Shown piece after piece: positions 1 to 64,000 of a DNA stretch of 64,000 nucleotides. The DNA comes from Flavobacterium sp. Sd200. GTDB taxonomy: Bacteria; Bacteroidota; Bacteroidia; Flavobacteriales; Flavobacteriaceae. Position 1 is the stretch's first letter. Every line of letters begins with the position of its first letter. A program made the position numbers and the translations under genes. The stretch spans positions 124,001 to 188,000 of the forward strand of contig NZ_WUMN01000003.1 of NCBI RefSeq assembly GCF_009826935.1, read 5' to 3'. The notes beneath the pieces are model-generated. The model did no database searches and was not told where the DNA came from. It was given only the letters and a program-made list of their open reading frames with translations.

Positions 1-1
1 G

Positions 2-748
2 ATAAATAAAAAGCCGGGCGAAAAACTTGGACGTGTTTTTGTAAAAGGCCTGTGGCAGGGAGCTTTAGGAGGTTATGCTGTTTTTGAAAGCAAACGCCTT
101 ACAAGGCTCATCTATCAAAAAAACGAACTTGGTTTTTCGTGGCCTTCTAAAATTGTAAATGCAGCAGGGGTGTCTATTATAGAGAATGCTGCGGCAAACC
201 GCGATTTTTGGGAAAAATGGCACATAAACTATGGTTTTAACCGTTTAGAGATCAGTGTAAAAGATAGCCTTTCTGTACAATATAAATTTATGCCTATAGC
301 GTTTGCTTATACCGTTGCGTTGGGTGTACAATCTAAAATAGAGTTGGGCAAAACGTTGCAGACGGGGCAGTTTATGTTCTCTGTAAAGCCCGAAGACTGG
401 CACAGCAATACTATTGTTGCCTTTGCATGCCCGGGTCTAATTGTATATATGAAAGGAGTGAGCGGATTTAATAACGTTATTTCCCACGAAATTATACACC
501 TTTACCAGCAAAACGATTTTAATGTATTTAACGCCTATTTAAATAAACCGCTGGCATCGCTAAGCAATACTTCTAAGTTTATGAAAGAGCTTAACAGATG
601 GATATATGTTGACAGCAACCAGCTAATGTTTATGGCTACTTACGAACTGCAAAACACAAACAGGAAGTTTTATTATGATAATTATTTTGAACACGAAGCC
701 GGGTACTATTCCCGAACTATAGATCCTGATTTGTTATATAATCCGTAA
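2..748 (+). CDS. Putative HEXXH-motif membrane-associated protein, 5' truncated by window edge
   Basis: The frame is open from base 2 with no stop, so the N-terminus lies outside the window and the apparent internal start near 170 is not the true one. I do not recognise a named family. An HEIIH motif (HEXXH, nt 485-499) is followed about 65 residues later by a FEHEAGYY segment that could supply further ligands, so a zinc-dependent peptidase-like fold is possible. Hydrophobic stretches around MPIAFAYTVALGV and TIVAFACPGLIVYM suggest membrane association. It ends about 70 bp before the DDAH-like gene, which has its own promoter. HEXXH alone is weak evidence of catalysis. Confidence 0.6.
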   Translation: MNKKPGEKLGRVFVKGLWQGALGGYAVFESKRLTRLIYQKNELGFSWPSKIVNAAGVSIIENAAANRDFWEKWHINYGFNRLEISVKDSLSVQYKFMPIAFAYTVALGVQSKIELGKTLQTGQFMFSVKPEDWHSNTIVAFACPGLIVYMKGVSGFNNVISHEIIHLYQQNDFNVFNAYLNKPLASLSNTSKFMKELNRWIYVDSNQLMFMATYELQNTNRKFYYDNYFEHEAGYYSRTIDPDLLYNP

Positions 749-795
749 AAGTGCTTCAAATGTGTAATGAAAGCATCTTTTTGAAGGGCTTTTTT

Positions 796-803
796 TATAT
801 TTG
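796..803 (+). promoter_or_regulatory. Bacteroidetes -7 box (TATATTTG) for the amidino-hydrolase genes
   Basis: TATATTTG matches the TAnnTTTG -7 consensus and lies 15 nt before the ATG at 819. No well-spaced -33 TTG is obvious. Confidence 0.45.
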
Positions 804-818
804 TGCAAAATATAAGCC

Positions 819-1733
819 ATGTTGCCATTAAATGTAAATAACGAAACATCAAGACTGCGGTCGGTAATATTGGGTACTGCCATAAGCAACGGTCCAACTC
901 CGGCACTGCATGAGGCTTACGACCCAAAATCGGCAGAGCATATAAAAGCAGGCACCTATCCCGTAGAGGCAGATATGGTAACTGAAATGGCAGCTTTAAA
1001 CGCCGTTTTCGAAAAATATGGTGTTACAGTGTATCGCCCTGAACTTATAGCCGACTATAATCAGATTTTTAGCCGCGATATTGGCTTTGTAATAAACGAT
1101 ACTTTTGTAAAGGCAAACATATTGCCCGACAGAGAGCGCGAACAGGAGGCTATACAATATATTATTGACAGAATAGACCCAGCGAAAGTAGTAACACCAC
1201 CTGAAGAAGTGCATATAGAAGGCGGTGATGTTATTTTGTGGGACGACCATATATTTATTGGCACCTACAAAGGCAGCGATTATAAAGATTATATTACGGC
1301 CCGCACCAATATGGAGGGTGTAAATTTTATTAAAGGGCTGTTTCCTGATAAGATTGTAAAAGAGTTCGACCTTGTAAAATCACGCATAGAAGCCCGTGAT
1401 AATGCCCTGCACCTGGACTGCTGTTTTCAGCCCATAGGAAAAAATAAAGGCGTAATTTATAAGAGCGGATTTAGAGAAGAGGCAGATTATCTGTATCTTG
1501 TAAACCTGTTTGGTATGGAAAACCTTTTTCATATTGATAGGGAAGAGATGTATAACATGACGTCTAACTTTTTTTCGATAGACACGAATGTAGTGGTTAT
1601 AGAAAAAGGCTTTACGCGCCTTAAAGGCTGGCTGCTCGATAACGGATTTACCGTAGAAGAAGTGCCTTATGCCGAAATTGCAAAACAGGAGGGGCTTTTA
1701 CGTTGTTCTACCTTACCTTTGCAAAGGGATTAA
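819..1733 (+). CDS. DDAH / arginine deiminase-like amidino-hydrolase
   Basis: This 304-residue protein belongs to the guanidino-modifying (amidinotransferase) superfamily. Family hallmarks visible are the acidic HIEGGD motif (about residues 131-136), the catalytic-His region ALHLDCC and a C-terminal nucleophile Cys in RCSTLP close to the end. Such enzymes hydrolyse arginine or methylarginines to citrulline plus an amine. It lies 18 bp upstream of ctlX in the same orientation, so the two probably form an arginine/citrulline breakdown unit. The exact substrate (arginine, dimethylarginine or another guanidino compound) cannot be settled from motifs. The start is the ATG that follows a TAnnTTTG box. 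Confidence 0.8.
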   Translation: MLPLNVNNETSRLRSVILGTAISNGPTPALHEAYDPKSAEHIKAGTYPVEADMVTEMAALNAVFEKYGVTVYRPELIADYNQIFSRDIGFVINDTFVKANILPDREREQEAIQYIIDRIDPAKVVTPPEEVHIEGGDVILWDDHIFIGTYKGSDYKDYITARTNMEGVNFIKGLFPDKIVKEFDLVKSRIEARDNALHLDCCFQPIGKNKGVIYKSGFREEADYLYLVNLFGMENLFHIDREEMYNMTSNFFSIDTNVVVIEKGFTRLKGWLLDNGFTVEEVPYAEIAKQEGLLRCSTLPLQRD

Positions 1734-1751
1734 TTATTTTTGAGAGAAAAA

Positions 1752-2684
1752 ATGACACAGATTACCGATACTATACTGATGATTCGCCCTGTTGCTTTCC
1801 GTATGAACGAGCAAACGGCTGTAAATAATTATTACCAAAAGGTGGTAGACAGCCTGCTGCCTGCAACAGTTAATGCCAAAGCACAGGCAGAGTTTGATGC
1901 TTTTGTAGACAAGCTGCGCGCTGTGGGCGTAAAAGTTATTGTGGTAGACGATACGGTAACGCCAGATACCCCTGATTCGGTTTTTCCTAACAACTGGATA
2001 TCGTTTCACGAAAATGGCGATGTGGCGTTATATCCCATGTTTGCTGAGAACCGTCGTGGTGAACGCCGCGAAGAGTTGCTGGATGTTATTGAAGATGCCG
2101 GTTACAGCATTAACGAGATAATGGACTATACATCGGCCGAAGAGGATGGTATATTTCTGGAAGGTACCGGCAGCCTGGTACTCGACAGGGAAAACCAAAA
2201 GGCCTATTGTGCCCTTTCGCCACGTGCCGATGAGGAGCTGATGATAGAGTTTTGTGAGGATTTTGAATATACGCCTGTTATTTTTGAAGCGTTCCAGACC
2301 GTAGACGGTGAGCGTAAGCAAATATATCACACCAATGTAATGATGTGCATTGGCACTACCTTTGCGGTTATATGTGCCGATTGTATAGACGATAAAAAAG
2401 AGCGCAAAATGGTGCTCGACAACTTGCGCAGCGATAGTAAAGAAATTATTTTGCTAACCGAAGCACAGCTAAACCACTTTGCAGGCAACATGTTGCAGGT
2501 GCAGGGTGCAGATAAAAGCTATCTTGTAATGAGCAATGCTGCACACGGTGTGCTTACTAAAGACCAGATAGCGAAAATTGAAAAACATGCCGAAATTTTA
2601 ACGGCAAACCTTGATACCATAGAAGCCTGCGGCGGCGGAAGCGCACGCTGCATGATGGCCGAAATTTTTTCACCAAAAAAATAG
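1752..2684 (+). CDS. ctlX: Citrulline utilization hydrolase CtlX-like (arginine deiminase-related)
   Basis: A member of the same pentein-fold superfamily as the upstream gene, but of the CtlX branch. Visible motifs are FPNNWISFH near the N-terminus, LEGTGSLVLDR, the His-bearing YHTNVMM and a terminal SARCMMAEIF with the presumed nucleophile Cys. CtlX is associated with citrulline use; here it would act directly after the DDAH-like enzyme. An in-frame TTG exists at 1740, but the ATG at 1752 is preferred and gives 310 residues. Only one base separates its stop codon from the Rrf2 regulator, so the three genes are likely co-transcribed. Confidence 0.82.
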   Translation: MTQITDTILMIRPVAFRMNEQTAVNNYYQKVVDSLLPATVNAKAQAEFDAFVDKLRAVGVKVIVVDDTVTPDTPDSVFPNNWISFHENGDVALYPMFAENRRGERREELLDVIEDAGYSINEIMDYTSAEEDGIFLEGTGSLVLDRENQKAYCALSPRADEELMIEFCEDFEYTPVIFEAFQTVDGERKQIYHTNVMMCIGTTFAVICADCIDDKKERKMVLDNLRSDSKEIILLTEAQLNHFAGNMLQVQGADKSYLVMSNAAHGVLTKDQIAKIEKHAEILTANLDTIEACGGGSARCMMAEIFSPKK

Positions 2685-2685
2685 T

Positions 2686-3099
2686 ATGCTCTCAAAAAAA
2701 ACCAAGTACGGACTAAAAGCACTCATTTACATTGCCCGCCAGGATCCGGCGGTGCCAGTGCTTATATCTGATATTTCGGAAAAGGAACAAATACCTAAAA
2801 AGTTCCTTGAGGCTATTTTGCTCGATCTGAAAAAGTTTGGCATACTGGGCTCTAAAAAAGGCAAGGGCGGGGGCTACTACCTGCTAAAAGATCCTAAAAC
2901 GGTTACGGCCGCCACACTAATCCGTGTGTTAGACGGCCCTATAGCCATGCTGCCCTGCGCCAGCCACAACTTTTATGAAAAGTGCGACGACTGCCCACAT
3001 GAGGAAACATGTTCGCTAAACCATTTTCTTATTACCGTTCGCGATAATACCTTAAACCTGTTGCAGCAAAAAACGCTGTATGATTTAACGGTGGCGTAG
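2686..3099 (+). CDS. Rrf2-family transcriptional regulator
   Basis: A 137-residue winged-helix protein starting MLSKKTKYGLKAL, typical of the Rrf2 family (IscR, CymR, NsrR). The wing carries KKGKGGGYYL (about residues 57-66). Four cysteines at 91, 100, 103 and 109 form a cluster (PC..., KCDDC, TC) that could bind an Fe-S cluster or sense thiols. It follows ctlX by one base and precedes the sulfate assimilation genes by about 480 bp. Rrf2 proteins of the CymR type control cysteine and sulfur metabolism, so control of cysH-cysD-cysN is a reasonable inference, but no operator was identified. Confidence 0.85.
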   Translation: MLSKKTKYGLKALIYIARQDPAVPVLISDISEKEQIPKKFLEAILLDLKKFGILGSKKGKGGGYYLLKDPKTVTAATLIRVLDGPIAMLPCASHNFYEKCDDCPHEETCSLNHFLITVRDNTLNLLQQKTLYDLTVA

Positions 3100-3540
3100 T
3101 TTTTCCATTTCTATGCTATAGAACGCAGATTATTCGGATTTTCTTCGCGTGCCGTCTTTACGGGGAGGCACGACGAAGCAATCTAACTATTTTGCTATGG
3201 AACGCGGATGACACGGATTAGGCGGATGCACACGGATTTTTTAACAACCGTCACCTCACTACGTAAATAAAATAACAGATGGCTTCGTTCCTCGCCATGA
3301 CGTGTGTGAAAAAGGCAATTTGAAAATCGTCCGGTACCTTTCTCTGTGTGTCTCTGTGAAACCTCAGCGCACCTCTGTGTAATAACCTGTTCTCGGAATA
3401 TCGAAACTTAGTGCCATTAGTATCTTAACTTCGTGAGGCTTTGTGTCTTCTTTGCGTGTCTTTGCGATATAAAATCCGTGTCATCGCGTTCCAATCTGAA
3501 AAAAAATATTAAATAAGCCTACAACTTCTATAGAGTAATA
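3100..3540. repeat. Intergenic patch of degenerate inverted repeats upstream of cysH
   Basis: No gene was found. At 3198-3218 GGAACGCGGATGACACGGATT is mirrored at about 3474-3493 by its reverse complement with one base missing, forming outer arms about 255 bp apart. Inside lie CTCTGTG/CTTTGCG-rich stretches (3343-3384 and 3438-3468) that resemble the arms around the GxxExxY gene at 20695-21162. A small hairpin (3149-3180) ends in ACGAAGCAATCT, a motif seen in dispersed bacterial repeats. It looks like piled-up relics of palindromic elements. Confidence 0.6.
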
Positions 3541-3541
3541 G

Positions 3542-3549
3542 TATCTTTG
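3542..3549 (+). promoter_or_regulatory. -7 box (TATCTTTG) of the cysH-cysD-cysN operon
   Basis: TATCTTTG matches TAnnTTTG, 33 nt before the cysH ATG. No clear -33 TTG at ideal spacing, which could mean an activated promoter. Confidence 0.5.
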
Positions 3550-3582
3550 TGATTTATTACAGTTTACGCACAAGAGAAGATA

Positions 3583-4299
3583 ATGAAGGAGAAATTAGAA
3601 TACCTTAACAATGCGCTTAAAGGGCTACCGCTCGAAGAGGCCATTCCGCTGGTGCTGAAAAGTTTTGAAGGCAAAAAGGTTTTTTCTACCTCGTTTGGTA
3701 TAGAAGACCAGTTACTCACCCATTACATTGCCCCTTATGGCGAACTTGTATCGGTATTTACGCTTGATACTGGCCGCCAGTTTTCTGAAACCTACGAGGT
3801 TTGGCAGCGCACCCAAAACAAATACCCCAACCTTATTATAGATACGTATTTTCCTGAGCAGGAAGATATAGACAACTATGTAAAAAAGCAGGGCATTAAC
3901 GGTTTTTACAACAGTGTGGAAAACCGCAAAGAGTGTTGCCGCATCCGTAAAGTGGTTCCGCTGCAAAAGGCTATTAAGGGCGCCGACCTGTGGATTACCG
4001 GCCTGCGCGCAGAACAGTCGGACAACCGCGAAAGCCTGCATTTTTTAGAGTGGGATGAGGCCAACCAACTGGTAAAATTCAACCCGCTGCTGCATTATAC
4101 TTTAAAAGAGGTAGAGGCGTTAATAAATACATACAACATTCCGCTAAACAGCCTGTATAAAAAAGGCTACCTGAGCATAGGCTGCGCACCCTGTACACGC
4201 GCGCTTATGGAGGGCGAACCCTTCCGCGCCGGACGCTGGTGGTGGGAAGACGGCAAAAAAGAATGCGGACTGCACATACATACCGATAAAAACTATTAA
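3583..4299 (+). CDS. cysH: APS/PAPS reductase (thioredoxin-dependent)
   Basis: This 238-residue enzyme reduces adenylyl sulfate to sulfite in the cytoplasm. It has the N-terminal FSTSFGIEDQ nucleotide-binding segment, a Cys pair at 118-119 (KECCRIRK), CAPC at 201-204 and the catalytic ECGLH motif with Cys228. The CC plus CXXC set is the [4Fe-4S] signature of enzymes that use APS. This agrees with the absence of an APS kinase gene nearby and the lack of a kinase domain in CysN. cysD starts one base after its stop codon, so the genes form an operon. Confidence 0.92.
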   Translation: MKEKLEYLNNALKGLPLEEAIPLVLKSFEGKKVFSTSFGIEDQLLTHYIAPYGELVSVFTLDTGRQFSETYEVWQRTQNKYPNLIIDTYFPEQEDIDNYVKKQGINGFYNSVENRKECCRIRKVVPLQKAIKGADLWITGLRAEQSDNRESLHFLEWDEANQLVKFNPLLHYTLKEVEALINTYNIPLNSLYKKGYLSIGCAPCTRALMEGEPFRAGRWWWEDGKKECGLHIHTDKNY

Positions 4300-4300
4300 T

Positions 4301-5212
4301 ATGGCACAACATATAACAATACCATCGCACCTGCAAACCCTGGAAGATGAAAGCATTTACATCATCAGGGAGGTAGCGGCACAGTTTCAAAAGCCGGTGC
4401 TGCTTTTCTCGGGCGGTAAAGATTCTATTACCATGGCAAGGCTGGCGCAAAAGGCGTTTTACCCTGCCAAAATTCCGTTTCCGTTCCTGCACATCGATAC
4501 AGGGCATAATTTTCCGGAAACAATAGAGTTTCGAGACCAGCTTGTTGAAGAGCTTGGCGTAGAGCTTATTGTACGCTACGTTCAGGACAGCATAGACCAG
4601 AACAAAGTTCAGGAAGAAACCGGCAAGCATGCCAGCCGCAATGCGCTGCAAACCGTAACGCTGCTTGACGCCATTGAAGAATTTGGCTTTGATGCCTGCC
4701 TTGGTGGTGCACGCCGCGATGAGGAAAAATCAAGGGCTAAGGAGCGCATTTTCTCTGTACGCGACGATTTTGGCCAGTGGGATGCCAAGAAGCAACGCCC
4801 GGAGCTGTTCAATATCCTTAACGGGAAGATTAACTTTGGAGAGAACGTTAGGGCGTTCCCTATAAGCAACTGGACCGAAGAAGATGTGTGGACGTATATT
4901 AAACAGGAAGGCATAGGCCTGCCTACCATTTATTTTTCTCATACGCGTAAACTGGTTAAAAGGGACGGTGCCTACCTGGCATGGTCGGAATATCTTAACA
5001 TTGTAGATACCGATGAGATTGTAGACGGCGTGGTGCGTTTCCGTACTGTGGGCGATATGACCTGTACGGCTGCGTTTGTGTCGGAAGCATCGGCAATAGA
5101 AGATATTATGTATGAAAACAAATCCTCCAAATCGTCCGAAAGGGGCGCGCGCATAGACGACAAGCGAAGTGAAGCAGCATTGGAGCAACGTAAAAAAGGA
5201 GGTTATTTTTAA
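4301..5212 (+). CDS. cysD: Sulfate adenylyltransferase subunit 2 (CysD)
   Basis: CysD makes APS from ATP and sulfate, driven by the GTPase CysN. The 303-residue protein carries the PP-loop SGGKDS (residues about 38-43), the HIDTGHNF segment, the GGARRDEEKSRAKER stretch and a basic Gly-rich C-terminus, all characteristic of CysD. Length matches E. coli CysD. It sits one base after cysH and two bases before cysN, so translation is probably coupled across the three genes. Confidence 0.95.
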   Translation: MAQHITIPSHLQTLEDESIYIIREVAAQFQKPVLLFSGGKDSITMARLAQKAFYPAKIPFPFLHIDTGHNFPETIEFRDQLVEELGVELIVRYVQDSIDQNKVQEETGKHASRNALQTVTLLDAIEEFGFDACLGGARRDEEKSRAKERIFSVRDDFGQWDAKKQRPELFNILNGKINFGENVRAFPISNWTEEDVWTYIKQEGIGLPTIYFSHTRKLVKRDGAYLAWSEYLNIVDTDEIVDGVVRFRTVGDMTCTAAFVSEASAIEDIMYENKSSKSSERGARIDDKRSEAALEQRKKGGYF

Positions 5213-5214
5213 TT

Positions 5215-6456
5215 ATGGATTTACTTAGAATAAACACGGCAGGCAGCGTAGATGATGGTAAAAGCACCCTTATAGGCCGCTTTTTAAACGACAGCCACGC
5301 CCTTACTATAGAACAGGAAGAACTTATTGCGCGCAAAACCAAAGAGAAAGGCCTTGAAGACCTTGATTTTTCGGTTATTACCGATGGCCTTATTGCCGAA
5401 AGGGAGCAGGGTATTACCATTGATGTGGCGCACATATATTTCAGTACCGAGAACAGAAAATTTATTATTGCCGATAGCCCGGGTCACGTGGAATATACAC
5501 GCAACATGGTTACGGGAGCGTCAAACTCTGAGGTTTCCATAATACTTATCGATGCGCGTAAAGGGTTGCTGGAGCAAACGCACAGGCACTATTTTATAAG
5601 CACGTTGCTGCGCCTTAAAACGGTTGTTTTCTGTATCAATAAAATGGATCTTACTGATTACAGTGAAGATGTGTTTTTAAGCATTGCAGCCGACGTTAAT
5701 AAAATGACAGCACAGTTTAGCCACAAGCCCGATATTTATGTGTTGCCCATAAGTTCGCTTAAAGGCGATAATGTGGTGTATTCGTCTAAAAATACGCCTT
5801 GGTACACGGGTGAAACCCTGTCGGGCATACTGCATAAAATAGAGCCGAATGTTGCCGATACGGATGATTTCAGGTTTGATGTACAGCAGGTACTGCATGT
5901 GCAGAACAAAGAATTTACCGATTACCGTGCCTACGCAGGTCATATTATTAGCGGCGGGCTAAGTGTGGGCGATGCTGTTACGGTACTGCCATCGGGCATT
6001 AGCAGTGAGGTGGTAGAGATACGTAAGTTTACCAACACACCAAGTCATGCGCAGGCGGGAGAGTCGATACAAATTCGACTGAAAAATGACATTGATATTA
6101 GCCGTGGTATGATGTTGGTTAAAGGTCATACTGACAGCCTGCTTGAAAAAGACATTAACGCTACCATAGTGTGGATGGATGAGAAACAGGCTGCATCTGG
6201 AGGCAAATATTTATTGCAGGCCGGGTCGCGCAGGGTGGTGAGCAAACTGCAAACCATTGTTGAGGTCATCCCGCCTGAAAACCCGGAGGCTACACACGAG
6301 GCTTCATCTTTAAAGCTAAACGACATTGCAAAGGTGCAGATAAAAACTGCTGCTCCTGCATTTCTTGACCCGTTTGATAAAAACCGTCTTAACGGTGTGT
6401 TTATTTTAATAGACACCCAAACCAACAATACTGTTGCAGTAGGTTTTACTGCTTAG
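5215..6456 (+). CDS. cysN: Sulfate adenylyltransferase subunit 1 (CysN GTPase)
   Basis: An elongation-factor-like GTPase that couples GTP hydrolysis to APS synthesis by CysD. Visible G motifs are GSVDDGKST (G1), GITIDVAH (G2), DSPGH (G3) and NKMD (G4), followed by EF-Tu-like beta-barrel domains. At 413 residues it is shorter than E. coli CysN and ends without the fused CysC kinase domain found in some bacteria. It is the last gene of the operon; a hairpin terminator begins 24 bp downstream. Confidence 0.93.
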   Translation: MDLLRINTAGSVDDGKSTLIGRFLNDSHALTIEQEELIARKTKEKGLEDLDFSVITDGLIAEREQGITIDVAHIYFSTENRKFIIADSPGHVEYTRNMVTGASNSEVSIILIDARKGLLEQTHRHYFISTLLRLKTVVFCINKMDLTDYSEDVFLSIAADVNKMTAQFSHKPDIYVLPISSLKGDNVVYSSKNTPWYTGETLSGILHKIEPNVADTDDFRFDVQQVLHVQNKEFTDYRAYAGHIISGGLSVGDAVTVLPSGISSEVVEIRKFTNTPSHAQAGESIQIRLKNDIDISRGMMLVKGHTDSLLEKDINATIVWMDEKQAASGGKYLLQAGSRRVVSKLQTIVEVIPPENPEATHEASSLKLNDIAKVQIKTAAPAFLDPFDKNRLNGVFILIDTQTNNTVAVGFTA

Positions 6457-6479
6457 ATTCAAATCAGGCTTACTAATAA

Positions 6480-6514
6480 AAAACGGCTGTCTAAACATTT
6501 TGGGCAGCCGTTTT
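6480..6514 (+). terminator. Terminator after cysN
   Basis: AAAACGGCTGTC...GGCAGCCGTTTT forms a G+C-rich stem with A/T flanks on both sides. It is nearly identical to the hairpin at 6736-6770. Confidence 0.75.
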
Positions 6515-6553
6515 CAATATGTATATTTTCACAGTCGGATTGATTTCTATTGT

Positions 6554-6702
6554 CTCGCAAAGTCGCAGAGGCGCAAAGTTGAGAACAGGGAAAGAAACGA
6601 ATTTATAGAAGCGACGTAAGTTGCGAAGCTTTGCGACTTATGTCGCGTGCTTCAAAGGCTCTATAATCAGGATGCAGCTTTGCGCCTCAGCGCCTTTGCG
6701 TG
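6554..6702. repeat. Nested palindromic element, copy A
   Basis: Outer arms 6554-6578 and 6678-6702 are reverse complements at 22 of 25 positions (built on CGCAAAG, CGCAGAG). Between them is a central palindrome, 6611-6646, with 18-nt arms. Its three imperfect pairs (6616/6641, 6622/6635, 6625/6632) are all G.U-compatible in a + strand transcript. Flanking spacers do not match the other copies. The element lies between the converging terminators of cysN and the M43 protease gene. Confidence 0.85.
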
Positions 6703-6735
6703 AAAAGATATTATATATATTGATAATCTATAAAA

Positions 6736-6770
6736 AAAACGGCTGTCTGAATATTTTAGGCAGCCGTTTT
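6736..6770 (-). terminator. Terminator after the M43 protease gene
   Basis: AAAACGGCTGTC...GGCAGCCGTTTT hairpin 31 bp beyond the stop of the minus-strand protease gene, almost the same sequence as the cysN terminator 256 bp away. Confidence 0.7.
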
Positions 6771-6801
6771 CAATTTCCTGAATATAAATAAATAACTAAA
6801 T

Positions 6802-8217
6802 TTAGTTCTTTACAAATTTAAGCGTCCTGCTTTGCTTGCCGGCATCAACTTTTATAAAATAAACACCGTTGCTGTAGTTTGATGTATCAAGGGTAAGGTT
6901 TGCTTCAGAAGTTATTTTCGCACTTCCAACGGCCTGGCCTATGCTGTTGTAAACAGTGTAGCTGTCTGGCAGGGCGTTGGTGCTCACGTTTATGTTAAGC
7001 ACATTTTGCACAGGGTTTGGATAAAGATGCAATCCGTTAAGTATAGAGAACTTTGCAACAGATGCCGATGGTGGGTTCATTACGGTAGAGGTTAAAAGGT
7101 CTACCCTGTTAGGAGAGTTTTCCATTACGGTGCGCATACGGTTTTTTTGATCCTGCGTAAAAACGTTCATGCAGCTATCGTCAGTGTATTCCATATAATT
7201 TTCTATCATGTCGTTGCCCGGTGATGCCGTACAGGAGTTGCCCGGTGTACAGCCGTAGTTGTAGCGCCTTGTTGCCGGGGTATCGGGGCAGTAGTCTTTA
7301 GTTGAGTCCTGCGCATTTACAGTGCATGATGAAAAGCTGAAATCGTCGCCGCTAATGTGAAGCAGTCCCAAACAGTGACCAATTTCGTGGGTGGCAGTAC
7401 GTCCATAACGGTAAACGTTATCGGAATCGCCATAATTGCCGTTAGGTGCTAATGTAGCCGATCCAAAATATTCAAAGCCTATAAGCACACCGTCTGTATT
7501 GTCCGGGCCTCCGTCAATATCATCATCAATGCCACCTAACGTAGACGATGTGGGGAATTGTGCATACCCTAAAAGATCGTAAGTTTCATCGCTGGTGTTT
7601 GCGCCAAAGCGGCATACCCATATATTAAAATATTTTGTAGGATCCCAAGACGTTTGGGGCTTAAGCGTAGCTTCCATACTGTTATAGGTGGTCCAGCTCT
7701 CACGCCCTAAATTGCGCCTGTCTATACCGTTGGTCAGGTTTCCGTTAGGGTCGGTTTGTGCCATAACAAATTCTATTTCCATATCGGCGCCCACGGCTAT
7801 GGTGTTATGTCCGGGCGTTCCGGCCATGCGCCTGTAATCCTGGTTTAGTACTGTTATTTGCGAGAGTATCTGTGCATCGCTAATATTTTCCCCACTCCCA
7901 ACAGCATCTCCGTTATGAATAACGTGTACCACAACCGGGATTCTTATTACCCCTGTAATGTCGGCAGCAGTGCGCTGTGTTCTTTTTTGCTGTATTTTTT
8001 GGGCAAGCCATTCTTCAAAATGTTCACGGGTCTCCCTTTTAGGGTTTTGTTCCTGCAAATAGGTTTCATATTGTGTAGTTGCACAACGAATAAGTCCGTT
8101 TTCGGGGTTTGCGCTAACGGGTTTTCCAAAGGCTTTGGGCTCTTGTGCACTAAGGCTCAACGGTGCCCACAATAAAAATGCAGACAGGGCAAATTTGTAA
8201 AGTGTATTTTTTTTCAT
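6802..8217 (-). CDS. Secreted M43 (pappalysin-like) metalloprotease with T9SS type A sorting domain
   Basis: A 471-residue zinc endopeptidase of the metzincin clan. A signal peptide (MKKNTLYKFALSAFLLW...SLSAQ, cut near residue 25) precedes a propeptide-like region. The catalytic HEIGHCLGLLH gives ligands His277, His281 and His287 with Glu278, followed by the MENYMEY Met-turn region. The last about 75 residues (LYPNPVQNVLNI ... GVYFIKVDAGKQSRTLKFVKN region) form a type A sorting domain, so the protein should cross the outer membrane by type IX secretion and stay surface-bound or be released. Substrate unknown. Confidence 0.9.
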   Translation of the reverse strand: MKKNTLYKFALSAFLLWAPLSLSAQEPKAFGKPVSANPENGLIRCATTQYETYLQEQNPKRETREHFEEWLAQKIQQKRTQRTAADITGVIRIPVVVHVIHNGDAVGSGENISDAQILSQITVLNQDYRRMAGTPGHNTIAVGADMEIEFVMAQTDPNGNLTNGIDRRNLGRESWTTYNSMEATLKPQTSWDPTKYFNIWVCRFGANTSDETYDLLGYAQFPTSSTLGGIDDDIDGGPDNTDGVLIGFEYFGSATLAPNGNYGDSDNVYRYGRTATHEIGHCLGLLHISGDDFSFSSCTVNAQDSTKDYCPDTPATRRYNYGCTPGNSCTASPGNDMIENYMEYTDDSCMNVFTQDQKNRMRTVMENSPNRVDLLTSTVMNPPSASVAKFSILNGLHLYPNPVQNVLNINVSTNALPDSYTVYNSIGQAVGSAKITSEANLTLDTSNYSNGVYFIKVDAGKQSRTLKFVKN

Positions 8218-8376
8218 AGCAAGGGGTAATTTTATTAAAAAAGCTTCGCAAGTTATTCAAATTCAGTTCAAAGTAAAAAATATTTTGAGTTAAATTTAAA
8301 GACGGATAAACTTACAAACAACTATCAACACATTTAAAACAAAGTAGGTGTAAGTAATTTAAATATCGGTAAACCA

Positions 8377-9057
8377 TTAAAAATAAGTATTTACCACATC
8401 CTTATATGTTTCACCTATAGGAATTACAAAGTCTTCTATCTGTATGGTCTTGTTGTATATGCTCTTCACTTTTTTAACCGGAATGATATAGGAGCGGTGC
8501 ACACGCAAAAAATCAGGTGAGGGCAGTTTTTCTAAAATACCTTTCATAGATAGTCTTGCCGTAATTGGGCTTTTGCTTCTAAGGTGTATGCGAATGTAGT
8601 CGTCCAATCCTTCTATAAGCAGTATGTCATCAAGCTCCAGGCGGTGCAGTTTATAGTCGGCACGCACAAGCAAATGGCTGTGCTCCGGTTTTGTTTGCCT
8701 CGAGCGTTGTTCTTTAGATGCCTTTTCTACCGCCGTTAAAAAACGCTCAAACGAAAAAGGTTTAAGCAAGTAATCTATAGCATTAACATTAAAACCCTCT
8801 ACGGCATATTCGCTGTAGGCAGTAGTAAAAATAACCATAGTGTCGGGCGGCAGCATCTTATAAAAATCAAGGCCGTTTTTGCCCGGCATCTGTATATCTA
8901 AAAACAGCAGCTGTGCCGGAAACTTTTCAAGATACTTTAAAGCCTCATCGGTTTTGGTAAACGTTTTTTCGAGGTCGATATAGTTTACCTGGCTGCAAAA
9001 ATGTGTAATAATTTTAAGAGCCAGCGGCTCGTCGTCTATGGCAATGGCTTTTATCAT
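8377..9057 (-). CDS. LytTR-family response regulator
   Basis: 226 residues with an N-terminal receiver domain (acidic pocket IDDEP, phospho-acceptor Asp54 in FLDIQMPG, Lys in LLKPF) and a C-terminal LytTR DNA-binding domain (HLLVRADYKLHRLEL ... FLRVHRSYIIP). It overlaps the upstream sensor kinase gene by 4 bp (ATGA), so the pair is translated together. LytTR regulators in Bacteroidetes often control surface and polymer functions; the targets are not apparent here. Confidence 0.92.
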   Translation of the reverse strand: MIKAIAIDDEPLALKIITHFCSQVNYIDLEKTFTKTDEALKYLEKFPAQLLFLDIQMPGKNGLDFYKMLPPDTMVIFTTAYSEYAVEGFNVNAIDYLLKPFSFERFLTAVEKASKEQRSRQTKPEHSHLLVRADYKLHRLELDDILLIEGLDDYIRIHLRSKSPITARLSMKGILEKLPSPDFLRVHRSYIIPVKKVKSIYNKTIQIEDFVIPIGETYKDVVNTYF

Positions 9058-10133
9058 ACTAAAGTAAGTTTTAGTTGCACCTCAAAATGCCGGTTAGTAT
9101 CAAATATAGTTAAACTATGTTTTTCAGGATATAAAAATTCCAGCCTTTGGCGTGTGTTTGTAAGTCCGTGGCCACTTGTTTCTTCGGGTGGCAGGTTGGT
9201 GTTTACCTTGTTGTTCTTTACCCGCATTTCCAGTGTATCTTCGGCAATATCAATATTTATATCTATAGCAGAATTTTCTTCCGGGTTTAACCCATATTTA
9301 AAGGCGTTCTCTATAAATGGTATAAGCAGCAAAGGCGATATGGTTTTGCCAATGGTGCTGCCCGTAACAATAAAGCTAAGCGGAGTGCTGCCATCCATGC
9401 GCAGCTGTTGCAGGCTTATGTAGTTTTTAATATAGTTTATTTCGTTTTCCAGGGCAACGCGGTCGCGCCCGCTTTCGGTTACCACATAGCGCATCATGGC
9501 TGATAGTTTAAGGATGGCCTCGGGTGCTGCATCTGATTTTTCTAATGCCAGTGCATACAGGCTGTTCAGGGTGTTGAACAAAAAATGCGGATTTATCTGT
9601 GCCCTTAAATAAGATACTTCTGTTTTTAGTTTTTCGTTCTGTATGTATTCAAGCCTTTGGCTGGTGCGCAACAGGAATGAGAGCGAGAACACCAGCAAAA
9701 ACTGCAGCAGCGAACCACCATGCATAGATGGCAGGAAGAAAAAACGTGTTGTTGCAGACGGATGTATGCCTCTAAACTCGCGTGGCATTTCGTCCATGCG
9801 CGGAGGCATGGGCATATCGGTCATGTTAGGCACAAAGCCCCGATTGTGCACCATGAGCATGTTGGGCAACAGGGCTACAATGGCAAAACATATTATGAGG
9901 TATAAAAAAAACAGCCTGTATTTTTTGGTAAAATAAAACCGCGGAATAAGATACAGGTAGTTAAAATAGAAAAACACAAGCAGCAGTGCATAGGCTAAAA
10001 AATTACTGCGAAAAGGGGCCAGTTCGAACAGCTCTCGTTTAGAGTCGAGATCTGGCGAAGAGAGTATGGGGATGCTGATAAAGAGCAGGCTGCCCAATAA
10101 ATGCAGTATATAATTTTGCGTTTTGTTTGCCAT
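9054..10133 (-). CDS. LytS-like sensor histidine kinase (His_kinase family)
   Basis: 359 residues. The N-terminal half has about four membrane helices (including FLAYALLLVFFYFNYLYLI and LFFLYLIICFAIVALLP) with a Met/Pro/Arg-rich extracytoplasmic segment (NMTDMPMPPRMDEM). Then comes the phospho-acceptor motif INPHFLFNTLNSL and a short ATP-binding domain (IPFIENAFKYGL N-box; SGHGLTNTRQRL G-box). This is the standard partner of LytTR regulators, and the two genes overlap by 4 bp. The Met-rich loop might bind metal or sense the envelope, which is speculation. Confidence 0.9.
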   Translation of the reverse strand: MANKTQNYILHLLGSLLFISIPILSSPDLDSKRELFELAPFRSNFLAYALLLVFFYFNYLYLIPRFYFTKKYRLFFLYLIICFAIVALLPNMLMVHNRGFVPNMTDMPMPPRMDEMPREFRGIHPSATTRFFFLPSMHGGSLLQFLLVFSLSFLLRTSQRLEYIQNEKLKTEVSYLRAQINPHFLFNTLNSLYALALEKSDAAPEAILKLSAMMRYVVTESGRDRVALENEINYIKNYISLQQLRMDGSTPLSFIVTGSTIGKTISPLLLIPFIENAFKYGLNPEENSAIDINIDIAEDTLEMRVKNNKVNTNLPPEETSGHGLTNTRQRLEFLYPEKHSLTIFDTNRHFEVQLKLTLV

Positions 10134-10335
10134 TTGTTGCTAATAATAAGTCAAAAGTAAGCAGAAATAAGGCAGTATATAAACCAATGAGGTAAAACAC
10201 ATTACAAGTGCGGTAAAAATTAAAAGCTGTATTATTAAAAATATTTTTAAATAATATTGCTTTTTGGCTTTAATACTACATTGAGTGTGCTGAGTTAAAA
10301 ATAATGATATATATTTATTAAAATTTAACACATCT

Positions 10336-12249
10336 GTGAGTTTCAAATATTTTTACATATCATTTTTATTTTTAATTGTTTGTCCTTTTGTTATGGTGGC
10401 CCAGAGCGACTGTCCTGATGCTATAATTGTATGTGGCAATAATAACTTTAGCAACCTTAATGCTACAGGTGTGGGTAATATACAGGAAATAAACTGGTCT
10501 AATGCATGCCATAGCGAGGAACATAATACGCTATGGCTTAAAATACTTATTAAAAATGGAGGGACACTTGGGTTTATACTTACGCCAGAAGAGATAGACG
10601 ACTTAGTGGTAGATTTTGACTTTTGGATATATGGTCCTAACGTTAATTGTAGTAATAAGGGTACTGCCATACGTTGCTCGACAACAAACCCACTTGCTGC
10701 CGGATTAACGTATAATACTACAGGTATGAATGACGTGGAGACAGATGTAGCCGAAGGACCAAATGAAGATGGTAATGCTTTTATAAAATGGATGGATGTA
10801 AATGACGATGATACTTATTATATTGTTATAGACAGGCCGCATGGTGCCAGTAATTTTTCTATAGAATGGACGGGTACTGCAACTTTTCATGAAGTACCTG
10901 TGTTTTATAATCCCGATAATATTCCGCTGGATATGGTTCAATGTGATGACGATGGTGTAGACGACCAGTCTGATACGTTTGACCTTACCATTTATGAAAC
11001 TATGTTTATAGGTAACCAGACTGATGTTGCCATTACTTATCATAGAGATATTAACGATATGACTACAGGTGAGCGCCCTTTGGCTAATCCGGCAGCTTAT
11101 AAAAATATTACTAATCCGCAAAGGGTGTATTTAAGAATGACTAATCCTGTAACAGGATGTTTTGACACGAACTGGTTTGATATAGCTATTGACACTACTT
11201 TGGTTACAGGTACCGCTAACAATTTTGTACTTTGCGATATGGGTAATGGCGTGCGCGAGTTTAACCTGGCACAAAACGACTCTTTGGTAAATATGGGCGA
11301 TACTAATACCACTGTTGTTTACTATAAAAGCGAAAGTGATGCCCGCAATAAACAAAATCCGCTACCTGCACTGTATCAAAACAGTGTTCCTTATGCTGCC
11401 GAGACTATTTGGGCACGCATGGAAAACATAACTGGGTGTTTTGGCTATGGTCTTACATCTTTTACTGTTTCCATAGATACTTTTATTCCCATAGGTCTGC
11501 CAGAGAATATGACGCTTTGCGACCTTGACGAAAACGGATACAGACTGTTTGACCTTTCCTATAATAATACAATCGCTACACAGGGCGATCCGGATATGAC
11601 TGTTTCCTATTACAGGTCAGAAAATGCTGCCCGAAACAGTCATGATGCCATAACTGAACCCTATAGAAATATTATTCCTTATGGCCCGCAAACTATGTGG
11701 GCAAGAGTGGAATATACTAACGGTTGCTACGGCTATAACATTATGCCTTTTACAGTTACAGTAGAGCCATTGCCCGAAATAGTGTATGATATTGTAGTAA
11801 AAGACTTTACTCCGGGCAGTAACTCTATAACCATACAAATGGATAGCGATTTTGCTAAAGGCTATGAGTTTTCTTTAAATGGTGCAGATTATTCTGACAA
11901 CATGTTTTATAGCAGGCTTAAACCGGGCATATATACTGTATATATTAGGTCTAAAGATAAATGTAAAGTCGTGAGCCGGGAGGTAGCTATTTTAAATTAT
12001 CCTAAGTTTTTTACCCCGAACCACGATGGTACTAACGAATTATGGAATGTGTATTACCTGAATTTTTTTAAAGATGCGGTGGTTTATATTTTTGACCTTT
12101 ATGGTAAGCTGATAAAAAGCTACCGTGGCGACGAGGCCGGTTGGGACGGAACTTTTCATGGAAGGAACCTCCCTGCAACTGATTACTGGTTTAAACTTGA
12201 GTTTCCTACAGGAAGAATTATACGTGGGCATTTTTCTCTTTTAAGGTAA
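10336..12249 (+). CDS. Large secreted protein with T9SS type B (gliding-motility-associated) sorting domain
   Basis: 637 residues from a GTG start with a signal peptide (FLFLIVCPFVMVAQ). The N-terminal Cys-bearing domain begins SDCPDAIIVCGNN. About three repeated modules of about 95 residues follow, each with an LCD-type start (VLCDMGNG, TLCDLDENG), a YY(K/R)SE segment and a final GC(F/Y)G(Y). The last about 85 residues (YPKFFTPNHDGTNELW ... WDGTFHGRNLPATDYW ... GHFSLLR) form the type B sorting domain. It is an exported, probably surface-attached protein with an adhesin-like layout. The next gene, 32 bp on, has the same domain and probably shares its transcript. Confidence 0.88.
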   Translation: MSFKYFYISFLFLIVCPFVMVAQSDCPDAIIVCGNNNFSNLNATGVGNIQEINWSNACHSEEHNTLWLKILIKNGGTLGFILTPEEIDDLVVDFDFWIYGPNVNCSNKGTAIRCSTTNPLAAGLTYNTTGMNDVETDVAEGPNEDGNAFIKWMDVNDDDTYYIVIDRPHGASNFSIEWTGTATFHEVPVFYNPDNIPLDMVQCDDDGVDDQSDTFDLTIYETMFIGNQTDVAITYHRDINDMTTGERPLANPAAYKNITNPQRVYLRMTNPVTGCFDTNWFDIAIDTTLVTGTANNFVLCDMGNGVREFNLAQNDSLVNMGDTNTTVVYYKSESDARNKQNPLPALYQNSVPYAAETIWARMENITGCFGYGLTSFTVSIDTFIPIGLPENMTLCDLDENGYRLFDLSYNNTIATQGDPDMTVSYYRSENAARNSHDAITEPYRNIIPYGPQTMWARVEYTNGCYGYNIMPFTVTVEPLPEIVYDIVVKDFTPGSNSITIQMDSDFAKGYEFSLNGADYSDNMFYSRLKPGIYTVYIRSKDKCKVVSREVAILNYPKFFTPNHDGTNELWNVYYLNFFKDAVVYIFDLYGKLIKSYRGDEAGWDGTFHGRNLPATDYWFKLEFPTGRIIRGHFSLLR

Positions 12250-12281
12250 AAAAACATTAATTTTGATGATTTACGTTTTAA

Positions 12282-15200
12282 ATGAAAAATTATCTTTTTG
12301 TAATATTAGTGTTATTTGCATTGCCTTTGTTTGCACAAAAAGAGGCCAGTAACTGGTTTTTTGGCTATAGTGCCGGTATAAAGTTTTTAGATGATGGAAC
12401 TGTAGTGCCGCTTGCGGGCAGCCGGATGAGTACTAATGAGGGATGCAGTTCAATGTCTGACAGTAACGGAAACCTGTTGTTCTATACCGATGGGCGCAGT
12501 GTTTGGGACCGTAACCACCTTATAATGCCTAATGCAGCCTACTTGTTTAACAGAGGGTTATTGGGAGACCCTTCGAGCACACAATCGGGAATTATAGTCC
12601 CAAAAAAAAATAACCCCGATATATATTATGTTTTTACTGTAGATGAGCCGCAACATTTAAACGCTGCCTTCTATCCTGAACGCTACAGCGGAACAGAACA
12701 AACAATACCCGGTGATGATGATGGTTACAACAACGGACTTAACTATTCGATAGTAGATCTTTCGGTTACCGGAACCAACGGCAGTATTGGTGATGTTACG
12801 ACCAAAAACATACAACTCTATACGTACGACCCTAACAATATTGACGAGGCAAAATACAAATGCTCAGAAAAAATAACCGCTGTTAAAAACAGCGATGGCA
12901 GTGGTTTTTGGGTAGTAACCCAATTTATAGATAAATTCTATGCTTTTTTAGTAAATCAGGATGGCGTTACAGAAACGCCGGTTGTTACCCGTATTGCACC
13001 TATAGTGCCTGTAAGCGGTTACCGCCGCAATGCCATTGGGTGTATTAAGGCATCGCCGGATGGCAAATATATAGCCATTGCACACCAGCAGCTTGGTACT
13101 GTAACAGGAGAGTCTGAGAACAACGGGGTGGTATATTTATATGATTTTGATAGTGCTACAGGCAGACTGTCTAATGCAACATTAGTGGTTAATAATATAA
13201 ATCCGTATGGCATAGAATTTTCTCCCGAGGTAAAAAAACTTTATGTATCTGCCGATACAGGTAACAGGGGAGTGGTTTGGCAATACGATATGCTTAGTGC
13301 TGATATTGCATCATCAGGAATACAGGTTGCTGCAAATTCCGGATCTACAACACTACAACTCGGACCCGACGGAAAAATATACCGTGCTATAAATGGCGGC
13401 AGCGCACTGGATGTTATTAATAGCCCTGAAGAAGATGGCTCGCTGTGCGATTATCAGGCGGGTGCCGTGCGATTATCGGTAGGGATGACCTCTATATTTG
13501 GGCTTCCTCCGTTTATTACCTCATTATTTTCGGCAAATATTACTGCTAATGGCACCTGTTTGGGCACTCCCACAACGTTTAACCTCCAGGTAAACAGAAC
13601 TTTTGACAGTGTAGTTTGGGATTTTGGCGACGGATCGCCCACCTCTACCGTTACAGAGCCGCAACACCTGTATGCCAATCCGGGCGATTATACCGTTATT
13701 GCCACTGTAACCAGGAACGCCGAAGCCGAAATAGTATCGCAGGTTGTAACTATAACCAACCCGGCAGTAGCCAACCCGGCATCTGCCGTTACAGAGTGCG
13801 AAACAGATGACAATGGTTCTACTATGTTCGATCTTACTGCTACCAGTGCCGTTATATTGGGATCGCAAAGCACAACAAACTTTTCAGTACGCTATTATGC
13901 CAGCTTAGAAGATGCTACCGATGCCGTAAGGGCACTCAACACTACTGCATTTATAAATACTTCAAATCCGCAAACGGTATATGCGCGTGTGCAAAGCAAC
14001 AGCAATGCCACCTGCTATGCTACAACTTCTTTTGAGGTTAGGGTAGGAAGCCTACCTACGTTGGGTAATACTACTTTTGATATATGCGACGATGCTGCTG
14101 ATGGCAATGATGCCAATGGACAGGTTACTTTTAACCTTGCCGACGTGACTGCGCAGTTGGTTCCAAATCCTGCGGGCTATACTATTAGTTATTATGCTAC
14201 AGAACCCGCTGCCCAGGCAGGAAATACAACAGGAACATTATCGCAAAATTTTTATAACACCACGCCTAACGAGCAGGTAGTTTATGCCCGAATAGTAAAT
14301 AACCTTGTTCCGGCGTGTTTTAGTGTTCAGCCTGTTACGCTTAAAGTAAATCCATTGCCTGCCAATGTGCAAAATGCAGTACTCACACAGTGCGATACGG
14401 GCAGCAGTCCGGATGGATTTACAAATTTTAACCTTACAGAGGCCGATGCCGTGTTTGCCAACGGTAATGCCGATATTTTGGTAACCTATTACAGGAATAC
14501 TACCGATGCCCAAAACGAGGTTAATGTTATTACCGGAGCCTTTACAAACACAATTAATCCACAGCAAATAAGTGCAAGAGTAAGCAACACTGTTACCGGA
14601 TGCTACCGCATTTTGCCACTGGAATTATCAGTAAGTACTAACGTGGTAGCACCACTTACATTAGAACGCTGTGATGACGACGGTACTGAAGACGGCCTTG
14701 CAGAATTTGACCTAACCACCCTTGGGTTAGAAGCTCCGGGGAATGAAGTAGCTTATTATGCATCTGAAAATGATGCACTGATGGAGCAGGGGGCTTTGGG
14801 TAGTATTTATACCAACACGGTTGTAAATACACAAACCATATATGCGCGAATAGAGGCAAACAATGCCTGTACTGCCTTACAGCAAATTATATTAAAAGTA
14901 CACCCGTTACCCTATATTGAAATTGCCGATACTGATATTGTGTGTCTTAATACCCATAATTTTATTACTATAGATGCCGGTAACCCCAACGCTAACTTTA
15001 GGTATTTATGGAGCAATGGGGATACTACACGAACCATAAGTGTAAACCAGCCGGGGGTATATACGGTTACGGTGACCGATGTGAGCCAGCCTTCTGTGCC
15101 ATGTGGTAAAGTTAGAACCGTTACTGTGGTGCCCGGCAATGTGGCTACCATACAGGATATAGTAGTAGAAGACCTTAGAGATAATAACACTGTTACTATA

Positions 15201-15632
15201 GTGGCAACCCCTACAGGCAATGTTAGCACAACCTACCTGTATAGCCTTGACCGCCCTAATGGCCCATGGCAGTCCGAACCATTTTTTGATGATGTTTCGG
15301 CAGGAATACACACAGTATATGTGTATGATGCTAACGGTTGCGGAGTGGTAAGGCAGCAGGTTGCAGTACTTTCCATTCCTAAGTTCTTTACACCAAACGG
15401 CGACCTGTCTAACGACTATTGGCGCATTGCTGGTCTTAACGGCACGGCCTATTTTAATAGCTCGTTGTATATTTATGACCGCTACGGTAAGATCATAACC
15501 TCGGTAGACCGCAATGGCCTTGGTTGGGATGGTACACTAAATGGGCATCCGCTGCCCGCTACCGATTACTGGTATGTGCTTACACTGCCCGAGGGACGGG
15601 TAGTAAAAGGACATTTTTCATTGCTAAGATAA
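12282..15632 (+). CDS. PKD-domain surface protein with beta-propeller-like N-terminus and T9SS type B sorting domain
   Basis: 1116 residues with signal peptide MKNYLFVILVLFALPLFAQ. Residues about 20-410 look like a propeller-type repeat domain (NWFFGYSAGIKF; DGKYIAIAHQQ; GPDGKIYRAING). A PKD domain follows (VVWDFGDGSPTS ... YANPGDYTV). Then come four modules of about 100 residues starting with (E/D)(C)(D/E)-type motifs (TECETDDNG, DICDDAADG, TQCDTGSS, ERCDDDGTEDG) and a second Ig/PKD-like stretch. The C-terminal type B sorting domain (IPKFFTPNGDLSNDYW ... GHFSLLR) targets it to type IX secretion. The module type matches that of the preceding gene, so the pair probably arose by duplication and reshuffling. 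Confidence 0.88.
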   Translation: MKNYLFVILVLFALPLFAQKEASNWFFGYSAGIKFLDDGTVVPLAGSRMSTNEGCSSMSDSNGNLLFYTDGRSVWDRNHLIMPNAAYLFNRGLLGDPSSTQSGIIVPKKNNPDIYYVFTVDEPQHLNAAFYPERYSGTEQTIPGDDDGYNNGLNYSIVDLSVTGTNGSIGDVTTKNIQLYTYDPNNIDEAKYKCSEKITAVKNSDGSGFWVVTQFIDKFYAFLVNQDGVTETPVVTRIAPIVPVSGYRRNAIGCIKASPDGKYIAIAHQQLGTVTGESENNGVVYLYDFDSATGRLSNATLVVNNINPYGIEFSPEVKKLYVSADTGNRGVVWQYDMLSADIASSGIQVAANSGSTTLQLGPDGKIYRAINGGSALDVINSPEEDGSLCDYQAGAVRLSVGMTSIFGLPPFITSLFSANITANGTCLGTPTTFNLQVNRTFDSVVWDFGDGSPTSTVTEPQHLYANPGDYTVIATVTRNAEAEIVSQVVTITNPAVANPASAVTECETDDNGSTMFDLTATSAVILGSQSTTNFSVRYYASLEDATDAVRALNTTAFINTSNPQTVYARVQSNSNATCYATTSFEVRVGSLPTLGNTTFDICDDAADGNDANGQVTFNLADVTAQLVPNPAGYTISYYATEPAAQAGNTTGTLSQNFYNTTPNEQVVYARIVNNLVPACFSVQPVTLKVNPLPANVQNAVLTQCDTGSSPDGFTNFNLTEADAVFANGNADILVTYYRNTTDAQNEVNVITGAFTNTINPQQISARVSNTVTGCYRILPLELSVSTNVVAPLTLERCDDDGTEDGLAEFDLTTLGLEAPGNEVAYYASENDALMEQGALGSIYTNTVVNTQTIYARIEANNACTALQQIILKVHPLPYIEIADTDIVCLNTHNFITIDAGNPNANFRYLWSNGDTTRTISVNQPGVYTVTVTDVSQPSVPCGKVRTVTVVPGNVATIQDIVVEDLRDNNTVTIVATPTGNVSTTYLYSLDRPNGPWQSEPFFDDVSAGIHTVYVYDANGCGVVRQQVAVLSIPKFFTPNGDLSNDYWRIAGLNGTAYFNSSLYIYDRYGKIITSVDRNGLGWDGTLNGHPLPATDYWYVLTLPEGRVVKGHFSLLR

Positions 15633-15649
15633 GATACAGATATATAGCA

Positions 15650-15684
15650 AAAAGCGGCTGCCTAAATTTTAGACAGCCGCTTTT
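15650..15684. terminator. Bidirectional terminator between converging genes
   Basis: AAAAGCGGCTGCC...AGACAGCCGCTTTT hairpin with A/T flanks on both sides, serving the T9SS gene (+) and the aminotransferase gene (-). Confidence 0.8.
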
Positions 15685-15704
15685 GATTTTGTAAAATACT
15701 ATTT

Positions 15705-16892
15705 TTATAAAGCTAAAGCTTCTTTAATTCGCTTAAGTGCTTCTTTAAGTATTTCTTCGCTGGTAGCATAAGAGAACCTGATACAGTTTGCATTACCAAA
15801 CGCATCGCCGGTAACAGTAGCAACATTGGCGTGCTCTAAAAGATACATGCTCAGGTCATCGGCATTTTTAATTTCAACGCCCCTAAGTGTTTTTCCAAAG
15901 AAGAACGACACATCAGGGAAAACATAAAATGCACCTTCAGGAACGTTTATTTTTACACCCGGTATGTCTTTAAGCAGTCCTACAACTAAATCCCTGCGGC
16001 TGTGGAATGCGCCTACCATATCTTTAAGCACGGCAGGATCGGCATCTACAGCAGTAATGGTAGCACGCTGTGCAACACTGTTGGCTCCGCTGGTAACCTG
16101 TCCCTGCATTTTAGTACATGCTTTGGCAATAAACTCAGGTGCGCCAATGTAGCCAATTCTCCATCCTGTCATGGCAAAAGCCTTGGCCACACCGTTTACG
16201 GTAATGGTTTTTTCGAACATTCCCGGAATGGTAGCTATGCTGCAAAAGTTGCCGGAAAAATTAATATGCTCATATATTTCGTCGCTCACCACATAAATGT
16301 GTGGGTAGTTGTCTAACACGCGTGCAAGGGCGGTAAGTTCGGCTTCGTTATAAACAGACCCGCTTGGGTTACACGGAGAGCTGAACATGATAAGCTTGGT
16401 TTTAGGCGTAATAGCAGCTTCAAGCTGTTCAGGCGTAATTTTAAAATCGCTCTCTACACTTGTAGGTACTTCTACCGGGGTAGCCTCGGCCATTTTAACC
16501 ATTTCGGCATAGCTTACCCAATATGGAGCAGGCAAGATACACTCGTCGCCCGGGTTTAGCAACACCTGGCATAGGTTGTAAAGCGATTGCTTAGCACCTG
16601 TAGATACTACAATGTTAGCCGGTTTATAGTCAAGGTTGTTATCTCTTTTAAACTTGCGGCAAATAGCGTCTTTAAGCTCGGCATAACCGTCTACCGGAGA
16701 GTAAGTGCTGTAGTTGTCGTGTATGGCCTGTATGGCAGCCTCTTTAATAAAATCGGGTGTATTAAAGTCCGGTTCGCCCAGGCTAAGGCTTATAATGTCT
16801 TTGCCCTGTGCCTTAAGCTCCCTGGCTTTTGCGGCCATGGCGAGTGTTTGCGATGTAGATAAGTTATTGATCCTGTCTGAAAGCGCGCTCAT
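15705..16892 (-). CDS. Class I PLP-dependent aminotransferase (aspartate aminotransferase-like)
   Basis: 395 residues, fold-type I. The PLP-binding Lys lies in VAKAFAMTGWRIGY, with the upstream PCNPSGSVY, SDEIYEH and VSTGAKQSLYN segments and the C-terminal RFSYATS Arg that binds the substrate carboxylate. This arrangement fits bacterial class Ib aspartate/prephenate aminotransferases that move amino groups between aspartate and 2-oxoglutarate. Start ATG is followed by the common MSALSDRI N-terminus. A candidate TAAATTTG -7 box lies at 16943-16950. It is monocistronic, convergent with the T9SS protein gene. Confidence 0.88.
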   Translation of the reverse strand: MSALSDRINNLSTSQTLAMAAKARELKAQGKDIISLSLGEPDFNTPDFIKEAAIQAIHDNYSTYSPVDGYAELKDAICRKFKRDNNLDYKPANIVVSTGAKQSLYNLCQVLLNPGDECILPAPYWVSYAEMVKMAEATPVEVPTSVESDFKITPEQLEAAITPKTKLIMFSSPCNPSGSVYNEAELTALARVLDNYPHIYVVSDEIYEHINFSGNFCSIATIPGMFEKTITVNGVAKAFAMTGWRIGYIGAPEFIAKACTKMQGQVTSGANSVAQRATITAVDADPAVLKDMVGAFHSRRDLVVGLLKDIPGVKINVPEGAFYVFPDVSFFFGKTLRGVEIKNADDLSMYLLEHANVATVTGDAFGNANCIRFSYATSEEILKEALKRIKEALAL

Positions 16893-16942
16893 TTCGTGAT
16901 TAATTATGTGTTATTTAGTAGCTGTTTTTGATACGAATGGCA

Positions 16943-16950
16943 CAAATTTA
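16943..16950 (-). promoter_or_regulatory. -7 box (TAAATTTG) for the aminotransferase gene
   Basis: TAAATTTG on the minus strand, 50 nt upstream of the start at 16892. Confidence 0.4.
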
Positions 16951-17073
16951 CACTAAAATTGTGCAGTAAATAAACTAAAAGGGTATAAAGTACTTCATTA
17001 GAGTACTTTTATATCATTTCTGTTCGTTTTGATATATGTCATCACAACAAAACTTATGGCTGTTATAATTATG

Positions 17074-17337
17074 GCTTAGGCTAAACATAACTGTTTGGGA
17101 GATAAATTAGAGGTGGTTTAGCTCCGGTAGGAGCGACATCTCTATAGCAAAAAATGAAGGTTTTGTTAATGAGCTTCGGAGAAGCGGCATGTGAAAAATC
17201 ATTATGACGCCCCTCCGGGGCTTAATGAATAGCCTGATTTATTAGCTATAAACATATCGTCCCTCCGGGACTTTGCTGATGACACAAAAAGAAAATGATG
17301 ATGTCATCGTCTTCCGAACACCTATGCTTAGGCTAAA
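17074..17337. repeat. Multi-hairpin intergenic repeat bracketed by 12-bp direct repeats
   Basis: GCTTAGGCTAAA occurs at 17074-17085 and again at 17326-17337. Between them are four short hairpins with CCGG-type loops: AGCTCCGGTAGGAGCGAC (17120-17137), GAGCTTCGGAGAAGC (17171-17185), GCCCCTCCGGGGC (about 17209-17221) and GTCCCTCCGGGAC (17259-17271). The first unit, ending TCTCTATAG, is roughly the reverse complement of the last, beginning CTATAAACATATCG, so the whole forms a larger inverted repeat. A related unit is at 27141-27207. No gene was seen in 16893-17361. Confidence 0.7.
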
Positions 17338-17361
17338 TCTAATATTAGTTTAGGGTATTTA

Positions 17362-17872
17362 CTAATTATTGTTTTTTCTTTTATAAAGAATTATAGTTTT
17401 ATAAACTACAAACAGTTCAAAAATAATTAAGATAACCTCGATAAACAGCAAAGTATTATAGAAAGGGGTAAATTGGTCATTAGCATGTGCTTGGGATGGT
17501 GTGGAAAGTGGCGGATATACTGTGGTTCCTGCCATTTCGATGAACCATTTTAACAGTTGGATAGCTCCGTAAAGGCAAAAAATCATCAAAAGGTTTACGA
17601 TAGAAAAGAGGATATTAACCGTTAAATTTTTAAACCTGTAAATGATTACCCTTCCAAGGTAAACTATAAAAAAATACTGTTATACAAGTAAGTAGTAAAA
17701 CATGTAAACTTTCGATAACAAAATACGTGTCGTGTATGTTTATATCTATTGTAGATTCGATGACATTAAAGCTTACGGCTGGGTTAAAAATGCTCAGTGC
17801 AGGGTCAAAAATTAGGTAGGCAACTACCAAAGTAGCTGCAAACCAAATTACTTCTTTTACACTTTTAGCCAT
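17362..17872 (-). pseudogene. Small multi-pass membrane protein gene with a frameshift at an A7 run
   Basis: Two consecutive minus-strand frames, 17630-17872 (80 codons) and 17362-17589 (75 codons), belong together. The first begins MAKSVKEVIWFAATLVVAYLIF and contains INIHDTYFVIE. With six rather than seven T (minus strand) at 17668-17674, reading runs on as VFFIVYLGRVIIYRFKN into the second frame. The joined product would be about 169 residues with four predicted membrane helices. HDTYFVI recalls the HDTYYVV region of cytochrome oxidase subunit I, but no other oxidase feature is present, so function is unknown. It lies 5 bp downstream of the desaturase gene. It could be a true frameshift, a slippery or phase-variable tract, or a sequencing error. 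Confidence 0.7.
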
Positions 17873-17877
17873 ATCTT

Positions 17878-18975
17878 TTAAGCCACTACAGGCTCCATAC
17901 CCAGCTCTTTTAAATGCTTAAAGTGGGCGGCAATGGCACCGCGCATGGTTTTAAACTCATGGTAGGGCAGGTCGTGCTCCTGCGCCGTTTGTTTTACTAT
18001 GGCTGCTATCTTGCGGTAATGAACGTGGCTGATGTTCGGGAAAATATGGTGCTCTATCTGGTGGTTTAACCCGCCTGTAAACCAGTTTACAAAACGGTTT
18101 TTAGGTGCAAAGTTAGCGGTGGTGTACAGTTGGTGTATGGCCCAGGTGTTTTCCATTTCGCCCAGTTCGTTGGGCTCAGGGTTGTCGGTTTCCTCTACAA
18201 TGTGCGCCAATTGGAAAACAACGCTCAATATAAGCCCGGCCACATAGTGCATTACTGTAAAGCCTAAAAGTACCTTCCACCAGGCAATTCCGCCTATAAC
18301 CATAGGCAGCACGATCCATACGGCAACATATATCATTTTGGTTACCACTAAAATTGTCCATTGCTTTACAGGGCTCTGGAACTCGCCATAGGATAATCCG
18401 CGTTTTATATAACGCCTCATTTGCCTTATGTCGGTAGTAAGTGCCCAGTTAAACGTAAGCAGCCCGTAAAGGAAAATAGAGTAATAGTGCTGAAATTTAT
18501 GAAATCTGTGCCACTTGGCCGATTGGCTAAAACGTATAATGCGTCCGGCTTCGAGGTCTTCGTCGTGCCCGTGTATGTTGGTATAGGTGTGGTGCAAAAC
18601 ATTGTGCTGAATTTGCCAGTTGTTTACATTGCCGGCAAGCAAATACATACTGCTGCCCATAATTTTGTTAAGCCATGTTTTGCTGCTGTAAGAGCCGTGG
18701 TTGGCATCGTGCATAACATTCATGCCAATGCCTGCCATGCCCACACCCATAACAATGGTTAGCAGTAATTGTGCCCACCATGGCAGGTGCAGCGTTAGCA
18801 GCACAAAATAAGGGGCAAGATATAGCGAGAACATTACTGCGGTTTTTAGGTGCAGTTTCCAGTTGCCGGTCTTTTTTATATTATTGTCTTTAAAATAGTC
18901 ATTAACGCGTTTGGTTAGCGTCCTGAAAAATTTTACCGAATCGGTTTTAGAAAAAACTGGGGTGTTAATGCTCAT
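17878..18975 (-). CDS. Membrane fatty acid desaturase (acyl-CoA/acyl-lipid type)
   Basis: A di-iron membrane desaturase of 365 residues. The three His boxes are HDANH (HX3H), HNVLHH (HX3HH) and QIEHH near residue 300. A Gln as first ligand of the third box is typical of front-end (delta-5/6-like) desaturases. Hydrophobic pairs such as YLAPYFVLLTLHLPWW and LLLTIVMGVGMAGIG span the membrane. A frame upstream begins with TTG at 19002, but that TTG is part of a TATCTTTG promoter box, so the ATG at 18975 (MSINTPVF) is preferred. It probably tunes membrane fluidity; regiospecificity is not determinable. The small membrane gene follows 5 bp later. Confidence 0.9.
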   Translation of the reverse strand: MSINTPVFSKTDSVKFFRTLTKRVNDYFKDNNIKKTGNWKLHLKTAVMFSLYLAPYFVLLTLHLPWWAQLLLTIVMGVGMAGIGMNVMHDANHGSYSSKTWLNKIMGSSMYLLAGNVNNWQIQHNVLHHTYTNIHGHDEDLEAGRIIRFSQSAKWHRFHKFQHYYSIFLYGLLTFNWALTTDIRQMRRYIKRGLSYGEFQSPVKQWTILVVTKMIYVAVWIVLPMVIGGIAWWKVLLGFTVMHYVAGLILSVVFQLAHIVEETDNPEPNELGEMENTWAIHQLYTTANFAPKNRFVNWFTGGLNHQIEHHIFPNISHVHYRKIAAIVKQTAQEHDLPYHEFKTMRGAIAAHFKHLKELGMEPVVA

Positions 18976-18999
18976 ATTGTAAAGTGTATCAAACGATTT

Positions 19000-19007
19000 C
19001 AAAGATA
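19000..19007 (-). promoter_or_regulatory. -7 box (TATCTTTG) of the desaturase gene
   Basis: TATCTTTG on the minus strand, 24 nt before the ATG at 18975. It decides the start, because the alternative TTG codon lies inside it. It is divergent from the rsmG promoter. Confidence 0.55.
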
Positions 19008-19060
19008 AGTATTAAAATGCAGCCTTGGTTGTTAATACTGTAAAATATCGGGCAAATGAT

Positions 19061-19068
19061 TACTTTTG
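19061..19068 (+). promoter_or_regulatory. -7 box (TACTTTTG) of rsmG
   Basis: TACTTTTG lies 19 nt before the ATG at 19088 and excludes the longer reading frame that begins at 19025 upstream of it. Confidence 0.5.
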
Positions 19069-19087
19069 TCAAAATTTACTTCTACCC

Positions 19088-19717
19088 ATGCACGAAATAA
19101 CCGCTCATTTTCCAAACCTTACCGAAAAGCAATTGCAGCAGTTTGCAGCCTTAAAAGACCTGTATACCGATTGGAATGCCAAGATAAATGTTATTAGCCG
19201 AAAAGATATAGATGAGCTTTACACACGCCATGTATTGCACTCTTTGGGAATAGCAAAGGTGCAGCCTTTTGAGCCGGGAACAAGCATTCTTGATGTGGGC
19301 ACAGGTGGCGGATTTCCGGGTATTCCGTTGGCAATTATGTTTCCGGAGACTAATTTTTATCTTATAGATGTTATTGCCAAAAAAATAAAAGTAGTTCAGG
19401 AGGTTGCCAATGCGCTTGGGCTTAAAAATGTGCGTGCCGAACAAAAACGTGCCGAACTGGTAGATGAGGAATTTGACTTTATTGTGAGCCGTGCGGTTAC
19501 CAATATGCCTGATTTTGTAAAGTGGGTGAGGGGCAAGGTAAAAAAAGACCAGAAGCACGATTTACCAAACGGTATCTTATATCTTAAAGGAGGCGACCTT
19601 TCGGAGGAGTTGAGCGTGTTCCAGAAAGTAACGCTTTATGAACTGTCTGATTATTTTAAAGACGAGTTTTTTGAGACTAAAAAGGTGGTACACCTGGCTA
19701 TGAAATACAAGCCTTAA
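19088..19717 (+). CDS. rsmG: 16S rRNA (guanine527-N7)-methyltransferase RsmG
   Basis: RsmG (GidB) methylates N7 of G527 in 16S rRNA using S-adenosylmethionine. The 209-residue product starts MHEITAHFPNLT and carries the SAM-binding motif DVGTGGGFPGIPLA with the following YLIDVIAKKIKV and ISR (NVISRKD) segments typical of the family. The frame extends 21 codons upstream without a plausible start and across the promoter box, so the ATG at 19088 is taken. It diverges from the desaturase gene. Confidence 0.93.
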   Translation: MHEITAHFPNLTEKQLQQFAALKDLYTDWNAKINVISRKDIDELYTRHVLHSLGIAKVQPFEPGTSILDVGTGGGFPGIPLAIMFPETNFYLIDVIAKKIKVVQEVANALGLKNVRAEQKRAELVDEEFDFIVSRAVTNMPDFVKWVRGKVKKDQKHDLPNGILYLKGGDLSEELSVFQKVTLYELSDYFKDEFFETKKVVHLAMKYKP

Positions 19718-19812
19718 TAGATTAGAAATTTGGTGATTTGCAGATTTGGTTATGTGGTAGCCCGGAACTCTAAAACTTACAACTTTGTCGCTTTCAAATC
19801 AGTATATTGTTG

Positions 19813-19820
19813 TACTTTTG
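19813..19820 (+). promoter_or_regulatory. -7 box (TACTTTTG) of map
   Basis: TACTTTTG, 20 nt before the map ATG, with an upstream ACTTTGTC that may serve as -33 element. Confidence 0.5.
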
Positions 19821-19840
19821 TAGCCTGAAAAAATTAGGTA

Positions 19841-20659
19841 ATGATTATTCAAAAAACAAGAGAACAGATAGAACTGATGCGCGAAAGTGCATTGATAGTC
19901 AGCAAAACACTTGGCATGCTTGCCACCGAAATAAAACCCGGGGTTACTACCCTTGAACTTGACCGTATTGCCGAAGAGTTTATTCGCGACCATGGTGCCG
20001 TTCCCGGCTTTAAAGGCTTGTATGGCTGTCCGTCTACACTGCTTACCAGCGTGAACGACCAGGTGGTGCACGGCCTGCCTACCAACCGCCCAATTGAAGA
20101 GGGTGATGTAGTATCGGTAGACTGTGGTGCGCTTAAAAACGAATATTATGGCGACCATGCCTATACTTTTGAGGTGGGCGACGTTGCCCCCGAAACCAAA
20201 AAACTTTTACAGATAACTAAAGAATCGCTTTATGTGGGCATCCGCGAGTTTAAGGCCGGAAACCGCGTAGAGGATATTGGCAGCGCTATTCAGCGTTTTA
20301 CTGAAGCCGAAGGCTATGGTGTGGTGCGCGAGCTTGTGGGGCACGGCCTTGGTAAAAAAATGCACGAAGAGCCTAATGTGCCCAACTATGGCAAACGTGG
20401 GCGTGGCAAATTGTTTGTAGAGGGGATGGTTATCGCCATTGAACCGATGATAAACATGGGTACAAAAAATATTCGTACCCTTAAAGATGGCTGGACGATT
20501 GTTACCCGCGATGGTAAACCAAGTGCACACTTTGAACACGATGTTGCCCTTATAGACGGTAAACCCGAACTGCTGAGTACCTTTGCTTATGTATATAAAG
20601 CCCTTGGTATTGTGAGTAATGAGGAGGATGAGTTTAGGAGGGAGCCGTTGGTGGTTTAA
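19841..20659 (+). CDS. map: Type I methionine aminopeptidase
   Basis: Removes the initiator Met from nascent proteins in the cytoplasm. The 272-residue product has the pita-bread fold landmarks: VNDQVVHGLP, metal ligands in SVDCGA and YYGDHAYTF, GHGLGKKMHEEPNVPNYG (His ligand), IAIEPM (Glu ligand) and HFEHDVAL (Glu ligand). It lacks the N-terminal zinc-finger extension of some family members. The C-terminus carries about 20 residues beyond the usual core. The next unit downstream is the inverted-repeat-bracketed GxxExxY gene, which separates map from the methyltransferase gene. Confidence 0.95.
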   Translation: MIIQKTREQIELMRESALIVSKTLGMLATEIKPGVTTLELDRIAEEFIRDHGAVPGFKGLYGCPSTLLTSVNDQVVHGLPTNRPIEEGDVVSVDCGALKNEYYGDHAYTFEVGDVAPETKKLLQITKESLYVGIREFKAGNRVEDIGSAIQRFTEAEGYGVVRELVGHGLGKKMHEEPNVPNYGKRGRGKLFVEGMVIAIEPMINMGTKNIRTLKDGWTIVTRDGKPSAHFEHDVALIDGKPELLSTFAYVYKALGIVSNEEDEFRREPLVV

Positions 20660-20694
20660 GTTTTTAAGCTGTAACACAAAGACACAAAGACACT

Positions 20695-21162
20695 AATTTC
20701 ACAGAGATTCGCAGAGCAGGCACAGAGATACACAGAGCTAATGGAAATAAATGATTTGACAGGGAAAATTATTGGTTTGGCAATGGAAGTACACAGGAGT
20801 TTAGGACCTGGTTTGCTCGAATCTGCTTACTGTGAGTGCCTTGCTTATGAAATACACAGTAATGGCTTATATGTTGAAAGACAAAAAGCATTGCCTATAA
20901 TTTATAAAAATATAAAACTCGACCATGGATACAGAATTGATCTTTTAGTTGAAAATATGCTTGTGCTTGAGTTAAAAACCGTTGAATGTTTTACCGACGT
21001 ACATTATGCGCAAATACTTACTTATTTAAAACTGGGAAATTACCTGGTAGGCCTTTTAATTAATTTTCATACTAAAATTCTGAAAGACGGAATAAAACGT
21101 TTCGCTAATTAAAAATAAACTCTGTGGATCTCTGTGTCTGCTCTGCGAATCTCCGTGAAATT
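20695..21162. mobile_element. Compact element: GxxExxY nuclease gene enclosed by 43-bp inverted repeats
   Basis: Arms 20695-20737 and 21120-21162 are reverse complements at 40 of 43 positions and hug the enclosed gene (3 bp before its ATG, 7 bp after its stop). Arm words (CACAGAG, TTCGCAGAG) resemble those of the nested palindromes elsewhere in the window (CGCAAAG, TCGCAGAG). The right arm ends 4 bp before the start of the next gene. A further ACACAAAGACAC stretch (20674-20693) abuts the left arm. No transposase or target-site duplication was seen, so mobility is inferred from structure only. Confidence 0.55.
20741..21112 (+). CDS. GxxExxY protein (PD-(D/E)XK nuclease-like)
   Basis: A 123-residue protein of the GxxExxY family, which is grouped with the PD-(D/E)XK nuclease superfamily. 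The signature is G24-L-L-E27-S-A-Y30. Candidate active-site residues are Asp67 (YRIDLLV), Glu77 and Lys79 (LELKTV), with Gln91 in a following helix, all in the order expected for the fold. The nucleic-acid substrate and biological role of this family are not established. Its placement inside close-fitting inverted repeats suggests it acts on, or spreads with, those repeats; that is inference. Confidence 0.85.
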   Translation: MEINDLTGKIIGLAMEVHRSLGPGLLESAYCECLAYEIHSNGLYVERQKALPIIYKNIKLDHGYRIDLLVENMLVLELKTVECFTDVHYAQILTYLKLGNYLVGLLINFHTKILKDGIKRFAN

Positions 21163-21166
21163 TGCC

Positions 21167-21931
21167 ATGAAGAAACTCTTTAAACTTATACTCAATACCA
21201 TACCACGCCCACTACTAATACGTCTTAGTTATGTGGCGCGCCCCGTGCTTGCTTTTGCCTTAAAGGGCAGCACTTATACCGACCCAATAGACGGGCGCAG
21301 TTTTAAAAACTTTTTGCCTTATGGTTACGGGCATCAGCGCAACAATGTATTGTCGCCCAGTACGTTGAGTTTAGAAAGACACCGCCTGTTGTGGCTGTAC
21401 CTAAAAAATGAGACTGACTTTTTCTCAGCACCAAAAAAAGTACTGCATTTTGCGCCGGAACAGGCATTTTACAAACTGTTCCGTAATCAGAAGAATTTGG
21501 ACTATACTACTACCGACCTCTACTCACCACTGGCTGATGTTAAGGCCGATATATGTAACCTGCCGTTTAAGGATAATGAGTATGACCTGATATTGTGCAA
21601 CCACGTATTAGAGCACATTCCTGATGATACTAAAGCCATGCAGGAACTGTATCGCGTACTTAAGCCGGGCGGCATGGCTATATTGCAAATTCCGCAGGAT
21701 TTAAAGCGCGAAACTACTTTTGAGGATGATACCATTACCGACCCAAAAGAGCGTGCCCGTATTTTTGGGCAGTACGACCACGTGCGTGTTTATGGTCGTG
21801 ATTATTTTGATAAGTTGCGCAGCATAGGTTTCAGGGTAGTGGAAGAAGACTATACCAATAAGATACCTGCTGCCGATGTAGAGCGTTTTTGCCTTGCAAA
21901 AGGGGAGATAATACCGGTTTGCTTTAAGTAG
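21167..21931 (+). CDS. Class I SAM-dependent methyltransferase
   Basis: 254 residues. SAM-binding features are VLHFAPEQAFYKLF (motif I-like), YTTTDLYSP, LILCNHVLEHIPDD and YRVLKPGGMAILQIP. The N-terminal about 60 residues are hydrophobic and basic (LIRLSYVARPVLAFAL). The frame is open from 21134, but that extension reads through the inverted-repeat arm, so the ATG at 21167 (MKKLFKLILN) is taken. This leaves only 4 bp between arm and start codon. The substrate is unknown; the PGGMAILQIP type is common in small-molecule and glycan methyltransferases. Confidence 0.85.
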   Translation: MKKLFKLILNTIPRPLLIRLSYVARPVLAFALKGSTYTDPIDGRSFKNFLPYGYGHQRNNVLSPSTLSLERHRLLWLYLKNETDFFSAPKKVLHFAPEQAFYKLFRNQKNLDYTTTDLYSPLADVKADICNLPFKDNEYDLILCNHVLEHIPDDTKAMQELYRVLKPGGMAILQIPQDLKRETTFEDDTITDPKERARIFGQYDHVRVYGRDYFDKLRSIGFRVVEEDYTNKIPAADVERFCLAKGEIIPVCFK

Positions 21932-22078
21932 CAGAATTTTGATCGTTGAATTAGAAAATTACTGAATATTCAAATAAAGGTTCGGCAAAAATCTCATTAT
22001 AAGCTATTTTGGCACTAAATATGCGTGTTATAATATATTTAGTATATTTACGGTTTACGAATAAAACACTCACAAAAA

Positions 22079-23341
22079 ATGATACAGCCACGTAGCATTG
22101 TCCTGGCCTTATTACTATTGTTACCCTTTGGGATTTTCGCACAGCAACTGCAGGAGGTTATACCTCCTTACAATATAAAAACAGTGTCTTTTATAAAAAA
22201 TGGCGAAAATTCATTTCCGTACTTCAAACTGAATGAGTCGTTTACACTTGCCTTTGACGACCTTTTTGGCAATGAGGCTAATTATTATTACACGCTAACG
22301 CATTGTGGTTACGACTGGACGCCTTCGTCTCAGCTAACGGTAAATGATTATTTGCAGGGGTTTGACAATCAGCGTATTCAGGTTTATGAAAATTCGTTTA
22401 ATACCTTGCAGATCTATTCGAGGTACACCCTTACCTTCCCTAATAAATTTACACGTATATTGCTGACAGGTAATTATATGCTTAATATTCTAAACGAAGA
22501 CAGGGAAGTGGTTTTTACACGCAGGTTTATTGTATATGAAGAGCAGGTTAGTGTGCCATTACAGGTAAAAAGAGCCCGTGATATGGAGTACATCCAGCAA
22601 AAACACAACATGGATTTTGCTATTAAAACCAGTGCTTTTAACTTCCAGAATCCGCTGCAAAATGTAAAGGTGGCGTTGTTCCAAAACGGACGTTTTGATA
22701 ATGCCATTTATAATGTAAAACCACAATATACTATTGGTAACGACTTGATATACAAATACAATAAAGAAACCCAGTTTTGGGCCGGTAACGAGTATTTATA
22801 TTTTGATAATAAAGATGTGCGCAATGCTGTAAACAATATTTTGCGCATTAATGCCAAGGATATTTATGAAACCATATTGTACACCAACGAGGCACGTGCC
22901 AACAAGCCTTACACTTTTTTCCCGGACATTAATGGAAACTTTATGGTTAAGAACATAAACCTTAGCGTTACCAACCAAAACCTGGAAAGCGACTATACAT
23001 GGGTGTTTTTCAGGCTAAGTGCGCCTGCATACTATGGCAAGAACGATATTTATGTGGGTGGTATGTTTAACAACTATGCCAAGACCGACGAGTATAAACT
23101 TGACTATGACGAAAAGACTGCTACATACAACAAAGCCATAATGATGAAGCAGGGCTTTAATAATTTTATGTACATTACTGCCGATAAAAACGGCAAGGTA
23201 GACGGCGAAAATGCAGTAGACGGCAACTTCTTTCAAACCGAAGACACCTACGATATTTTTGTATATTACAGGCAAAACAACGAGCGATATGACAGGGTTA
23301 TTGGCAGGGGAACAGCAAACTCTGAAGATATTATTAACTAA
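22079..23341 (+). CDS. DUF5103 / type IX secretion system plug protein
   Basis: 420 residues with a signal peptide (MIQPRSIVLALLLLLPFGIFAQ). The remainder is beta-rich without membrane helices and matches my recollection of DUF5103, whose Flavobacterium johnsoniae member closes the periplasmic end of the SprA translocon as the plug. Typical segments are LTHCGYDWTPS, RFIVYEEQV and YVGGMFNNY. It is likely periplasmic. It belongs functionally with the several T9SS cargo proteins in this window, but no other T9SS machinery gene is adjacent. Confidence 0.8.
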   Translation: MIQPRSIVLALLLLLPFGIFAQQLQEVIPPYNIKTVSFIKNGENSFPYFKLNESFTLAFDDLFGNEANYYYTLTHCGYDWTPSSQLTVNDYLQGFDNQRIQVYENSFNTLQIYSRYTLTFPNKFTRILLTGNYMLNILNEDREVVFTRRFIVYEEQVSVPLQVKRARDMEYIQQKHNMDFAIKTSAFNFQNPLQNVKVALFQNGRFDNAIYNVKPQYTIGNDLIYKYNKETQFWAGNEYLYFDNKDVRNAVNNILRINAKDIYETILYTNEARANKPYTFFPDINGNFMVKNINLSVTNQNLESDYTWVFFRLSAPAYYGKNDIYVGGMFNNYAKTDEYKLDYDEKTATYNKAIMMKQGFNNFMYITADKNGKVDGENAVDGNFFQTEDTYDIFVYYRQNNERYDRVIGRGTANSEDIIN

Positions 23342-23391
23342 TAACCAAAGGTTTAAATTTTATTTTGGTTTAATTTAATATTGAAGGGTGG

Positions 23392-23420
23392 TTGCCGAAT
23401 ACAATAATTTTGTATTTTTG
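23392..23420 (+). promoter_or_regulatory. Promoter of apaG (-33 TTG, -7 TATTTTTG)
   Basis: TTG at 23392-23394 and TATTTTTG at 23413-23420, 18 bp apart, fit the Bacteroidetes -33/-7 layout. The ATG follows at 23445. Confidence 0.6.
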
Positions 23421-23444
23421 AAACGTTAACAAAGAGAAAATGTT

Positions 23445-23831
23445 ATGGTATCTCAAATAACAAGAGGCATTAAAATATCTGTATCTACCAGTTTTGAAGG
23501 CACTTACTTTAAAAACTACCGCATACAGTTTGCTTTTAGCTACGAGATAACTATAGAAAATCAAAGCAAAGATTCTGTACAGTTAAATACCCGCCATTGG
23601 GAAATTTACGATTCTTTAAACGATATTGAAATTGTTGACGGAGAGGGTGTTATAGGTAAAAAGCCAGTGTTAAAACCGGGCGAAAAACACACATACAGCT
23701 CAGGATGTTTACTGTCGTCTCCATTCGGGGCCATGCGAGGATATTACAGCATGGTTAACTTTACCACCACTCGCACTTTTAAAGTTGCAGTACCCACTTT
23801 TAGGTTGAGCGCACCCTTTGCACTAAATTAG
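23445..23831 (+). CDS. apaG: ApaG-family protein
   Basis: 128 residues forming a single fibronectin-like beta domain (DUF525). Family landmarks are ISVSTSFEG, YEITIENQS, LNTRHWEIYD, GVIGKKPVLKPGE and GCLLSSPFGAMRGYYSM. ApaG has been linked to cobalt/magnesium handling and Ap4A levels in enterobacteria, but its biochemical role is unclear. The start is the ATG at 23445; an ATG at 23440 is in another frame. Confidence 0.92.
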   Translation: MVSQITRGIKISVSTSFEGTYFKNYRIQFAFSYEITIENQSKDSVQLNTRHWEIYDSLNDIEIVDGEGVIGKKPVLKPGEKHTYSSGCLLSSPFGAMRGYYSMVNFTTTRTFKVAVPTFRLSAPFALN

Positions 23832-24213
23832 ATCACTTTCCTTTTTTTAATTTTTCGCCATAACAATTTGTAGCTTTTATATTACAGAAAATAATTCTCT
23901 AAGCTCAATGTATATCAAATTAGCATTTTTTTAAGCGATTATTTTCAGGCATTAAAAAGCAATTTAGGGATATCTTTAAATCAAAAAAAATCAGGTTTAA
24001 TTGGTTTTGAACGCATTTGCTCAAAAATGCCCAATTTTTTAAAAAATGCCGTGTATATCACTTTACAGTTGCTTTAGTGAACGAATTGCTTCAGTAAAAA
24101 TCCGGTTTTTAATTTTGGTGTAAAAGCCATGCTATTTTTACAGGTAAAGAAAATTGCAGGCAGTTTTCCGCACATAGAGGTACTTCTCTACTAAGACCAT
24201 CTTTACTATTTTT
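23832..24213. other. Non-coding A+T-rich stretch after apaG
   Basis: No supported gene. The sequence holds long A/T runs and a direct near-repeat (AAAAATGCCCAATTTTTTAA / AAAAAATGCCG) with no coding signature. Confidence 0.5.
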
Positions 24214-24359
24214 TTTCACGCAAAGTCGCAGAGTCGCAAAGTTTACGACAAATAAGTACATATTTTTAAGCGACGTAAGTCGCAAAACTTTGCGACTTAC
24301 GTCGCTTAAGAGAATTCTAACCGAAAAACAGCTTTGCGCCTCTGCGCCTTTGCGTGAAA
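24214..24359. repeat. Nested palindromic element, copy B
   Basis: Outer arms 24214-24241 and 24332-24359 match as reverse complements at 26 of 28 positions. The central palindrome 24266-24309 (22-nt arms) is perfect except for the middle pair. It contains GCGACGTAAGTCGC and its mirror, as in copies A and D. It sits alone in the apaG-TetR gap. Confidence 0.9.
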
Positions 24360-24548
24360 AACTTTTAGGCTCGAGTATATTAATTATTGATACAAACAAA
24401 AATCCCTTCCCAACTTTCATTTTTTTTGAACGATTATTAACACGTTATCAAAGGGTTCGTATTTATTTGGGTATTAAATTTGTTATACAATTAATCATTT
24501 TAAGATTCAGAAAATCTGAAATCTTCAATCATAAATCTGAAACTAATT

Positions 24549-25229
24549 ATGCCTTCAAAAAAAATAATCCCACCCGTACAACCCATAGAGCTAACCAAGG
24601 CAACCATTATAGATAAGTATACAGACTATTGCCTCATGAACGGGCACAAGCCCGCAACGGTATATAAATTTGCCAAAGACAATGGTTTTGAAGAGGCAGA
24701 GTTTTACAAACACTTTACCTCTTTTGACAGCCTTGAGCGTTTTTATTTTACAGAGATGTTTGCCCACGCCCTCGAAACCCTTGAAGCCTCGCCAGCCTAT
24801 AACGACTTTGGCGGTGTAGAAAAACTGTCGGCATTTTACTTTACCTTTTTTGAAATAGCCACAGCCAACCGAAGCTTTGTGCTGTACACCATGAACGCGG
24901 GCGGATCGCTGCCCAAAAATCTGCTAAAGCTTAAGGAGCTTCGCAAAGAGTTTACGGCTTTTACACAGGCCGTTTTAGACAAGCCTTTTAATTTACAGCA
25001 GAGTCCGCGTGCCGATAAATTCCAACAGGACAGTCTTAAAGAAGGAGCATGGCTGCAGTTTTTATCCATCTTTAAATTCTGGATTCAGGACACTTCACCC
25101 GGATTTGAAAAGACCGATGTATTTATCGAAAAATCAGTCAAGGCATCGGCAGACCTTGTATACAACACCCCGTTGCAAAGCCTCTTTGACCTTGGCAAAT
25201 TTATCTGGAAAGAAAAATTCTCTGTATGA
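24549..25229 (+). CDS. TetR-like transcriptional regulator
   Basis: 226 residues with an N-terminal three-helix DNA-binding region (ATIIDKYTDYCLMNGHKPATVYKFAKDNG region, followed by EAEFYKHFTSFDSLERFYF, the usual TetR YxxFxs turn) and a helical ligand-binding half. The helix-turn-helix is preceded by a basic Pro-rich tail (MPSKKIIPPVQPIE). Its stop overlaps the start of the ABC1 kinase gene by 4 bp, so both are one transcript, and the regulator probably controls this pair. Ligand unknown. Confidence 0.8.
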   Translation: MPSKKIIPPVQPIELTKATIIDKYTDYCLMNGHKPATVYKFAKDNGFEEAEFYKHFTSFDSLERFYFTEMFAHALETLEASPAYNDFGGVEKLSAFYFTFFEIATANRSFVLYTMNAGGSLPKNLLKLKELRKEFTAFTQAVLDKPFNLQQSPRADKFQQDSLKEGAWLQFLSIFKFWIQDTSPGFEKTDVFIEKSVKASADLVYNTPLQSLFDLGKFIWKEKFSV

Positions 25230-26530
25230 AACGATTAGATTCTATCCCCACAAATAAGATTGACAGGGTAGCCAAACTGGTTACCACAGGTGTAAAGGTT
25301 GGGGGCAACTACCTTAAATATTATGGCAGCAAAATGGTTAATCCGGAGCTGACCAAAGACACCCTGCATCAGGAAAATGCTGCCGATATTTATGACGGAC
25401 TTAAAGAACTTAAAGGCAGCGCGCTCAAAGTGGCGCAAATGCTCAGCATGGAAAAAAATCTGCTGCCGCAAAGCTATGTAGAAAAGTTTTCGCTCAGCCA
25501 GTTCTCTGTACCGCCGCTGTCGGCACCATTAGTGCTCAAAACATTCCGTAAATATTTTGGTGCCGATCCTCATGTGCTGTTCGACGAGTTTAGCCCCGAT
25601 TCTATAAATGCGGCCAGCATTGGACAGGTGCACAAAGCAGCTAAAGACGGCAAGCCACTGGCTGTAAAAATACAGTATCCGGGGGTGCGCGACAGCATTA
25701 GTACCGATATCGCCATCGTAAAACCCATAGCCATACGTATGTTTAATTTGCAGGGCACGAGTGATGAGTACTTTCAGGAAATAGAAGACAAGCTAACAGA
25801 AGAGACCGATTATACATTAGAACTTGAACAAAGCGAGTTTGTTCGCAAGGCCTGCGCACAGATACCCAACATCCGCTTTCCACAGTATTACCCTAAGCTA
25901 TCATGCGAAAAGATCATTACCATGGATTGGATGGAAGGCATACACCTATCGGAATATTGTAAGCAGTCCCACAGCCAGGAAGAGCGTAACTGCATTGGGC
26001 AGGCACTCTTTAACTTTTATATGTTCCAGATACACAAGCTTAAATTTTTTCATGCTGATCCGCATCCCGGAAATTTCCTTGTAGACGACCGGGGCAACCT
26101 TATTGCTATAGACTTTGGCTGCATGAAAAAAATACCTGATTCGTTTTACACGCCTTATTTTGAGCTGATAGCCAAAGGCACATTAGAGAACGAAGCATTG
26201 TTCAGGCAAAAACTAACCGAGCTCGAAGTGCTCAAGGCAGATGACAGCCCTGCTGATGCCGACTTTTTTGCGGGGCTTTTCCGCGAACTGTTGCAGGTGT
26301 TTACAAGGCCATACCAAAGCGAAACTTTTGATTTTAGCGATAAAAGCTTTACCGATGCCATTGCTGCCCTGAGCGAAAAATTTGCCAACGACAAAACCCT
26401 GCGCAAAATGAACGGCAATCGTGGCTCTAAACATTTTATCTATGTAAACCGCATGTTTTTTGGCCTGTACAGCCTGCTGGCAGATTTGGGCAGCATGATA
26501 AAAATAAACGATTATGAGAGGATAGGGTAA
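25226..26530 (+). CDS. ABC1/AarF/UbiB-family atypical kinase
   Basis: 434 residues of the UbiB/COQ8 family, ATPases or kinases linked to isoprenoid quinone or lipid metabolism. Visible family motifs: the N-terminal KGSALKVAQ (the KxGQ-type signature with Ala for Gly), AASIGQVHKA (Ala-rich loop), AVKIQYPG with the ATP-binding Lys, catalytic FHADPHPGNFLV and AIDFGCMK in place of DFG. The C-terminal about 150 residues are helical. It is coupled by a 4-bp overlap to a TetR-like regulator. The Ala substitution in KxGQ is worth noting but occurs at a position that tolerates small residues. Confidence 0.85.
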   Translation: MKRLDSIPTNKIDRVAKLVTTGVKVGGNYLKYYGSKMVNPELTKDTLHQENAADIYDGLKELKGSALKVAQMLSMEKNLLPQSYVEKFSLSQFSVPPLSAPLVLKTFRKYFGADPHVLFDEFSPDSINAASIGQVHKAAKDGKPLAVKIQYPGVRDSISTDIAIVKPIAIRMFNLQGTSDEYFQEIEDKLTEETDYTLELEQSEFVRKACAQIPNIRFPQYYPKLSCEKIITMDWMEGIHLSEYCKQSHSQEERNCIGQALFNFYMFQIHKLKFFHADPHPGNFLVDDRGNLIAIDFGCMKKIPDSFYTPYFELIAKGTLENEALFRQKLTELEVLKADDSPADADFFAGLFRELLQVFTRPYQSETFDFSDKSFTDAIAALSEKFANDKTLRKMNGNRGSKHFIYVNRMFFGLYSLLADLGSMIKINDYERIG

Positions 26531-26773
26531 TTTGGTAATTTGTTGATTCGGTTATTTGAAGATTTGTTGATTTGGAAATGGCAGGACATGAATTATACCA
26601 AATCTGTTTTTAGGTGTCTGATTTTTTTGCAAGAGATCCGGCATATGTAGTTGAATCATTTCTATTTGTCATAATCATTCTACAGAACACACTCTAACCC
26701 CTCTCAAGAACGGAACACTCAGATGTACTTACTCAGATCTTTAAAGATAGTCGCTTTTATCAGCAAGAGTGAA

Positions 26774-27028
26774 GCTATTCCCCTCTTGAGAGCTATCGTG
26801 TGAACACACATATTAAGTTGATTAATTCTGCCAAAAGTCCTCTCCCCCAACCCCTCTCCGAAGGAGAGGGGAGCCAACGGACGGGTACAGTACGGCAAAA
26901 AAAACACCGCCATATTATTGCTGGATCGTTATCAACATGTATGAGTGAAGCTCCTCCCTCCCCTTCGGGGAGGGTTGGGTGGGGACAAAAAAGATGTGTC
27001 CACACGATAGTCTTGAGAGGGGTTGGGG
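26774..27028. repeat. Nested inverted repeat with G+C-rich hairpins
   Basis: CTATCGTGTGAACAC (about 26792-26806) is mirrored by GTGTCCACACGATAG (about 26997-27011), 14 of 15 matched, and both arms are flanked by CTCTTGAGAG/CTTGAGAGGGG words. Inside are two strong hairpins, CCCCTCTCCGAAGGAGAGGGG (26853-26873) and CCCTCCCCTTCGGGGAGGG (about 26955-26973). The layout (outer arms, spacers, inner palindromes) is the same as in the CGCAAAG elements but the sequence is unrelated. Short frames across it are repeat artefacts. Confidence 0.65.
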
Positions 27029-27140
27029 TGTGTCTTTTAAATTATGACATTTTTTATAGATTTGACTATATTTATTAAGGTTCTTGTAATAACTGCTTTA
27101 TCCTGCTTAGTCATGGAGGGGTGATGTATTATTTTTACAT

Positions 27141-27207
27141 ACCGCTTCTACGAAGCTCTTAAACAATACAATTCTTTTCTCTATAAACATATCGCTCCTC
27201 CGGAGCT
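27141..27207. repeat. Second copy of the CCGG-loop hairpin repeat
   Basis: CCGCTTCTACGAAGCTC (27142-27158) and CTATAAACATATCG followed by CTCCTCCGGAG (27181-27205) match units of the 17074-17337 repeat, partly in inverted order. Confidence 0.6.
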
Positions 27208-27317
27208 GTATATTGAAAATACATTGTTAGTCCACTAAAAAATAACACTTTGAAATTCGTGAAAATTTTTGCAATCAGTGGCTAAAACCCTCCCAAGCAT
27301 ATTCGCAAATTTCTTCG

Positions 27318-27325
27318 TACCTTTG
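27318..27325 (+). promoter_or_regulatory. -7 box (TACCTTTG) of pruA
   Basis: TACCTTTG, 38 nt before the pruA ATG. No convincing -33 TTG at the usual spacing. Confidence 0.45.
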
Positions 27326-27363
27326 CAGCGCAAAAAACTTTAATCCTTTAAACAATAACAACT

Positions 27364-28989
27364 ATGCCAAAAGGAATTTTCAATGTGCCCAAAGCCGTTA
27401 ACGAACCCGTTAAAAGCTATGCCCCCGGAACTAAAGAAAGGGAACAGGTACTTGCCACATTTAAAGAGCTTTACAATACTACGGTTGATGTACCAAACTA
27501 TATAGGTACAGAAGAGATAAGAACCGGAAATACAAAAACCATAAACCCGCCTTTTGACCATAAAAAAGTTGTGGGCACCTACCATGAGGCCAACAAAGAG
27601 CATGTAGAGAAAGCCATAGCTGTGGCTCTTGAAGCACGCAAAAAATGGGCTGCTATGGCATGGGAACAAAGAGCCTCAATATTTTTAAAGGCTGCCGATC
27701 TTTTGGCAGGCCCTTTCCGTGCTAAAATAAACGCCGCTACCATGATAGGCCAGGCTAAAACGGTACATCAGGCCGAGATCGATTCTGCATGCGAGTTTAT
27801 CGACTTTTTACGTTTTAACGTAGAGTTTATGTCGCAAATATATGCAGAGCAGCCGGTATCGTCTGAAGGTATCTGGAACCGTCTTGAGCACCGTCCGTTG
27901 GAAGGTTTCGTATATGCCATTACACCATTTAACTTTACTGCTATTGCGGGTAACCTTCCGGCATCTGCCGCACTAATGGGCAACGTAGTGGTTTGGAAAC
28001 CAAGTGCATCGCAAACTTACAGTGCCAATGTTATTATGGAAGTATTTAAGCTTGCAGGATTACCTGCGGGTGTAATAAATATGGTGCACGGCGACCCGGT
28101 AATGATTACCGACACTGTTCTTGCAAGCCCTGATTTTGCGGGTATTCACTACACAGGTTCTACACACGTGTTTAACGATATATGGGCTAAAATTGGCCAA
28201 AATATAAGCAAATACAAAACCTATCCGCGCATTGTGGGCGAAACAGGAGGTAAAGATTTTGTGGTGGCTCACCCATCGGCACTTCCTGCCGCGGTGGCTA
28301 CAGGCCTTAGCCGTGGTGCTTTTGAATATCAGGGACAAAAATGCTCAGCTGCATCAAGGGCATATATTGCAAGATCGATATGGCCTGCGGTTAAAGAGCA
28401 TTTGGTAAACGACATCAAATCGTTCAAAACAGGTTCGCCCGAAGATCCTTCTAACTTTATATCGGCGGTTATACACGAGGCTTCTTTTGATAAGCTTGCC
28501 AAATATATAGACCAGGCCAAAGCGGCAAATGATGCAGAAATTATTGCTGGCGGTGGTTATGATAAATCTACAGGATGGTTTGTAGAGCCAACGGTTATTG
28601 TTACCACTAACCCCAACTATGAAACCCTGAGCACAGAACTTTTTGGTCCGGTACTTACCATATTTGTTTATGAAGACGACCAGTGGGCAGAAACCCTTAA
28701 GCTGGTAGACAGCACATCGCCTTATGCGCTTACAGGTGCTGTATTCAGCCAGGATCGATATGCTATAGAAGAAGCTACGAAAGCATTAGAGAACTGTGCA
28801 GGAAACTTCTATATAAACGACAAGCCAACAGGTGCTGTTGTAGGCCAGCAGCCATTTGGTGGCGCACGTGCCAGCGGAACTAACGATAAGGCAGGGTCTG
28901 TATTGAACCTGTTGCGTTGGGTATCGCCACGCACTATTAAAGAAACTTTTGTACCACCAACAGATTACAGGTATCCGTTTTTAGGATAA
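27364..28989 (+). CDS. pruA: L-glutamate gamma-semialdehyde (1-pyrroline-5-carboxylate) dehydrogenase
   Basis: A 541-residue NAD-dependent aldehyde dehydrogenase that turns glutamate semialdehyde, from proline or ornithine, into glutamate. Catalytic Cys lies in YQGQKCSAASRAY and the general-base Glu in VGETGGKDFV. YAITPFNFTAIAGNLP, HYTGST (nucleotide loop) and FGGARASGTNDKAGS are diagnostic of the stand-alone PruA (P5CDH) group rather than other aldehyde dehydrogenases. No proline dehydrogenase gene is adjacent. It would take the end product of arginine/ornithine catabolism that begins with enzymes such as those at 819-2684. Confidence 0.93.
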   Translation: MPKGIFNVPKAVNEPVKSYAPGTKEREQVLATFKELYNTTVDVPNYIGTEEIRTGNTKTINPPFDHKKVVGTYHEANKEHVEKAIAVALEARKKWAAMAWEQRASIFLKAADLLAGPFRAKINAATMIGQAKTVHQAEIDSACEFIDFLRFNVEFMSQIYAEQPVSSEGIWNRLEHRPLEGFVYAITPFNFTAIAGNLPASAALMGNVVVWKPSASQTYSANVIMEVFKLAGLPAGVINMVHGDPVMITDTVLASPDFAGIHYTGSTHVFNDIWAKIGQNISKYKTYPRIVGETGGKDFVVAHPSALPAAVATGLSRGAFEYQGQKCSAASRAYIARSIWPAVKEHLVNDIKSFKTGSPEDPSNFISAVIHEASFDKLAKYIDQAKAANDAEIIAGGGYDKSTGWFVEPTVIVTTNPNYETLSTELFGPVLTIFVYEDDQWAETLKLVDSTSPYALTGAVFSQDRYAIEEATKALENCAGNFYINDKPTGAVVGQQPFGGARASGTNDKAGSVLNLLRWVSPRTIKETFVPPTDYRYPFLG

Positions 28990-29040
28990 TCTTCTGTAAA
29001 GGCGCATCGCAAGCGTCTGGTAATATTTGTAATATATAAC

Positions 29041-29066
29041 AAAGGCTTCCAAAACAGGAAGCCTTT
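29041..29066. terminator. Bidirectional terminator after pruA
   Basis: AAAGGCTTCC-AAAACA-GGAAGCCTTT followed by T-rich sequence, between pruA and the convergent DUF4369 gene. Confidence 0.8.
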
Positions 29067-29089
29067 GTTTATTTTAGTCTCATAAATAT

Positions 29090-29818
29090 TTATTGCACGG
29101 GAGCTGCCTCGGCTTTTTTACGTTCGGCAATAAGCTTAGTGAGCATTGTGCCATACATAGACTTTGCTACCTGTGGAGTCATGCTTTTTTGAATGGTATC
29201 AAGATATTTGATATTGATGTCGCCTGCCACTTCAGATAGCGCAACATAAGGACCAACCTCCATATTGGCGTGGTTAAGTGCAAAGTTTGCCGTGTGCAGG
29301 TATTGCCTTTTTATAAGCTTTTCCAGTTGGCTGTCTATGCTGTCCAGTTTTTTAACGTCTTTGCCTGCCTCTATGGTAAGTTTTGTAAGTTCCATTTTAT
29401 CGTTTACAAATTTTTGCCTTAGTGCCGTAAACTCTTCATAAACCTTTTGGTTTTTAGAACCTGTAATTTTTGCCTTTGCAAAAAACGCGTCTTTAGAGGT
29501 GTTGATGGTTATGTTACCCGGCTCTGCAAAAAATGGCAGTTCCTGGTCTATAGATTCGCTGCTTACCCTGTCGATAACCAAATACAGCATTTGCGGAGAA
29601 TCAAGCTTTAAATGGCTTTCAAACTCCGATTTTCCATCAATGTTAATAGTGTCTATGTTAACAAAAGCCGTGTCGGCATATTTTTTTATAAAAAGCCTGC
29701 CCTTTTTAAAACCTTTAATGTTTCCGGTAATGTGCACATTGGCATCGCCATGGTTTTCTTCTTTGCCACAGGCAACTATAAAGAGTAAGGCCACAAGGGC
29801 AAGAAACGTATTTTTCAT
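29090..29818 (-). CDS. DUF4369 lipoprotein
   Basis: 242 residues with a lipoprotein signal (LLFIVAC, lipid Cys near residue 17) and an N-terminal beta domain of the DUF4369 type (HITGNIKGFKKGRLFIKK ... VNIDTINIDG). Such domains usually precede a thioredoxin-like AhpC/TSA domain in Bacteroidetes. Here the C-terminal half is a helical, Lys-rich region (TLRQKF...KLDSIDSQLEKLIKRQYL) with no CXXC, so it is a DUF4369-only form. Periplasmic, membrane anchored; function unknown. Confidence 0.75.
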   Translation of the reverse strand: MKNTFLALVALLFIVACGKEENHGDANVHITGNIKGFKKGRLFIKKYADTAFVNIDTINIDGKSEFESHLKLDSPQMLYLVIDRVSSESIDQELPFFAEPGNITINTSKDAFFAKAKITGSKNQKVYEEFTALRQKFVNDKMELTKLTIEAGKDVKKLDSIDSQLEKLIKRQYLHTANFALNHANMEVGPYVALSEVAGDINIKYLDTIQKSMTPQVAKSMYGTMLTKLIAERKKAEAAPVQ

Positions 29819-29953
29819 GAAATGTGTTTGCGTTAAAATCGCTGCAAAGTACTAAAAATTATGTTTAGCAACTATTTCGATATATAAAATTATGTAAACA
29901 ACAAAAGCGGTAGTTGTTTTAACCCCTACCGCCTGTATATCTTTAAAATTTTG

Positions 29954-30742
29954 TTACTCTACCAAAAGTTTCTTTATGGTTGTAATACTGTTGCTTCCTG
30001 TTATTTCTATAAAATAAGTTCCTGATGCAAATCCGGTAGTGTTTATTGTCAGCGCACCCTTAGCAGTGTTTTTAAGCGTGTAGATTGTTTTGCCTGTAAG
30101 GTCGGATATTTTTACCGTTGCAATAACGTTATTACCCTGCGGCAGAAGGTTTACACTGCCTTTAGCCGGATTGGGGTAGAGGCTGAAATTGTTTTCTGCA
30201 AAATTTTTGGCACTAAGCTGTGCACAGTTGTTATGGTTAAGAGCAGTGGTGCTAATTTCGTTTTCGGCTGTAAAGGTAATGTCGCAGGAACGGTTAGAAG
30301 GATTTAGAACCATTACTACATAACTGGTTCCGGCTGTGGCATTGGGCAGGCTAAATGCTGGCGGAAATGGATTTGTACTATTATCGCATGTTACCAATGT
30401 AGAAGGATTTAATTGATCATCACAATAAGTGCCGTTTCCATCAAAAGGTCCCCATACAGCATAATTCGTGCCGATGGCATTACCACTGGGGTCTATTTGT
30501 GCAATGGAATAGCTAAGCGTTCCGTTTTGGTTTACAGGCAGTGTAAACCACGTAGGGTTGGGTAATAAAATCAAACAGGCTACTCCCATTCCTGTACTAA
30601 CCGCGCCGCCGTTATAAGTATTTGCAAACGGAACTCCTACAGAGTTACATAACGAATAAGCATTTTCGCACCGTGCCGCAACATTTTGTGCATTAAGGCA
30701 TTGCCCTGCAAAAGCAAGGGTTAAAAGTAATAGTTTTTTCAC
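29954..30742 (-). CDS. Small secreted protein with T9SS type A sorting domain
   Basis: 262 residues with signal peptide MKKLLLLTLAFAGQCLNAQ. The N-terminal domain (RCENAYSLCNSVGVPF ... PTWFTLPVNQNGTLSYSI ... WGPFDG) is shared with the next two genes upstream on the same strand. The C-terminal sorting domain (FSLYPNPAKGSVNLLPQGN ... SGTYFIEITG) directs type IX secretion. Compared with its paralogs it lacks the large middle region and joins the N-domain almost directly to the sorting domain, as if an internal deletion had occurred. Confidence 0.85.
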   Translation of the reverse strand: MKKLLLLTLAFAGQCLNAQNVAARCENAYSLCNSVGVPFANTYNGGAVSTGMGVACLILLPNPTWFTLPVNQNGTLSYSIAQIDPSGNAIGTNYAVWGPFDGNGTYCDDQLNPSTLVTCDNSTNPFPPAFSLPNATAGTSYVVMVLNPSNRSCDITFTAENEISTTALNHNNCAQLSAKNFAENNFSLYPNPAKGSVNLLPQGNNVIATVKISDLTGKTIYTLKNTAKGALTINTTGFASGTYFIEITGSNSITTIKKLLVE

Positions 30743-30804
30743 AGCGTATGGGGTTTAAATTATATAATACCAAATATGTTTATATTTTAGGCTGATATTT
30801 AATT

Positions 30805-30945
30805 TCTCGCAAAGGCGCAGAGGCGCAAAGCTGTAAGTTTTTTTAGGTTTTTAAGCGGCTGTTAAGCCGCTAAGCTTAGCGGCTTAACAGCCGCTCGGAA
30901 TTAGAATGTCACCGCTGAACTTTGCGTCTCTGCGCCTTTGCGAGA
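30805..30945. repeat. Nested palindromic element, copy C (variant core)
   Basis: Outer arms 30805-30830 and 30920-30945 match at 25 of 26 positions. The core 30854-30895 is a perfect palindrome of 21-nt arms but with a different sequence: each arm contains GCGGCTGTTAAGCCGC rather than GCGACGTAAGTCGC. The small stem has changed on both sides (A-T to G-C), keeping its pairing. No gene in 30743-31051. Confidence 0.9.
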
Positions 30946-31051
30946 CAATTTAATCAGACTGTTTTACATCAATAAATGGTATAATACATTAACATTTGTA
31001 TTTATAAATACCCTAATATTTTGTTGTATAAAGTTTGTAAACTATGCTGCT

Positions 31052-32935
31052 TTACTCCACCAAAAGTTTCTTTACGGTTTTAATGCCGTTGATTCCTGCT
31101 ATTTCTACAAAATAAGTTCCTGATGCAAACCCTGCAGTGTTTATTGTCAGCACACCTGTGGTAGTATTTTTAAGCGTGTAGATTGTTTTGCCTGTAAGGT
31201 CGGATATTTTTACCGTTGCAATAGCCGTATTCCCCTGCGACAGAATATTTACACTGCCTTTAGCCGGATTGGGGTAGAGGCTGAAACCTATAGCTTCAAA
31301 TGGTTTATTGCTGGCTACATTGTCTACAAATTCTGACCGGAAAGTATTGGTAACAATAGCAGGGTTAAAGTCAAAGTAAATAGAGGCTCTGTTAGGAATA
31401 ATATCGCCCACCTCATAACCGGGCATTGGCTTAATCCTAAAGTAAACATAGCCATGGCTGGCGGGTTCATCGTCTTGTTCGGCAGGTAATTGTATTTGAT
31501 TAAAATGCCATTTTAAAAGATTGTTTTGCCTTTCAAAAACAAAATTGTGGCTTGAGTGCAGCATTTCTACACTACCGTAGTCAAAAAAGTTATTGAGCAA
31601 ACTTTCTATCCTTGCATTCCTGGCTGGTGCAGTACCTGTATTTTGGAAACGTATGGTGTAGTACAAATAATCGCTGTCATCAAAATCATCGATCATAATT
31701 TCCGGTCCTCTCGACTCAGTAATATCGTTAGGATCATAAGAGCCTATAATGGTTTGAGTAGCTGTACTTGTATTATCTTCAGGAGTTATGTCGCCGTCTA
31801 TAGTAATTTCAGCAGTAAAACTTACAAGGTCTCCAAGCGAAACATCAGGAATAACCGGCACCGTCATATTTACAAACAGAGTCCTTGTTTCAAATGGTGC
31901 CAAATCAGTAAAATCAAGATTAAAGCCCGATGGAGTAATAACAGCATCGCTGCTTGTAGTTTCGGTTACTGTAAAGCCTGGATGGGCGGTAAAATTTATG
32001 CTGCCATGCTGTACTGTTAATCCTATATTGGTATAAATGATTTTCTGTCTTAACGTAAAACCGGGCTGAGGAGCCTGGGTTGGTATAATATTTATGCGAA
32101 CGTCTGTAAAGGGTTCCTCTACCGTTACCGGAAAATAAAAGGTTTCCATGCTTCCCCGTGGCTGAGGGTTTATGTTTTGATAAGAGGTGGTGCTTGTGTA
32201 ATTGTTTGAATACCTCGAAGGTATTGTGTAATTCAGAGTATAACTGTTTGCAACAGTATCATCAGGTATAAAATATCTGCCATTAAAAGAGCTTATGCTT
32301 CGCGAAACTCCGGCATTATTTACTTGATACACAAAATTGCCATAAGGAAAATTCTCTTCTCCTGCATCCATAACACCGTTAGCATTATTGTCTAAAAACG
32401 CCCTCATGTTTATGCCCGAACATGCCTGAGCTGCCTGCTCGTTGGGGTTCAGCTCGGTTACACGCATGTTTGCCGGGCGATTAGAAAAATTAGTCGTCAT
32501 CAGTACATAAAAAGTGCCTGCAGTAGCATTAGGAATATTTAATGTTTCTACAGCTTCAACGTTATAGCCACAGTCTACTATATTATTCTCATTTATATTT
32601 TCAGGCCCACAAATTGCCGCTGTATTTTCAAATGGCCCCCAACATATAAAATCAGTATCTACTGTCATATTGTTAGAAATAGTGCGTAGTTCCAATGAAA
32701 ATTGCAGATCGCCGGACTGATTTACGGGTAAGTAAAAGTAAGTAGGATTAACTCTTGTAAACAAGCATCCGAAAGCAGGATCCTGTGGGGTTATCGTTGG
32801 TCCACCTACAGTACTTGAAAAAGGGAAACCAAATGCCCCGCAAAGCGAGTAGGCATTTTCGCAACTGCTGCCTGTGTTTTGAGAGTAACCAAATTGAGTT
32901 AATAAAAACAGTAAGGCTAATAATAATTTTTTCAT
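31052..32935 (-). CDS. Large secreted protein with T9SS type A sorting domain (paralog 2)
   Basis: 627 residues, signal peptide MKKLLLALLFLLTQFGYSQ. Order: Cys-containing N-domain (SCENAYSLCGAFGFPF ... TYFYLPVNQSGDLQFSL ... CWGPFENT), a short SdrD-like segment (FLDNNANGVMDAGEENFPYG) and a pair of DUF11/CARDB-like Ig domains. The next region is SYDPNDITESRG ... YYTIRFQNTGTAPA ... IYFDFNPAIVTNTF, typical of Bacteroidetes surface proteins. A type A sorting domain ends the protein. It is probably surface-displayed; ligand or role unknown. It is a close paralog of the gene immediately upstream. Confidence 0.88.
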   Translation of the reverse strand: MKKLLLALLFLLTQFGYSQNTGSSCENAYSLCGAFGFPFSSTVGGPTITPQDPAFGCLFTRVNPTYFYLPVNQSGDLQFSLELRTISNNMTVDTDFICWGPFENTAAICGPENINENNIVDCGYNVEAVETLNIPNATAGTFYVLMTTNFSNRPANMRVTELNPNEQAAQACSGINMRAFLDNNANGVMDAGEENFPYGNFVYQVNNAGVSRSISSFNGRYFIPDDTVANSYTLNYTIPSRYSNNYTSTTSYQNINPQPRGSMETFYFPVTVEEPFTDVRINIIPTQAPQPGFTLRQKIIYTNIGLTVQHGSINFTAHPGFTVTETTSSDAVITPSGFNLDFTDLAPFETRTLFVNMTVPVIPDVSLGDLVSFTAEITIDGDITPEDNTSTATQTIIGSYDPNDITESRGPEIMIDDFDDSDYLYYTIRFQNTGTAPARNARIESLLNNFFDYGSVEMLHSSHNFVFERQNNLLKWHFNQIQLPAEQDDEPASHGYVYFRIKPMPGYEVGDIIPNRASIYFDFNPAIVTNTFRSEFVDNVASNKPFEAIGFSLYPNPAKGSVNILSQGNTAIATVKISDLTGKTIYTLKNTTTGVLTINTAGFASGTYFVEIAGINGIKTVKKLLVE

Positions 32936-32991
32936 TAATATGTTTTAACAGAGTATTGTATAAGATTAAAGTACTGTAATAAACCGTTTTA

Positions 32992-34887
32992 TTACTCCAC
33001 AAAAAGTTTCTTAACGGTTGTAATACCGTTGCTTCCTGTTATTTCTACAAAATAAGTTCCTGATGCAAATCCGGTAGTGTTTATTGTCAGCACACCTGTG
33101 GTAGTATTTTTAAGTGTGTAGATTGTTTTGCCTGTAAGGTCGGATATTTTTACCGTTGCAATAGCATTATTGCCCTGCGGCAGAATATTTACATTGCTTT
33201 TAGCCGGGTTAGGGTAGAGGCTGAAACCTGTAACTGCAAATGGTTTATTGCCTGCCACATTATCCACAAATTCAGATTCAAAAGTATTGGTAACAATAGC
33301 AGGGTTAAAGTCAAAGTAAATTTCTGCGGTGTTAGGAATAATATCGCCCGCCTCATAACCCGGGAGTGGTTTAACCCTAAAATAAACATAGCCATGGCTG
33401 GCAGGTTCATTGTCCTGCTCTGCCGGAAGCAATATCTGGCTAAAATTCCAGGTTAGCTGATTGTTGTTGCGGTCTAAAATAAAATCGTGGCTGGAGTGCA
33501 GCATTTCAACGGTGCTGTAGTCAAAATCATTGCCTAACAGGTTTTCTATTCTTGCATTAATTGCCGGGGCCGTACCTGTATTTTGGAAACGGATGGTATA
33601 ATAAAGATAATCGCTGTCATTAAAATCATTGATCATGATTTCCCTGCCTCTCGATTCGGTAATGTCATTAGGGTCATAAGAGCCTACAACTATCTCGGTA
33701 ATTTCATAGGTGTTGTTTTCAGGAACACTGTCGTTCTCGACCGTTCCTGTTACAGTGTTTATAACTTCGTCACCAAGAGCAATATCAGGGATAACAGGAA
33801 CCTGAATGTTTACAGTTATTATTCTTGTTTCAAAAGGAGCAAGATCTGCAAATGTATAACTAAAGCCTGAACCCGATATTAGTGCACCGCTTTCAGATAC
33901 ATAAGACACCTGGAAACCGGATTGATTTGTATAGTTAATGGTGCCAGTAGGTATATTTAATGTTCCTAAATTGGTGTAAGCAACATATATGGTATATTCA
34001 AATCCCGGAACAGGAGGAGTTCCGGGTATGATATTTACCCTGAGATCTGTAAAAGACTGTTCTATAGTTATAGGGAACTGAAAAGTTTCTACGCTTCCTG
34101 CGGGCTGTGGGTTAATGTCTTGATAGGTTGTGGCACTGCTGTAATATTCAGCATATTGTTGAGGTATTGCATAGCTCAGGTCGTAGCTGTTTGCAAGATT
34201 TTCGTCATAAATGGTATGTATTCCGCTTAAAGAAGTTACACTGTGCGGGTTGCCGCTGTTGTTAGTTTCATACACAAAATTACCGTATAAAAAATCTATT
34301 TCCCCTTCATCCTGAACGCCATTACTGTTACTATCTAAAAAAGCCTGCATTTTTAAGCCGGAACAGCTTAATGCACCCTGGCCGGCTGGGCTCATGTCTG
34401 TTATACGGATATATCCTGAAAGATTACTAAAGTTAGTAACCATTAGCAGATAATAACTTCCGGCAGTGGCATTGGGTATATTTACAGTTTCTGACCACAT
34501 GGGAGAATAACTGCAATCTACAATCGCACCCGAATTCAAGTTTTGCGGCCCACAAATATTTGTTGTGCTGTCAAAAGGCCCCCAACATATAAAATCAACA
34601 TCAATACTTCTGGTAGTACTAAAGTCAAGATCCATGTCCTGCTCTATTAAAAATTCAAGATTTCCTGACTGGCTTACCGGAAGATAAAACCAGGAAGGGT
34701 TTGGTGTAGTTACTAAACATCCAAAAGTAGGGTCTTGGGGGGTAGCTGCCGGAGGATTATTTATGGTATTCATAAATGGCGTGCCGATAGACCCACAAAG
34801 CGAGTAGGCATTTTCGCAACTGCTGGCTGTGTCTTGGGCATAGCAAAACTGCCCAAATAAAATCAGGATGAGTAATACTTTTTTCAT
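32992..34887 (-). CDS. Large secreted protein with T9SS type A sorting domain (paralog 3)
   Basis: 631 residues with the same architecture as the neighbouring paralog: signal peptide (MKKVLLILILFGQFCYAQ), N-domain SCENAYSLCGSIGTPF, FLDSNSNGVQDEGE segment, Ig-like domains, SYDPNDITESRGRE region and sorting domain. The sorting-domain DNA is nearly identical to that of the two downstream genes, whereas the first about 400 codons have diverged. The spacing of 56 bp to the next gene suggests tandem duplication and possibly a joint transcript. Confidence 0.88.
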   Translation of the reverse strand: MKKVLLILILFGQFCYAQDTASSCENAYSLCGSIGTPFMNTINNPPAATPQDPTFGCLVTTPNPSWFYLPVSQSGNLEFLIEQDMDLDFSTTRSIDVDFICWGPFDSTTNICGPQNLNSGAIVDCSYSPMWSETVNIPNATAGSYYLLMVTNFSNLSGYIRITDMSPAGQGALSCSGLKMQAFLDSNSNGVQDEGEIDFLYGNFVYETNNSGNPHSVTSLSGIHTIYDENLANSYDLSYAIPQQYAEYYSSATTYQDINPQPAGSVETFQFPITIEQSFTDLRVNIIPGTPPVPGFEYTIYVAYTNLGTLNIPTGTINYTNQSGFQVSYVSESGALISGSGFSYTFADLAPFETRIITVNIQVPVIPDIALGDEVINTVTGTVENDSVPENNTYEITEIVVGSYDPNDITESRGREIMINDFNDSDYLYYTIRFQNTGTAPAINARIENLLGNDFDYSTVEMLHSSHDFILDRNNNQLTWNFSQILLPAEQDNEPASHGYVYFRVKPLPGYEAGDIIPNTAEIYFDFNPAIVTNTFESEFVDNVAGNKPFAVTGFSLYPNPAKSNVNILPQGNNAIATVKISDLTGKTIYTLKNTTTGVLTINTTGFASGTYFVEITGSNGITTVKKLFVE

Positions 34888-34980
34888 AGCAAAATTGGTT
34901 TGTACGCTAATTTACAGATTTTTAAAATAATATTAACATGTGTTCTCCCAACCGCGGTTTTTTATTTATTTCTCAAAAAA

Positions 34981-35010
34981 AATCCCCGTTTGAATATTCA
35001 AACGGGGATT
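34981..35010. terminator. Terminator hairpin downstream of the M61 peptidase gene
   Basis: AATCCCCGTTTGAAT and its reverse complement form a perfect 15-bp stem with A/T-rich flanks. Confidence 0.75.
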
Positions 35011-35033
35011 TAGATAAATTTTTTTAACAAAAA

Positions 35034-36869
35034 CTATCCTTTAAGCCATGCTTCTCTTATTTTTGCTTTAGAGGTATCGGTAGCTTTCCAGCCTTCAAGT
35101 TCTTCGGTTGGCAGTTTTACTTTTCCTTTAAGCACCTGCTCTTTGCCGTCGCGCTTAATTTTCAGGCTAATGGCATCGCCGTCTTTCCAGCCCATACTTG
35201 CCGTAATAAGGTCATAAATATTTTCTACATTGTAGTTGGTGTCGTTTACAGCCAGTAAGATATCGCCTTTTTTCGCTCCAAGCGTTGCAAAGAACTGGTT
35301 AGGCTCAATATCCGGCCTTAAGAATATTTCTTTTTGCTGGTTTACTGTAATATATGGCTCCTGTTCACCTTTAATAAACGGATTTCCTGTTCTGCTTATG
35401 GTTGTTTTTGTAACACCCATTTTGGAAAAATAAGTTTCATAAGGTATAGGCGTTGTACCAGCCACATAGGTTTTAAGGAACTCGCCCACGGCAGGGTAGG
35501 TTATCGAAGTGATTTTATCGAACAGCTCGCTGTCGTTAAACGGTTTGTTGTTACCATATTCTTTGCTCAGGTCGCGCATAAGGCTAAGTATGCCGCGTTG
35601 CCCGTTGCTGCTTTCGCGAAGCTGTATGTCTAAGCACATGGCAATAAGTGCACCTTTTTGATATACGTTTACGTAGGCCGCTTTGTAAGGCTCCTGTAAT
35701 ACATTGCTGCTCATTTTTGTAAACGGCATAGTGTCGTCAAACCTTTTTGATGTAGCAATTTTCTCAGCCATACGCTTGTAAAAGGCATCTTCGTCTATAA
35801 GTCCCTGGTTAACCTGGAAAAGGTTGGCAAAATATTCGGTAACACCCTCATACATCCAAAGGTGCTCGCTCATTTTAGGGTCGTTAAAATCAAAGAACTG
35901 TATTTCTTTAGAGTGTACGCTAAGCGGTGTTACTATATGGAAGAATTCGTGCGATACCACATCTTTCAGCGACTCTGCAAGCTGGTCTAACGGCATTTGT
36001 TCCGGCATTACAACTGTTGTAGAGGTAGTGTGCTCTAATGCACCATAGCCCTGTGCGTCATCTTCTGCAGAGGTTGAAAGGTATATCTGTACCGCATATT
36101 TTTTGGTAGAGTTGATGGCACCCAGGAATTTTTTCTGTGCCCTCATCATCGTTTCCATATATGGGGTAAGGTCTTTAGCCGTTACTTTTCCTGTTGGCGA
36201 ATAAACGCTGATAAGTATCTCCATGCCATCGGCAGTAAACGTAGTGTAGTCCGGTTTAGAATACATTATAGGGTGGTCTACAAGATCGGCATAGCGCGTA
36301 GCGGCAAATACATCAACATCTTCGGCAGGGTTCGTGTCTACCATAGATGTTGCGCCCCACAATGTTGATGGGTGCGTAATGGTAACTTCATACGGGATTT
36401 CTAACTGGCTTTTAAAGTAGCCCACAAAACCGTGTGTGTTAAGTACGAAGTTTGTACCTGCTAAAATATTTGTACCCGATGGCGAAAAGATAGGATCTTC
36501 TTTGCCCGCCTCATTATCATAACTGTCGTTAACAAGGTAGGTTATCTTAACCAGTTTTTTGGCATCGGCAATGGTCCATGAGTTTTCGTCGGCTTTAGTA
36601 ACGGTTAGCTCTTTACCCTTTTTGTCGTAGGCTTTAAAACCTTCTACAAAGGTTCCGTAGTTGTCTACGCTGTATGTTCCCGGAACGGTTTTAGGAATGT
36701 AATATGTTGTAGTGGCTTCTTTAATGGGTTGCGGAAAAACCGTAACCATTACTTTATCATCCTTTACATCTTTAAGGTCTATAGATACCTTAACATCTTT
36801 GCTTTTTTGGGCATGGGCAAGTGTTCCCATAGTTAACGCCAAAGCCAGCGTACAGATTACTTTTTTCAT
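35034..36869 (-). CDS. M61-family (glycyl) aminopeptidase with PDZ domain
   Basis: 611 residues, signal peptide MKKVICTLALALTMGTLAHAQ. The N-terminal beta domain (YYIPKTVPGTYSVDNYG) is characteristic of M61. The zinc site is HEFFHIVTP with the downstream Glu in MYEGVTEYFA, the aminopeptidase-clan layout. A PDZ-like domain occupies about residues 500-580 (FFATLGAKKGDILLAVND). It is predicted to be periplasmic or exported and to clip peptides carrying N-terminal small residues; no sorting domain is present. Monocistronic. Confidence 0.9.
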   Translation of the reverse strand: MKKVICTLALALTMGTLAHAQKSKDVKVSIDLKDVKDDKVMVTVFPQPIKEATTTYYIPKTVPGTYSVDNYGTFVEGFKAYDKKGKELTVTKADENSWTIADAKKLVKITYLVNDSYDNEAGKEDPIFSPSGTNILAGTNFVLNTHGFVGYFKSQLEIPYEVTITHPSTLWGATSMVDTNPAEDVDVFAATRYADLVDHPIMYSKPDYTTFTADGMEILISVYSPTGKVTAKDLTPYMETMMRAQKKFLGAINSTKKYAVQIYLSTSAEDDAQGYGALEHTTSTTVVMPEQMPLDQLAESLKDVVSHEFFHIVTPLSVHSKEIQFFDFNDPKMSEHLWMYEGVTEYFANLFQVNQGLIDEDAFYKRMAEKIATSKRFDDTMPFTKMSSNVLQEPYKAAYVNVYQKGALIAMCLDIQLRESSNGQRGILSLMRDLSKEYGNNKPFNDSELFDKITSITYPAVGEFLKTYVAGTTPIPYETYFSKMGVTKTTISRTGNPFIKGEQEPYITVNQQKEIFLRPDIEPNQFFATLGAKKGDILLAVNDTNYNVENIYDLITASMGWKDGDAISLKIKRDGKEQVLKGKVKLPTEELEGWKATDTSKAKIREAWLKG

Positions 36870-37051
36870 AATTTATGTTTCTTGATTGCCTGTAAGTCGG
36901 CATGCTGATATATTTGTTACAGGCTAAAGGTAAAAAAATATCTGAATACTTGAGATATAGGCCACGAATTGCACGAATTTACATGGAATAGTATGATTTG
37001 ACTTGCCTGATCATTGCTGTTTTCAATTCCTGACTTTCTAAGTGTTTAAAA

Positions 37052-37186
37052 TTTCACGCAAAGGCGCGGAGGCGCAAAGTTGGGAAGTTGATAAATTACA
37101 TGTTTAAGCGACGTAAGTCGCAAAGCTTTGCGACTTACGTCGCTTTGAAGAAATTCTGATTGGCAATACTGCGCCTTTGCGTGAAA
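37052..37186. repeat. Nested palindromic element, copy D
   Basis: Left arm 37052-37079 (28 nt); the right arm is shortened to 37169-37186 (18 nt), lacking the inner CTTTGCGCC part. The core 37106-37145 is a perfect 40-bp palindrome with GCGACGTAAGTCGC in each arm. It shows that the core can stay perfect while an outer arm decays. Confidence 0.88.
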
Positions 37187-37211
37187 AAATATCTGCATAA
37201 TAAGTTACAAG

Positions 37212-37267
37212 ACACGAATTGCACCAATTTACACAAATCTATTCGTGTAAATTGGTGCAATTCGTGT
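37212..37267. repeat. Perfect 23-bp inverted repeat (AATTCGTG family)
   Basis: Arms 37212-37234 and 37245-37267 are perfect reverse complements around a 10-nt loop, built on ACACGAATTGCACC. A degenerate half copy lies near 36962-36984. It sits just downstream of the minus-strand PH-domain operon and could end its transcripts, though it lacks a run of T. Confidence 0.8.
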
Positions 37268-37282
37268 AAAAAATATCTGAAC

Positions 37283-37702
37283 TTACCTAAATTTTCTCGG
37301 CGTAAAAGTAATGCCCGGGTTTATTTGCTGTAAATGTGCTATAAATCCCTTTTTATCTTTGGGCGATATTATCACACTGCTGCCATTGTCATAATACACC
37401 TGCAGCCTGTCTATAGATGTTGCAGGAGAGCTTATAGGGTTATACGTTTCCTTTATATTGGTAATGGTTAAAATATCTACTTTTCTGTTGACTAAAAAAC
37501 CGCTTTGTATCCTCAATACAGTATCGGCTACAGTATATTTTGTAGTGGCAAACAAATAGATCACAAAGGTTAGTATAAGGCAATGCAGCGCAAGCCCGTC
37601 ATACTGCTTTTCTTTTACCATAACAATTAAAGGCGGAATCAGCGCCGCTCCAATCAGCACTACGAGCTCTATACCTATTTTAGACCTGTACACTTTTTTC
37701 AT
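37283..37702 (-). CDS. Bacterial PH-domain membrane protein (bPH_4 type), second copy
   Basis: 139 residues: two N-terminal membrane helices (ELVVLIGAALIPPLIVMV; LALHCLILTFVIYLFA) followed by a PH-like beta domain (KYTVADTVLRIQSGFLV ... VIISPKDKKGFIAHLQQINPGI) as in PF06713. It is a tandem paralog of the next gene upstream, 6 bp apart, with the same MK(K)VYRSKIG start. Last gene of a five-gene operon. Function unknown; these domains are thought to bind membranes or proteins. Confidence 0.75.
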   Translation of the reverse strand: MKKVYRSKIGIELVVLIGAALIPPLIVMVKEKQYDGLALHCLILTFVIYLFATTKYTVADTVLRIQSGFLVNRKVDILTITNIKETYNPISSPATSIDRLQVYYDNGSSVIISPKDKKGFIAHLQQINPGITFTPRKFR

Positions 37703-37708
37703 AACACA

Positions 37709-38116
37709 TTAAATGTTTGTATAGATAATATCAGGATTAATACTTTTTAAATGAGCTATAAAGGCTTCCTTTTCTTTTGGCGAGATTACCACACTGTCAT
37801 ATCCGTTAAAAAAGATCTCAATACGGTTGTTAGATGCGGCAGGTGCTGTAATAAGGCTGTTGGTTTTGATAATTTTTCTGAACGATTTTATATCGAAGCT
37901 TTTGTTGTAAAAAAAACCGGATCTTACCTTTAAGGTTTCATCTTTTATAGTGTAATAAGTGGTTGCCAGTGTGTAGCCTATTAATGCAAATACAGGAGTT
38001 ATAAAAAATATTCCGGGCCAGGCTCCATCCAAGAGCATCAGGACCGAGCATCCAATGTAAACCAATAGCAGTACGCTTACCATTCCTTTGCCTATTTTAG
38101 ACCTGTACACCTTCAT
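37709..38116 (-). CDS. Bacterial PH-domain membrane protein (bPH_4 type), first copy
   Basis: 135 residues with the same plan as its downstream paralog: two membrane helices (GMVSVLLLVYIGCSVLMLL; IFFITPVFALIGYTLA) and a PH-like domain (YYTIKDETLKVRSGFFY ... VVISPKEKEAFIAHLKSINPDI). The two products are plainly homologous but well diverged, so the duplication is old and both copies are maintained. It starts 6 bp after the hydrolase gene stop. Confidence 0.75.
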   Translation of the reverse strand: MKVYRSKIGKGMVSVLLLVYIGCSVLMLLDGAWPGIFFITPVFALIGYTLATTYYTIKDETLKVRSGFFYNKSFDIKSFRKIIKTNSLITAPAASNNRIEIFFNGYDSVVISPKEKEAFIAHLKSINPDIIYTNI

Positions 38117-38122
38117 GCGCTG

Positions 38123-39517
38123 TTATTTGGTTTGTTTAATTATCCAGTCTGCAATTTCTTTTAAAGCTGTTGGCGAAAAAGTTTCTTCTATTTCAGAATA
38201 TTCCGACGGAGCTCCTTTGGCACTTGTTTGAAACAGGTGGTTAAGCCCCGGTAGTTCTTTAATGGTAACTTTTTTGTTGCCGCCTTTATCGGTAGCGCGT
38301 TTAATGGCATCGAGGTTAGCGCGTGCAGGAACCTGCAGGTCGTTGCTGCCGTTAATGGCCAGTATTGGGCACTTTACTTTTTCTAATGCCGTGGCAGGGT
38401 TGTAGCGGATAAAGTTCCAATACCACGCCGATGTAAGATCTGCCGATTGTGCTTCTATTAGCTGGTTTACCTGATCTACAGGTATGCCTTTAGATAAGAA
38501 CAATGGCCTTAGCTGCTCATTAAATACCGCCTTTACTTTTATATGGGCGGCAGTGGCATTGTTTTCCTGTTTTATAATATCATAAGCATTTTTAAGTATA
38601 GCTCCCATTTTGTTTAGTTCTTCTTCGGGCATGCCTTCGGCTTTATTGATCAAAAAGTTTTGCAGCAGTAAAAGCTCATCTCCCGGAATTCCGGTGCCTG
38701 CCATAAGCACAATAAAGGCTACTTTAGGGTTCGATGCAGCAACCATTGGAGCTACAACACCGCCCTCGCTGTGGCCTGCAATACCAATTTTATTTTTGTT
38801 TATTTCTTTGCGGCTAAGCAGGTAGTTAAAAGCCGCATTGGCATCGGTGGCAAAATCTTGGGTGGTAGCGTTTTGATATTCTCCTGTCGAAGCAGCCGTT
38901 CCTCTGTCGTCATAACGCAAAACAGCAATGCCGTGTCTGGTCAGGTAGTCGGCTAAAACTAAAAACGGTTTGTGTCCCAGCAGCTCCTCATCGCGGTTTT
39001 GTGCACCGCTGCCGCTTACTAATATTACTGCCGGATAGCTGCCTTCTTTTTTAGGCAGGCTAAGCGTTCCGGCAAGGGTAATGCCCGCTTTTTCGTTTTT
39101 AAAAGTAACCTCTTCTTCATAATAAGGGTAAGGTTTTGCAGGTTCCTGTGGGCGTTTGGGTTTAGTAATGGTTACTTCGTTACGGCTAAGTGTAAGCGGA
39201 ATATCCATGCCGTTTTGCGTAAAAGTGCCTTTAAAAGCATTGTCTAAAAGCTGGCCTTTATATGACAAATTCCCTTTAGGGATGGCAAAGTTTAGGGTGT
39301 TGCTCTCAAAAGTTATGGTAGTAACGGGTATGCCCATAGCCTTTTGGTCAGGGCTGTCCATAGTGGCAGTGTAGCCACTTTCGGTTTTAGTAATGTTGAG
39401 GTCTAAGCGTAGTTGGCCTCCCGTAAAGGCAAGTTGCCCGTGCCATGCACCGATAATGTCCTGAGCATTTGTAATGGTGCAGAAGAGGAGTAGTGCTAAA
39501 GCGAATATTTTTTTCAT
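38123..39517 (-). CDS. Secreted alpha/beta hydrolase (S9/esterase-like) with N-terminal beta domain
   Basis: 464 residues, signal peptide MKKIFALALLLFCTITNAQ. Residues about 20-115 form a lipocalin/DUF-type beta domain (IIGAWHGQLAFTGGQLRLDL). The hydrolase core has the oxyanion region VSGSGAQNRDE, YDDRGTAASTG, nucleophile Ser in AGHSEGG, the acid in NGSNDLQVP and the His in LPGLNHLFQ. Closest in layout to acylaminoacyl-peptidase-like hydrolases of Bacteroidetes; the substrate is unknown. Third gene of the DUF2089-led operon. Confidence 0.85.
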   Translation of the reverse strand: MKKIFALALLLFCTITNAQDIIGAWHGQLAFTGGQLRLDLNITKTESGYTATMDSPDQKAMGIPVTTITFESNTLNFAIPKGNLSYKGQLLDNAFKGTFTQNGMDIPLTLSRNEVTITKPKRPQEPAKPYPYYEEEVTFKNEKAGITLAGTLSLPKKEGSYPAVILVSGSGAQNRDEELLGHKPFLVLADYLTRHGIAVLRYDDRGTAASTGEYQNATTQDFATDANAAFNYLLSRKEINKNKIGIAGHSEGGVVAPMVAASNPKVAFIVLMAGTGIPGDELLLLQNFLINKAEGMPEEELNKMGAILKNAYDIIKQENNATAAHIKVKAVFNEQLRPLFLSKGIPVDQVNQLIEAQSADLTSAWYWNFIRYNPATALEKVKCPILAINGSNDLQVPARANLDAIKRATDKGGNKKVTIKELPGLNHLFQTSAKGAPSEYSEIEETFSPTALKEIADWIIKQTK

Positions 39518-39528
39518 GGTTTGAAACG

Positions 39529-40101
39529 TTATATAAAGTACATGATTGTTTTAGAAATGATCTCGGCTACAATAACAGCAAAGGCAAAGGCTACTTTGTG
39601 CCCTGTAGATTTTAGGTTGGTTGCGGTTTTAAAGCCGTTATAAAGCAATATTACAAACCACACTAAGAATGCTATGGTGAAAATGCTGAACACTCCCATT
39701 AAGGCAAGCTCCCACCCACTAAAACGTATTGCCAGCATATTGCCTGATTTAGCCTGTGCGTCGAGACGTGTAAAAAAATCGTTGGCATTGCCCAACGCCA
39801 GTAAATAAAATGGGCTGCGCGATATGAGAGCGGTGTTTAAAACGTCTATAAAGCGGGTTTTTTTATTAATGTATCGGCCTAAAGCAAAAAGCGCAAGGCA
39901 CAGTGCAAAGGTGTTTACTGTATTATTTATAAACGGTCTTGCGATCTCAATATTAGCATGAGGGTGCGCGTCCAGGACACCATCAAACTGCATATTAAAA
40001 AAATAGCCCAGCAAGCTGCCAAATACTGTAAATACAAGTCCGGCTGTGAGGAGTTGGTTTTCTGAAAATTTCTCGAACGGATTAAAGATAGTTTTACTCA
40101 T
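39529..40101 (-). CDS. Multi-pass inner-membrane protein, possibly Yip1-like
   Basis: 190 residues with about five hydrophobic segments (TAGLVFTVFGSLLGYFF; TVNTFALCLALFALG; ALMGVFSIFTIAFLVWFVILL; VAFAFAVIVAEIIS). I recognise no catalytic motif. The conserved NPFE start and overall helix layout recall Yip1-type membrane proteins, but this is tentative. It lies between the DUF2089 regulator-like gene and the hydrolase gene, with 11-bp gaps, in one operon. Confidence 0.6.
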   Translation of the reverse strand: MSKTIFNPFEKFSENQLLTAGLVFTVFGSLLGYFFNMQFDGVLDAHPHANIEIARPFINNTVNTFALCLALFALGRYINKKTRFIDVLNTALISRSPFYLLALGNANDFFTRLDAQAKSGNMLAIRFSGWELALMGVFSIFTIAFLVWFVILLYNGFKTATNLKSTGHKVAFAFAVIVAEIISKTIMYFI

Positions 40102-40112
40102 TGTTGCAGGTT

Positions 40113-40394
40113 TTATTCTTGTGGTATAATGGTTTTAAGTTTAGCTATAAGGTCGTCCAGGCGATTGCGCACGGTGGGGTAGCTAATGCCCAGTTGCGAT
40201 GCCATTTCTTTAAGGCTGCCACTGGTTAAAAAAAACTGGAGTATAAATTCCTGCTCTTCCTGGGGCAGGCGAACCAATGCAGGCAGGGAGAACACCCCCG
40301 AAACCTGTGTGCTGCACGACGGGCATGTTAGCTGGGTTACATTAAGCCCGCTATTGCAGCTGGGGCAAGTAACCGGAAGTTTATATTGTTGCAT
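40113..40394 (-). CDS. DUF2089 protein: zinc ribbon plus helix-turn-helix
   Basis: 93 residues. The N-terminus has two CXXC knuckles (CPSCNSG, CPSCSTQ) forming a zinc ribbon. The C-terminus has a sigma-factor-like helix-turn-helix (LKEMASQLGISYPTVRNRLDDLI). This is the DUF2089 layout, likely a small DNA-binding regulator. As first gene of the operon it probably controls the genes behind it (membrane protein, hydrolase, two PH proteins). Confidence 0.85.
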   Translation of the reverse strand: MQQYKLPVTCPSCNSGLNVTQLTCPSCSTQVSGVFSLPALVRLPQEEQEFILQFFLTSGSLKEMASQLGISYPTVRNRLDDLIAKLKTIIPQE

Positions 40395-40522
40395 ACAACT
40401 TTAATTTTTGCATTACAAATGTAAATAAAATTAAAGTATTATTTAATAAAGTTAAATATAATTTTACTTATATGAAACCTAAAAAATTTAGTGTAACGAT
40501 ATTATAACTTATAAAAAGAATA

Positions 40523-41038
40523 TTATAAATGATTAGAAAAAAACCTAATGATCATATCATATACAAATTTCACAAAACCTATCTGCACCAAAAAAGAATT
40601 CCCACCTATTATACCTAATAATTTCTTCTTTTTTACAGGTTTAAGTTCCGATTCAAAATCGGTATATGTCATACCAATAGCTCTTAAGTAACTTCCCGCA
40701 TGACTCCTTTTATCTGCTAACATCGCTAAAATAACATGCTCAGGCTTAATTACTTTTTCATAAAAAATCAGGGAATAATATCCTGACATTATTAATGATC
40801 TTTCAAGCTCTACAGTTACGTATAATTTATCTGGGACCGTTTCTAATTTTTCTTTTTGAAGTTCCTGCTTTAAATGTTCAAAATTTAATTGCTTATCAAG
40901 AAAAATAAAATGAGGTACATTTTTAAAATCCAAAACTGCCAATAAAAAATGATACGACGATATGAAATCTTCGCCTAAACCTATAGCAATCTCTCTGCTA
41001 TGCTTTATTATTTCCTGCACGTCTTTGTTTAACAACAT
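40523..41038 (-). CDS. Orphan Clp N-terminal-domain protein with C-terminal membrane segment
   Basis: 171 residues. Residues about 8-45 (IIKHSREIAIGLGEDFISSYHFLLAVLD) and 80-125 (LERSLIMSGYYSLIFYEKVIKPEHVILAMLAD) resemble the two repeats of the ClpA/ClpC N-domain, which binds adaptors and substrates. There is no AAA+ module. The C-terminus is basic (KPVKKKKLLG) then hydrophobic (SFLVQIGFVKFVYDMIIRFF), suggesting membrane attachment. Its A+T-rich codon use differs a little from neighbours. It may recruit proteins to a membrane or act as an adaptor; this is inference. Confidence 0.6.
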   Translation of the reverse strand: MLLNKDVQEIIKHSREIAIGLGEDFISSYHFLLAVLDFKNVPHFIFLDKQLNFEHLKQELQKEKLETVPDKLYVTVELERSLIMSGYYSLIFYEKVIKPEHVILAMLADKRSHAGSYLRAIGMTYTDFESELKPVKKKKLLGIIGGNSFLVQIGFVKFVYDMIIRFFSNHL

Positions 41039-41141
41039 ATTAAACAGGTGATTGAGTGTAAAATGTATTAATGCTAAAGCATTTAGTAAACCTGAATGAT
41101 TAGGGAAAAGTAGTTAATAAATTTTATTAAACAACAAAACT

Positions 41142-41160
41142 GCCTCAGTTTTGAGACGGC
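41142..41160 (-). terminator. Weak terminator for the small ORF at 41213-41368
   Basis: On the minus strand CCGTCTCA-AAAC-TGAGGCAG (one mismatch, one G.U) is followed by TTTTGTTGTTT. Confidence 0.5.
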
Positions 41161-41212
41161 TTCTTTCTTGAAAAAATAATTGTGGCCTATTGTTGGTAAA
41201 AAAAAATTGTTT

Positions 41213-41368
41213 TCAGGATCCCATGATAACCTGTAGCATCATAACTGTTATTATGGCTAGGGCAATTATTTGTATGATCACTATTATTTTGTTCTTTTCT
41301 TTCTGCGATTTCCTGGCATGTTTTACTATGCTGAAGAAATTTTGACCAAATCGTTTATGGTTTTTCAT
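41213..41368 (-). CDS. Small single-pass membrane protein (51 aa)
   Basis: An ATG-started frame of 51 codons not matching any other gene. The product begins MKNHKRFGQNFFSIV, has a highly basic first half (KHARKSQKEKNK) and a clear membrane helix (IIVIIQIIALAIITVMM). The positive-inside arrangement and a terminator-like hairpin 53 bp downstream support a real gene. Function unknown; small proteins of this type can be regulators of membrane complexes or toxins. Homologs would settle it. Confidence 0.5.
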   Translation of the reverse strand: MKNHKRFGQNFFSIVKHARKSQKEKNKIIVIIQIIALAIITVMMLQVIMGS

Positions 41369-41490
41369 ATTAACCTTTATTTTTTGTAGTAATTATTTAG
41401 GTGCGGTTTTAAATTTCGTAGAGAATTTGCTGTGCTTCGCGAAAAAGGAAGTTTTACTAATTATTAATATGTTTTAGCTTAAATATTTTG

Positions 41491-41632
41491 TCACGCCAAG
41501 GCGCAAAGACGCAAAGTTGGGGAGCTGATAGAGTGCATGTTTAAGCGACTGTAAGTCGCAAAGCTTTGCGACTTACAGTCGCTAGGAGTGCTTTAAAGTT
41601 TTTTAACTTTGCGTCTTTGCGCCTTGGCGTGA
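41491..41632. repeat. Nested palindromic element, copy E (both levels perfect)
   Basis: Outer arms 41491-41518 and 41605-41632 are perfect 28-nt reverse complements (TCACGCCAAGGCGC...). The core 41544-41583 is a perfect 40-bp palindrome with GCGACTGTAAGTCGC in each arm, one base longer in the inner loop than copies A, B and D. Perfect symmetry at both levels suggests recent arrival or active correction. Confidence 0.92.
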
Positions 41633-41693
41633 AAATAAGTATGATAGCAAGAAATAATTATATGTATTCTCAAAATTAAATTTAAATAGGTTC

Positions 41694-41807
41694 TTAGTTA
41701 GGTAGTAGTCTCACTATTCCAAAAAATACAGTAATGCACATACTTATAAATCCTGCAACGGCTGCAATGGCAACCAATATATATTTTATTGCTTTTAAAG
41801 CCTTCAC
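41694..41807 (-). CDS. Small single-pass membrane protein (37 aa, GTG start)
   Basis: A 37-codon frame starting GTG (MKALKAIKYILVAIA) with one helix (ILVAIAAVAGFISMCITVFFG) and a short tail ending RLLPN. It lies in a 1.4-kb stretch otherwise thought empty, with another small membrane ORF 325 bp downstream on the same strand and repeat copy E between them. An in-frame stop lies 5 codons upstream, so the start cannot be far away. Confidence 0.4.
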   Translation of the reverse strand: MKALKAIKYILVAIAAVAGFISMCITVFFGIVRLLPN

Positions 41808-42026
41808 TGTTATAATATTTTAAGTTATCCTTTTTCTGCAGAAACTGCATTTGTATTCTGATAACAAACAAATAACATACCGCAAATGTTTATTGTTGTT
41901 AAATGTTAGATTATCAGTGTGATATGAGGTTGGAGCTTTTGATAAATGAGACAGTAGTTATCGAAATGATAGAGGAGTATAATCAAATCGATAGTGATTT
42001 TTACTGATGCTGATTTGTATAAATGC

Positions 42027-42058
42027 AAAAACCGCCTCAGTTTCCTGAAGCGGTTTTT
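42027..42058 (-). terminator. Terminator of the first tRNA-Thr unit
   Basis: AAAAACCGCCTCAG...CTGAAGCGGTTTTT hairpin 7 nt from the tRNA 3' end, duplicated at 42241-42268. Confidence 0.8.
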
Positions 42059-42064
42059 TAATTG

Positions 42065-42138
42065 AGCCGATAGAGGGACTCGAACCCACGACCTGCTGAT
42101 TACAAATCAGCTGCTCTAGCCAGCTGAGCTACACCGGC
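42065..42138 (-). tRNA. tRNA-Thr (anticodon TGT), copy 1
   Basis: Read on the minus strand: acceptor GCCGGTG pairs with TATCGGC; D arm GCTC...GAGC; anticodon stem GCTGA/TCAGC with loop TTTGTAA, giving anticodon TGT; T arm with GGTTCGAGTCC. Length 74 without CCA, which is not encoded. It is identical to the copy 213 bp away. Confidence 0.95.
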
Positions 42139-42154
42139 GTTCTCAATTCGGGTG

Positions 42155-42162
42155 CAAATATA
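42155..42162 (-). promoter_or_regulatory. -7 box (TATATTTG) of tRNA-Thr copy 1
   Basis: TATATTTG on the minus strand 16 nt before the tRNA 5' end; the same box and spacing precede copy 2. Confidence 0.6.
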
Positions 42163-42240
42163 AAAAGGTTTTTTAATATTCAAAACATAAATGCCATTTT
42201 AGGCAAAAATATTTTTTGAAGCGATAATTACTAAAAAAAC

Positions 42241-42268
42241 AAAACCGCCTCAGTTTCCTGAAGCGGTT
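42241..42268 (-). terminator. Terminator of the second tRNA-Thr unit
   Basis: AAAACCGCCTCAG...CTGAAGCGGTTT hairpin, near-identical to that after copy 1. Confidence 0.8.
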
Positions 42269-42277
42269 TATTTATTG

Positions 42278-42351
42278 AGCCGATAGAGGGACTCGAACCC
42301 ACGACCTGCTGATTACAAATCAGCTGCTCTAGCCAGCTGAGCTACACCGGC
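42278..42351 (-). tRNA. tRNA-Thr (anticodon TGT), copy 2
   Basis: Same 74-nt sequence as copy 1, with its own promoter box upstream and terminator downstream, so each copy is an independent transcription unit. The whole unit (promoter, tRNA, terminator) is a tandem duplication. Confidence 0.95.
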
Positions 42352-42367
42352 GTTCTCAATAACAGTG

Positions 42368-42375
42368 CAAATATA
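42368..42375 (-). promoter_or_regulatory. -7 box (TATATTTG) of tRNA-Thr copy 2
   Basis: TATATTTG on the minus strand 16 nt before the tRNA 5' end, as for copy 1. Confidence 0.6.
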
Positions 42376-42432
42376 ATGTTGGTTTTTTAAATTTCCAAAA
42401 CCATATTGGCACTTTTACTGATATTTTTTTGA

Positions 42433-42699
42433 TTAAAGTGCTTTTAGCTTGTCAATAAGCTGGTTTGCAGACTCCTCAAGTTTTTTGTTGATTTGCTTAA
42501 AGTGTGTTTTTTTATTTTCAACTTCTTTAGCGTTCACTTCTTTCATAAGTGTGTCAAAAACTGCAATAGCCTCATCTATAAGAGCTTCAGCTTTATCTGA
42601 ACCCTGTCCGCCTGCAGCAAGCTCTGTAATATAAACTGCCTCAATAATATCGCCTAATACGTAGTTGATGTCTTTTTTTAGGTTTCTAACACTCGCCAT
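42433..42699 (-). CDS. Conserved small helical protein, function unknown
   Basis: 88 residues, all-helical and charged, beginning MASVRNLKKDINYVLGDIIEAVY and ending NQLIDKLKAL. No catalytic motif, signal peptide or membrane helix. It lies 56 bp downstream of manA on the same strand and may share its transcript. I recall similar small proteins in Flavobacteria next to this gene but cannot assign a role. Confidence 0.7.
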   Translation of the reverse strand: MASVRNLKKDINYVLGDIIEAVYITELAAGGQGSDKAEALIDEAIAVFDTLMKEVNAKEVENKKTHFKQINKKLEESANQLIDKLKAL

Positions 42700-42755
42700 T
42701 TTTCTAATGATTTTAGTTTAAGCTGCAAAATTACAATTTATCTGCCACTAATTTG

Positions 42756-43724
42756 TTAAGAAATATATATTTCTAACAGGGTAGCTGTACCTGTTATGGT
42801 ATAGTTTTTTAAAGCAGCAGGTAACAATACTGTATCTCCCTTTTTAAAGCTATAGTCGCTACCGTCAAAATTTACAGTGTAGTCGCCTTCAGTACAAATA
42901 TAAACTGTAAAACTGTTGCCGTTTTTACTAACCTCTGCAGATCCCTTCAATGGTAAAAAGTTAGTGGTAAAATACGGGCAGTCTACCATGGTGTTGCTTG
43001 TGTTGGTTTCCTGGTTGTATGTTTTTTGAGTATCGGTAGGGTTGTAGTTCATAGCGTCCAGTGCTTCTTCCACATGTAGTTGGCGTGCATTGCCGTTGGC
43101 GTCTACCCTGTCCCAGTCATAAATACGATACGTAATGTCGCTTGTTTGCTGTATCTCAGCAATCACAATGCCTGCCCCAATGGCGTGTATAGTACCTGTT
43201 TCCAAAAAAAACACATCGCCCTTTTTGGTTTCTACCTGATTAAGGATATCTAACAGTTTTTTCTCTTCAAGTTTCTGTACATATTCCTCTGCACTCGATT
43301 TTTGTTTAAAGCCCACAATAATGCGCGATCCGGGGTCGGCCTGCATTACATACCACATTTCGGTTTTTCCAAAAGAGTTGTGGCGTTCTTTAGCCAGTGC
43401 ATCGTTAGGGTGTACCTGTATAGAAAGGTCTTCGCGTGCATCAAGAAATTTAAACAATAGCGGAAACTGCTTTCCAAATTGCTCATAAACCTTTGTGCCC
43501 AGCACTTCGGCAGGATATTCTTCTAAAAGATATGTAAGGGGTTTTCCGGCATATTCGCCCTCTTTAACCACGCTAACATTGCCCTGTACAGCACTAAGCT
43601 CCCAGCTTTCGCCGGTTGTTGGGGTAGGTATTTTCTTTCCAAGATCGGTTTCAAGTTTAGTGCCTCCCCAAATCCTGTCCTGCAGTATGGGTTCAAATAC
43701 CAGTGGGTACAATTGTATGCTCAT
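42756..43724 (-). CDS. manA: Mannose-6-phosphate isomerase (type I)
   Basis: A 322-residue cupin-type zinc isomerase converting fructose-6-P and mannose-6-P, feeding GDP-mannose and glycan synthesis. Zinc-site segments are LSIQVHPNDALA (Gln and His), GKTEMWY (Glu) and GTIHAIGAG (His). Length and the RIWGGTKL start fit the short bacterial class (Bacillus ManA-like) rather than the longer E. coli form. Clustered on the minus strand with the PTPS-like and idi genes, 14 bp after the former. Confidence 0.93.
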   Translation of the reverse strand: MSIQLYPLVFEPILQDRIWGGTKLETDLGKKIPTPTTGESWELSAVQGNVSVVKEGEYAGKPLTYLLEEYPAEVLGTKVYEQFGKQFPLLFKFLDAREDLSIQVHPNDALAKERHNSFGKTEMWYVMQADPGSRIIVGFKQKSSAEEYVQKLEEKKLLDILNQVETKKGDVFFLETGTIHAIGAGIVIAEIQQTSDITYRIYDWDRVDANGNARQLHVEEALDAMNYNPTDTQKTYNQETNTSNTMVDCPYFTTNFLPLKGSAEVSKNGNSFTVYICTEGDYTVNFDGSDYSFKKGDTVLLPAALKNYTITGTATLLEIYIS

Positions 43725-43738
43725 AAATAAATGATTGG

Positions 43739-44149
43739 TTAAAGTCCTTTATAGGTTACAAAATTTCTTGGTGTTTCATATAGGGTTACCTCAAGTTCGT
43801 GCTCAGGGTTAATGCGTTTTTTTATCCTGTTCCATATTACCACCACTATATTCTCGGCAGTGGGGTTCAGGTTAGCAAATTCCGGCACGTCAAGGTTAAG
43901 GTTTTTATGGTCAAAAGGATTTTCTACTTCTTCGGTAATAATGTCCTTTAAAATTTTTATATCAATAACATAGCCGGTTTGCGGGTCTATTTCTCCGGTA
44001 ACACCTACAATCAGTTCGTAGTTATGCCCATGAAAATTAGGGTTATTGCATTTACCAAAAACAGCGTTGTTTTGCTCCTCCGTCCAATCTTTGCGATGAA
44101 GGCGGTGGGCAGCATTAAAATGGGCACTCCTGTTTACGGTAACTTTCAC
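43739..44149 (-). CDS. 6-pyruvoyl-tetrahydropterin synthase / 6-carboxytetrahydropterin synthase family
   Basis: 136 residues. Zinc ligands are in AAHRLHR and FHGHNY, catalytic Cys in FGKCNNPN, with FDHKNLNLDVPEF, PTAENI and VTLYET. It is strikingly like animal PTPS (FGKCNNP.GHGHNY, GEIDP.TG, DHKNLD.DVP.F, ENV...IW) and carries the longer insert between the His motifs. It could make tetrahydropterin cofactor or the queuosine precursor (QueD role). No other queuosine genes are adjacent, so the role stays open. It precedes manA by 14 bp. Confidence 0.88.
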   Translation of the reverse strand: MKVTVNRSAHFNAAHRLHRKDWTEEQNNAVFGKCNNPNFHGHNYELIVGVTGEIDPQTGYVIDIKILKDIITEEVENPFDHKNLNLDVPEFANLNPTAENIVVVIWNRIKKRINPEHELEVTLYETPRNFVTYKGL

Positions 44150-44214
44150 TTTAGGTTTATGGTTTGTTGTTTGTTGTTGCTCAAAGCCTGCAAACTGTGA
44201 CTGCGACTAAAAAA

Positions 44215-44742
44215 CTAAATTGTATGTTCTTCTAAATAATGGTAAAACTCGTCGAATATTATCCTGAACCAAACGGTATATAGTTCAGGGTGTGCCTGCA
44301 TGTCTGTTTTTACATCTTCAATAGCCATCCATTTCCAGCTTTCGGCCTCTTCAGGATTTATGTGCGGGGCTTCGTTGTAGTGGCCAATCATTACATGGTC
44401 GAGCTCATGCTCTGTAAGACCGTTGTCAAAAGGGGCCTTGTAAATAAACCAAAACAGCTCTTTAAGTGGGGTGGTAAAACCCATTTCTTCATGCAAACGA
44501 CGGGTACCTGCCTGTAGGTTGGTTTCGCCCTCGCGCTGGTGGCTGCATGTAGTGTTGGTCCATAGTAGGGGCGAATGATATTTATCTGCCGCGCGCTGCT
44601 GGAGCATTATCTCATTTTTATCATTAAGCACAAACACCGAGAATGCACGGTGAAGCAATGCTTTTTCGTGGGCTTCCATTTTTGGCATCAGCCCTATAGG
44701 CTCATCACGCTCATTAACCAATATTACTTGTTCTTCTTCCAT
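44215..44742 (-). CDS. idi: Isopentenyl-diphosphate delta-isomerase, type 1
   Basis: A 175-residue Nudix-fold enzyme interconverting IPP and DMAPP for isoprenoid synthesis. Catalytic Cys lies in WTNTTCSHQ, the Nudix box region in AGTRRLHEEMGF and the catalytic Glu in LTEHELDHV. Type 1 enzymes are expected where IPP is made by the mevalonate route, which is common in Flavobacteriia. Start ATG (MEEEQVILVNERDEP) follows a TATTTTTG -7 box by 16 nt. Confidence 0.93.
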   Translation of the reverse strand: MEEEQVILVNERDEPIGLMPKMEAHEKALLHRAFSVFVLNDKNEIMLQQRAADKYHSPLLWTNTTCSHQREGETNLQAGTRRLHEEMGFTTPLKELFWFIYKAPFDNGLTEHELDHVMIGHYNEAPHINPEEAESWKWMAIEDVKTDMQAHPELYTVWFRIIFDEFYHYLEEHTI

Positions 44743-44758
44743 AATTGCAAATAGCTTT

Positions 44759-44766
44759 CAAAAATA
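44759..44766 (-). promoter_or_regulatory. -7 box (TATTTTTG) of idi
   Basis: TATTTTTG on the minus strand, 16 nt upstream of the idi ATG. Confidence 0.5.
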
Positions 44767-44871
44767 AGAAAAACTTTGCGAAAAACAGGCTATTAACTTA
44801 ATGTTAGCAATGGTTTAGATTAGTTTATGTCTACAGGTTTACTGCTGCCGTATTTAGAAAATATTTGCCAT

Positions 44872-44910
44872 AAAAAAGCCGCAAAACATATACTATCCTG
44901 CGGCTTTTTT
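44872..44910. terminator. Terminator downstream of the DUF2805 gene
   Basis: AAAAAAGCCGCA...TGCGGCTTTTTT hairpin immediately beyond the stop of the minus-strand gene at 44916. Confidence 0.8.
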
Positions 44911-44915
44911 ACGGT

Positions 44916-45191
44916 TTAAAATTTATTCTTAAAATAATATTTAGAGTCTAACTCATCGTCTTCCAGGCTGCTAAGCGGTTTAGGCTTTGGTTTTTTAGCG
45001 GCCGTTTTTTTCTTCCAAAGTTCAAAATTATCGGGTGATAACTTTTTCTTCATGATCTCTGTTACTTCCTTTTCAGATAGTCCATATTGTGATCGTATCT
45101 CGTCAAAAGGTTTTTTTTCTTCCTGGGCAAGCGTTACAATTTTGTCTAATGCTTCCTTATCAAGTTCGGCACGGCTACTCTTTTTCATCAC
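44916..45191 (-). CDS. DUF2805 / TIGR03643-type small protein
   Basis: 91 residues. The first 55 form a helix-turn-helix-like domain (LDKIVTLAQEEKKPFDEIRSQYGLSEKEVTEIMKKKL) followed by a basic Pro-rich linker (KKTAAKKPKPKPLS) and an acidic end. I recall this layout as DUF2805, of unknown function. The helix-turn-helix character and basic tail suggest nucleic acid binding. Either of the first two Met codons may start it. About 270 bp upstream hold no gene. Confidence 0.75.
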   Translation of the reverse strand: MMKKSSRAELDKEALDKIVTLAQEEKKPFDEIRSQYGLSEKEVTEIMKKKLSPDNFELWKKKTAAKKPKPKPLSSLEDDELDSKYYFKNKF

Positions 45192-45460
45192 ATGAAAAAA
45201 TTAAAATCAGGTAATTCAATTAAATGTTTAAGATTGTTTACCAATATTACTAAAAAAAACAATTAGATGTAACGGTTGGGTGTTTTTTTGTTGAATTAGT
45301 AAAAACAGTCGTTTGCCCGGCAGGCAAATTTAGCTTTCGGTTACAAAATCTTTAAAATAATTTAATTTAGGTCTCTTTTTTAAGAAAGAGTAGGGTAGGC
45401 AGATGTAATACTGTAAGGTAGCGGCTACAGATTTAGTTGTATAAATTTGAGTGGTGTTTA

Positions 45461-46309
45461 TTACTGCACGTCAAACAAAAAAGAATAGATCTTAGAATAC
45501 ATTGCGTCGCTGTGCATACTGTGTCCCTGGCCTTTGGTGCGCAAAAATTGTGCATTTGGCCACGATTCGGCAATTTTTCTGCCCTCTTTAAATGGCACGG
45601 TAGTGTCATCTACGTCATGAACCACTAGTCCTTGTGCAGTAATTTTCGAAGCGAACAGCCCGCACGAAAATTCTTCGGTGTTTATGCCAAGCTCTTCAAT
45701 AAAATGATTGTTTAGCAGTTGAGCCGATTTTTTGCTCAGGCTGAGTGTTTTTATGTAATTGCTCAGGATCATGGTAAAATCGCATGGGGCACCCATAACT
45801 ACCATTTTTTGTATGCTGTTGCTATTGTAATGGCTTTGATAGTAAAGTATGGTGCTGCCGCCTAATGAGTGTCCCACCAAATATTGAGGCTGGTATTGCT
45901 GCACAATAATATCCATAAATTCGGCATAGCGTGGTATGGTAAATTCCGTACCTGACGACAGCCCATGTGCTGGTCCATCTATGGCAATAATAGTGCATCC
46001 TGCCTTTTTAAGATAGGTTATAAAAAGCTTCCAGCGGGCTGCATTGCTCTCCCAACCGTGTATTAGCAATACTTTACAGGCATTTCCTTTCCAAACATAG
46101 GTTTGAAAAAGCATGTCTTTGTAAGTAACCGTTTCGGTTTCTGCTTCCTGTAGCACCGATGGGAGGCTGTCTTTAAAAAGCCTGCCGCTTTGGGGTTCGC
46201 TAAAAAAACGGTAAGCCAGCTTTTGTGCCTTTTTTGGAGTAAGGCAGCTAAGCAGGTTTATATAAAAGCCAAGCAGCTTGGCAATAATGGTTTTAAAAAG
46301 TTTCTGCAT
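45461..46309 (-). CDS. Alpha/beta hydrolase
   Basis: 282 residues without a signal peptide but with a hydrophobic N-terminal segment (IAKLLGFYINLLSCL). Core motifs: LLIHGWESNAARW (oxyanion loop), DGPAHGLS, nucleophile Ser in VGHSLGGST, acid in DVDDTTVP and the His in GQGHSMH. Probably an intracellular esterase or lipase-like enzyme; substrate unknown. It lies 42 bp downstream of the coiled-coil/zinc-ribbon-like gene on the same strand and may be co-transcribed. Confidence 0.88.
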   Translation of the reverse strand: MQKLFKTIIAKLLGFYINLLSCLTPKKAQKLAYRFFSEPQSGRLFKDSLPSVLQEAETETVTYKDMLFQTYVWKGNACKVLLIHGWESNAARWKLFITYLKKAGCTIIAIDGPAHGLSSGTEFTIPRYAEFMDIIVQQYQPQYLVGHSLGGSTILYYQSHYNSNSIQKMVVMGAPCDFTMILSNYIKTLSLSKKSAQLLNNHFIEELGINTEEFSCGLFASKITAQGLVVHDVDDTTVPFKEGRKIAESWPNAQFLRTKGQGHSMHSDAMYSKIYSFLFDVQ

Positions 46310-46351
46310 GGCGAAAAGAAAAAAGCTTCGCGGTGTGCGAAGCTTTCAGTA

Positions 46352-47131
46352 TTATATTTTAGCAAACAATTGCTCCATTTTTTCTTTTTCTTCTTCTGCA
46401 AGAAGGCTGTCTACCAGTATTCTGCCGCTGTGCTCGTCTGTAATGATCTTTTTACGAGAGGCAATTTCCATTTGCGTTTGTGGCGGAATGGTAAAGAATG
46501 AACCTGCCGATGCACCTCTTTCTATACTCACTACTGCAAGACCGTTCCTTACGCTGCCACGTATCCTTTTGTAGGCAGCAAGAAGCCTGTCTTCTATTTG
46601 CGATTCATATTCGGCTGATTTCTCACTTAAAAAAGCTTCCTCTTTTTGAGTTTCACCCATAATGGCATCAAGCTCAGATTTTTTGTGGTTAAGGTGACTG
46701 CTTTTTGCGTCAAGTTTTTCCTGAGATTGTGCAATAGAGTCTTTTTTAAACTCAATAGATGCCTTAAGCTCCTTAATGTGTTTTTCAGCAAGCTGTATCT
46801 CCAGTTCCTGGTATTCAACTTCTTTAGTTAAAGAGTTGAATTCCCTGTTGTTGCGCACATTTTTTTGCTGCTCAGTATATTTTTTTATGGCTGCTTTGTG
46901 GTCGTCTATAGCATTTTTCTTTTCTTTAATCTGCTCTTCTATAGACTCAAGGTCGGTTTTAAGTTTTTCAAGCCTTGTTGTTAAGCCTGCCACTTCATCT
47001 TCAAGGTCGTCTACTTCAAGAGGTAATTCGCCTCTTACATTCCTTATTTCATCAATTCTTGAATCAATTAACTGTAAATCATAAAGTGTTCTTAGCTTTT
47101 CTTCAACACTTAGTTCCTTGATGTTCGCCAT
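46352..47131 (-). CDS. Coiled-coil hairpin protein of the C4 zinc-ribbon (CT398-like) family with the cysteines lost
   Basis: 259 residues: a long coiled-coil hairpin (residues about 30-190, heptads rich in E, K and L) followed by what should be a C4 zinc ribbon. The scaffold is intact (VVSIERG, FTIPPQTQMEIASRKKI, SGRILVD), but the expected CxxC pairs read SAGS-type and DEHS. No metal-binding Cys remains, so the ribbon probably folds without zinc. Adjacent to the Nif3-family gene, a common pairing. Function unknown; related proteins are proposed to bind RNA, sigma factors or secretion parts. Confidence 0.8.
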   Translation of the reverse strand: MANIKELSVEEKLRTLYDLQLIDSRIDEIRNVRGELPLEVDDLEDEVAGLTTRLEKLKTDLESIEEQIKEKKNAIDDHKAAIKKYTEQQKNVRNNREFNSLTKEVEYQELEIQLAEKHIKELKASIEFKKDSIAQSQEKLDAKSSHLNHKKSELDAIMGETQKEEAFLSEKSAEYESQIEDRLLAAYKRIRGSVRNGLAVVSIERGASAGSFFTIPPQTQMEIASRKKIITDEHSGRILVDSLLAEEEKEKMEQLFAKI

Positions 47132-47181
47132 ATATGTGTGTACTTAACTGGATTTGTATTCTATTCCCAATAAAATGTTTG

Positions 47182-47189
47182 CAAAATTA
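47182..47189 (-). promoter_or_regulatory. -7 box (TAATTTTG) of the coiled-coil protein gene
   Basis: TAATTTTG on the minus strand, 50 nt before the start at 47131. Confidence 0.4.
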
Positions 47190-47259
47190 ATGATTTTTTT
47201 TCTAACATAAACAAGGATATAAAATTTTGTGTAAATTGCTTGTTTTGAGCCTGAAAAAC

Positions 47260-48354
47260 TTACAGGTAGTTTACCGGGTTTGTATCAACTGCAGTTTCTA
47301 AGACCGCAATATCGGCAATATTGCTTCTTAAATAGTCTGCCATATATTTTGCAGTATAACGCTCGCTTTCAAAATGACCAATATCGGCAAGCAGCAGTTG
47401 CCCCTCGGCTTCATAAAACTGGTGGTATTTAAGGTCGGCGGTCAAAAAAGCATCTGCTCCGGCTGCAATGGCTGCCTTAATGGCAAAACTTCCAGATCCG
47501 CCCAAAACAGCTACTTTGCTAATTTTTTTGCCTGTAAATGCGCTGTGTCTAATGCCGTTAGCAACCATTTTTTCTTTTACAAAATGCAAAAACTCCTTTT
47601 CTTCCATGGGCTGGGCCAGGTCGCCTGTCATTCCCATACCAATATTTTGATGGCTGTTGCTCAGGCTGTACACCTCATAGGCAACTTCTTCATAAATATG
47701 GTTAGTAAACAAAGATTTTAGTATCCTGTTTTCAAGATGTTTTTCAAAGGTTACCTCTATTTTAATTTCCGGTGTTTCGGTAAATTCTCCGCGAACACCC
47801 ACCTGCGGATTACTTTCGCTGTTGCCCTTGTAAGTGCCGGTTCCATGGCTGTTAAAACTGCAATTGTTGTAGTTGCCAATACTGCCTGCTCCGGCTGCAA
47901 AAAGTGCATTGCGCAGTTTTTCGTGATTTTCAGGAACGGTATAGGTAACCAGCTTTTTAATAAAACCTTCTTTTGGTAATAGTATTTTGGTGTTGCTAAG
48001 GCCAAGAGCATCGCAAAATATTTTGTTTACACCCTGCTTGTGGTTGTCTAATGCAGTGTGAACGGCATAGATGGCCACGTCGTTTTTAATGGCTTTAATA
48101 ATGGCTCGCTCTACATAGTTTTTTCCTGTAATTTTTTTTAATCCGCTAAAAAGTATGGGGTGAAAGCACACCACAAGGTTGCATTGTTGCTGTATGGCTT
48201 CATTTATAACTGTCTCTAAAGCATCGTGGCATACCAGTACTCCGGTAACATTCGTTTCGGCATTTCCTGTAAGTAGGCCAACATTATCAAAATCTTCGGC
48301 ATAGGCAATGGGTGCCATGGTTTCGAGAACAGAAATTATATCTTTTATCTTCAT
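47260..48354 (-). CDS. Nif3-like dinuclear metal-centre hexameric protein (DUF34)
   Basis: 364 residues of the NIF3/YbgI family, toroidal hexamers with a dinuclear metal site. Ligand motifs are NVGLLTG, LVCHDAL, VVCFHPILFSG, AVHTALDNHKQGVN and the C-terminal FLTADLKYHQFYEA and DIGHFESE. The middle about 120 residues (KKLVTYTVPENHEKL ...) are the CutA-like insert of the longer family members. GTP cyclohydrolase-like activity has been proposed for homologs, but the role is unsettled. Upstream of and likely functionally linked to the coiled-coil gene. Confidence 0.92.
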   Translation of the reverse strand: MKIKDIISVLETMAPIAYAEDFDNVGLLTGNAETNVTGVLVCHDALETVINEAIQQQCNLVVCFHPILFSGLKKITGKNYVERAIIKAIKNDVAIYAVHTALDNHKQGVNKIFCDALGLSNTKILLPKEGFIKKLVTYTVPENHEKLRNALFAAGAGSIGNYNNCSFNSHGTGTYKGNSESNPQVGVRGEFTETPEIKIEVTFEKHLENRILKSLFTNHIYEEVAYEVYSLSNSHQNIGMGMTGDLAQPMEEKEFLHFVKEKMVANGIRHSAFTGKKISKVAVLGGSGSFAIKAAIAAGADAFLTADLKYHQFYEAEGQLLLADIGHFESERYTAKYMADYLRSNIADIAVLETAVDTNPVNYL

Positions 48355-48389
48355 TTTTCGTATTGATAGAATGCTAAGGGGTAAAATAA

Positions 48390-48413
48390 AAAACTGCCCT
48401 TAAAGGGCAGTTT
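48390..48413 (-). terminator. Terminator of the Cys-rich lipoprotein gene
   Basis: AAAACTGCCCTTTAAGGGCAG-type hairpin with A/T flanks, just past the lipoprotein stop on the minus strand. Confidence 0.7.
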
Positions 48414-48435
48414 AAATATAGTATATTTTTTATAA

Positions 48436-48897
48436 TTACTGGCAGGTTGTAAGTGTAAGCTGCGTGGCAATATAGGTGTCATAATTTGCGGCAAGTGTGT
48501 CTCCGGCAACAATAGCTCTTCCATCGGCAGCACGGCAAACTTCGCTTGCAGCTATGGTTTCACCGGCCGAGTTAACATAAGACTGGCATGTAACGCAGTT
48601 TACGTTGTTGCCCGGGTTTGTTGGCTCTGTAACTTCTCCATAGGCATTGTCACAAAAAAGAGAGAAGTAGCGTTCCGGTCTTATACCCGTGTAAGCACCG
48701 TTTACATATACAATAGTATCGGATGCTCCTACACAAACATCATAGTTTTCGTTAGGAAGGTTAGAAAGCGAATCTGCTGCAATCTCGCACGCTTGGCAGC
48801 CGCTGTAAGCAACTACAGGTATTACGTTATCTTCATCAGAACAGGCTATAAACGTTATTCCGGCCAGTAGGGCTACAGAAAGAATAAGCTTTTTCAT
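48436..48897 (-). CDS. Cys-rich lipoprotein with an internal CXXC repeat, function unknown
   Basis: 153 residues from the ATG at 48897; an upstream TTG in frame is less likely. The lipobox is TFIAC with an SDED sequence after the Cys, as is common for Bacteroidetes lipoproteins. Beyond the lipid Cys there are eight cysteines in two similar modules: CQACE...ENYDVC and CVTCQ...ASEVC, each followed by an Asp/Gly-rich turn. The spacing suggests disulfides or metal binding. I do not recognise the family. Confidence 0.65.
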   Translation of the reverse strand: MKKLILSVALLAGITFIACSDEDNVIPVVAYSGCQACEIAADSLSNLPNENYDVCVGASDTIVYVNGAYTGIRPERYFSLFCDNAYGEVTEPTNPGNNVNCVTCQSYVNSAGETIAASEVCRAADGRAIVAGDTLAANYDTYIATQLTLTTCQ

Positions 48898-48906
48898 AAT
48901 AAGCAA

Positions 48907-49233
48907 TTGTTATTTTTTGTGACACAGCAAAAAAATGAAAAACACACGTCAATTCCAAATCTTTCCGTTAAAAGTTTTGTTTTTTGTCAAAATCGTTTTA
49001 TTGATACTTAATAATAGTGGCTATACGGGTTAGAGGTTGTTTAGCAGGTGCAAAGTTGTGTTATTGTGAAAAAATTATCATAAAGTCGCCATGGTTTATT
49101 GTCGTTATTTCAAGGTTATAAAATTTAATTTCAATGTTAAATTTATTTAATAATTGCAATTAAAAAAGTTAATTAAGTATAAATACTTAAACAAAAAATC
49201 TTAAAATTAATTTTTTTATTTACAATTTAATTA
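48907..49233. other. A+T-rich intergenic stretch
   Basis: No gene or strong hairpin seen. The last 120 bp are extremely A+T-rich and lead into the promoter of the lipocalin-like gene. Confidence 0.5.
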
Positions 49234-49241
49234 TATGTTTG
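49234..49241 (+). promoter_or_regulatory. -7 box (TATGTTTG) of the lipocalin-like gene
   Basis: TATGTTTG, 26 nt before the ATG at 49268, inside an A/T-rich stretch. Confidence 0.55.
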
Positions 49242-49267
49242 CGAAAATAACAATTAATAACTAACAA

Positions 49268-49702
49268 ATGAAAAACGCAAAATTATTATTAGGTTTATTC
49301 GCGGCTGCAGCAATTTTTTCTTCATGTTCAGGAGACGACGATGCAGGCTCTTCAACAAGCGCACCTCTAGAGGGTAAGTGGTTCTATTCTAAATCTGGGA
49401 TAGCTGCATCAGGACAGGAAGTGCTTTTGGATTATGATGAACATCAATCGGGTTGTAGTAAAGACTATGTAGAGTTTGTTGCGGGTGGAGTTTTTAATGA
49501 TGTAGATTATTACACATCTGAATGTGCATTTACTAATGATGCCTCTACGTGGACAAGGTCGGGAAATACAATAACAATTGGTACAGGCGCAAATGCAGAA
49601 ATAGCTACAATTGTGGTGTTGGATAATTCAACATTGAAAATTACTTCTACTGATGAAGAAATGCCAGGTGCTCAATTTGTTTCTGTTTATACGAGACAAT
49701 AA
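49268..49702 (+). CDS. Lipocalin-like lipoprotein
   Basis: 144 residues with lipoprotein signal (FAAAAIFSSC, then SGDDDAGSS). The mature part begins LEGKWFYSKSG, the typical start of Bacteroidetes lipocalin-like domains, and continues as a small beta barrel (KDYVEFVAGGVF ... TIVVLDNSTLKITSTD). Two further cysteines (SGCSKDYV, SECAF) could form a disulfide. Likely outer-membrane anchored; ligand unknown. A terminator follows at 49720. Confidence 0.75.
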   Translation: MKNAKLLLGLFAAAAIFSSCSGDDDAGSSTSAPLEGKWFYSKSGIAASGQEVLLDYDEHQSGCSKDYVEFVAGGVFNDVDYYTSECAFTNDASTWTRSGNTITIGTGANAEIATIVVLDNSTLKITSTDEEMPGAQFVSVYTRQ

Positions 49703-49719
49703 GTGGTGATATTTTTTTT

Positions 49720-49749
49720 AAAATGCTCCGGTTTTTCCGGGGCATTTTT
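49720..49749 (+). terminator. Terminator after the lipocalin-like gene
   Basis: AAAATGCTCCGG-TTTTT-CCGGGGCATTTTT hairpin with one G.U pair, ending in T5. Confidence 0.8.
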
Positions 49750-49800
49750 GTTTTATATGATGTTTTTTGCTCAGTGTAATAAGTGTGCGCAATAAACCCT

Positions 49801-49808
49801 TATTTTTG
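49801..49808 (+). promoter_or_regulatory. -7 box (TATTTTTG) of lpxK
   Basis: TATTTTTG ends only 4 nt before the ATG at 49813, implying a leaderless or nearly leaderless mRNA. It also rules out the longer frame starting at 49783. Confidence 0.55.
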
Positions 49809-49812
49809 CAGC

Positions 49813-50835
49813 ATGCGCTTCTTAAGAAAATTTCTTTTGCCTTTTTCGTTGCTCTACTGGCTTGTAATGCTGGTGCGAAACCTGTTGTACAATACTGGTG
49901 TCTTTAAATCCTATACATTTAAACTGCCTGTTATAGCTGTGGGCAACCTTAGTACAGGTGGTACGGGCAAAACCCCTCAAACCGAATATTTAATACGGCT
50001 GCTATCGGATAGATACAAAACGGCAACACTTAGCCGTGGTTACAAGCGCAAAAGCGAAGGTTTTGTTTTGGCAGAGGCCAATGTTACTGCTGATATTTTA
50101 GGAGATGAGCCCTATCAGTTTTATTCTAAATTCCCTCATATAACTGTAGCAGTAGATGCCAACCGTAAAAACGGTATAGAACAGTTGCAAAGGTTGGTGC
50201 CCGGGCTGCAGGTTGTTTTACTTGACGATGCCTATCAGCACCGCCGTGTTAAAGCCGGATTTTATATTTTGCTTACTCCTTATAATGATCTATATGCTAA
50301 TGATTATGTGCTTCCGGCGGGAAACCTTCGCGAGGGTAGGAGTGGGGCTGCAAGGGCTGCGGTTATTGTGGTTACAAAGTGCCCCCCAAACTTATCAGAG
50401 ACTCAACAGAAGGCCGTTGTAAATAAGCTAAAACCTAAAAAGGGGCAGAGTGTTTATTTTACTGCCATAGGCTATGATGATCATGTTTTTTCTGAAACGG
50501 GAAAAATATCAATGCAGCAGCTTAAAGATAAACCAAAAGTTGTAATTGCAGGCATTGCAAGGCCAAAACCTTTTTTTGATCATGTTGCTAATGCTACTGA
50601 TGTTTGCAGGGCATACCCCGACCATCATGATTTTACGGATGCAGAGGTAGCCGAGCTGATAGCGCTTAGCAAAGACAAAATTATTGTTACCACCGAGAAA
50701 GATTATGTAAGGCTAAAAGGAAAATTGCCAACAGATAAATTGTTTTTCCTGTCCATTAAAACTGTTTTTTTAAATGATGGAGACGAGTTTGACCGTTCTG
50801 TACTTCATTATGTTGAAGCTAACATATTTGCATAA
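49813..50835 (+). CDS. lpxK: Tetraacyldisaccharide 4'-kinase
   Basis: LpxK phosphorylates the lipid A precursor at the inner membrane. From the ATG at 49813 the product has 340 residues. A membrane-associated N-terminus (FLLPFSLLYWLVMLVRNLLY) is followed by the Walker A-like STGGTGKTP, LSRGYKRKS, GDEPYQ, VLLDDAYQHRR (catalytic Asp region) and TTEKDYVRL, all family-typical. The preferred start follows a -7 box by 4 nt. Confidence 0.92.
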   Translation: MRFLRKFLLPFSLLYWLVMLVRNLLYNTGVFKSYTFKLPVIAVGNLSTGGTGKTPQTEYLIRLLSDRYKTATLSRGYKRKSEGFVLAEANVTADILGDEPYQFYSKFPHITVAVDANRKNGIEQLQRLVPGLQVVLLDDAYQHRRVKAGFYILLTPYNDLYANDYVLPAGNLREGRSGAARAAVIVVTKCPPNLSETQQKAVVNKLKPKKGQSVYFTAIGYDDHVFSETGKISMQQLKDKPKVVIAGIARPKPFFDHVANATDVCRAYPDHHDFTDAEVAELIALSKDKIIVTTEKDYVRLKGKLPTDKLFFLSIKTVFLNDGDEFDRSVLHYVEANIFA

Positions 50836-50867
50836 ACCCTTTTTTTGCCCAAGCTGTACTGCATAAA

Positions 50868-50895
50868 AAAAGCCGGAAATTATATGCCGGCTTTT
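50868..50895 (+). terminator. Terminator after lpxK
   Basis: AAAGCCGG...CCGGCTTTT hairpin 33 bp after the stop. Confidence 0.75.
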
Positions 50896-51063
50896 CTACG
50901 AAAGGAAAACTATCTATACACTGCACTATTACTATTTATTGGAAATAAGTAATTTAGGTTACAAACATACTATATCGTTTTCAATTAAAAAATACCTACT
51001 GTTAGGTATTTTTAAGGGAGGAAAGATTAACCCAAAATGAAGGTAAAAAACTACAGTTTTGCG

Positions 51064-51071
51064 TACCTTTG
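51064..51071 (+). promoter_or_regulatory. -7 box (TACCTTTG) of the purine nucleoside phosphorylase gene
   Basis: TACCTTTG, 44 nt before the preferred ATG at 51116, leaving a leader with a small CTGC/GCAG hairpin (51081-51097). Confidence 0.5.
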
Positions 51072-51115
51072 ATGTAGTAGCTGCTCCTTTTTGCAGCTTA
51101 TAAATGTTTAAAATT

Positions 51116-51931
51116 ATGTGGGAAAAAGTAGAACAAACGGCCAATTATATATTTAGCATAACCAACTTTACGCCTCAGGATGGTATTATACTTGGCTCCG
51201 GCCTTGGTAATTTTGTAGATGATATTGCAATAGAGTTTTCAATTCCTTACACCGATCTTCCTAATTTCCCTGTAACAACCGTTGCCGGGCATGGTGGTAG
51301 GCTTATATTTGGCACTATTGGCTCTAAAAAAGTGGTAGCTATGCAGGGCAGGTTTCATTTTTATGAGGGCTACAGCATGCAGCAGGTAACATTTCCTGTT
51401 CGGGTAATGAAACAGCTTGGCGTGCAAAAGCTAATTGTAAGTAATGCATCGGGTGGGGTAAACCCCGGTTATAAGGTGGGCGATGTGGTTATTATTAACG
51501 ACCACATAAACTTAATGCCTGAGCATCCGCTGCGCGGAGCTAACGACGAGCGTTTTGGGCCAAGGTTTGTAAATATGAGCGAGCCTTACAATCGTTCGCT
51601 TATACGCCTGGCTAAAGAAATAGCAATACGGGAACAGATAGAGGTTAAAGACGGTGTGTACCTCGGTTTACAGGGGCCTACCTTTGAGACCCTTGCTGAA
51701 TACAGGATGGTGAAAATTTTGGGTGCCGATTGTGTGGGCATGAGTACCGTTCCTGAAGTTATTGTGGCACGCCACATGGATGTAGAATGTTTTGGGCTTT
51801 CGGTTATTACCGATATGGGTGATACACCCGATAACCTTGCGACGGTTAGCCATGAAGAAGTGCTCGAAGCTGCCCGTAGTGCCGAGCCTAAAGTGCGAAA
51901 CCTTATAAAACAACTTATTATAGAGTCGTAA
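51116..51931 (+). CDS. Purine nucleoside phosphorylase (inosine/guanosine type)
   Basis: Salvages purines by phosphorolysis of (deoxy)inosine and guanosine. 271 residues from MWEKVEQT; an in-frame ATG 12 bp earlier (MFKI) is possible. Trimeric-PNP motifs are ILGSGLGNF, VAGHGGRLIFG, MQGRFHFYEGY, LIVSNASGGVNP, DHINLMPEHPLRG, GPTFETLAEYRM and the Met-Glu/VISDM-like VITDMGD with VSHEEVL. Its lengths and motifs fit the trimeric class, not DeoD. A bidirectional terminator at 51973 separates it from the convergent esterase-like gene. Confidence 0.92.
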   Translation: MWEKVEQTANYIFSITNFTPQDGIILGSGLGNFVDDIAIEFSIPYTDLPNFPVTTVAGHGGRLIFGTIGSKKVVAMQGRFHFYEGYSMQQVTFPVRVMKQLGVQKLIVSNASGGVNPGYKVGDVVIINDHINLMPEHPLRGANDERFGPRFVNMSEPYNRSLIRLAKEIAIREQIEVKDGVYLGLQGPTFETLAEYRMVKILGADCVGMSTVPEVIVARHMDVECFGLSVITDMGDTPDNLATVSHEEVLEAARSAEPKVRNLIKQLIIES

Positions 51932-51972
51932 AGTCAAAAGTCATAAGGTCATAAAGTTTACAGATTTAAAAT

Positions 51973-52008
51973 AAAAATGGATTTTGAGCCGACTCAAAAT
52001 CCATTTTT
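51973..52008. terminator. Bidirectional terminator
   Basis: AAAAATGGATTTTGAG-CCGA-CTCAAAATCCATTTTT is a 16-bp perfect stem between the phosphorylase and esterase-like genes. Confidence 0.85.
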
Positions 52009-52020
52009 ATTTTAGAATTG

Positions 52021-52041
52021 AAAAAAGTTTAAATCAGTTCA
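52021..52041. repeat. 21-bp direct repeat, left copy
   Basis: A6 followed by GTTTAAATCAGTTCA. The same 21 bases recur at 53271-53291, so the two copies bracket the esterase-like gene exactly. Confidence 0.9.
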
Positions 52042-52044
52042 ATG

Positions 52045-53220
52045 TTATTTTTCATAAGACACTTCTATCCAATCTTCTCCGATAAAAACCAAAGCATCAA
52101 AAAGGTTTAATAAATCTCTTTCGCTTACATCTGTCTTCTTGGAATATATGTTATACAAATTAAAAATAGATGAATCATCATACCCTTTATTTCTAAATTC
52201 TGATAAAACACTCTTTGAGTCAAGAAAATGGTTTTTATGTATTGACGGTAAATAATATAAAATGTTATTATTGTTTTTTGATGCCGTTACTATTGTCTTT
52301 TCTTTTACATCTCGACTATACCTGTTAACTGAACCAAACGCAATATGATAGGAGGTATTTGGATTTAATTCTCTAAATTGATGTCCCATTGTTAATCCCT
52401 TCATGTATTCATAATTGCATTTTGACATATGGGCATTGGCAAGCCACACAATAAACTTTTTATCAGGGTTTTGTTTTACAATAAAATCAAGATTTTTAGC
52501 CATTTCTGTATCTCTTGTAGGATTTAGTCGTGGGACAGACTGACCTCTGTCTGTGTACTTTAGTTTAATATCCGCTTTGTAACTTTCTAATATACGTGTC
52601 CATTGTTTTTCAGTTTTAACTTTTTCGTTTTGTAGCAATGCTGTTATATAACTATTAAGAAAATCAATATCCGATTTTGACAATACTTTGCGGGCTTTTG
52701 AGGTGTTCAATAAAAATGTATTGGTAAGATTTAAAAACTTTTCGTCTACCTCTATATCATTTGTACTCAAAAATTCCTTAATCTTTTTTGGAAAAACGAA
52801 ATGGGCATCCCCTCCCATTTGAATATCAAATCCCCAAATGGTAACATTATTATCTTTCAAAAAGGCCATCAATTCTTTACATTGTTCAGATTCTTTCCAA
52901 ATGTTAGGCAGATTTCTTTTATTATGAATAAACAATAAGCTAATAAAATCCGCCTCAAACACAATATCTTTATAGCCGTATTCTGTTACCAGGTACTTTA
53001 CAAACTCTGTTTTGGCAAGAAAATCCGAACCACTCGAATGTACTGATTCTCCGAGGAAAACGGTTTGTTTTCCTTCTATATTCTGGTCAATGATTTTCTT
53101 GACATCTTCCGTTAAAAAATTATGATCTAATGAATTTAGTTCATAAGTATTGTTCTCCATTTGAGAATAGAGCGTTTGATAAATAAAGAGTATAACCAGT
53201 AATAAAAATGATTTTTTCAT
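52045..53220 (-). CDS. Erythromycin esterase-family protein with signal peptide
   Basis: 391 residues from the ATG at 53220 (MKKSFLLLVILFIYQTLYSQ, a signal peptide); the frame extends 16 codons further up without better evidence. Family landmarks are VFLGESVHSSGSDF (Glu58, His61), KDIVFEADF, WGFDIQMGG, RDTEMAKNLDF and WLANAHMSKC with a second His, as in EreA/EreB. Such enzymes can open the macrolide lactone ring, but many homologs have other or unknown substrates. Resistance is not implied by sequence alone. It is visibly more A+T-rich than its neighbours and is flanked by 21-bp direct repeats, suggesting acquisition by transfer. Confidence 0.8.
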   Translation of the reverse strand: MKKSFLLLVILFIYQTLYSQMENNTYELNSLDHNFLTEDVKKIIDQNIEGKQTVFLGESVHSSGSDFLAKTEFVKYLVTEYGYKDIVFEADFISLLFIHNKRNLPNIWKESEQCKELMAFLKDNNVTIWGFDIQMGGDAHFVFPKKIKEFLSTNDIEVDEKFLNLTNTFLLNTSKARKVLSKSDIDFLNSYITALLQNEKVKTEKQWTRILESYKADIKLKYTDRGQSVPRLNPTRDTEMAKNLDFIVKQNPDKKFIVWLANAHMSKCNYEYMKGLTMGHQFRELNPNTSYHIAFGSVNRYSRDVKEKTIVTASKNNNNILYYLPSIHKNHFLDSKSVLSEFRNKGYDDSSIFNLYNIYSKKTDVSERDLLNLFDALVFIGEDWIEVSYEK

Positions 53221-53270
53221 TTTTTGTATCTTGAAAATAATGAAGTGGTTTAAACTTTTTCGCTTCAATC

Positions 53271-53291
53271 AAAAAAGTTTAAATCAGTTCA
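53271..53291. repeat. 21-bp direct repeat, right copy
   Basis: Identical to 52021-52041 and in the same orientation. Just upstream, TTTAAACTTTTT (53250-53261) pairs with AAAAAAGTTTAAA, so this copy also forms an inverted repeat. Confidence 0.9.
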
Positions 53292-53315
53292 TTATCAAAT
53301 TATCAAATTGACTGA

Positions 53316-54050
53316 TTATGCTCTTTGCCTTACAGCTTCATATAAAAATGCACCGCAGGCTACAGATACGTTTAGCGATCCAATAGTGCCAAACATTGGC
53401 AACTTGGCTTTTTCGTCTACAATTTTAAGTACGCTTGGGTTTATTCCGCGGTCTTCACTGCCCATAATAATGGCTACGGGTTCGTTTAGGTTTAGGTCAT
53501 ACAAAGAACTTTCAGTTTTTTCAGTTGCAGCAACCGTTTTTATACCCGATCCCTGAAGGTGGAAAATAGCATCTTTAATATGCTCTACTTTACAAATAGG
53601 TACATTGAACACTGCTCCGGCAGATGTTTTTACGGTATCGCCGTTTACCGGTGCCGATCCTTGTTTTTGTATAATAATGCCGCTAACTCCGGTGCATTCT
53701 GCCGTACGGATAATTGCACCAAAATTTCGCGCATCAGACAGTTGATCCAGTATAAGGAACAATGGTGTTTTCCCGCTTTCCAAAACCGTTTCTACCATTT
53801 CTTCTAAATTGTAAAAGCTAATAGGGGCAATACTGGCTACAGCACCCTGGTGGTTGTTGGGTGTAAGGCGGTTAAGTTTTTCTACGGGAACATAGCTAAA
53901 GTTAATGCTCTTTTGCTTCATTACCTTCATCAGGTCGCGCATCAGGTCGCCCTGGGCATCCTTTTGTATAAAAACCTTGTCTATTTCCTTGCCGGCCTGT
54001 ATGGCTTCTATAATGGCGCGTATGCCAAATATCTGATGTTCTTTTTCCAT
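53316..54050 (-). CDS. rlmB: 23S rRNA (guanosine2251-2'-O)-methyltransferase (TrmH family)
   Basis: 244 residues from the ATG at 54050 (MEKEHQIFGIRAIIEA). An N-terminal L30e-like RNA-binding domain precedes the SpoU knot domain with LILDQLSDARNFGAIIRTAE (motif 1), IIMGSEDRGI (motif 2) and GSLNVSVACGAFLYEA (motif 3). RlmB methylates G2251 in the 23S P-loop. The start sits 4 nt after a TACCTTTG box, excluding the longer frame that begins at 54074. Confidence 0.92.
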   Translation of the reverse strand: MEKEHQIFGIRAIIEAIQAGKEIDKVFIQKDAQGDLMRDLMKVMKQKSINFSYVPVEKLNRLTPNNHQGAVASIAPISFYNLEEMVETVLESGKTPLFLILDQLSDARNFGAIIRTAECTGVSGIIIQKQGSAPVNGDTVKTSAGAVFNVPICKVEHIKDAIFHLQGSGIKTVAATEKTESSLYDLNLNEPVAIIMGSEDRGINPSVLKIVDEKAKLPMFGTIGSLNVSVACGAFLYEAVRQRA

Positions 54051-54054
54051 GGCA

Positions 54055-54062
54055 CAAAGGTA
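54055..54062 (-). promoter_or_regulatory. -7 box (TACCTTTG) of rlmB
   Basis: TACCTTTG on the minus strand ends 4 nt before the ATG, implying a leaderless transcript. Its upstream side abuts the T-run of the SusD terminator. Confidence 0.55.
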
Positions 54063-54066
54063 TAAA

Positions 54067-54095
54067 AAAACCACCAGCGTTTTACTGGTGGTTTT
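54067..54095 (-). terminator. Terminator of the SusC-SusD operon
   Basis: AAAACCACCAG...CTGGTGGTTTT hairpin followed on the minus strand by T7, 20 bp past the SusD stop. Confidence 0.8.
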
Positions 54096-54114
54096 ATGGT
54101 GTGTTGTTGTGGAT

Positions 54115-55548
54115 TTAGTTTATATCCCAAAAAATCTTTGTAGTAAGTTTGTCTCCGCCAATAGCTCCGGATGCAGATGTCCAGTTAGCGGTGTTTACCG
54201 TTTGCTCATCTATAGGGTAGGTAAACCTAACAGGTATCTGCCCTTCTGATGCCGGAACAGCATTTACAGCCGGGGTAAGCACCGGATAATCCAGCCTTCG
54301 CCACTCGTTCCAGGACTCAAAAGGCCTGTTGTAAAAGGCAATCCATGCCTGTGTGCCAATTTTTTCCTGCCATGTGCCGCTTGCTGTGGCATATGCTACC
54401 GCCGGGGTTGCCAAATAAGCATCTGCGCCGCTAACACCCCAAAAATCAAACGATGCCCTTATCGCGGCATTATAATAATCTTCCTCTGATCCGTTAACGC
54501 TATAGCCTCTGGCTGCAGCTTCTGCAAGATAAAAATTAACTTCTGCGGCCTCAAATAATATACCGGGAAAATTAGATTCGGTTAGCGTAGTGCCAACAGC
54601 CGAGAAGCTAAAATAATTGTTTCCGGCTCCATTAACACCGCCCAAATACTGCCCGTCAATGGATTCAAAGTAAACGGCTCTCCTTGGATCGCTCAATGTG
54701 TTCATAGTGTTTACTATGCTTTCAGAAACTACATAATCATTCCTGTTGCTGTTTACAATTTGAGCATAAATAGGGTTATAAAATGGCGCTGCACCGGGGT
54801 AGTTAAACACTGCGTTATCGGTGTTGGTTGTTATTACCCCGTCGGTCACTGCACTTTGTATGGCAGACCGTGCAAGGGTAGTGTTTACATCTGCAATGGC
54901 AATGCCCAGTTTTACTTTTAAGGAGTTGCCAAAAAGTTTCCACTTGGCAATATCGCCGCCATAAATAATATCGCCCGATGTAAATGTGCCTTCATTCTCG
55001 TCAAGATCATCTAATGCGGCATCCAGTCTTGTTATGAGCAGAGGGTAAATTTCGGCATCATCATCATAAACAGGCAATACATTATAAGGATCTAAAGATT
55101 CAGAATAAGGTGCATCTCCAAAAGTGTCTATAATTAACTGAAAGGTATAGACCTTTATGATCTCTATTATAGCTATTTCATTTTGCTTTGTTCCGGCATC
55201 TTTTTCGGCATCGTCCTGTATCAATAACCGGGCGCTTTCAAGGTTGCCCAAAACATCCCTGTATAGGTTGTCCCAAAGGTTGTCGGCAATGGTTCTCGAA
55301 ATAATATTGTAGCGCGATTCGGCAGGATATTGCGTAGATGCCCAGTATTGTGTGTAAAACCTGAAAGGGTTAAGGTTTACTTCGGGTGTAACCGATTGGT
55401 CTGTGAGTTCGCGCTGCGCGTTGGCAAACAGAGTTTCGGCAGGCACTACATAAGGTTTATCTTTATCATCGTTAAAAGAACTGTCGTCGCTCGTGCAGGA
55501 AGCCATTACCAACAGTAGTACTGATGCTGTATATATTATCTTTTTCAT
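54115..55548 (-). CDS. SusD/RagB-family outer-membrane lipoprotein (SusD-like_2 type)
   Basis: 477 residues, lipoprotein signal LLLVMASC with TSDD after the Cys. The helical TPR-like body (DNLWDNLYRDVLGNLESARLLI; YPLLITRLDAALDDLDEN; WKLFGNSLKVKLGIAIADV; FNRPFESWNEWRRLDYP region) is that of nutrient-binding SusD homologs. It forms the lid of the SusC pore. Its start overlaps the SusC stop by one base (TAATG). No enzyme for glycan or peptide breakdown is adjacent, so the imported ligand is unknown. Confidence 0.92.
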   Translation of the reverse strand: MKKIIYTASVLLLVMASCTSDDSSFNDDKDKPYVVPAETLFANAQRELTDQSVTPEVNLNPFRFYTQYWASTQYPAESRYNIISRTIADNLWDNLYRDVLGNLESARLLIQDDAEKDAGTKQNEIAIIEIIKVYTFQLIIDTFGDAPYSESLDPYNVLPVYDDDAEIYPLLITRLDAALDDLDENEGTFTSGDIIYGGDIAKWKLFGNSLKVKLGIAIADVNTTLARSAIQSAVTDGVITTNTDNAVFNYPGAAPFYNPIYAQIVNSNRNDYVVSESIVNTMNTLSDPRRAVYFESIDGQYLGGVNGAGNNYFSFSAVGTTLTESNFPGILFEAAEVNFYLAEAAARGYSVNGSEEDYYNAAIRASFDFWGVSGADAYLATPAVAYATASGTWQEKIGTQAWIAFYNRPFESWNEWRRLDYPVLTPAVNAVPASEGQIPVRFTYPIDEQTVNTANWTSASGAIGGDKLTTKIFWDIN

Positions 55549-58500
55549 TAGAAGCTTACTTTTAAATTAAACGAGTATGTTTTGATCGACGGCATTACAC
55601 CCGACTGGAATCCCTGGATGTTGCCGGATGAAGCACCTGCCTCGGGGTCTGCATAGGGCAGGTTTTTATGGATAATCCATAAATTGTTCCCTAAAAAGCT
55701 TAAAGACATATTTTTAATAAATGTTCTTTCAAGCATTTTAGAAGGGAAACTGTAGGTTAAGGCTACCTCTCTCAGTTTTACATAAGAAGCATCATAAACA
55801 AAAGCCTGAGACGGGTTGGCATCTGTACCAAATGCTCCTCCTACATAGTTGGCTTCTACCCTTGTTGTGTTTGGTGTTCCGTCTTCATGAACGCCCTGGT
55901 TTAAAACCCCGCCGCCATCTGCAACGGCATTTCTAACCGGGTTGCCAAGCTCGTTATTTCCTGCAGTGTTGGGATATAGTCCTGTATATTGCCCGTAAGA
56001 CTGGTCTAAAGAAAATACATCTCCACCGTGTTTTATATCTATCAACGCGCTTAACGACACGTCTTTATAGGTAAACTTGTTGTAAACCCCACCAAACCAA
56101 TCTGCCTGAATGTTACCGATGATCTGGTTGGAAGACGGAATGTAGTATCCGTTCTCATCTACAAGTTTGTTGCCGTTCTCGTCATAAGTATATCCGGTTC
56201 CCCTCAATGCGCCGTATGAATCGCCAACAGCGGCATTAAGCGTTATACCATCCTGAAAAGAAGCAAGTACAAGGTTGTCGCGCCCCTGATTTAAAGAAAG
56301 TACTTTGTTTTTGTTCTTAGACCAGTTTAGGCGCACGTCCCAGGAAAAATCATTGCTTTTAATGGGTGTGCCGCTTAAGGCTACTTCTATACCTTTATTT
56401 TGTATTTCCCCGGCATTGATGTAGGAAAAACTATATCCTGTAGATGCCGATTGCGGCACACTGAATATTTGATTCTCTGTATTATTCTTGTAAACAGATA
56501 CATCAAAAGCTAACCTGCTCTCAAAAAGGCTTGCCTCAATACCAAGTTCTGTAGATTTTTGTTTTTCGGGTTTAAGGGCTTCAAAATCAACAAAAGTTGT
56601 GCTATTGCCCATTAACAGGTTTCCGTTTAAAAGCCCTTTGTTATCTTTTGCTCCCAAGGTTCCATAAGCGGGGTCATTACCCACCACTGCATAACTGGCC
56701 CTTAGTTTTAGCATAGACAGCCAGTCGGCTTTTATCAGTTCAGATGCTATAAAACTACCGCCTATAGAATAGTAATCATAAGAATTGTTGCTAAGGGGGA
56801 GTGCTGTAGAAACATCATATCGGTAAGATCCTTCTACATACAGCGTTTTTTTATAGTCTACAGACAGTTGGCCGTAAAGTCCTTGTTTTTCGTAATTAAG
56901 TTCGCTTTCTATTGGCGCAACAAAGGTGTTGGAGTTTGAAAGCGAGAACAATCCCGGTGCGGCAAGGCCACCGGTGGTAGAACCGTCATAGGCATCTACT
57001 TTTGTTTTAATAAAGGTTGTGCCTAAGAGTGCCTTACCTCCAAAACTACCCAACTGGAAGTCGTATGTTGTAATCAGGTCGTAAGTGGTTTGTAAAAAAG
57101 TACGTGTATAGAGCCTGTAGCCCGATGTTTCGTCCAGGGCCTGTATGCCAAACTCTTCTGCGTGGCTGCCTATCTCTTTTCTCCACTCCAGCCTGTCGTT
57201 AGAGTAATCGGCTGTTACACGCCCTAAAATGTTCCAGTTATCGGTCACGTCATAGCTAATATTACCACCTGTAAGTATGCGCGTGTGGTCATCGCTTTGA
57301 TAGTTTTTATAACGGTCCCAGTAAGGGTTGTTCCAGTAAGCGGGGCTAAAGTCGCCATCAAGCGGGCTAACCATGTTCCAGGTAACATTTTGGTTGTTTC
57401 TAAAGTATTCCTGCCTCAGTTCTTTAATGTCAACATTGGTTTGCCACCATTGCCTGAAACCACCTAAAATATTGTCGCCATAGCCCACGCTGTTCCTGCC
57501 CTGGGTGGTTTGGTCTGTAAAATTAGTAAATGCCGTAACTTTTACTTTGCTGGAAAGGCTGCGGCTAAAATTACCGTTTACACTGTTTTTATTCAGGCGG
57601 CTGTTGGGCATTATACCGGTTTCATAATTGTTTGTAAAGCCAAAATTATAGGTCGATTTGTCGTCGCCACCGTTTACATTAACGCTGTTTTGCAACCCGA
57701 ATGAATCCTGAAAAAAACTTCCCGGGTCGTTTTTTGCTGCAGCCCAGGGTGTGGCCTGTCCATAATTAGGGTTTCCGGGTGCAAATGCATTCCATTGATA
57801 AACCATCAGGCTTTGGTCAAACGCATTACCAAAAGATGAGTCGGCAGTAGTGTCTACAATAAGGTCGTCTATTCCGTCTCCGTTAGCATCGCCGGAATAA
57901 AAACTGTCGTTAGCGCCGCTGTAGCCGTTTGCCCCATATTTTTTCTGATACTTTACAAAAGTGTCTTTGTTGTAACGGCCTACAGATGTAGTGGTGCTGA
58001 AACTTACGCCTAATCCGCTGTTGGTTTTGCCCTTTTTGGTAGTTATCATAATCGCACCGTTAGAAGCCTGGCTGCCGTAAAGGGCTGTTGCGGCGGCGCC
58101 TTTCAGTACCGTTATAGACTCAATGTTGTTTGGGTCTATGTCTGATGTAGAGTTACCAAAGTCAAAACCTACCCTTGAGTTCATTGCCGATGTGGTGTTG
58201 AGGTTGGTGTTAGCAATAGCTACCCCGTCGAGTACTATAAGTGCCTGGTTGTTGCCCGAGATACTCTTTGTTCCGCGCAGCACAATGTTGCTCGACCCAC
58301 CAAAATTGGAGTTGTTTCTAACCTCAAGACCTGCTACCTTTCCGGAGAGGCTGTTTACAAAGTTGTTTGTGGGTGTTACGTTTACCGAGTTACCGTCTAA
58401 TTTTTGCGATGAATACCCAAGGGATTTCTTGTCTCTCGAAATGCCCAGTGCGGTTACCACAACGCCTTCCAGTTCTGTTGCCTGGTCCTTAAGTATAATG

Positions 58501-58772
58501 GCTACAGAAGCATTCCCTGCCGATACCTGTTGGGTTTGCATGCCTACAAAAGTAAAAACCAGTACCTGTGTTGAAGCGGCCTGGATGGTAAACTTACCGT
58601 CAATGTCGGTTTGGGTGCTGTTGGTTGTTCCTTTTACTACCACGTTTACACCCGGTATAGGAAAACCACTCTCGTCAGTAACTGTCCCTGTTACTGCTCT
58701 TTCCTGTGCAAACGAGATTTGCACTATTAACGCAAAAAACAGCGTTAATACAACGTTTAGTCTTGTTTTCAT
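55548..58772 (-). CDS. SusC/RagA-family TonB-dependent outer-membrane transporter
   Basis: 1074 residues, signal peptide MKTRLNVVLTLFFALIVQISFAQ. Order: carboxypeptidase-regulatory-like domain (VTGTVTDESGFPIPGVNVVVKG, residues about 25-100), a TonB-dependent plug (VVVTALGISRDKKSLGYS; VLDGVAIANTNL; IESITVLKGAAATALYG) and a 22-strand barrel ending in LKVSF with the terminal aromatic residue. It imports ligands captured by SusD with TonB energy. A NGDGIDD-type acidic calcium-like loop is present in the barrel region. No extracytoplasmic sigma or hybrid sensor gene is nearby. Confidence 0.95.
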   Translation of the reverse strand: MKTRLNVVLTLFFALIVQISFAQERAVTGTVTDESGFPIPGVNVVVKGTTNSTQTDIDGKFTIQAASTQVLVFTFVGMQTQQVSAGNASVAIILKDQATELEGVVVTALGISRDKKSLGYSSQKLDGNSVNVTPTNNFVNSLSGKVAGLEVRNNSNFGGSSNIVLRGTKSISGNNQALIVLDGVAIANTNLNTTSAMNSRVGFDFGNSTSDIDPNNIESITVLKGAAATALYGSQASNGAIMITTKKGKTNSGLGVSFSTTTSVGRYNKDTFVKYQKKYGANGYSGANDSFYSGDANGDGIDDLIVDTTADSSFGNAFDQSLMVYQWNAFAPGNPNYGQATPWAAAKNDPGSFFQDSFGLQNSVNVNGGDDKSTYNFGFTNNYETGIMPNSRLNKNSVNGNFSRSLSSKVKVTAFTNFTDQTTQGRNSVGYGDNILGGFRQWWQTNVDIKELRQEYFRNNQNVTWNMVSPLDGDFSPAYWNNPYWDRYKNYQSDDHTRILTGGNISYDVTDNWNILGRVTADYSNDRLEWRKEIGSHAEEFGIQALDETSGYRLYTRTFLQTTYDLITTYDFQLGSFGGKALLGTTFIKTKVDAYDGSTTGGLAAPGLFSLSNSNTFVAPIESELNYEKQGLYGQLSVDYKKTLYVEGSYRYDVSTALPLSNNSYDYYSIGGSFIASELIKADWLSMLKLRASYAVVGNDPAYGTLGAKDNKGLLNGNLLMGNSTTFVDFEALKPEKQKSTELGIEASLFESRLAFDVSVYKNNTENQIFSVPQSASTGYSFSYINAGEIQNKGIEVALSGTPIKSNDFSWDVRLNWSKNKNKVLSLNQGRDNLVLASFQDGITLNAAVGDSYGALRGTGYTYDENGNKLVDENGYYIPSSNQIIGNIQADWFGGVYNKFTYKDVSLSALIDIKHGGDVFSLDQSYGQYTGLYPNTAGNNELGNPVRNAVADGGGVLNQGVHEDGTPNTTRVEANYVGGAFGTDANPSQAFVYDASYVKLREVALTYSFPSKMLERTFIKNMSLSFLGNNLWIIHKNLPYADPEAGASSGNIQGFQSGVMPSIKTYSFNLKVSF

Positions 58773-58907
58773 TTAGTATTAATTGAGTTAGTCGAAACCA
58801 AATCTCTAACAATAACTTAACGATAACAAAACCTTTATGATAATTTTCAGATAAAATTAGCTACTTGTTAAATTTAATTTAAATAATTTGTTAAAACATT
58901 GAAAATG

Positions 58908-60572
58908 TTAAAAATTAGCTTTGAAGCTGATATGAACTATTGAATTTGAGAGTTTTATGGTTTGCCCTTTTGTAGATCCGTTGGCATAAATTATATTAAA
59001 AAGTCCTGTATTGGTAAGTAAACCAAGTCCAAAGCCAAGTCCCAGGATGTTTTGATTGGTGTTTGTGGTCTCGTCCTGGTAGTAGCCATAATCTGTAATG
59101 GAGTGTACATAGAGGTTTGGTGCAGCCATGTAGCGGTATTCGGTCATGAGGGCAGAGTATAGGTTTGCCTGCAGGCTGTTTTCGTTAAACCCCCGCACCG
59201 AGTTTATTCCGCCAAAGCGATACAACTCGTTAATAATATAGGTGTCACTCTTTAAATAATAGGTGTGGTTTTTAAGGTTTATAATGTTGGTGGGGTTTAA
59301 GTAAAGATTGTGTGAAAGGCTAAACTGTGCAAAATACTGGCTGCTGCTGCCTGTTTTACCATCTCGGCTTCCGGTACCGGTCTTTAGTTGCAATGCTGTT
59401 TTTTGCGGAAATATAAAATCGTTGGCATTAAAGGCGGCATACTCGTATGTGGCGGTATAAAATTTATTAGAATAGTCGGTAAGCGATGCGTTGTTGGTGT
59501 TTTGTATATCTACCGATGTGGTTTGCTGGTATCCGGCAAAAAGCTTTGAGTTATAGCTAAAGTAGTAGCCCAGGTTCAAATCGGTAGCGGTATTTTGGAA
59601 AATACTGTCCTGCTTAAAAATTTTCAGCCCGGCCTTTATACCTACGGGGCTTTTAAAAATATAGGGCAACTCTAATGATGTGTTAAAGGTGGTTTGCTTG
59701 TTGCCGTCGCTTTTCCAGTACAGGTTAAATTTTTCTCCGCTGTTAAGCACGTTGTTTAAAAGTAGGTCTACATATCCGTTAAGGCTCAGTTTGCTTTGGT
59801 TGTCGTTGCTAAAGCCAATAAAGCCGTCAAAAGCATTGGGTTTTGCCTTTTGCAGGTAGACATATACTTTAGTGGTATCTGTTTTAAAAAGTATTTCGGG
59901 GTAGCGGGGCTGGCTCACAAAGCGCAGTGCATTAAAATCGTTGTGTATGCGCTGCAATATTTCCTGATTAAAGGTTTTGCCTTTATACTGCCGTGCAATG
60001 TTTCGGCGAATGCCTTCGGGAAATTTTGCGTAGCCTTCCAAAACAATATCGTCAAGGGTGCGCAGCTTTTCGGTAGAGGCAATAAGGTTTGCTACGAGGT
60101 TTTGCTTGTTTTTGCTGTATCCTGCCAATTGCAGGCTGCTTAGTGAGTATCCTTTTTGTTCGAGAAGGGCAATGTTGCCGTTCATAAAAGTTTCGACATT
60201 GCCCAGCGGCATTACAAGAGTGTCTTTATCTATATTAAGGAGTGTTTTTTGGGTGTTGCTCAGTTTGCCGGTATATATATGTATGTATTTTGTTTGTGCA
60301 CCTATAATAAAGGAATAAATAAAAGTAGAGTCGTTTGTTTTTAGGTGGGCAAGTTCGCGGTTTTCAAGATAGCCGGCCTGATACAGTTTTTTTGACAGCA
60401 GTTGTGTTTCGTCCTGAATTGATTTTGCATTAGGGTGCTTTTTGATGTATGAAACAGAATCTATTATTTTGGTTTCGGCAGCATTGCGGCCTTCGGCTTT
60501 AAGGTGCAGGTTTTGCCCTTTTGCAAAAAGGGTTGTAAGTAGTGCTATAAGTATGTATAAGTGTTGTTTCAA
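58908..60572 (-). CDS. Omp85/BamA-superfamily outer-membrane barrel protein
   Basis: 554 residues, signal peptide MKQHLYILIALLTTLFAKGQ. The N-terminal about 230 residues contain POTRA-like folds (SIQDETQLLSKKLYQAGYLE; DDIVLEGYAKFPEGIRRNIARQYKGKTFNQ). The barrel ends in HISFKANF with a terminal Phe. INSVRGFNENSL matches the VRGF/Y motif of the Omp85 L6 loop. It is shorter than BamA, with fewer POTRA-like units, so it is more likely a TamA- or TpsB-like or lineage-specific family member. It lies 135 bp upstream of SusC, but whether it belongs to that locus is unclear. Confidence 0.8.
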   Translation of the reverse strand: MKQHLYILIALLTTLFAKGQNLHLKAEGRNAAETKIIDSVSYIKKHPNAKSIQDETQLLSKKLYQAGYLENRELAHLKTNDSTFIYSFIIGAQTKYIHIYTGKLSNTQKTLLNIDKDTLVMPLGNVETFMNGNIALLEQKGYSLSSLQLAGYSKNKQNLVANLIASTEKLRTLDDIVLEGYAKFPEGIRRNIARQYKGKTFNQEILQRIHNDFNALRFVSQPRYPEILFKTDTTKVYVYLQKAKPNAFDGFIGFSNDNQSKLSLNGYVDLLLNNVLNSGEKFNLYWKSDGNKQTTFNTSLELPYIFKSPVGIKAGLKIFKQDSIFQNTATDLNLGYYFSYNSKLFAGYQQTTSVDIQNTNNASLTDYSNKFYTATYEYAAFNANDFIFPQKTALQLKTGTGSRDGKTGSSSQYFAQFSLSHNLYLNPTNIINLKNHTYYLKSDTYIINELYRFGGINSVRGFNENSLQANLYSALMTEYRYMAAPNLYVHSITDYGYYQDETTNTNQNILGLGFGLGLLTNTGLFNIIYANGSTKGQTIKLSNSIVHISFKANF

Positions 60573-60670
60573 ACGCCAAAAGCTTAACAGTGCAAATAAC
60601 GTAAAAAACGCAAAAAAAATATAACCGCAGGCAAAGCGGTTTGAGTTGTTTGAAAATTAATGAATTATGA

Positions 60671-60701
60671 TTTGTTTTGTAAATTATAATTGCTACATTT
60701 G
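60671..60701 (+). promoter_or_regulatory. Promoter of the rpsL-rpsG-fusA operon
   Basis: TTTG at 60671-60674 and TACATTTG at 60694-60701, 19 bp apart, match the -33/-7 layout. The leader is about 50 nt to the rpsL ATG and includes a GCCCGTAAAAAGCGGG hairpin. Confidence 0.6.
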
Positions 60702-60752
60702 CAGCCCGTAAAAAGCGGGTTTATAAAACATAAGAAATTTTTAGTATTAATT

Positions 60753-61166
60753 ATGCCAACAATTCAACAATTAGTAAGAACAGGGAGAGCCCAGATAACT
60801 AAGAAGAGTAAATCGGCTGCTTTGGATTCTTGTCCTCAAAGAAGGGGAGTTTGTACGCGTGTTTACACTACTACACCTAAAAAACCAAACTCTGCAATGC
60901 GTAAAGTTGCAAGGGTGCGTTTAACAAATGGTAATGAAGTGAATGCTTACATTCCTGGAGAAGGACACAATTTACAAGAGCACTCGATAGTATTAGTTAG
61001 AGGCGGTAGGGTAAAAGATTTACCTGGTGTAAGGTATCACATTGTTCGTGGTGCTCTGGATACGGCTGGTGTTGCGGGTAGAACGCAGCGCAGGTCTAAA
61101 TACGGTGCAAAACGTCCAAAACCGGGTCAACCGGCAGCGGCACCTGCAAAAGGTAAGAAAAAGTAA
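60753..61166 (+). CDS. rpsL: 30S ribosomal protein S12
   Basis: 137 residues from the ATG at 60753 ([14 protein letters not shown]); the frame is open upstream to 60690 but that part precedes the conserved N-terminus. Conserved decoding-site segments are [13 protein letters not shown], with Lys at the position altered in streptomycin resistance, and [13 protein letters not shown]. It has an Ala/Pro/Lys-rich tail ([14 protein letters not shown]). First gene of the str operon. Confidence 0.97.
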
Positions 61167-61192
61167 TTATTAAAAGCTTTTAAACAAAAGAC

Positions 61193-61669
61193 ATGAGAAA
61201 AAGACAGGCCAAAAAAAGACCTCTTTTACCAGATCCTCAATTTAATGATCAGTTAGTTACACGTTTTGTGAATAACCTAATGTGGGACGGTAAAAAATCA
61301 ACAGCTTTTAAAGTATTTTATGATGCTATTGCAATTGTAGAAACTAAAAAGCAGGATGCTGAAAAATCAGCATTAGAAACTTGGAAAGATGCATTAACTA
61401 ACGTTATGCCTCACGTAGAAGTTAGAAGCCGCAGGGTAGGTGGTGCTACATTCCAGATACCAATGCAAATTCGTCCGGACAGGAAGATATCTATGGCGAT
61501 GAAATGGATGATACTGTATGCAAGGAGAAGAAATGAAAAATCTATGGCTCAAAAGCTTGCTTCTGAAATCTTAGCTGCTGCTAAAGAAGAAGGTGCTGCT
61601 GTTAAAAAGAGAATGGATACTCATAAAATGGCGGAAGCTAATAAAGCATTCTCTCACTTCAGGTTTTAA
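61193..61669 (+). CDS. rpsG: 30S ribosomal protein S7
   Basis: 158 residues, the 16S rRNA 3'-domain organiser. Starts [15 protein letters not shown] and includes [30 protein letters not shown] and ending [15 protein letters not shown], all typical. 26 bp after rpsL. Confidence 0.97.
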
Positions 61670-61689
61670 TCCATAAAGAAAAAATAGAA

Positions 61690-63825
61690 ATGGCAAGAGA
61701 TTTAAAATATACAAGAAATATAGGTATTGCTGCTCACATTGATGCTGGTAAAACAACAACAACAGAGCGTATCCTTTTTTACACTGGTAAGTCGCATAAA
61801 ATAGGCGAGGTGCACGATGGTGCAGCTACTATGGACTGGATGGCACAGGAGCAGGAGAGGGGTATTACCATTACTTCGGCTGCTACAACATGTACATGGA
61901 GCTTCCCGACTGAGCAAGGTAAAGCACTTCCTGAAACACAGCCTTACCACTTTAACATTATCGATACCCCGGGACACGTTGACTTTACTGTTGAGGTAAA
62001 CCGTTCTCTTAGGGTTCTTGATGGTCTTGTGTTCCTTTTTAGTGCTGTTGATGGTGTTGAGCCACAATCAGAAACTAACTGGAGGCTTGCGGATAACTAC
62101 AGGGTTCCGCGTATGGGCTTTGTTAACAAAATGGACCGTCAGGGTTCTAATTTCCTTGCAGTATGCCAGCAGGTTAAAGACATGCTAAAATCTAACGCTG
62201 TGCCGTTGGTATTGCCAATTGGTGAAGAGGCAGATTTTAAAGGTGTTGTAGACCTTATCAAAAATCAGGCTATTGTATGGCATGACGAAACTCAGGGTGC
62301 TACTTTTGACATCGTGCCTATTCCTGAAGATATGAAAGAAGAGGTTCATCAATACAGGTCACAACTTATCGAAGAGGTGGCTGCTTATGATGAGAACCTT
62401 CTTGAAAAATTCATGGAAGATGAAAATTCAATTACAGAAGACGAAATAAACGAGGCATTAAGGAAAGCTACTATTGATATGGCTATCATTCCAATGCTTT
62501 GTGGTTCTTCATTCAAAAATAAAGGTGTTCAGTTCATGCTGGATTCAGTATGTAAGTTCCTTCCTTCGCCTCTTGATAAAGAAGCTATCGAAGGTACAGA
62601 TCCTAATACTGACGAGCCTATTTCGCGTAAGCCATCTGCTTCTGAGCCGTTCTCAGCTCTTGCATTTAAGATCGCTACAGACCCTTATGTAGGTCGTCTT
62701 GCGTTCTTCCGTGCATACTCTGGTCGTCTTGATGCTGGTTCTTATGTGTTCAATGCACGTAGCGAAAGCAAAGAGCGTATCTCTCGTATCTACCAGATGC
62801 ACGCCAACAAACAAAACCCAATCGATTTTATCGAGGCTGGTGATATTGGTGCAGCAGTAGGTTTTAAAGATATTAAAACGGGTGATACACTTTGTGATGA
62901 AAAACACCCAATCGTTCTTGAAAGTATGAACTTCCCTGATCCGGTAATCGGTATCGCTGTTGAGCCTAAAACTAAGGCCGACGTAGATAAAATGGGTATG
63001 GCTCTTGCAAAACTTGCTGAGGAAGACCCTACGTTTACTGTAAGGACAGACCATGCTTCAGGACAAACTATTATCTCTGGTATGGGTGAGCTTCACCTTG
63101 ACATCCTTGTAGATCGTCTTAAACGTGAGTTTAAAGTAGAGGTTAACCAGGGTGAGCCACAGGTAGAGTACAAAGAGGCTATTACACGTACTGCTAACCA
63201 CAGGGAAACATACAAGAAACAGTCTGGTGGTCGTGGTAAATTTGGTGATATCGTATTTAGACTTGAGCCTGCTGACGAAGTTGACGGAAAAGTGCCAATG
63301 GGACTTCAGTTTGTTAACGAGGTTAAAGGTGGTAACATTCCAAGGGAATTCATCCCTGCAATTGAGAAAGGTTTCAAAGAAGCTATGAAGCAGGGACCTC
63401 TTGCCGGTTATGAAATGGACAGTATGAAAGTTACACTTATCGACGGTTCATTCCACCCTGTGGATTCTGATGCGCTTTCGTTTGAACTTGCTGCTAAAAT
63501 GGGTTACAAAGAGGCTGCTAAAGCTGCCGGAGCTGTTATCCTTGAGCCTATCATGAAACTTGAGGTGCTTACACCTGAAGAGAACATGGGTGATATAGTA
63601 GGTGACCTTAACCGTCGTCGTGGCCAGATAAACAACATGGACGACAGAGCAGGTTCTAAGGTTATTAAAGCGAGTGTGCCTCTATCAGAAATGTTTGGTT
63701 ATGTAACTACATTAAGAACACTTTCTTCAGGACGTGCAACTTCTACAATGGAGTTCTCTCACTACGCTGAAACACCATCTAACATTGCAGATGAAGTAAT
63801 CAAAAAAGCAAAAGGAAACGCTTAA
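61690..63825 (+). CDS. fusA: Elongation factor G
   Basis: 711 residues; the translocase GTPase. G motifs: [38 protein letters not shown]. Domain IV carries [11 protein letters not shown] and the C-terminal domain ends with the [13 protein letters not shown] stretch. It follows rpsG by 20 bp and is followed directly by rpsJ, as in other Bacteroidetes, where tuf is not part of this cluster. Confidence 0.97.
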
Positions 63826-63836
63826 TTTACAAAGAA

Positions 63837-64000
63837 ATGAGTCAGAAAATCAGAATAAAATTAAAATCATACGATCATGCACTTGTAGATAAATCTGCAG
63901 AGAAGATCGTTAAAACTGTAAAGAGTACAGGTGCTGTTGTAACAGGTCCTATTCCTTTACCTACCCACAAAAAGATTTTTACAGTACTGCGTTCTCCGCA
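63837..64000 (+). CDS. rpsJ: 30S ribosomal protein S10, 3' truncated by window edge
   Basis: The first 54 codons are present ([18 protein letters not shown] ... [18 protein letters not shown]), unmistakably S10. It begins 11 bp after fusA, so the str and S10 clusters are joined. The rest lies beyond the window. Confidence 0.96.

Follow-up and report, generated by a model that had tools for sequence, protein, structure and literature searches.

GxxExxY nuclease genes framed by inverted arrays of a seven-base word: members, it seems, of a so far undescribed family of miniature mobile elements

The window (the whole stretch of 64,000 nucleotides analysed, from Flavobacterium sp. Sd200) carries between map and a methyltransferase gene a small gene of the GxxExxY family, enclosed by two inverted arms; these features and the gene-less arms found elsewhere in the window are collected in Table 1. 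The inverted arms proposed in the first-pass annotation are real: the segments 20695-20737 and 21120-21162 are identical at 40 of 43 positions, and the 48-nt version (20695-20742 and 21115-21162) at 43 of 48; in 20 simulated windows (Markov-1) the best 43-nt inverted pair, taken within 600 bp and with a common 12-nt seed, reached only 30 of 43 or fewer. Both arms consist of repeated CRCNRAK words, and the left one extends outward by three copies. The ORF between them is intact and belongs to the GxxExxY family, as first supposed, with matches to PF13366 (PDDEXK_3; E 4.7e-41, 140.3 bits against a curated cut-off of 22) and TIGR04256 (GxxExxY; E 1.1e-42, 145.1 bits against a curated cut-off of 35); no other Pfam family matched the gene up to E 1. 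The methyltransferase, whose ATG at 21167 does lie 4 bp beyond the right arm, is present in 60 of the 61 genus genomes searched, its own genome (G000) counted.

Table 1. Features of the GxxExxY unit and of the gene-less arms in the window
Feature	Position	Strand	Evidence
map (methionine aminopeptidase), left neighbour	19841..20659	+	PF00557
Three extra outer words, CACAAAG, CACAAAG and CACTAAT, between map and the left arm	20675..20697	+	Word chain 20675-20737
Left arm, words CACAGAG-CGCAGAG-CACAGAG-CACAGAG	20695..20742	+	43/48 against the right arm
GxxExxY gene, 123-aa PD-(D/E)XK nuclease of RecB/Cas4-like type	20741..21112	+	PF13366, TIGR04256, AF2 model, fold match
Right arm, inverted copy of the left one	21115..21162	-	Arm alignment
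Methyltransferase, right neighbour	21167..21931	+	PF08241
Intergenic stretch with arms in three dialects, CGCGGAT on the outside and both CACAGAG and CGCAAAG within	3197..3500		Word chains; outer pair by eye
Gene-less arm pair (MITE-like), CGCAAAG words at 8-bp spacing, inner palindrome	6556..6700		Word chains, genome matches
Gene-less arm pair (MITE-like), inner palindrome	24219..24354		Word chains, genome matches
Gene-less arm pair (MITE-like), inner palindrome	30808..30942		Word chains, genome matches
MITE-like copy, worn right arm (L171)	37057..37184		Word chains
Hairpin of two CACGAATT-dialect arms, almost no spacer	37213..37266		Word chains
Gene-less arm pair (MITE-like), inner palindrome	41494..41629		Word chains, genome matches

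As for the protein, its AF2 model (pLDDT 96) had as best solved fold SSO0001 (4ic1), which we take to be a Cas4 protein, with a VIA Z of 9.8 over 99 residues at 3.6 Å and a Foldseek E of 2.8e-3; no Foldseek match reached E 1e-3, the other VIA Z values were middling, and only 4ic1 stands out. No solved homologue was found by sequence search up to E 1, and the similarity to Cas4 profiles was weak (E 0.015 and 0.024). The residues E27, D67, E77 and K79, already singled out in the first-pass annotation, are invariant in an alignment of 31 sequences, like Q91 and Y95, and all six, together with Y30, are kept in 137 or 138 of the 138 family members; from this conservation of the catalytic residues, an active enzyme seems to be maintained across the GxxExxY family. 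The motif E-D-ExK-QxxxY is linked to RecB/Cas4 nucleases, and the alignment, the model and the fold matches together revealed the E...D...ExK...QxxxY residues on a PD-(D/E)XK fold, as in proteins of the RecB/Cas4-like type.

The genome of this organism (4.53 Mb) encodes two further GxxExxY proteins, and the three genes differ in clade and in arms: L007 has tight 41-nt arms of a different word (CGCGGAT/CGCAGAT; 39/41 by eye), and L008 lacks a matching right arm and comes after two gene-less arm pairs, one of them full and the other partial.

Regarding the generality of the arms, the survey included 126 genes in 123 loci from the genus and the phylum, mostly the best-scoring matches of each search rather than a random draw; 121 genes were kept and five were dropped for short flanks. 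The 250-bp upstream flank of each gene was aligned to its reverse-complemented 250-bp downstream flank, and the threshold was a score above 28, the 99th percentile of 315 control positions elsewhere in the same loci. Inverted arms above this threshold occurred at 87 of the 121 genes (52/68 in the genus and 35/53 in the wider phylum), and 34 genes (28%), L008 included, had none; when the flanks of different genes were paired at random, 94 of 1210 pairs exceeded the threshold, and direct (same-direction) repeats did so at 30 of 121 genes. Among the named loci, 52 of 77 passed (80 among the matches listed, three of them dropped); in both samples most genes have arms, against the refuting outcome named in the first-pass annotation. 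By NCBI names, 19 of the 26 named loci beyond Bacteroidota had arms, or 14 of 19 once Chlorobi, Ignavibacteria and Balneolota were set aside; the groups covered include Alpha- and Betaproteobacteria, Anaerolineales, Planctomycetota, Opitutae and Nitrospinota, mostly as metagenome bins, and the locus from 'Rhizobium' (L263), with Flavobacterium-like arms, may be mis-binned. The gene itself is frequent, with PF13366 found in 121 of 150 sampled genus genomes and in 151 of 296 across the phylum.

The arms are arrays in which CRCNRAK recurs every 8-12 bp. Over 122 genes, the 160 bp upstream held 2.48 words per gene in sense versus 0.57 in antisense, and the 160 bp downstream 2.62 in antisense versus 0.49 in sense; shuffled flanks contained 0.16-0.21 words each. 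The distances between words peak near 9-10, 21, 31 and 40 bp, with a pooled best period of 10.0; the L008 clade and the MITE-like copies have instead a period of 8 bp, and some loci 9, for which reason helical phasing in general is not claimed and a strict 10.5-bp helical phase was dropped. The first-pass annotation had suggested that the nuclease might read a palindrome formed by the arms; this is not needed, the signal being a spaced array of short words.

PF05635 genes (four-helix-bundle proteins, n=30) served as control, and had 0.17-0.33 CRCNRAK words per flank; the arm words are thus not equally dense beside unrelated genes, and empty sites, described below, were also found. From this control, CRCNRAK arms belong to GxxExxY, and the architecture is not unique to it. 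At the PF05635 loci (L287-L316; 23S IVP-like), 13 of 30 had above-threshold inverted arms of another word, roughly 7 bp by eye (AGTAATC and TTAGCTA, for example), forming a parallel arm-flanked gene family; since these proteins are not nucleases, arms need not imply a nuclease.

The window also holds gene-less arm pairs: four are full, measure about 150 bp and enclose an inner palindrome, a fifth has one worn arm, and others are partial. Their arms (CGCAAAG at 8 bp) differ from those of the window gene. In the whole genome, MITE-like matches of at least 85 bp fall in at least 21 places among 50 matches, the places being our own grouping, with 40 of 46 candidates scored. The inner palindromes vary between copies and yet are largely symmetric, as in AAGCGACTGTAAGTCGC and GAGCGGCTGTTAAGCCGC; 13 copies had 11 distinct left halves, with 232 matched and 31 mismatched positions. 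The hairpin of Table 1 is an orphan arm pair, none of the three GxxExxY genes of the genome falling in the CACGAATT-dialect clade, and at 3197-3500 the three dialects lie together as if elements land in older ones. Another arrangement was seen in genome G042 (L278, 6478-7402), where a tandem array with a period near 178 bp has one CGCAAAG arm per unit, in six copies.

Among 135 sampled elements elsewhere, the four best arm matches to the MITE-like arms were L134, L108, L139 and L147, whose nucleases are exactly the four nearest kin of L008. When an L008-type nuclease was defined by at least 66% identity, 23 of 150 genomes had one, and the MITE-type arms were present in 20 of these 23 versus 32 of the 127 others (p 2.7e-8), counts that are lower bounds, with five candidates scored per genome, and that may in part represent the gene's own arms. 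The same arms occurred in 13 of 35 genomes with only a more distant nuclease match (p 3e-4; 10 of 27 in a hand-picked subset of them) and in 1 of 29 genomes without any GxxExxY gene; when at least three arm matches were required, the figures were 15 of 23 L008-type genomes versus 20 of 127 others (p 2.9e-6). The type of nuclease that a genome encodes is indicated by its gene-less arms.

The association between arms and gene was also followed across genomes. Ten random 20-kb stretches per class (200 kb each), drawn from five genomes with the gene and five without it, had 7 versus 2 word chains, six of the seven lying in one tandem array; as these stretches were uninformative, an arm model built on sequence only was adopted. 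Over 150 genomes, this model found arms in 104 of 121 gene-bearing versus 8 of 29 gene-less genomes (p 1.8e-9); this and the other Fisher values overstate the certainty, because the genomes are related. The median copy number was at least 6 in the former and 0 in the latter, with up to 44 copies in one genome with five genes, all counts being lower bounds with at most 47 candidates scored per genome.

As for its setting, the gene had both neighbours co-directional at 94 of 110 loci, both opposed at one and mixed at 15, versus 128, 22 and 107 of 257 random triplets; the named set was less extreme (41 ++, 4 -- and 20 mixed), and in these counts some syntenic sites were entered more than once. 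A tblastn search with the window protein gave no match in 50,697 phage records and matches in 8 of 72,556 plasmid records, where the gene is nearly absent; the idea of phage or plasmid cargo was rejected on these figures.

The junction between map and the methyltransferase gene was compared in 30 genomes (L039-L068). Type A units, with CACAGAG-like words, numbered 11, with L061 and L062 decayed; type B units, with CACGAATT words and a different nuclease subfamily, occupied 7 of the 30; short gaps of 18-30 bp were found in five genomes, and five others (L040, L041, L054, L064 and L067) were empty, with a bare TAATG in which the map stop overlaps the methyltransferase ATG. Syntenic intervals lacking the unit, which the first-pass annotation had looked to, therefore exist, and the five bare overlaps define the empty sites. 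At this same junction, L042 carries upstream of the methyltransferase a gene-less palindromic insert of 145 bp, of the CCTGCAAGG...CCTTGTAGG type, which is a different kind of repeat; L050 (2266-3762) has, in place of a GxxExxY unit, a gene for an AAA_21 ATPase together with an ORF of 152 aa that matches no Pfam family, indicating that other cargo is accepted here. Occupancy, followed on the methyltransferase tree, required at least 10 changes versus 12.6 when shuffled, 30 of 500 shuffles being as low, in a count of 27 genomes that leaves out L042, L050 and L057, the last a real type B occupant; with L057 as type B and L050 as empty, the values were 11 and 13.5. Occupancy is nearly unstructured on the host tree, and slightly less scattered than shuffled.

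A second junction, bioF|bioD (names given by eye from sequence; the Pfam families are aminotransferase and AAA_26), was approached with a 2.3-kb query against 150 genomes, and the match runs through the unit in several species. Twenty hand-picked intervals, classified by eye, contained two empty sites (L339 and L344), a 24-bp remnant (L338), solo right arms, which belong to two or more dialects (L337, L340, L341, L342, L345 and L355), gene-less arm pairs (L351 and L354) and a decayed gene with arms (L356); L352 has a DUF2007-like gene and a solo arm, and in L343 no gene and no clear arm were seen. In L346-L350 and L353 the interval is occupied by a DUF2007-like gene that has no arms (PF09413 was just under the cut-off in L346, the one tested). 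The flanks of empty and occupied sites are too diverged for a target-site duplication to be defined. The earlier idea of a minimal mobile element holds to the extent that the unit comes and goes at both junctions, in empty, occupied, decayed and arm-only states.

The dialect of the arms was then compared with a tree of the nucleases (138 rows, 104 of them labelled; proteins below 90 aa were left off). The last base of the word, G or T, required 3 changes on this tree versus a shuffled mean of 22.5 (minimum 17), or 22.6 (minimum 18) when shuffled within genus and other; these three changes are too few for an independent-pairs test to reach significance. The alternatives CAC/CGC required 9 changes versus 33, GA/AA 11 versus 35 (28 when shuffled within genus and other) and the spacing class 21 versus 37 (n=96), and elements of different clades can differ in dialect within one genome. 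The identity between the left and right arms of one element exceeded that of the cross-pairs formed with its closest kin in all 14 of 14 cases at 55-70% protein identity, in 20 of 39 at 70-85%, in 10 of 32 at 85-95% and in 3 of 13 above 95%. Residues 29 and 33 associate with the dialect (22/25 versus 12/79, and 18/25 versus 5/79), with only three dialect changes underlying this, and the two residues are at most a candidate specificity code.

The match between dialect and clade shows that gene and arms form a stable unit; it is compatible with recognition and is no proof of it, because co-inheritance alone suffices. Since the arm word tracks the nuclease clade, the best reading is that the nuclease would recognise its own arms.

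From all these results, the unit is probably a minimal mobile element, made of a nuclease gene and of two inverted arms that are putatively the nuclease's own recognition arrays, and its relatives look like an undescribed family of miniature mobile elements. Counting against this reading are the 34 of 121 genes without arms above threshold, the direct repeats at 30 of 121, the 8 of 29 gene-less genomes that keep arms, the 32 of 127 genomes with L008-type arms and no nuclease of that type, the arms of PF05635 genes, the falling share of elements whose own two arms match best as protein identity rises, and an occupancy slightly less scattered than shuffled. A wider proposal, to which we give not quite an even chance, is that of an unrecognised class of mobile elements found in several bacterial phyla: a single Cas4/RecB-like nuclease would read regularly spaced 7-bp words on inverted arms and mobilise its own gene and, in trans, gene-less pairs, word and spacing acting as a diverging recognition code. 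In the mechanism envisaged for the minimal element, the RecB/Cas4-like nuclease would bind the spaced words of the arm and cut at or near the arms, in cis and in trans; host repair, by recombination or end joining, would then move or copy the DNA between the arms, and we know of no strand-joining chemistry in a lone nuclease of the PD-(D/E)XK fold. The destinations would be gene junctions or pre-existing arms, and selection would retain the copies placed between co-directional genes in sense orientation. The same junctions are used repeatedly, and arms in several dialects lie together at 3197-3500; both findings suggest that new arms are drawn to those already there.

Other explanations have to be weighed. 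The arms might be the ends of an ordinary transposon or MITE family moved by another enzyme, with GxxExxY as a passenger that has a separate job, such as repair or defence; gene-less arm pairs are indeed common, 34 of 121 genes are without clear arms and the non-nuclease PF05635 has a similar architecture. This explanation is nonetheless unlikely: the arm dialect tracks the nuclease clade, and gene-less arms match the nuclease type that their genome encodes. It is less probable still that the host, by a shared process acting on arrays of repeats (recombination, slippage or end joining), propagates whatever small gene lies between arms, so that GxxExxY and PF05635 are captives and the nuclease merely makes the breaks: the inverted arms of a word of about 7 bp at 13 of 30 PF05635 loci and the piling up of several dialects in one place would fit, but the word is bound to the family, with CRCNRAK at about 2.5 per flank at GxxExxY genes versus 0.17-0.33 at PF05635 genes, and the active site is kept in 137-138 of 138 proteins.

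That the arms are RNA structures, an attenuator or a stability stem of an operon-embedded gene, is very improbable. The sense placement of the gene between co-directional neighbours (94/110) agrees with it, and so do the mismatches between MITE-like arms, 11 G-U-compatible versus 4 not, a sample too small to weigh; the arms of genes instead have 117 G-U-compatible transitions versus 120 other mismatches, with no G-U bias, so that the symmetry is one of DNA and RNA pairing is not favoured, and solo arms and gene-less pairs occur besides. Finally, it is scarcely credible that the arms serve as operators by which a toxin- or defence-like nuclease regulates itself, and not as the ends of a mobile unit. 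Regularly spaced words do resemble binding sites and a weak Cas4 profile similarity exists (E 0.015), but a downstream arm, gene-less pairs and orthologous empty sites would be unexpected, and the gene is nearly absent from plasmids (8/72,556) and not found in phages (0/50,697).

The mobile-element reading ties GxxExxY to a concrete DNA partner and explains a class of CRCNRAK intergenic repeats; it also offers a reason why some junctions between core-operon genes differ from one species to another, and the enzymes and sites, naturally matched in pairs, could serve to decipher a recognition code. Should the nuclease by itself drive the movement, this would be a mobile element without any known type of transposase. 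In the parts seen of the open PubMed Central papers (bioRxiv not among them), searches by protein name and Pfam accession gave no description of the arms and no role assigned to GxxExxY proteins, and searches for the arm strings returned only a text on fish environmental DNA, judged by its title; within these papers, the association between GxxExxY and the arms is regarded as undescribed.

Compared with known systems, PF05635 units are like GxxExxY units in having a small gene within inverted arms of short words (13/30), and differ in protein family, word and period (about 7 bp by eye), with no CRCNRAK enrichment. MITEs and their parent insertion sequences share with them the inverted ends and the coexistence of enzyme-bearing and gene-less forms in one genome, and the orthologous empty sites by which such elements are judged were found at both junctions (L040, L041, L054, L064 and L067; L339 and L344); unlike these elements, the GxxExxY unit has no recognised transposase gene, and its ends are word arrays. 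A Porphyromonas MITE, in the part of its description seen, has an unrelated 23-nt repeat (PMC4596501).

PD-(D/E)XK homing endonucleases such as I-Bth0305I, whose catalytic domain came up as a weak fold match (rank 30, E 0.30), likewise offer a small nuclease gene behaving as a selfish unit; the GxxExxY unit, however, lies between genes, and the empty map|methyltransferase sites are without the arm word, here assumed to be the site, so that simple homing into an allelic site does not account for the first insertion. Cas4/RecB-type nucleases have the same fold and the same E-D-ExK-QxxxY residues, with SSO0001 as best solved match, whereas the GxxExxY nuclease is a stand-alone protein of 123 aa; a GxxExxY-domain call has been given, in the excerpt available, where CRISPRone saw cas4 (PMC8934634).

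In their working, the units resemble REP/REPIN-RAYT systems, which, in the sections seen, are described as inverted doublets outside genes, present in many non-autonomous copies, together with an enzyme encoded by the genome, whose groups co-evolve with the repeats (PMC3116915, PMC8266576); the E. coli RAYT, an HUH tyrosine transposase, processes single-stranded REP (PMC8266576, likewise seen in part). GxxExxY units also have gene-less inverted doublets that co-vary with the enzyme, but their enzyme is a nuclease of the PD-(D/E)XK type, and their signal consists of short words arrayed 8-12 bp apart in inverted arms hugging the gene. The likeness is therefore one of working and not of membership, the HUH enzyme being absent between the arms; in this sense the parallel with REP/RAYT drawn in the first-pass annotation was apt, as gene-less arm pairs exist and pair with the nuclease type.
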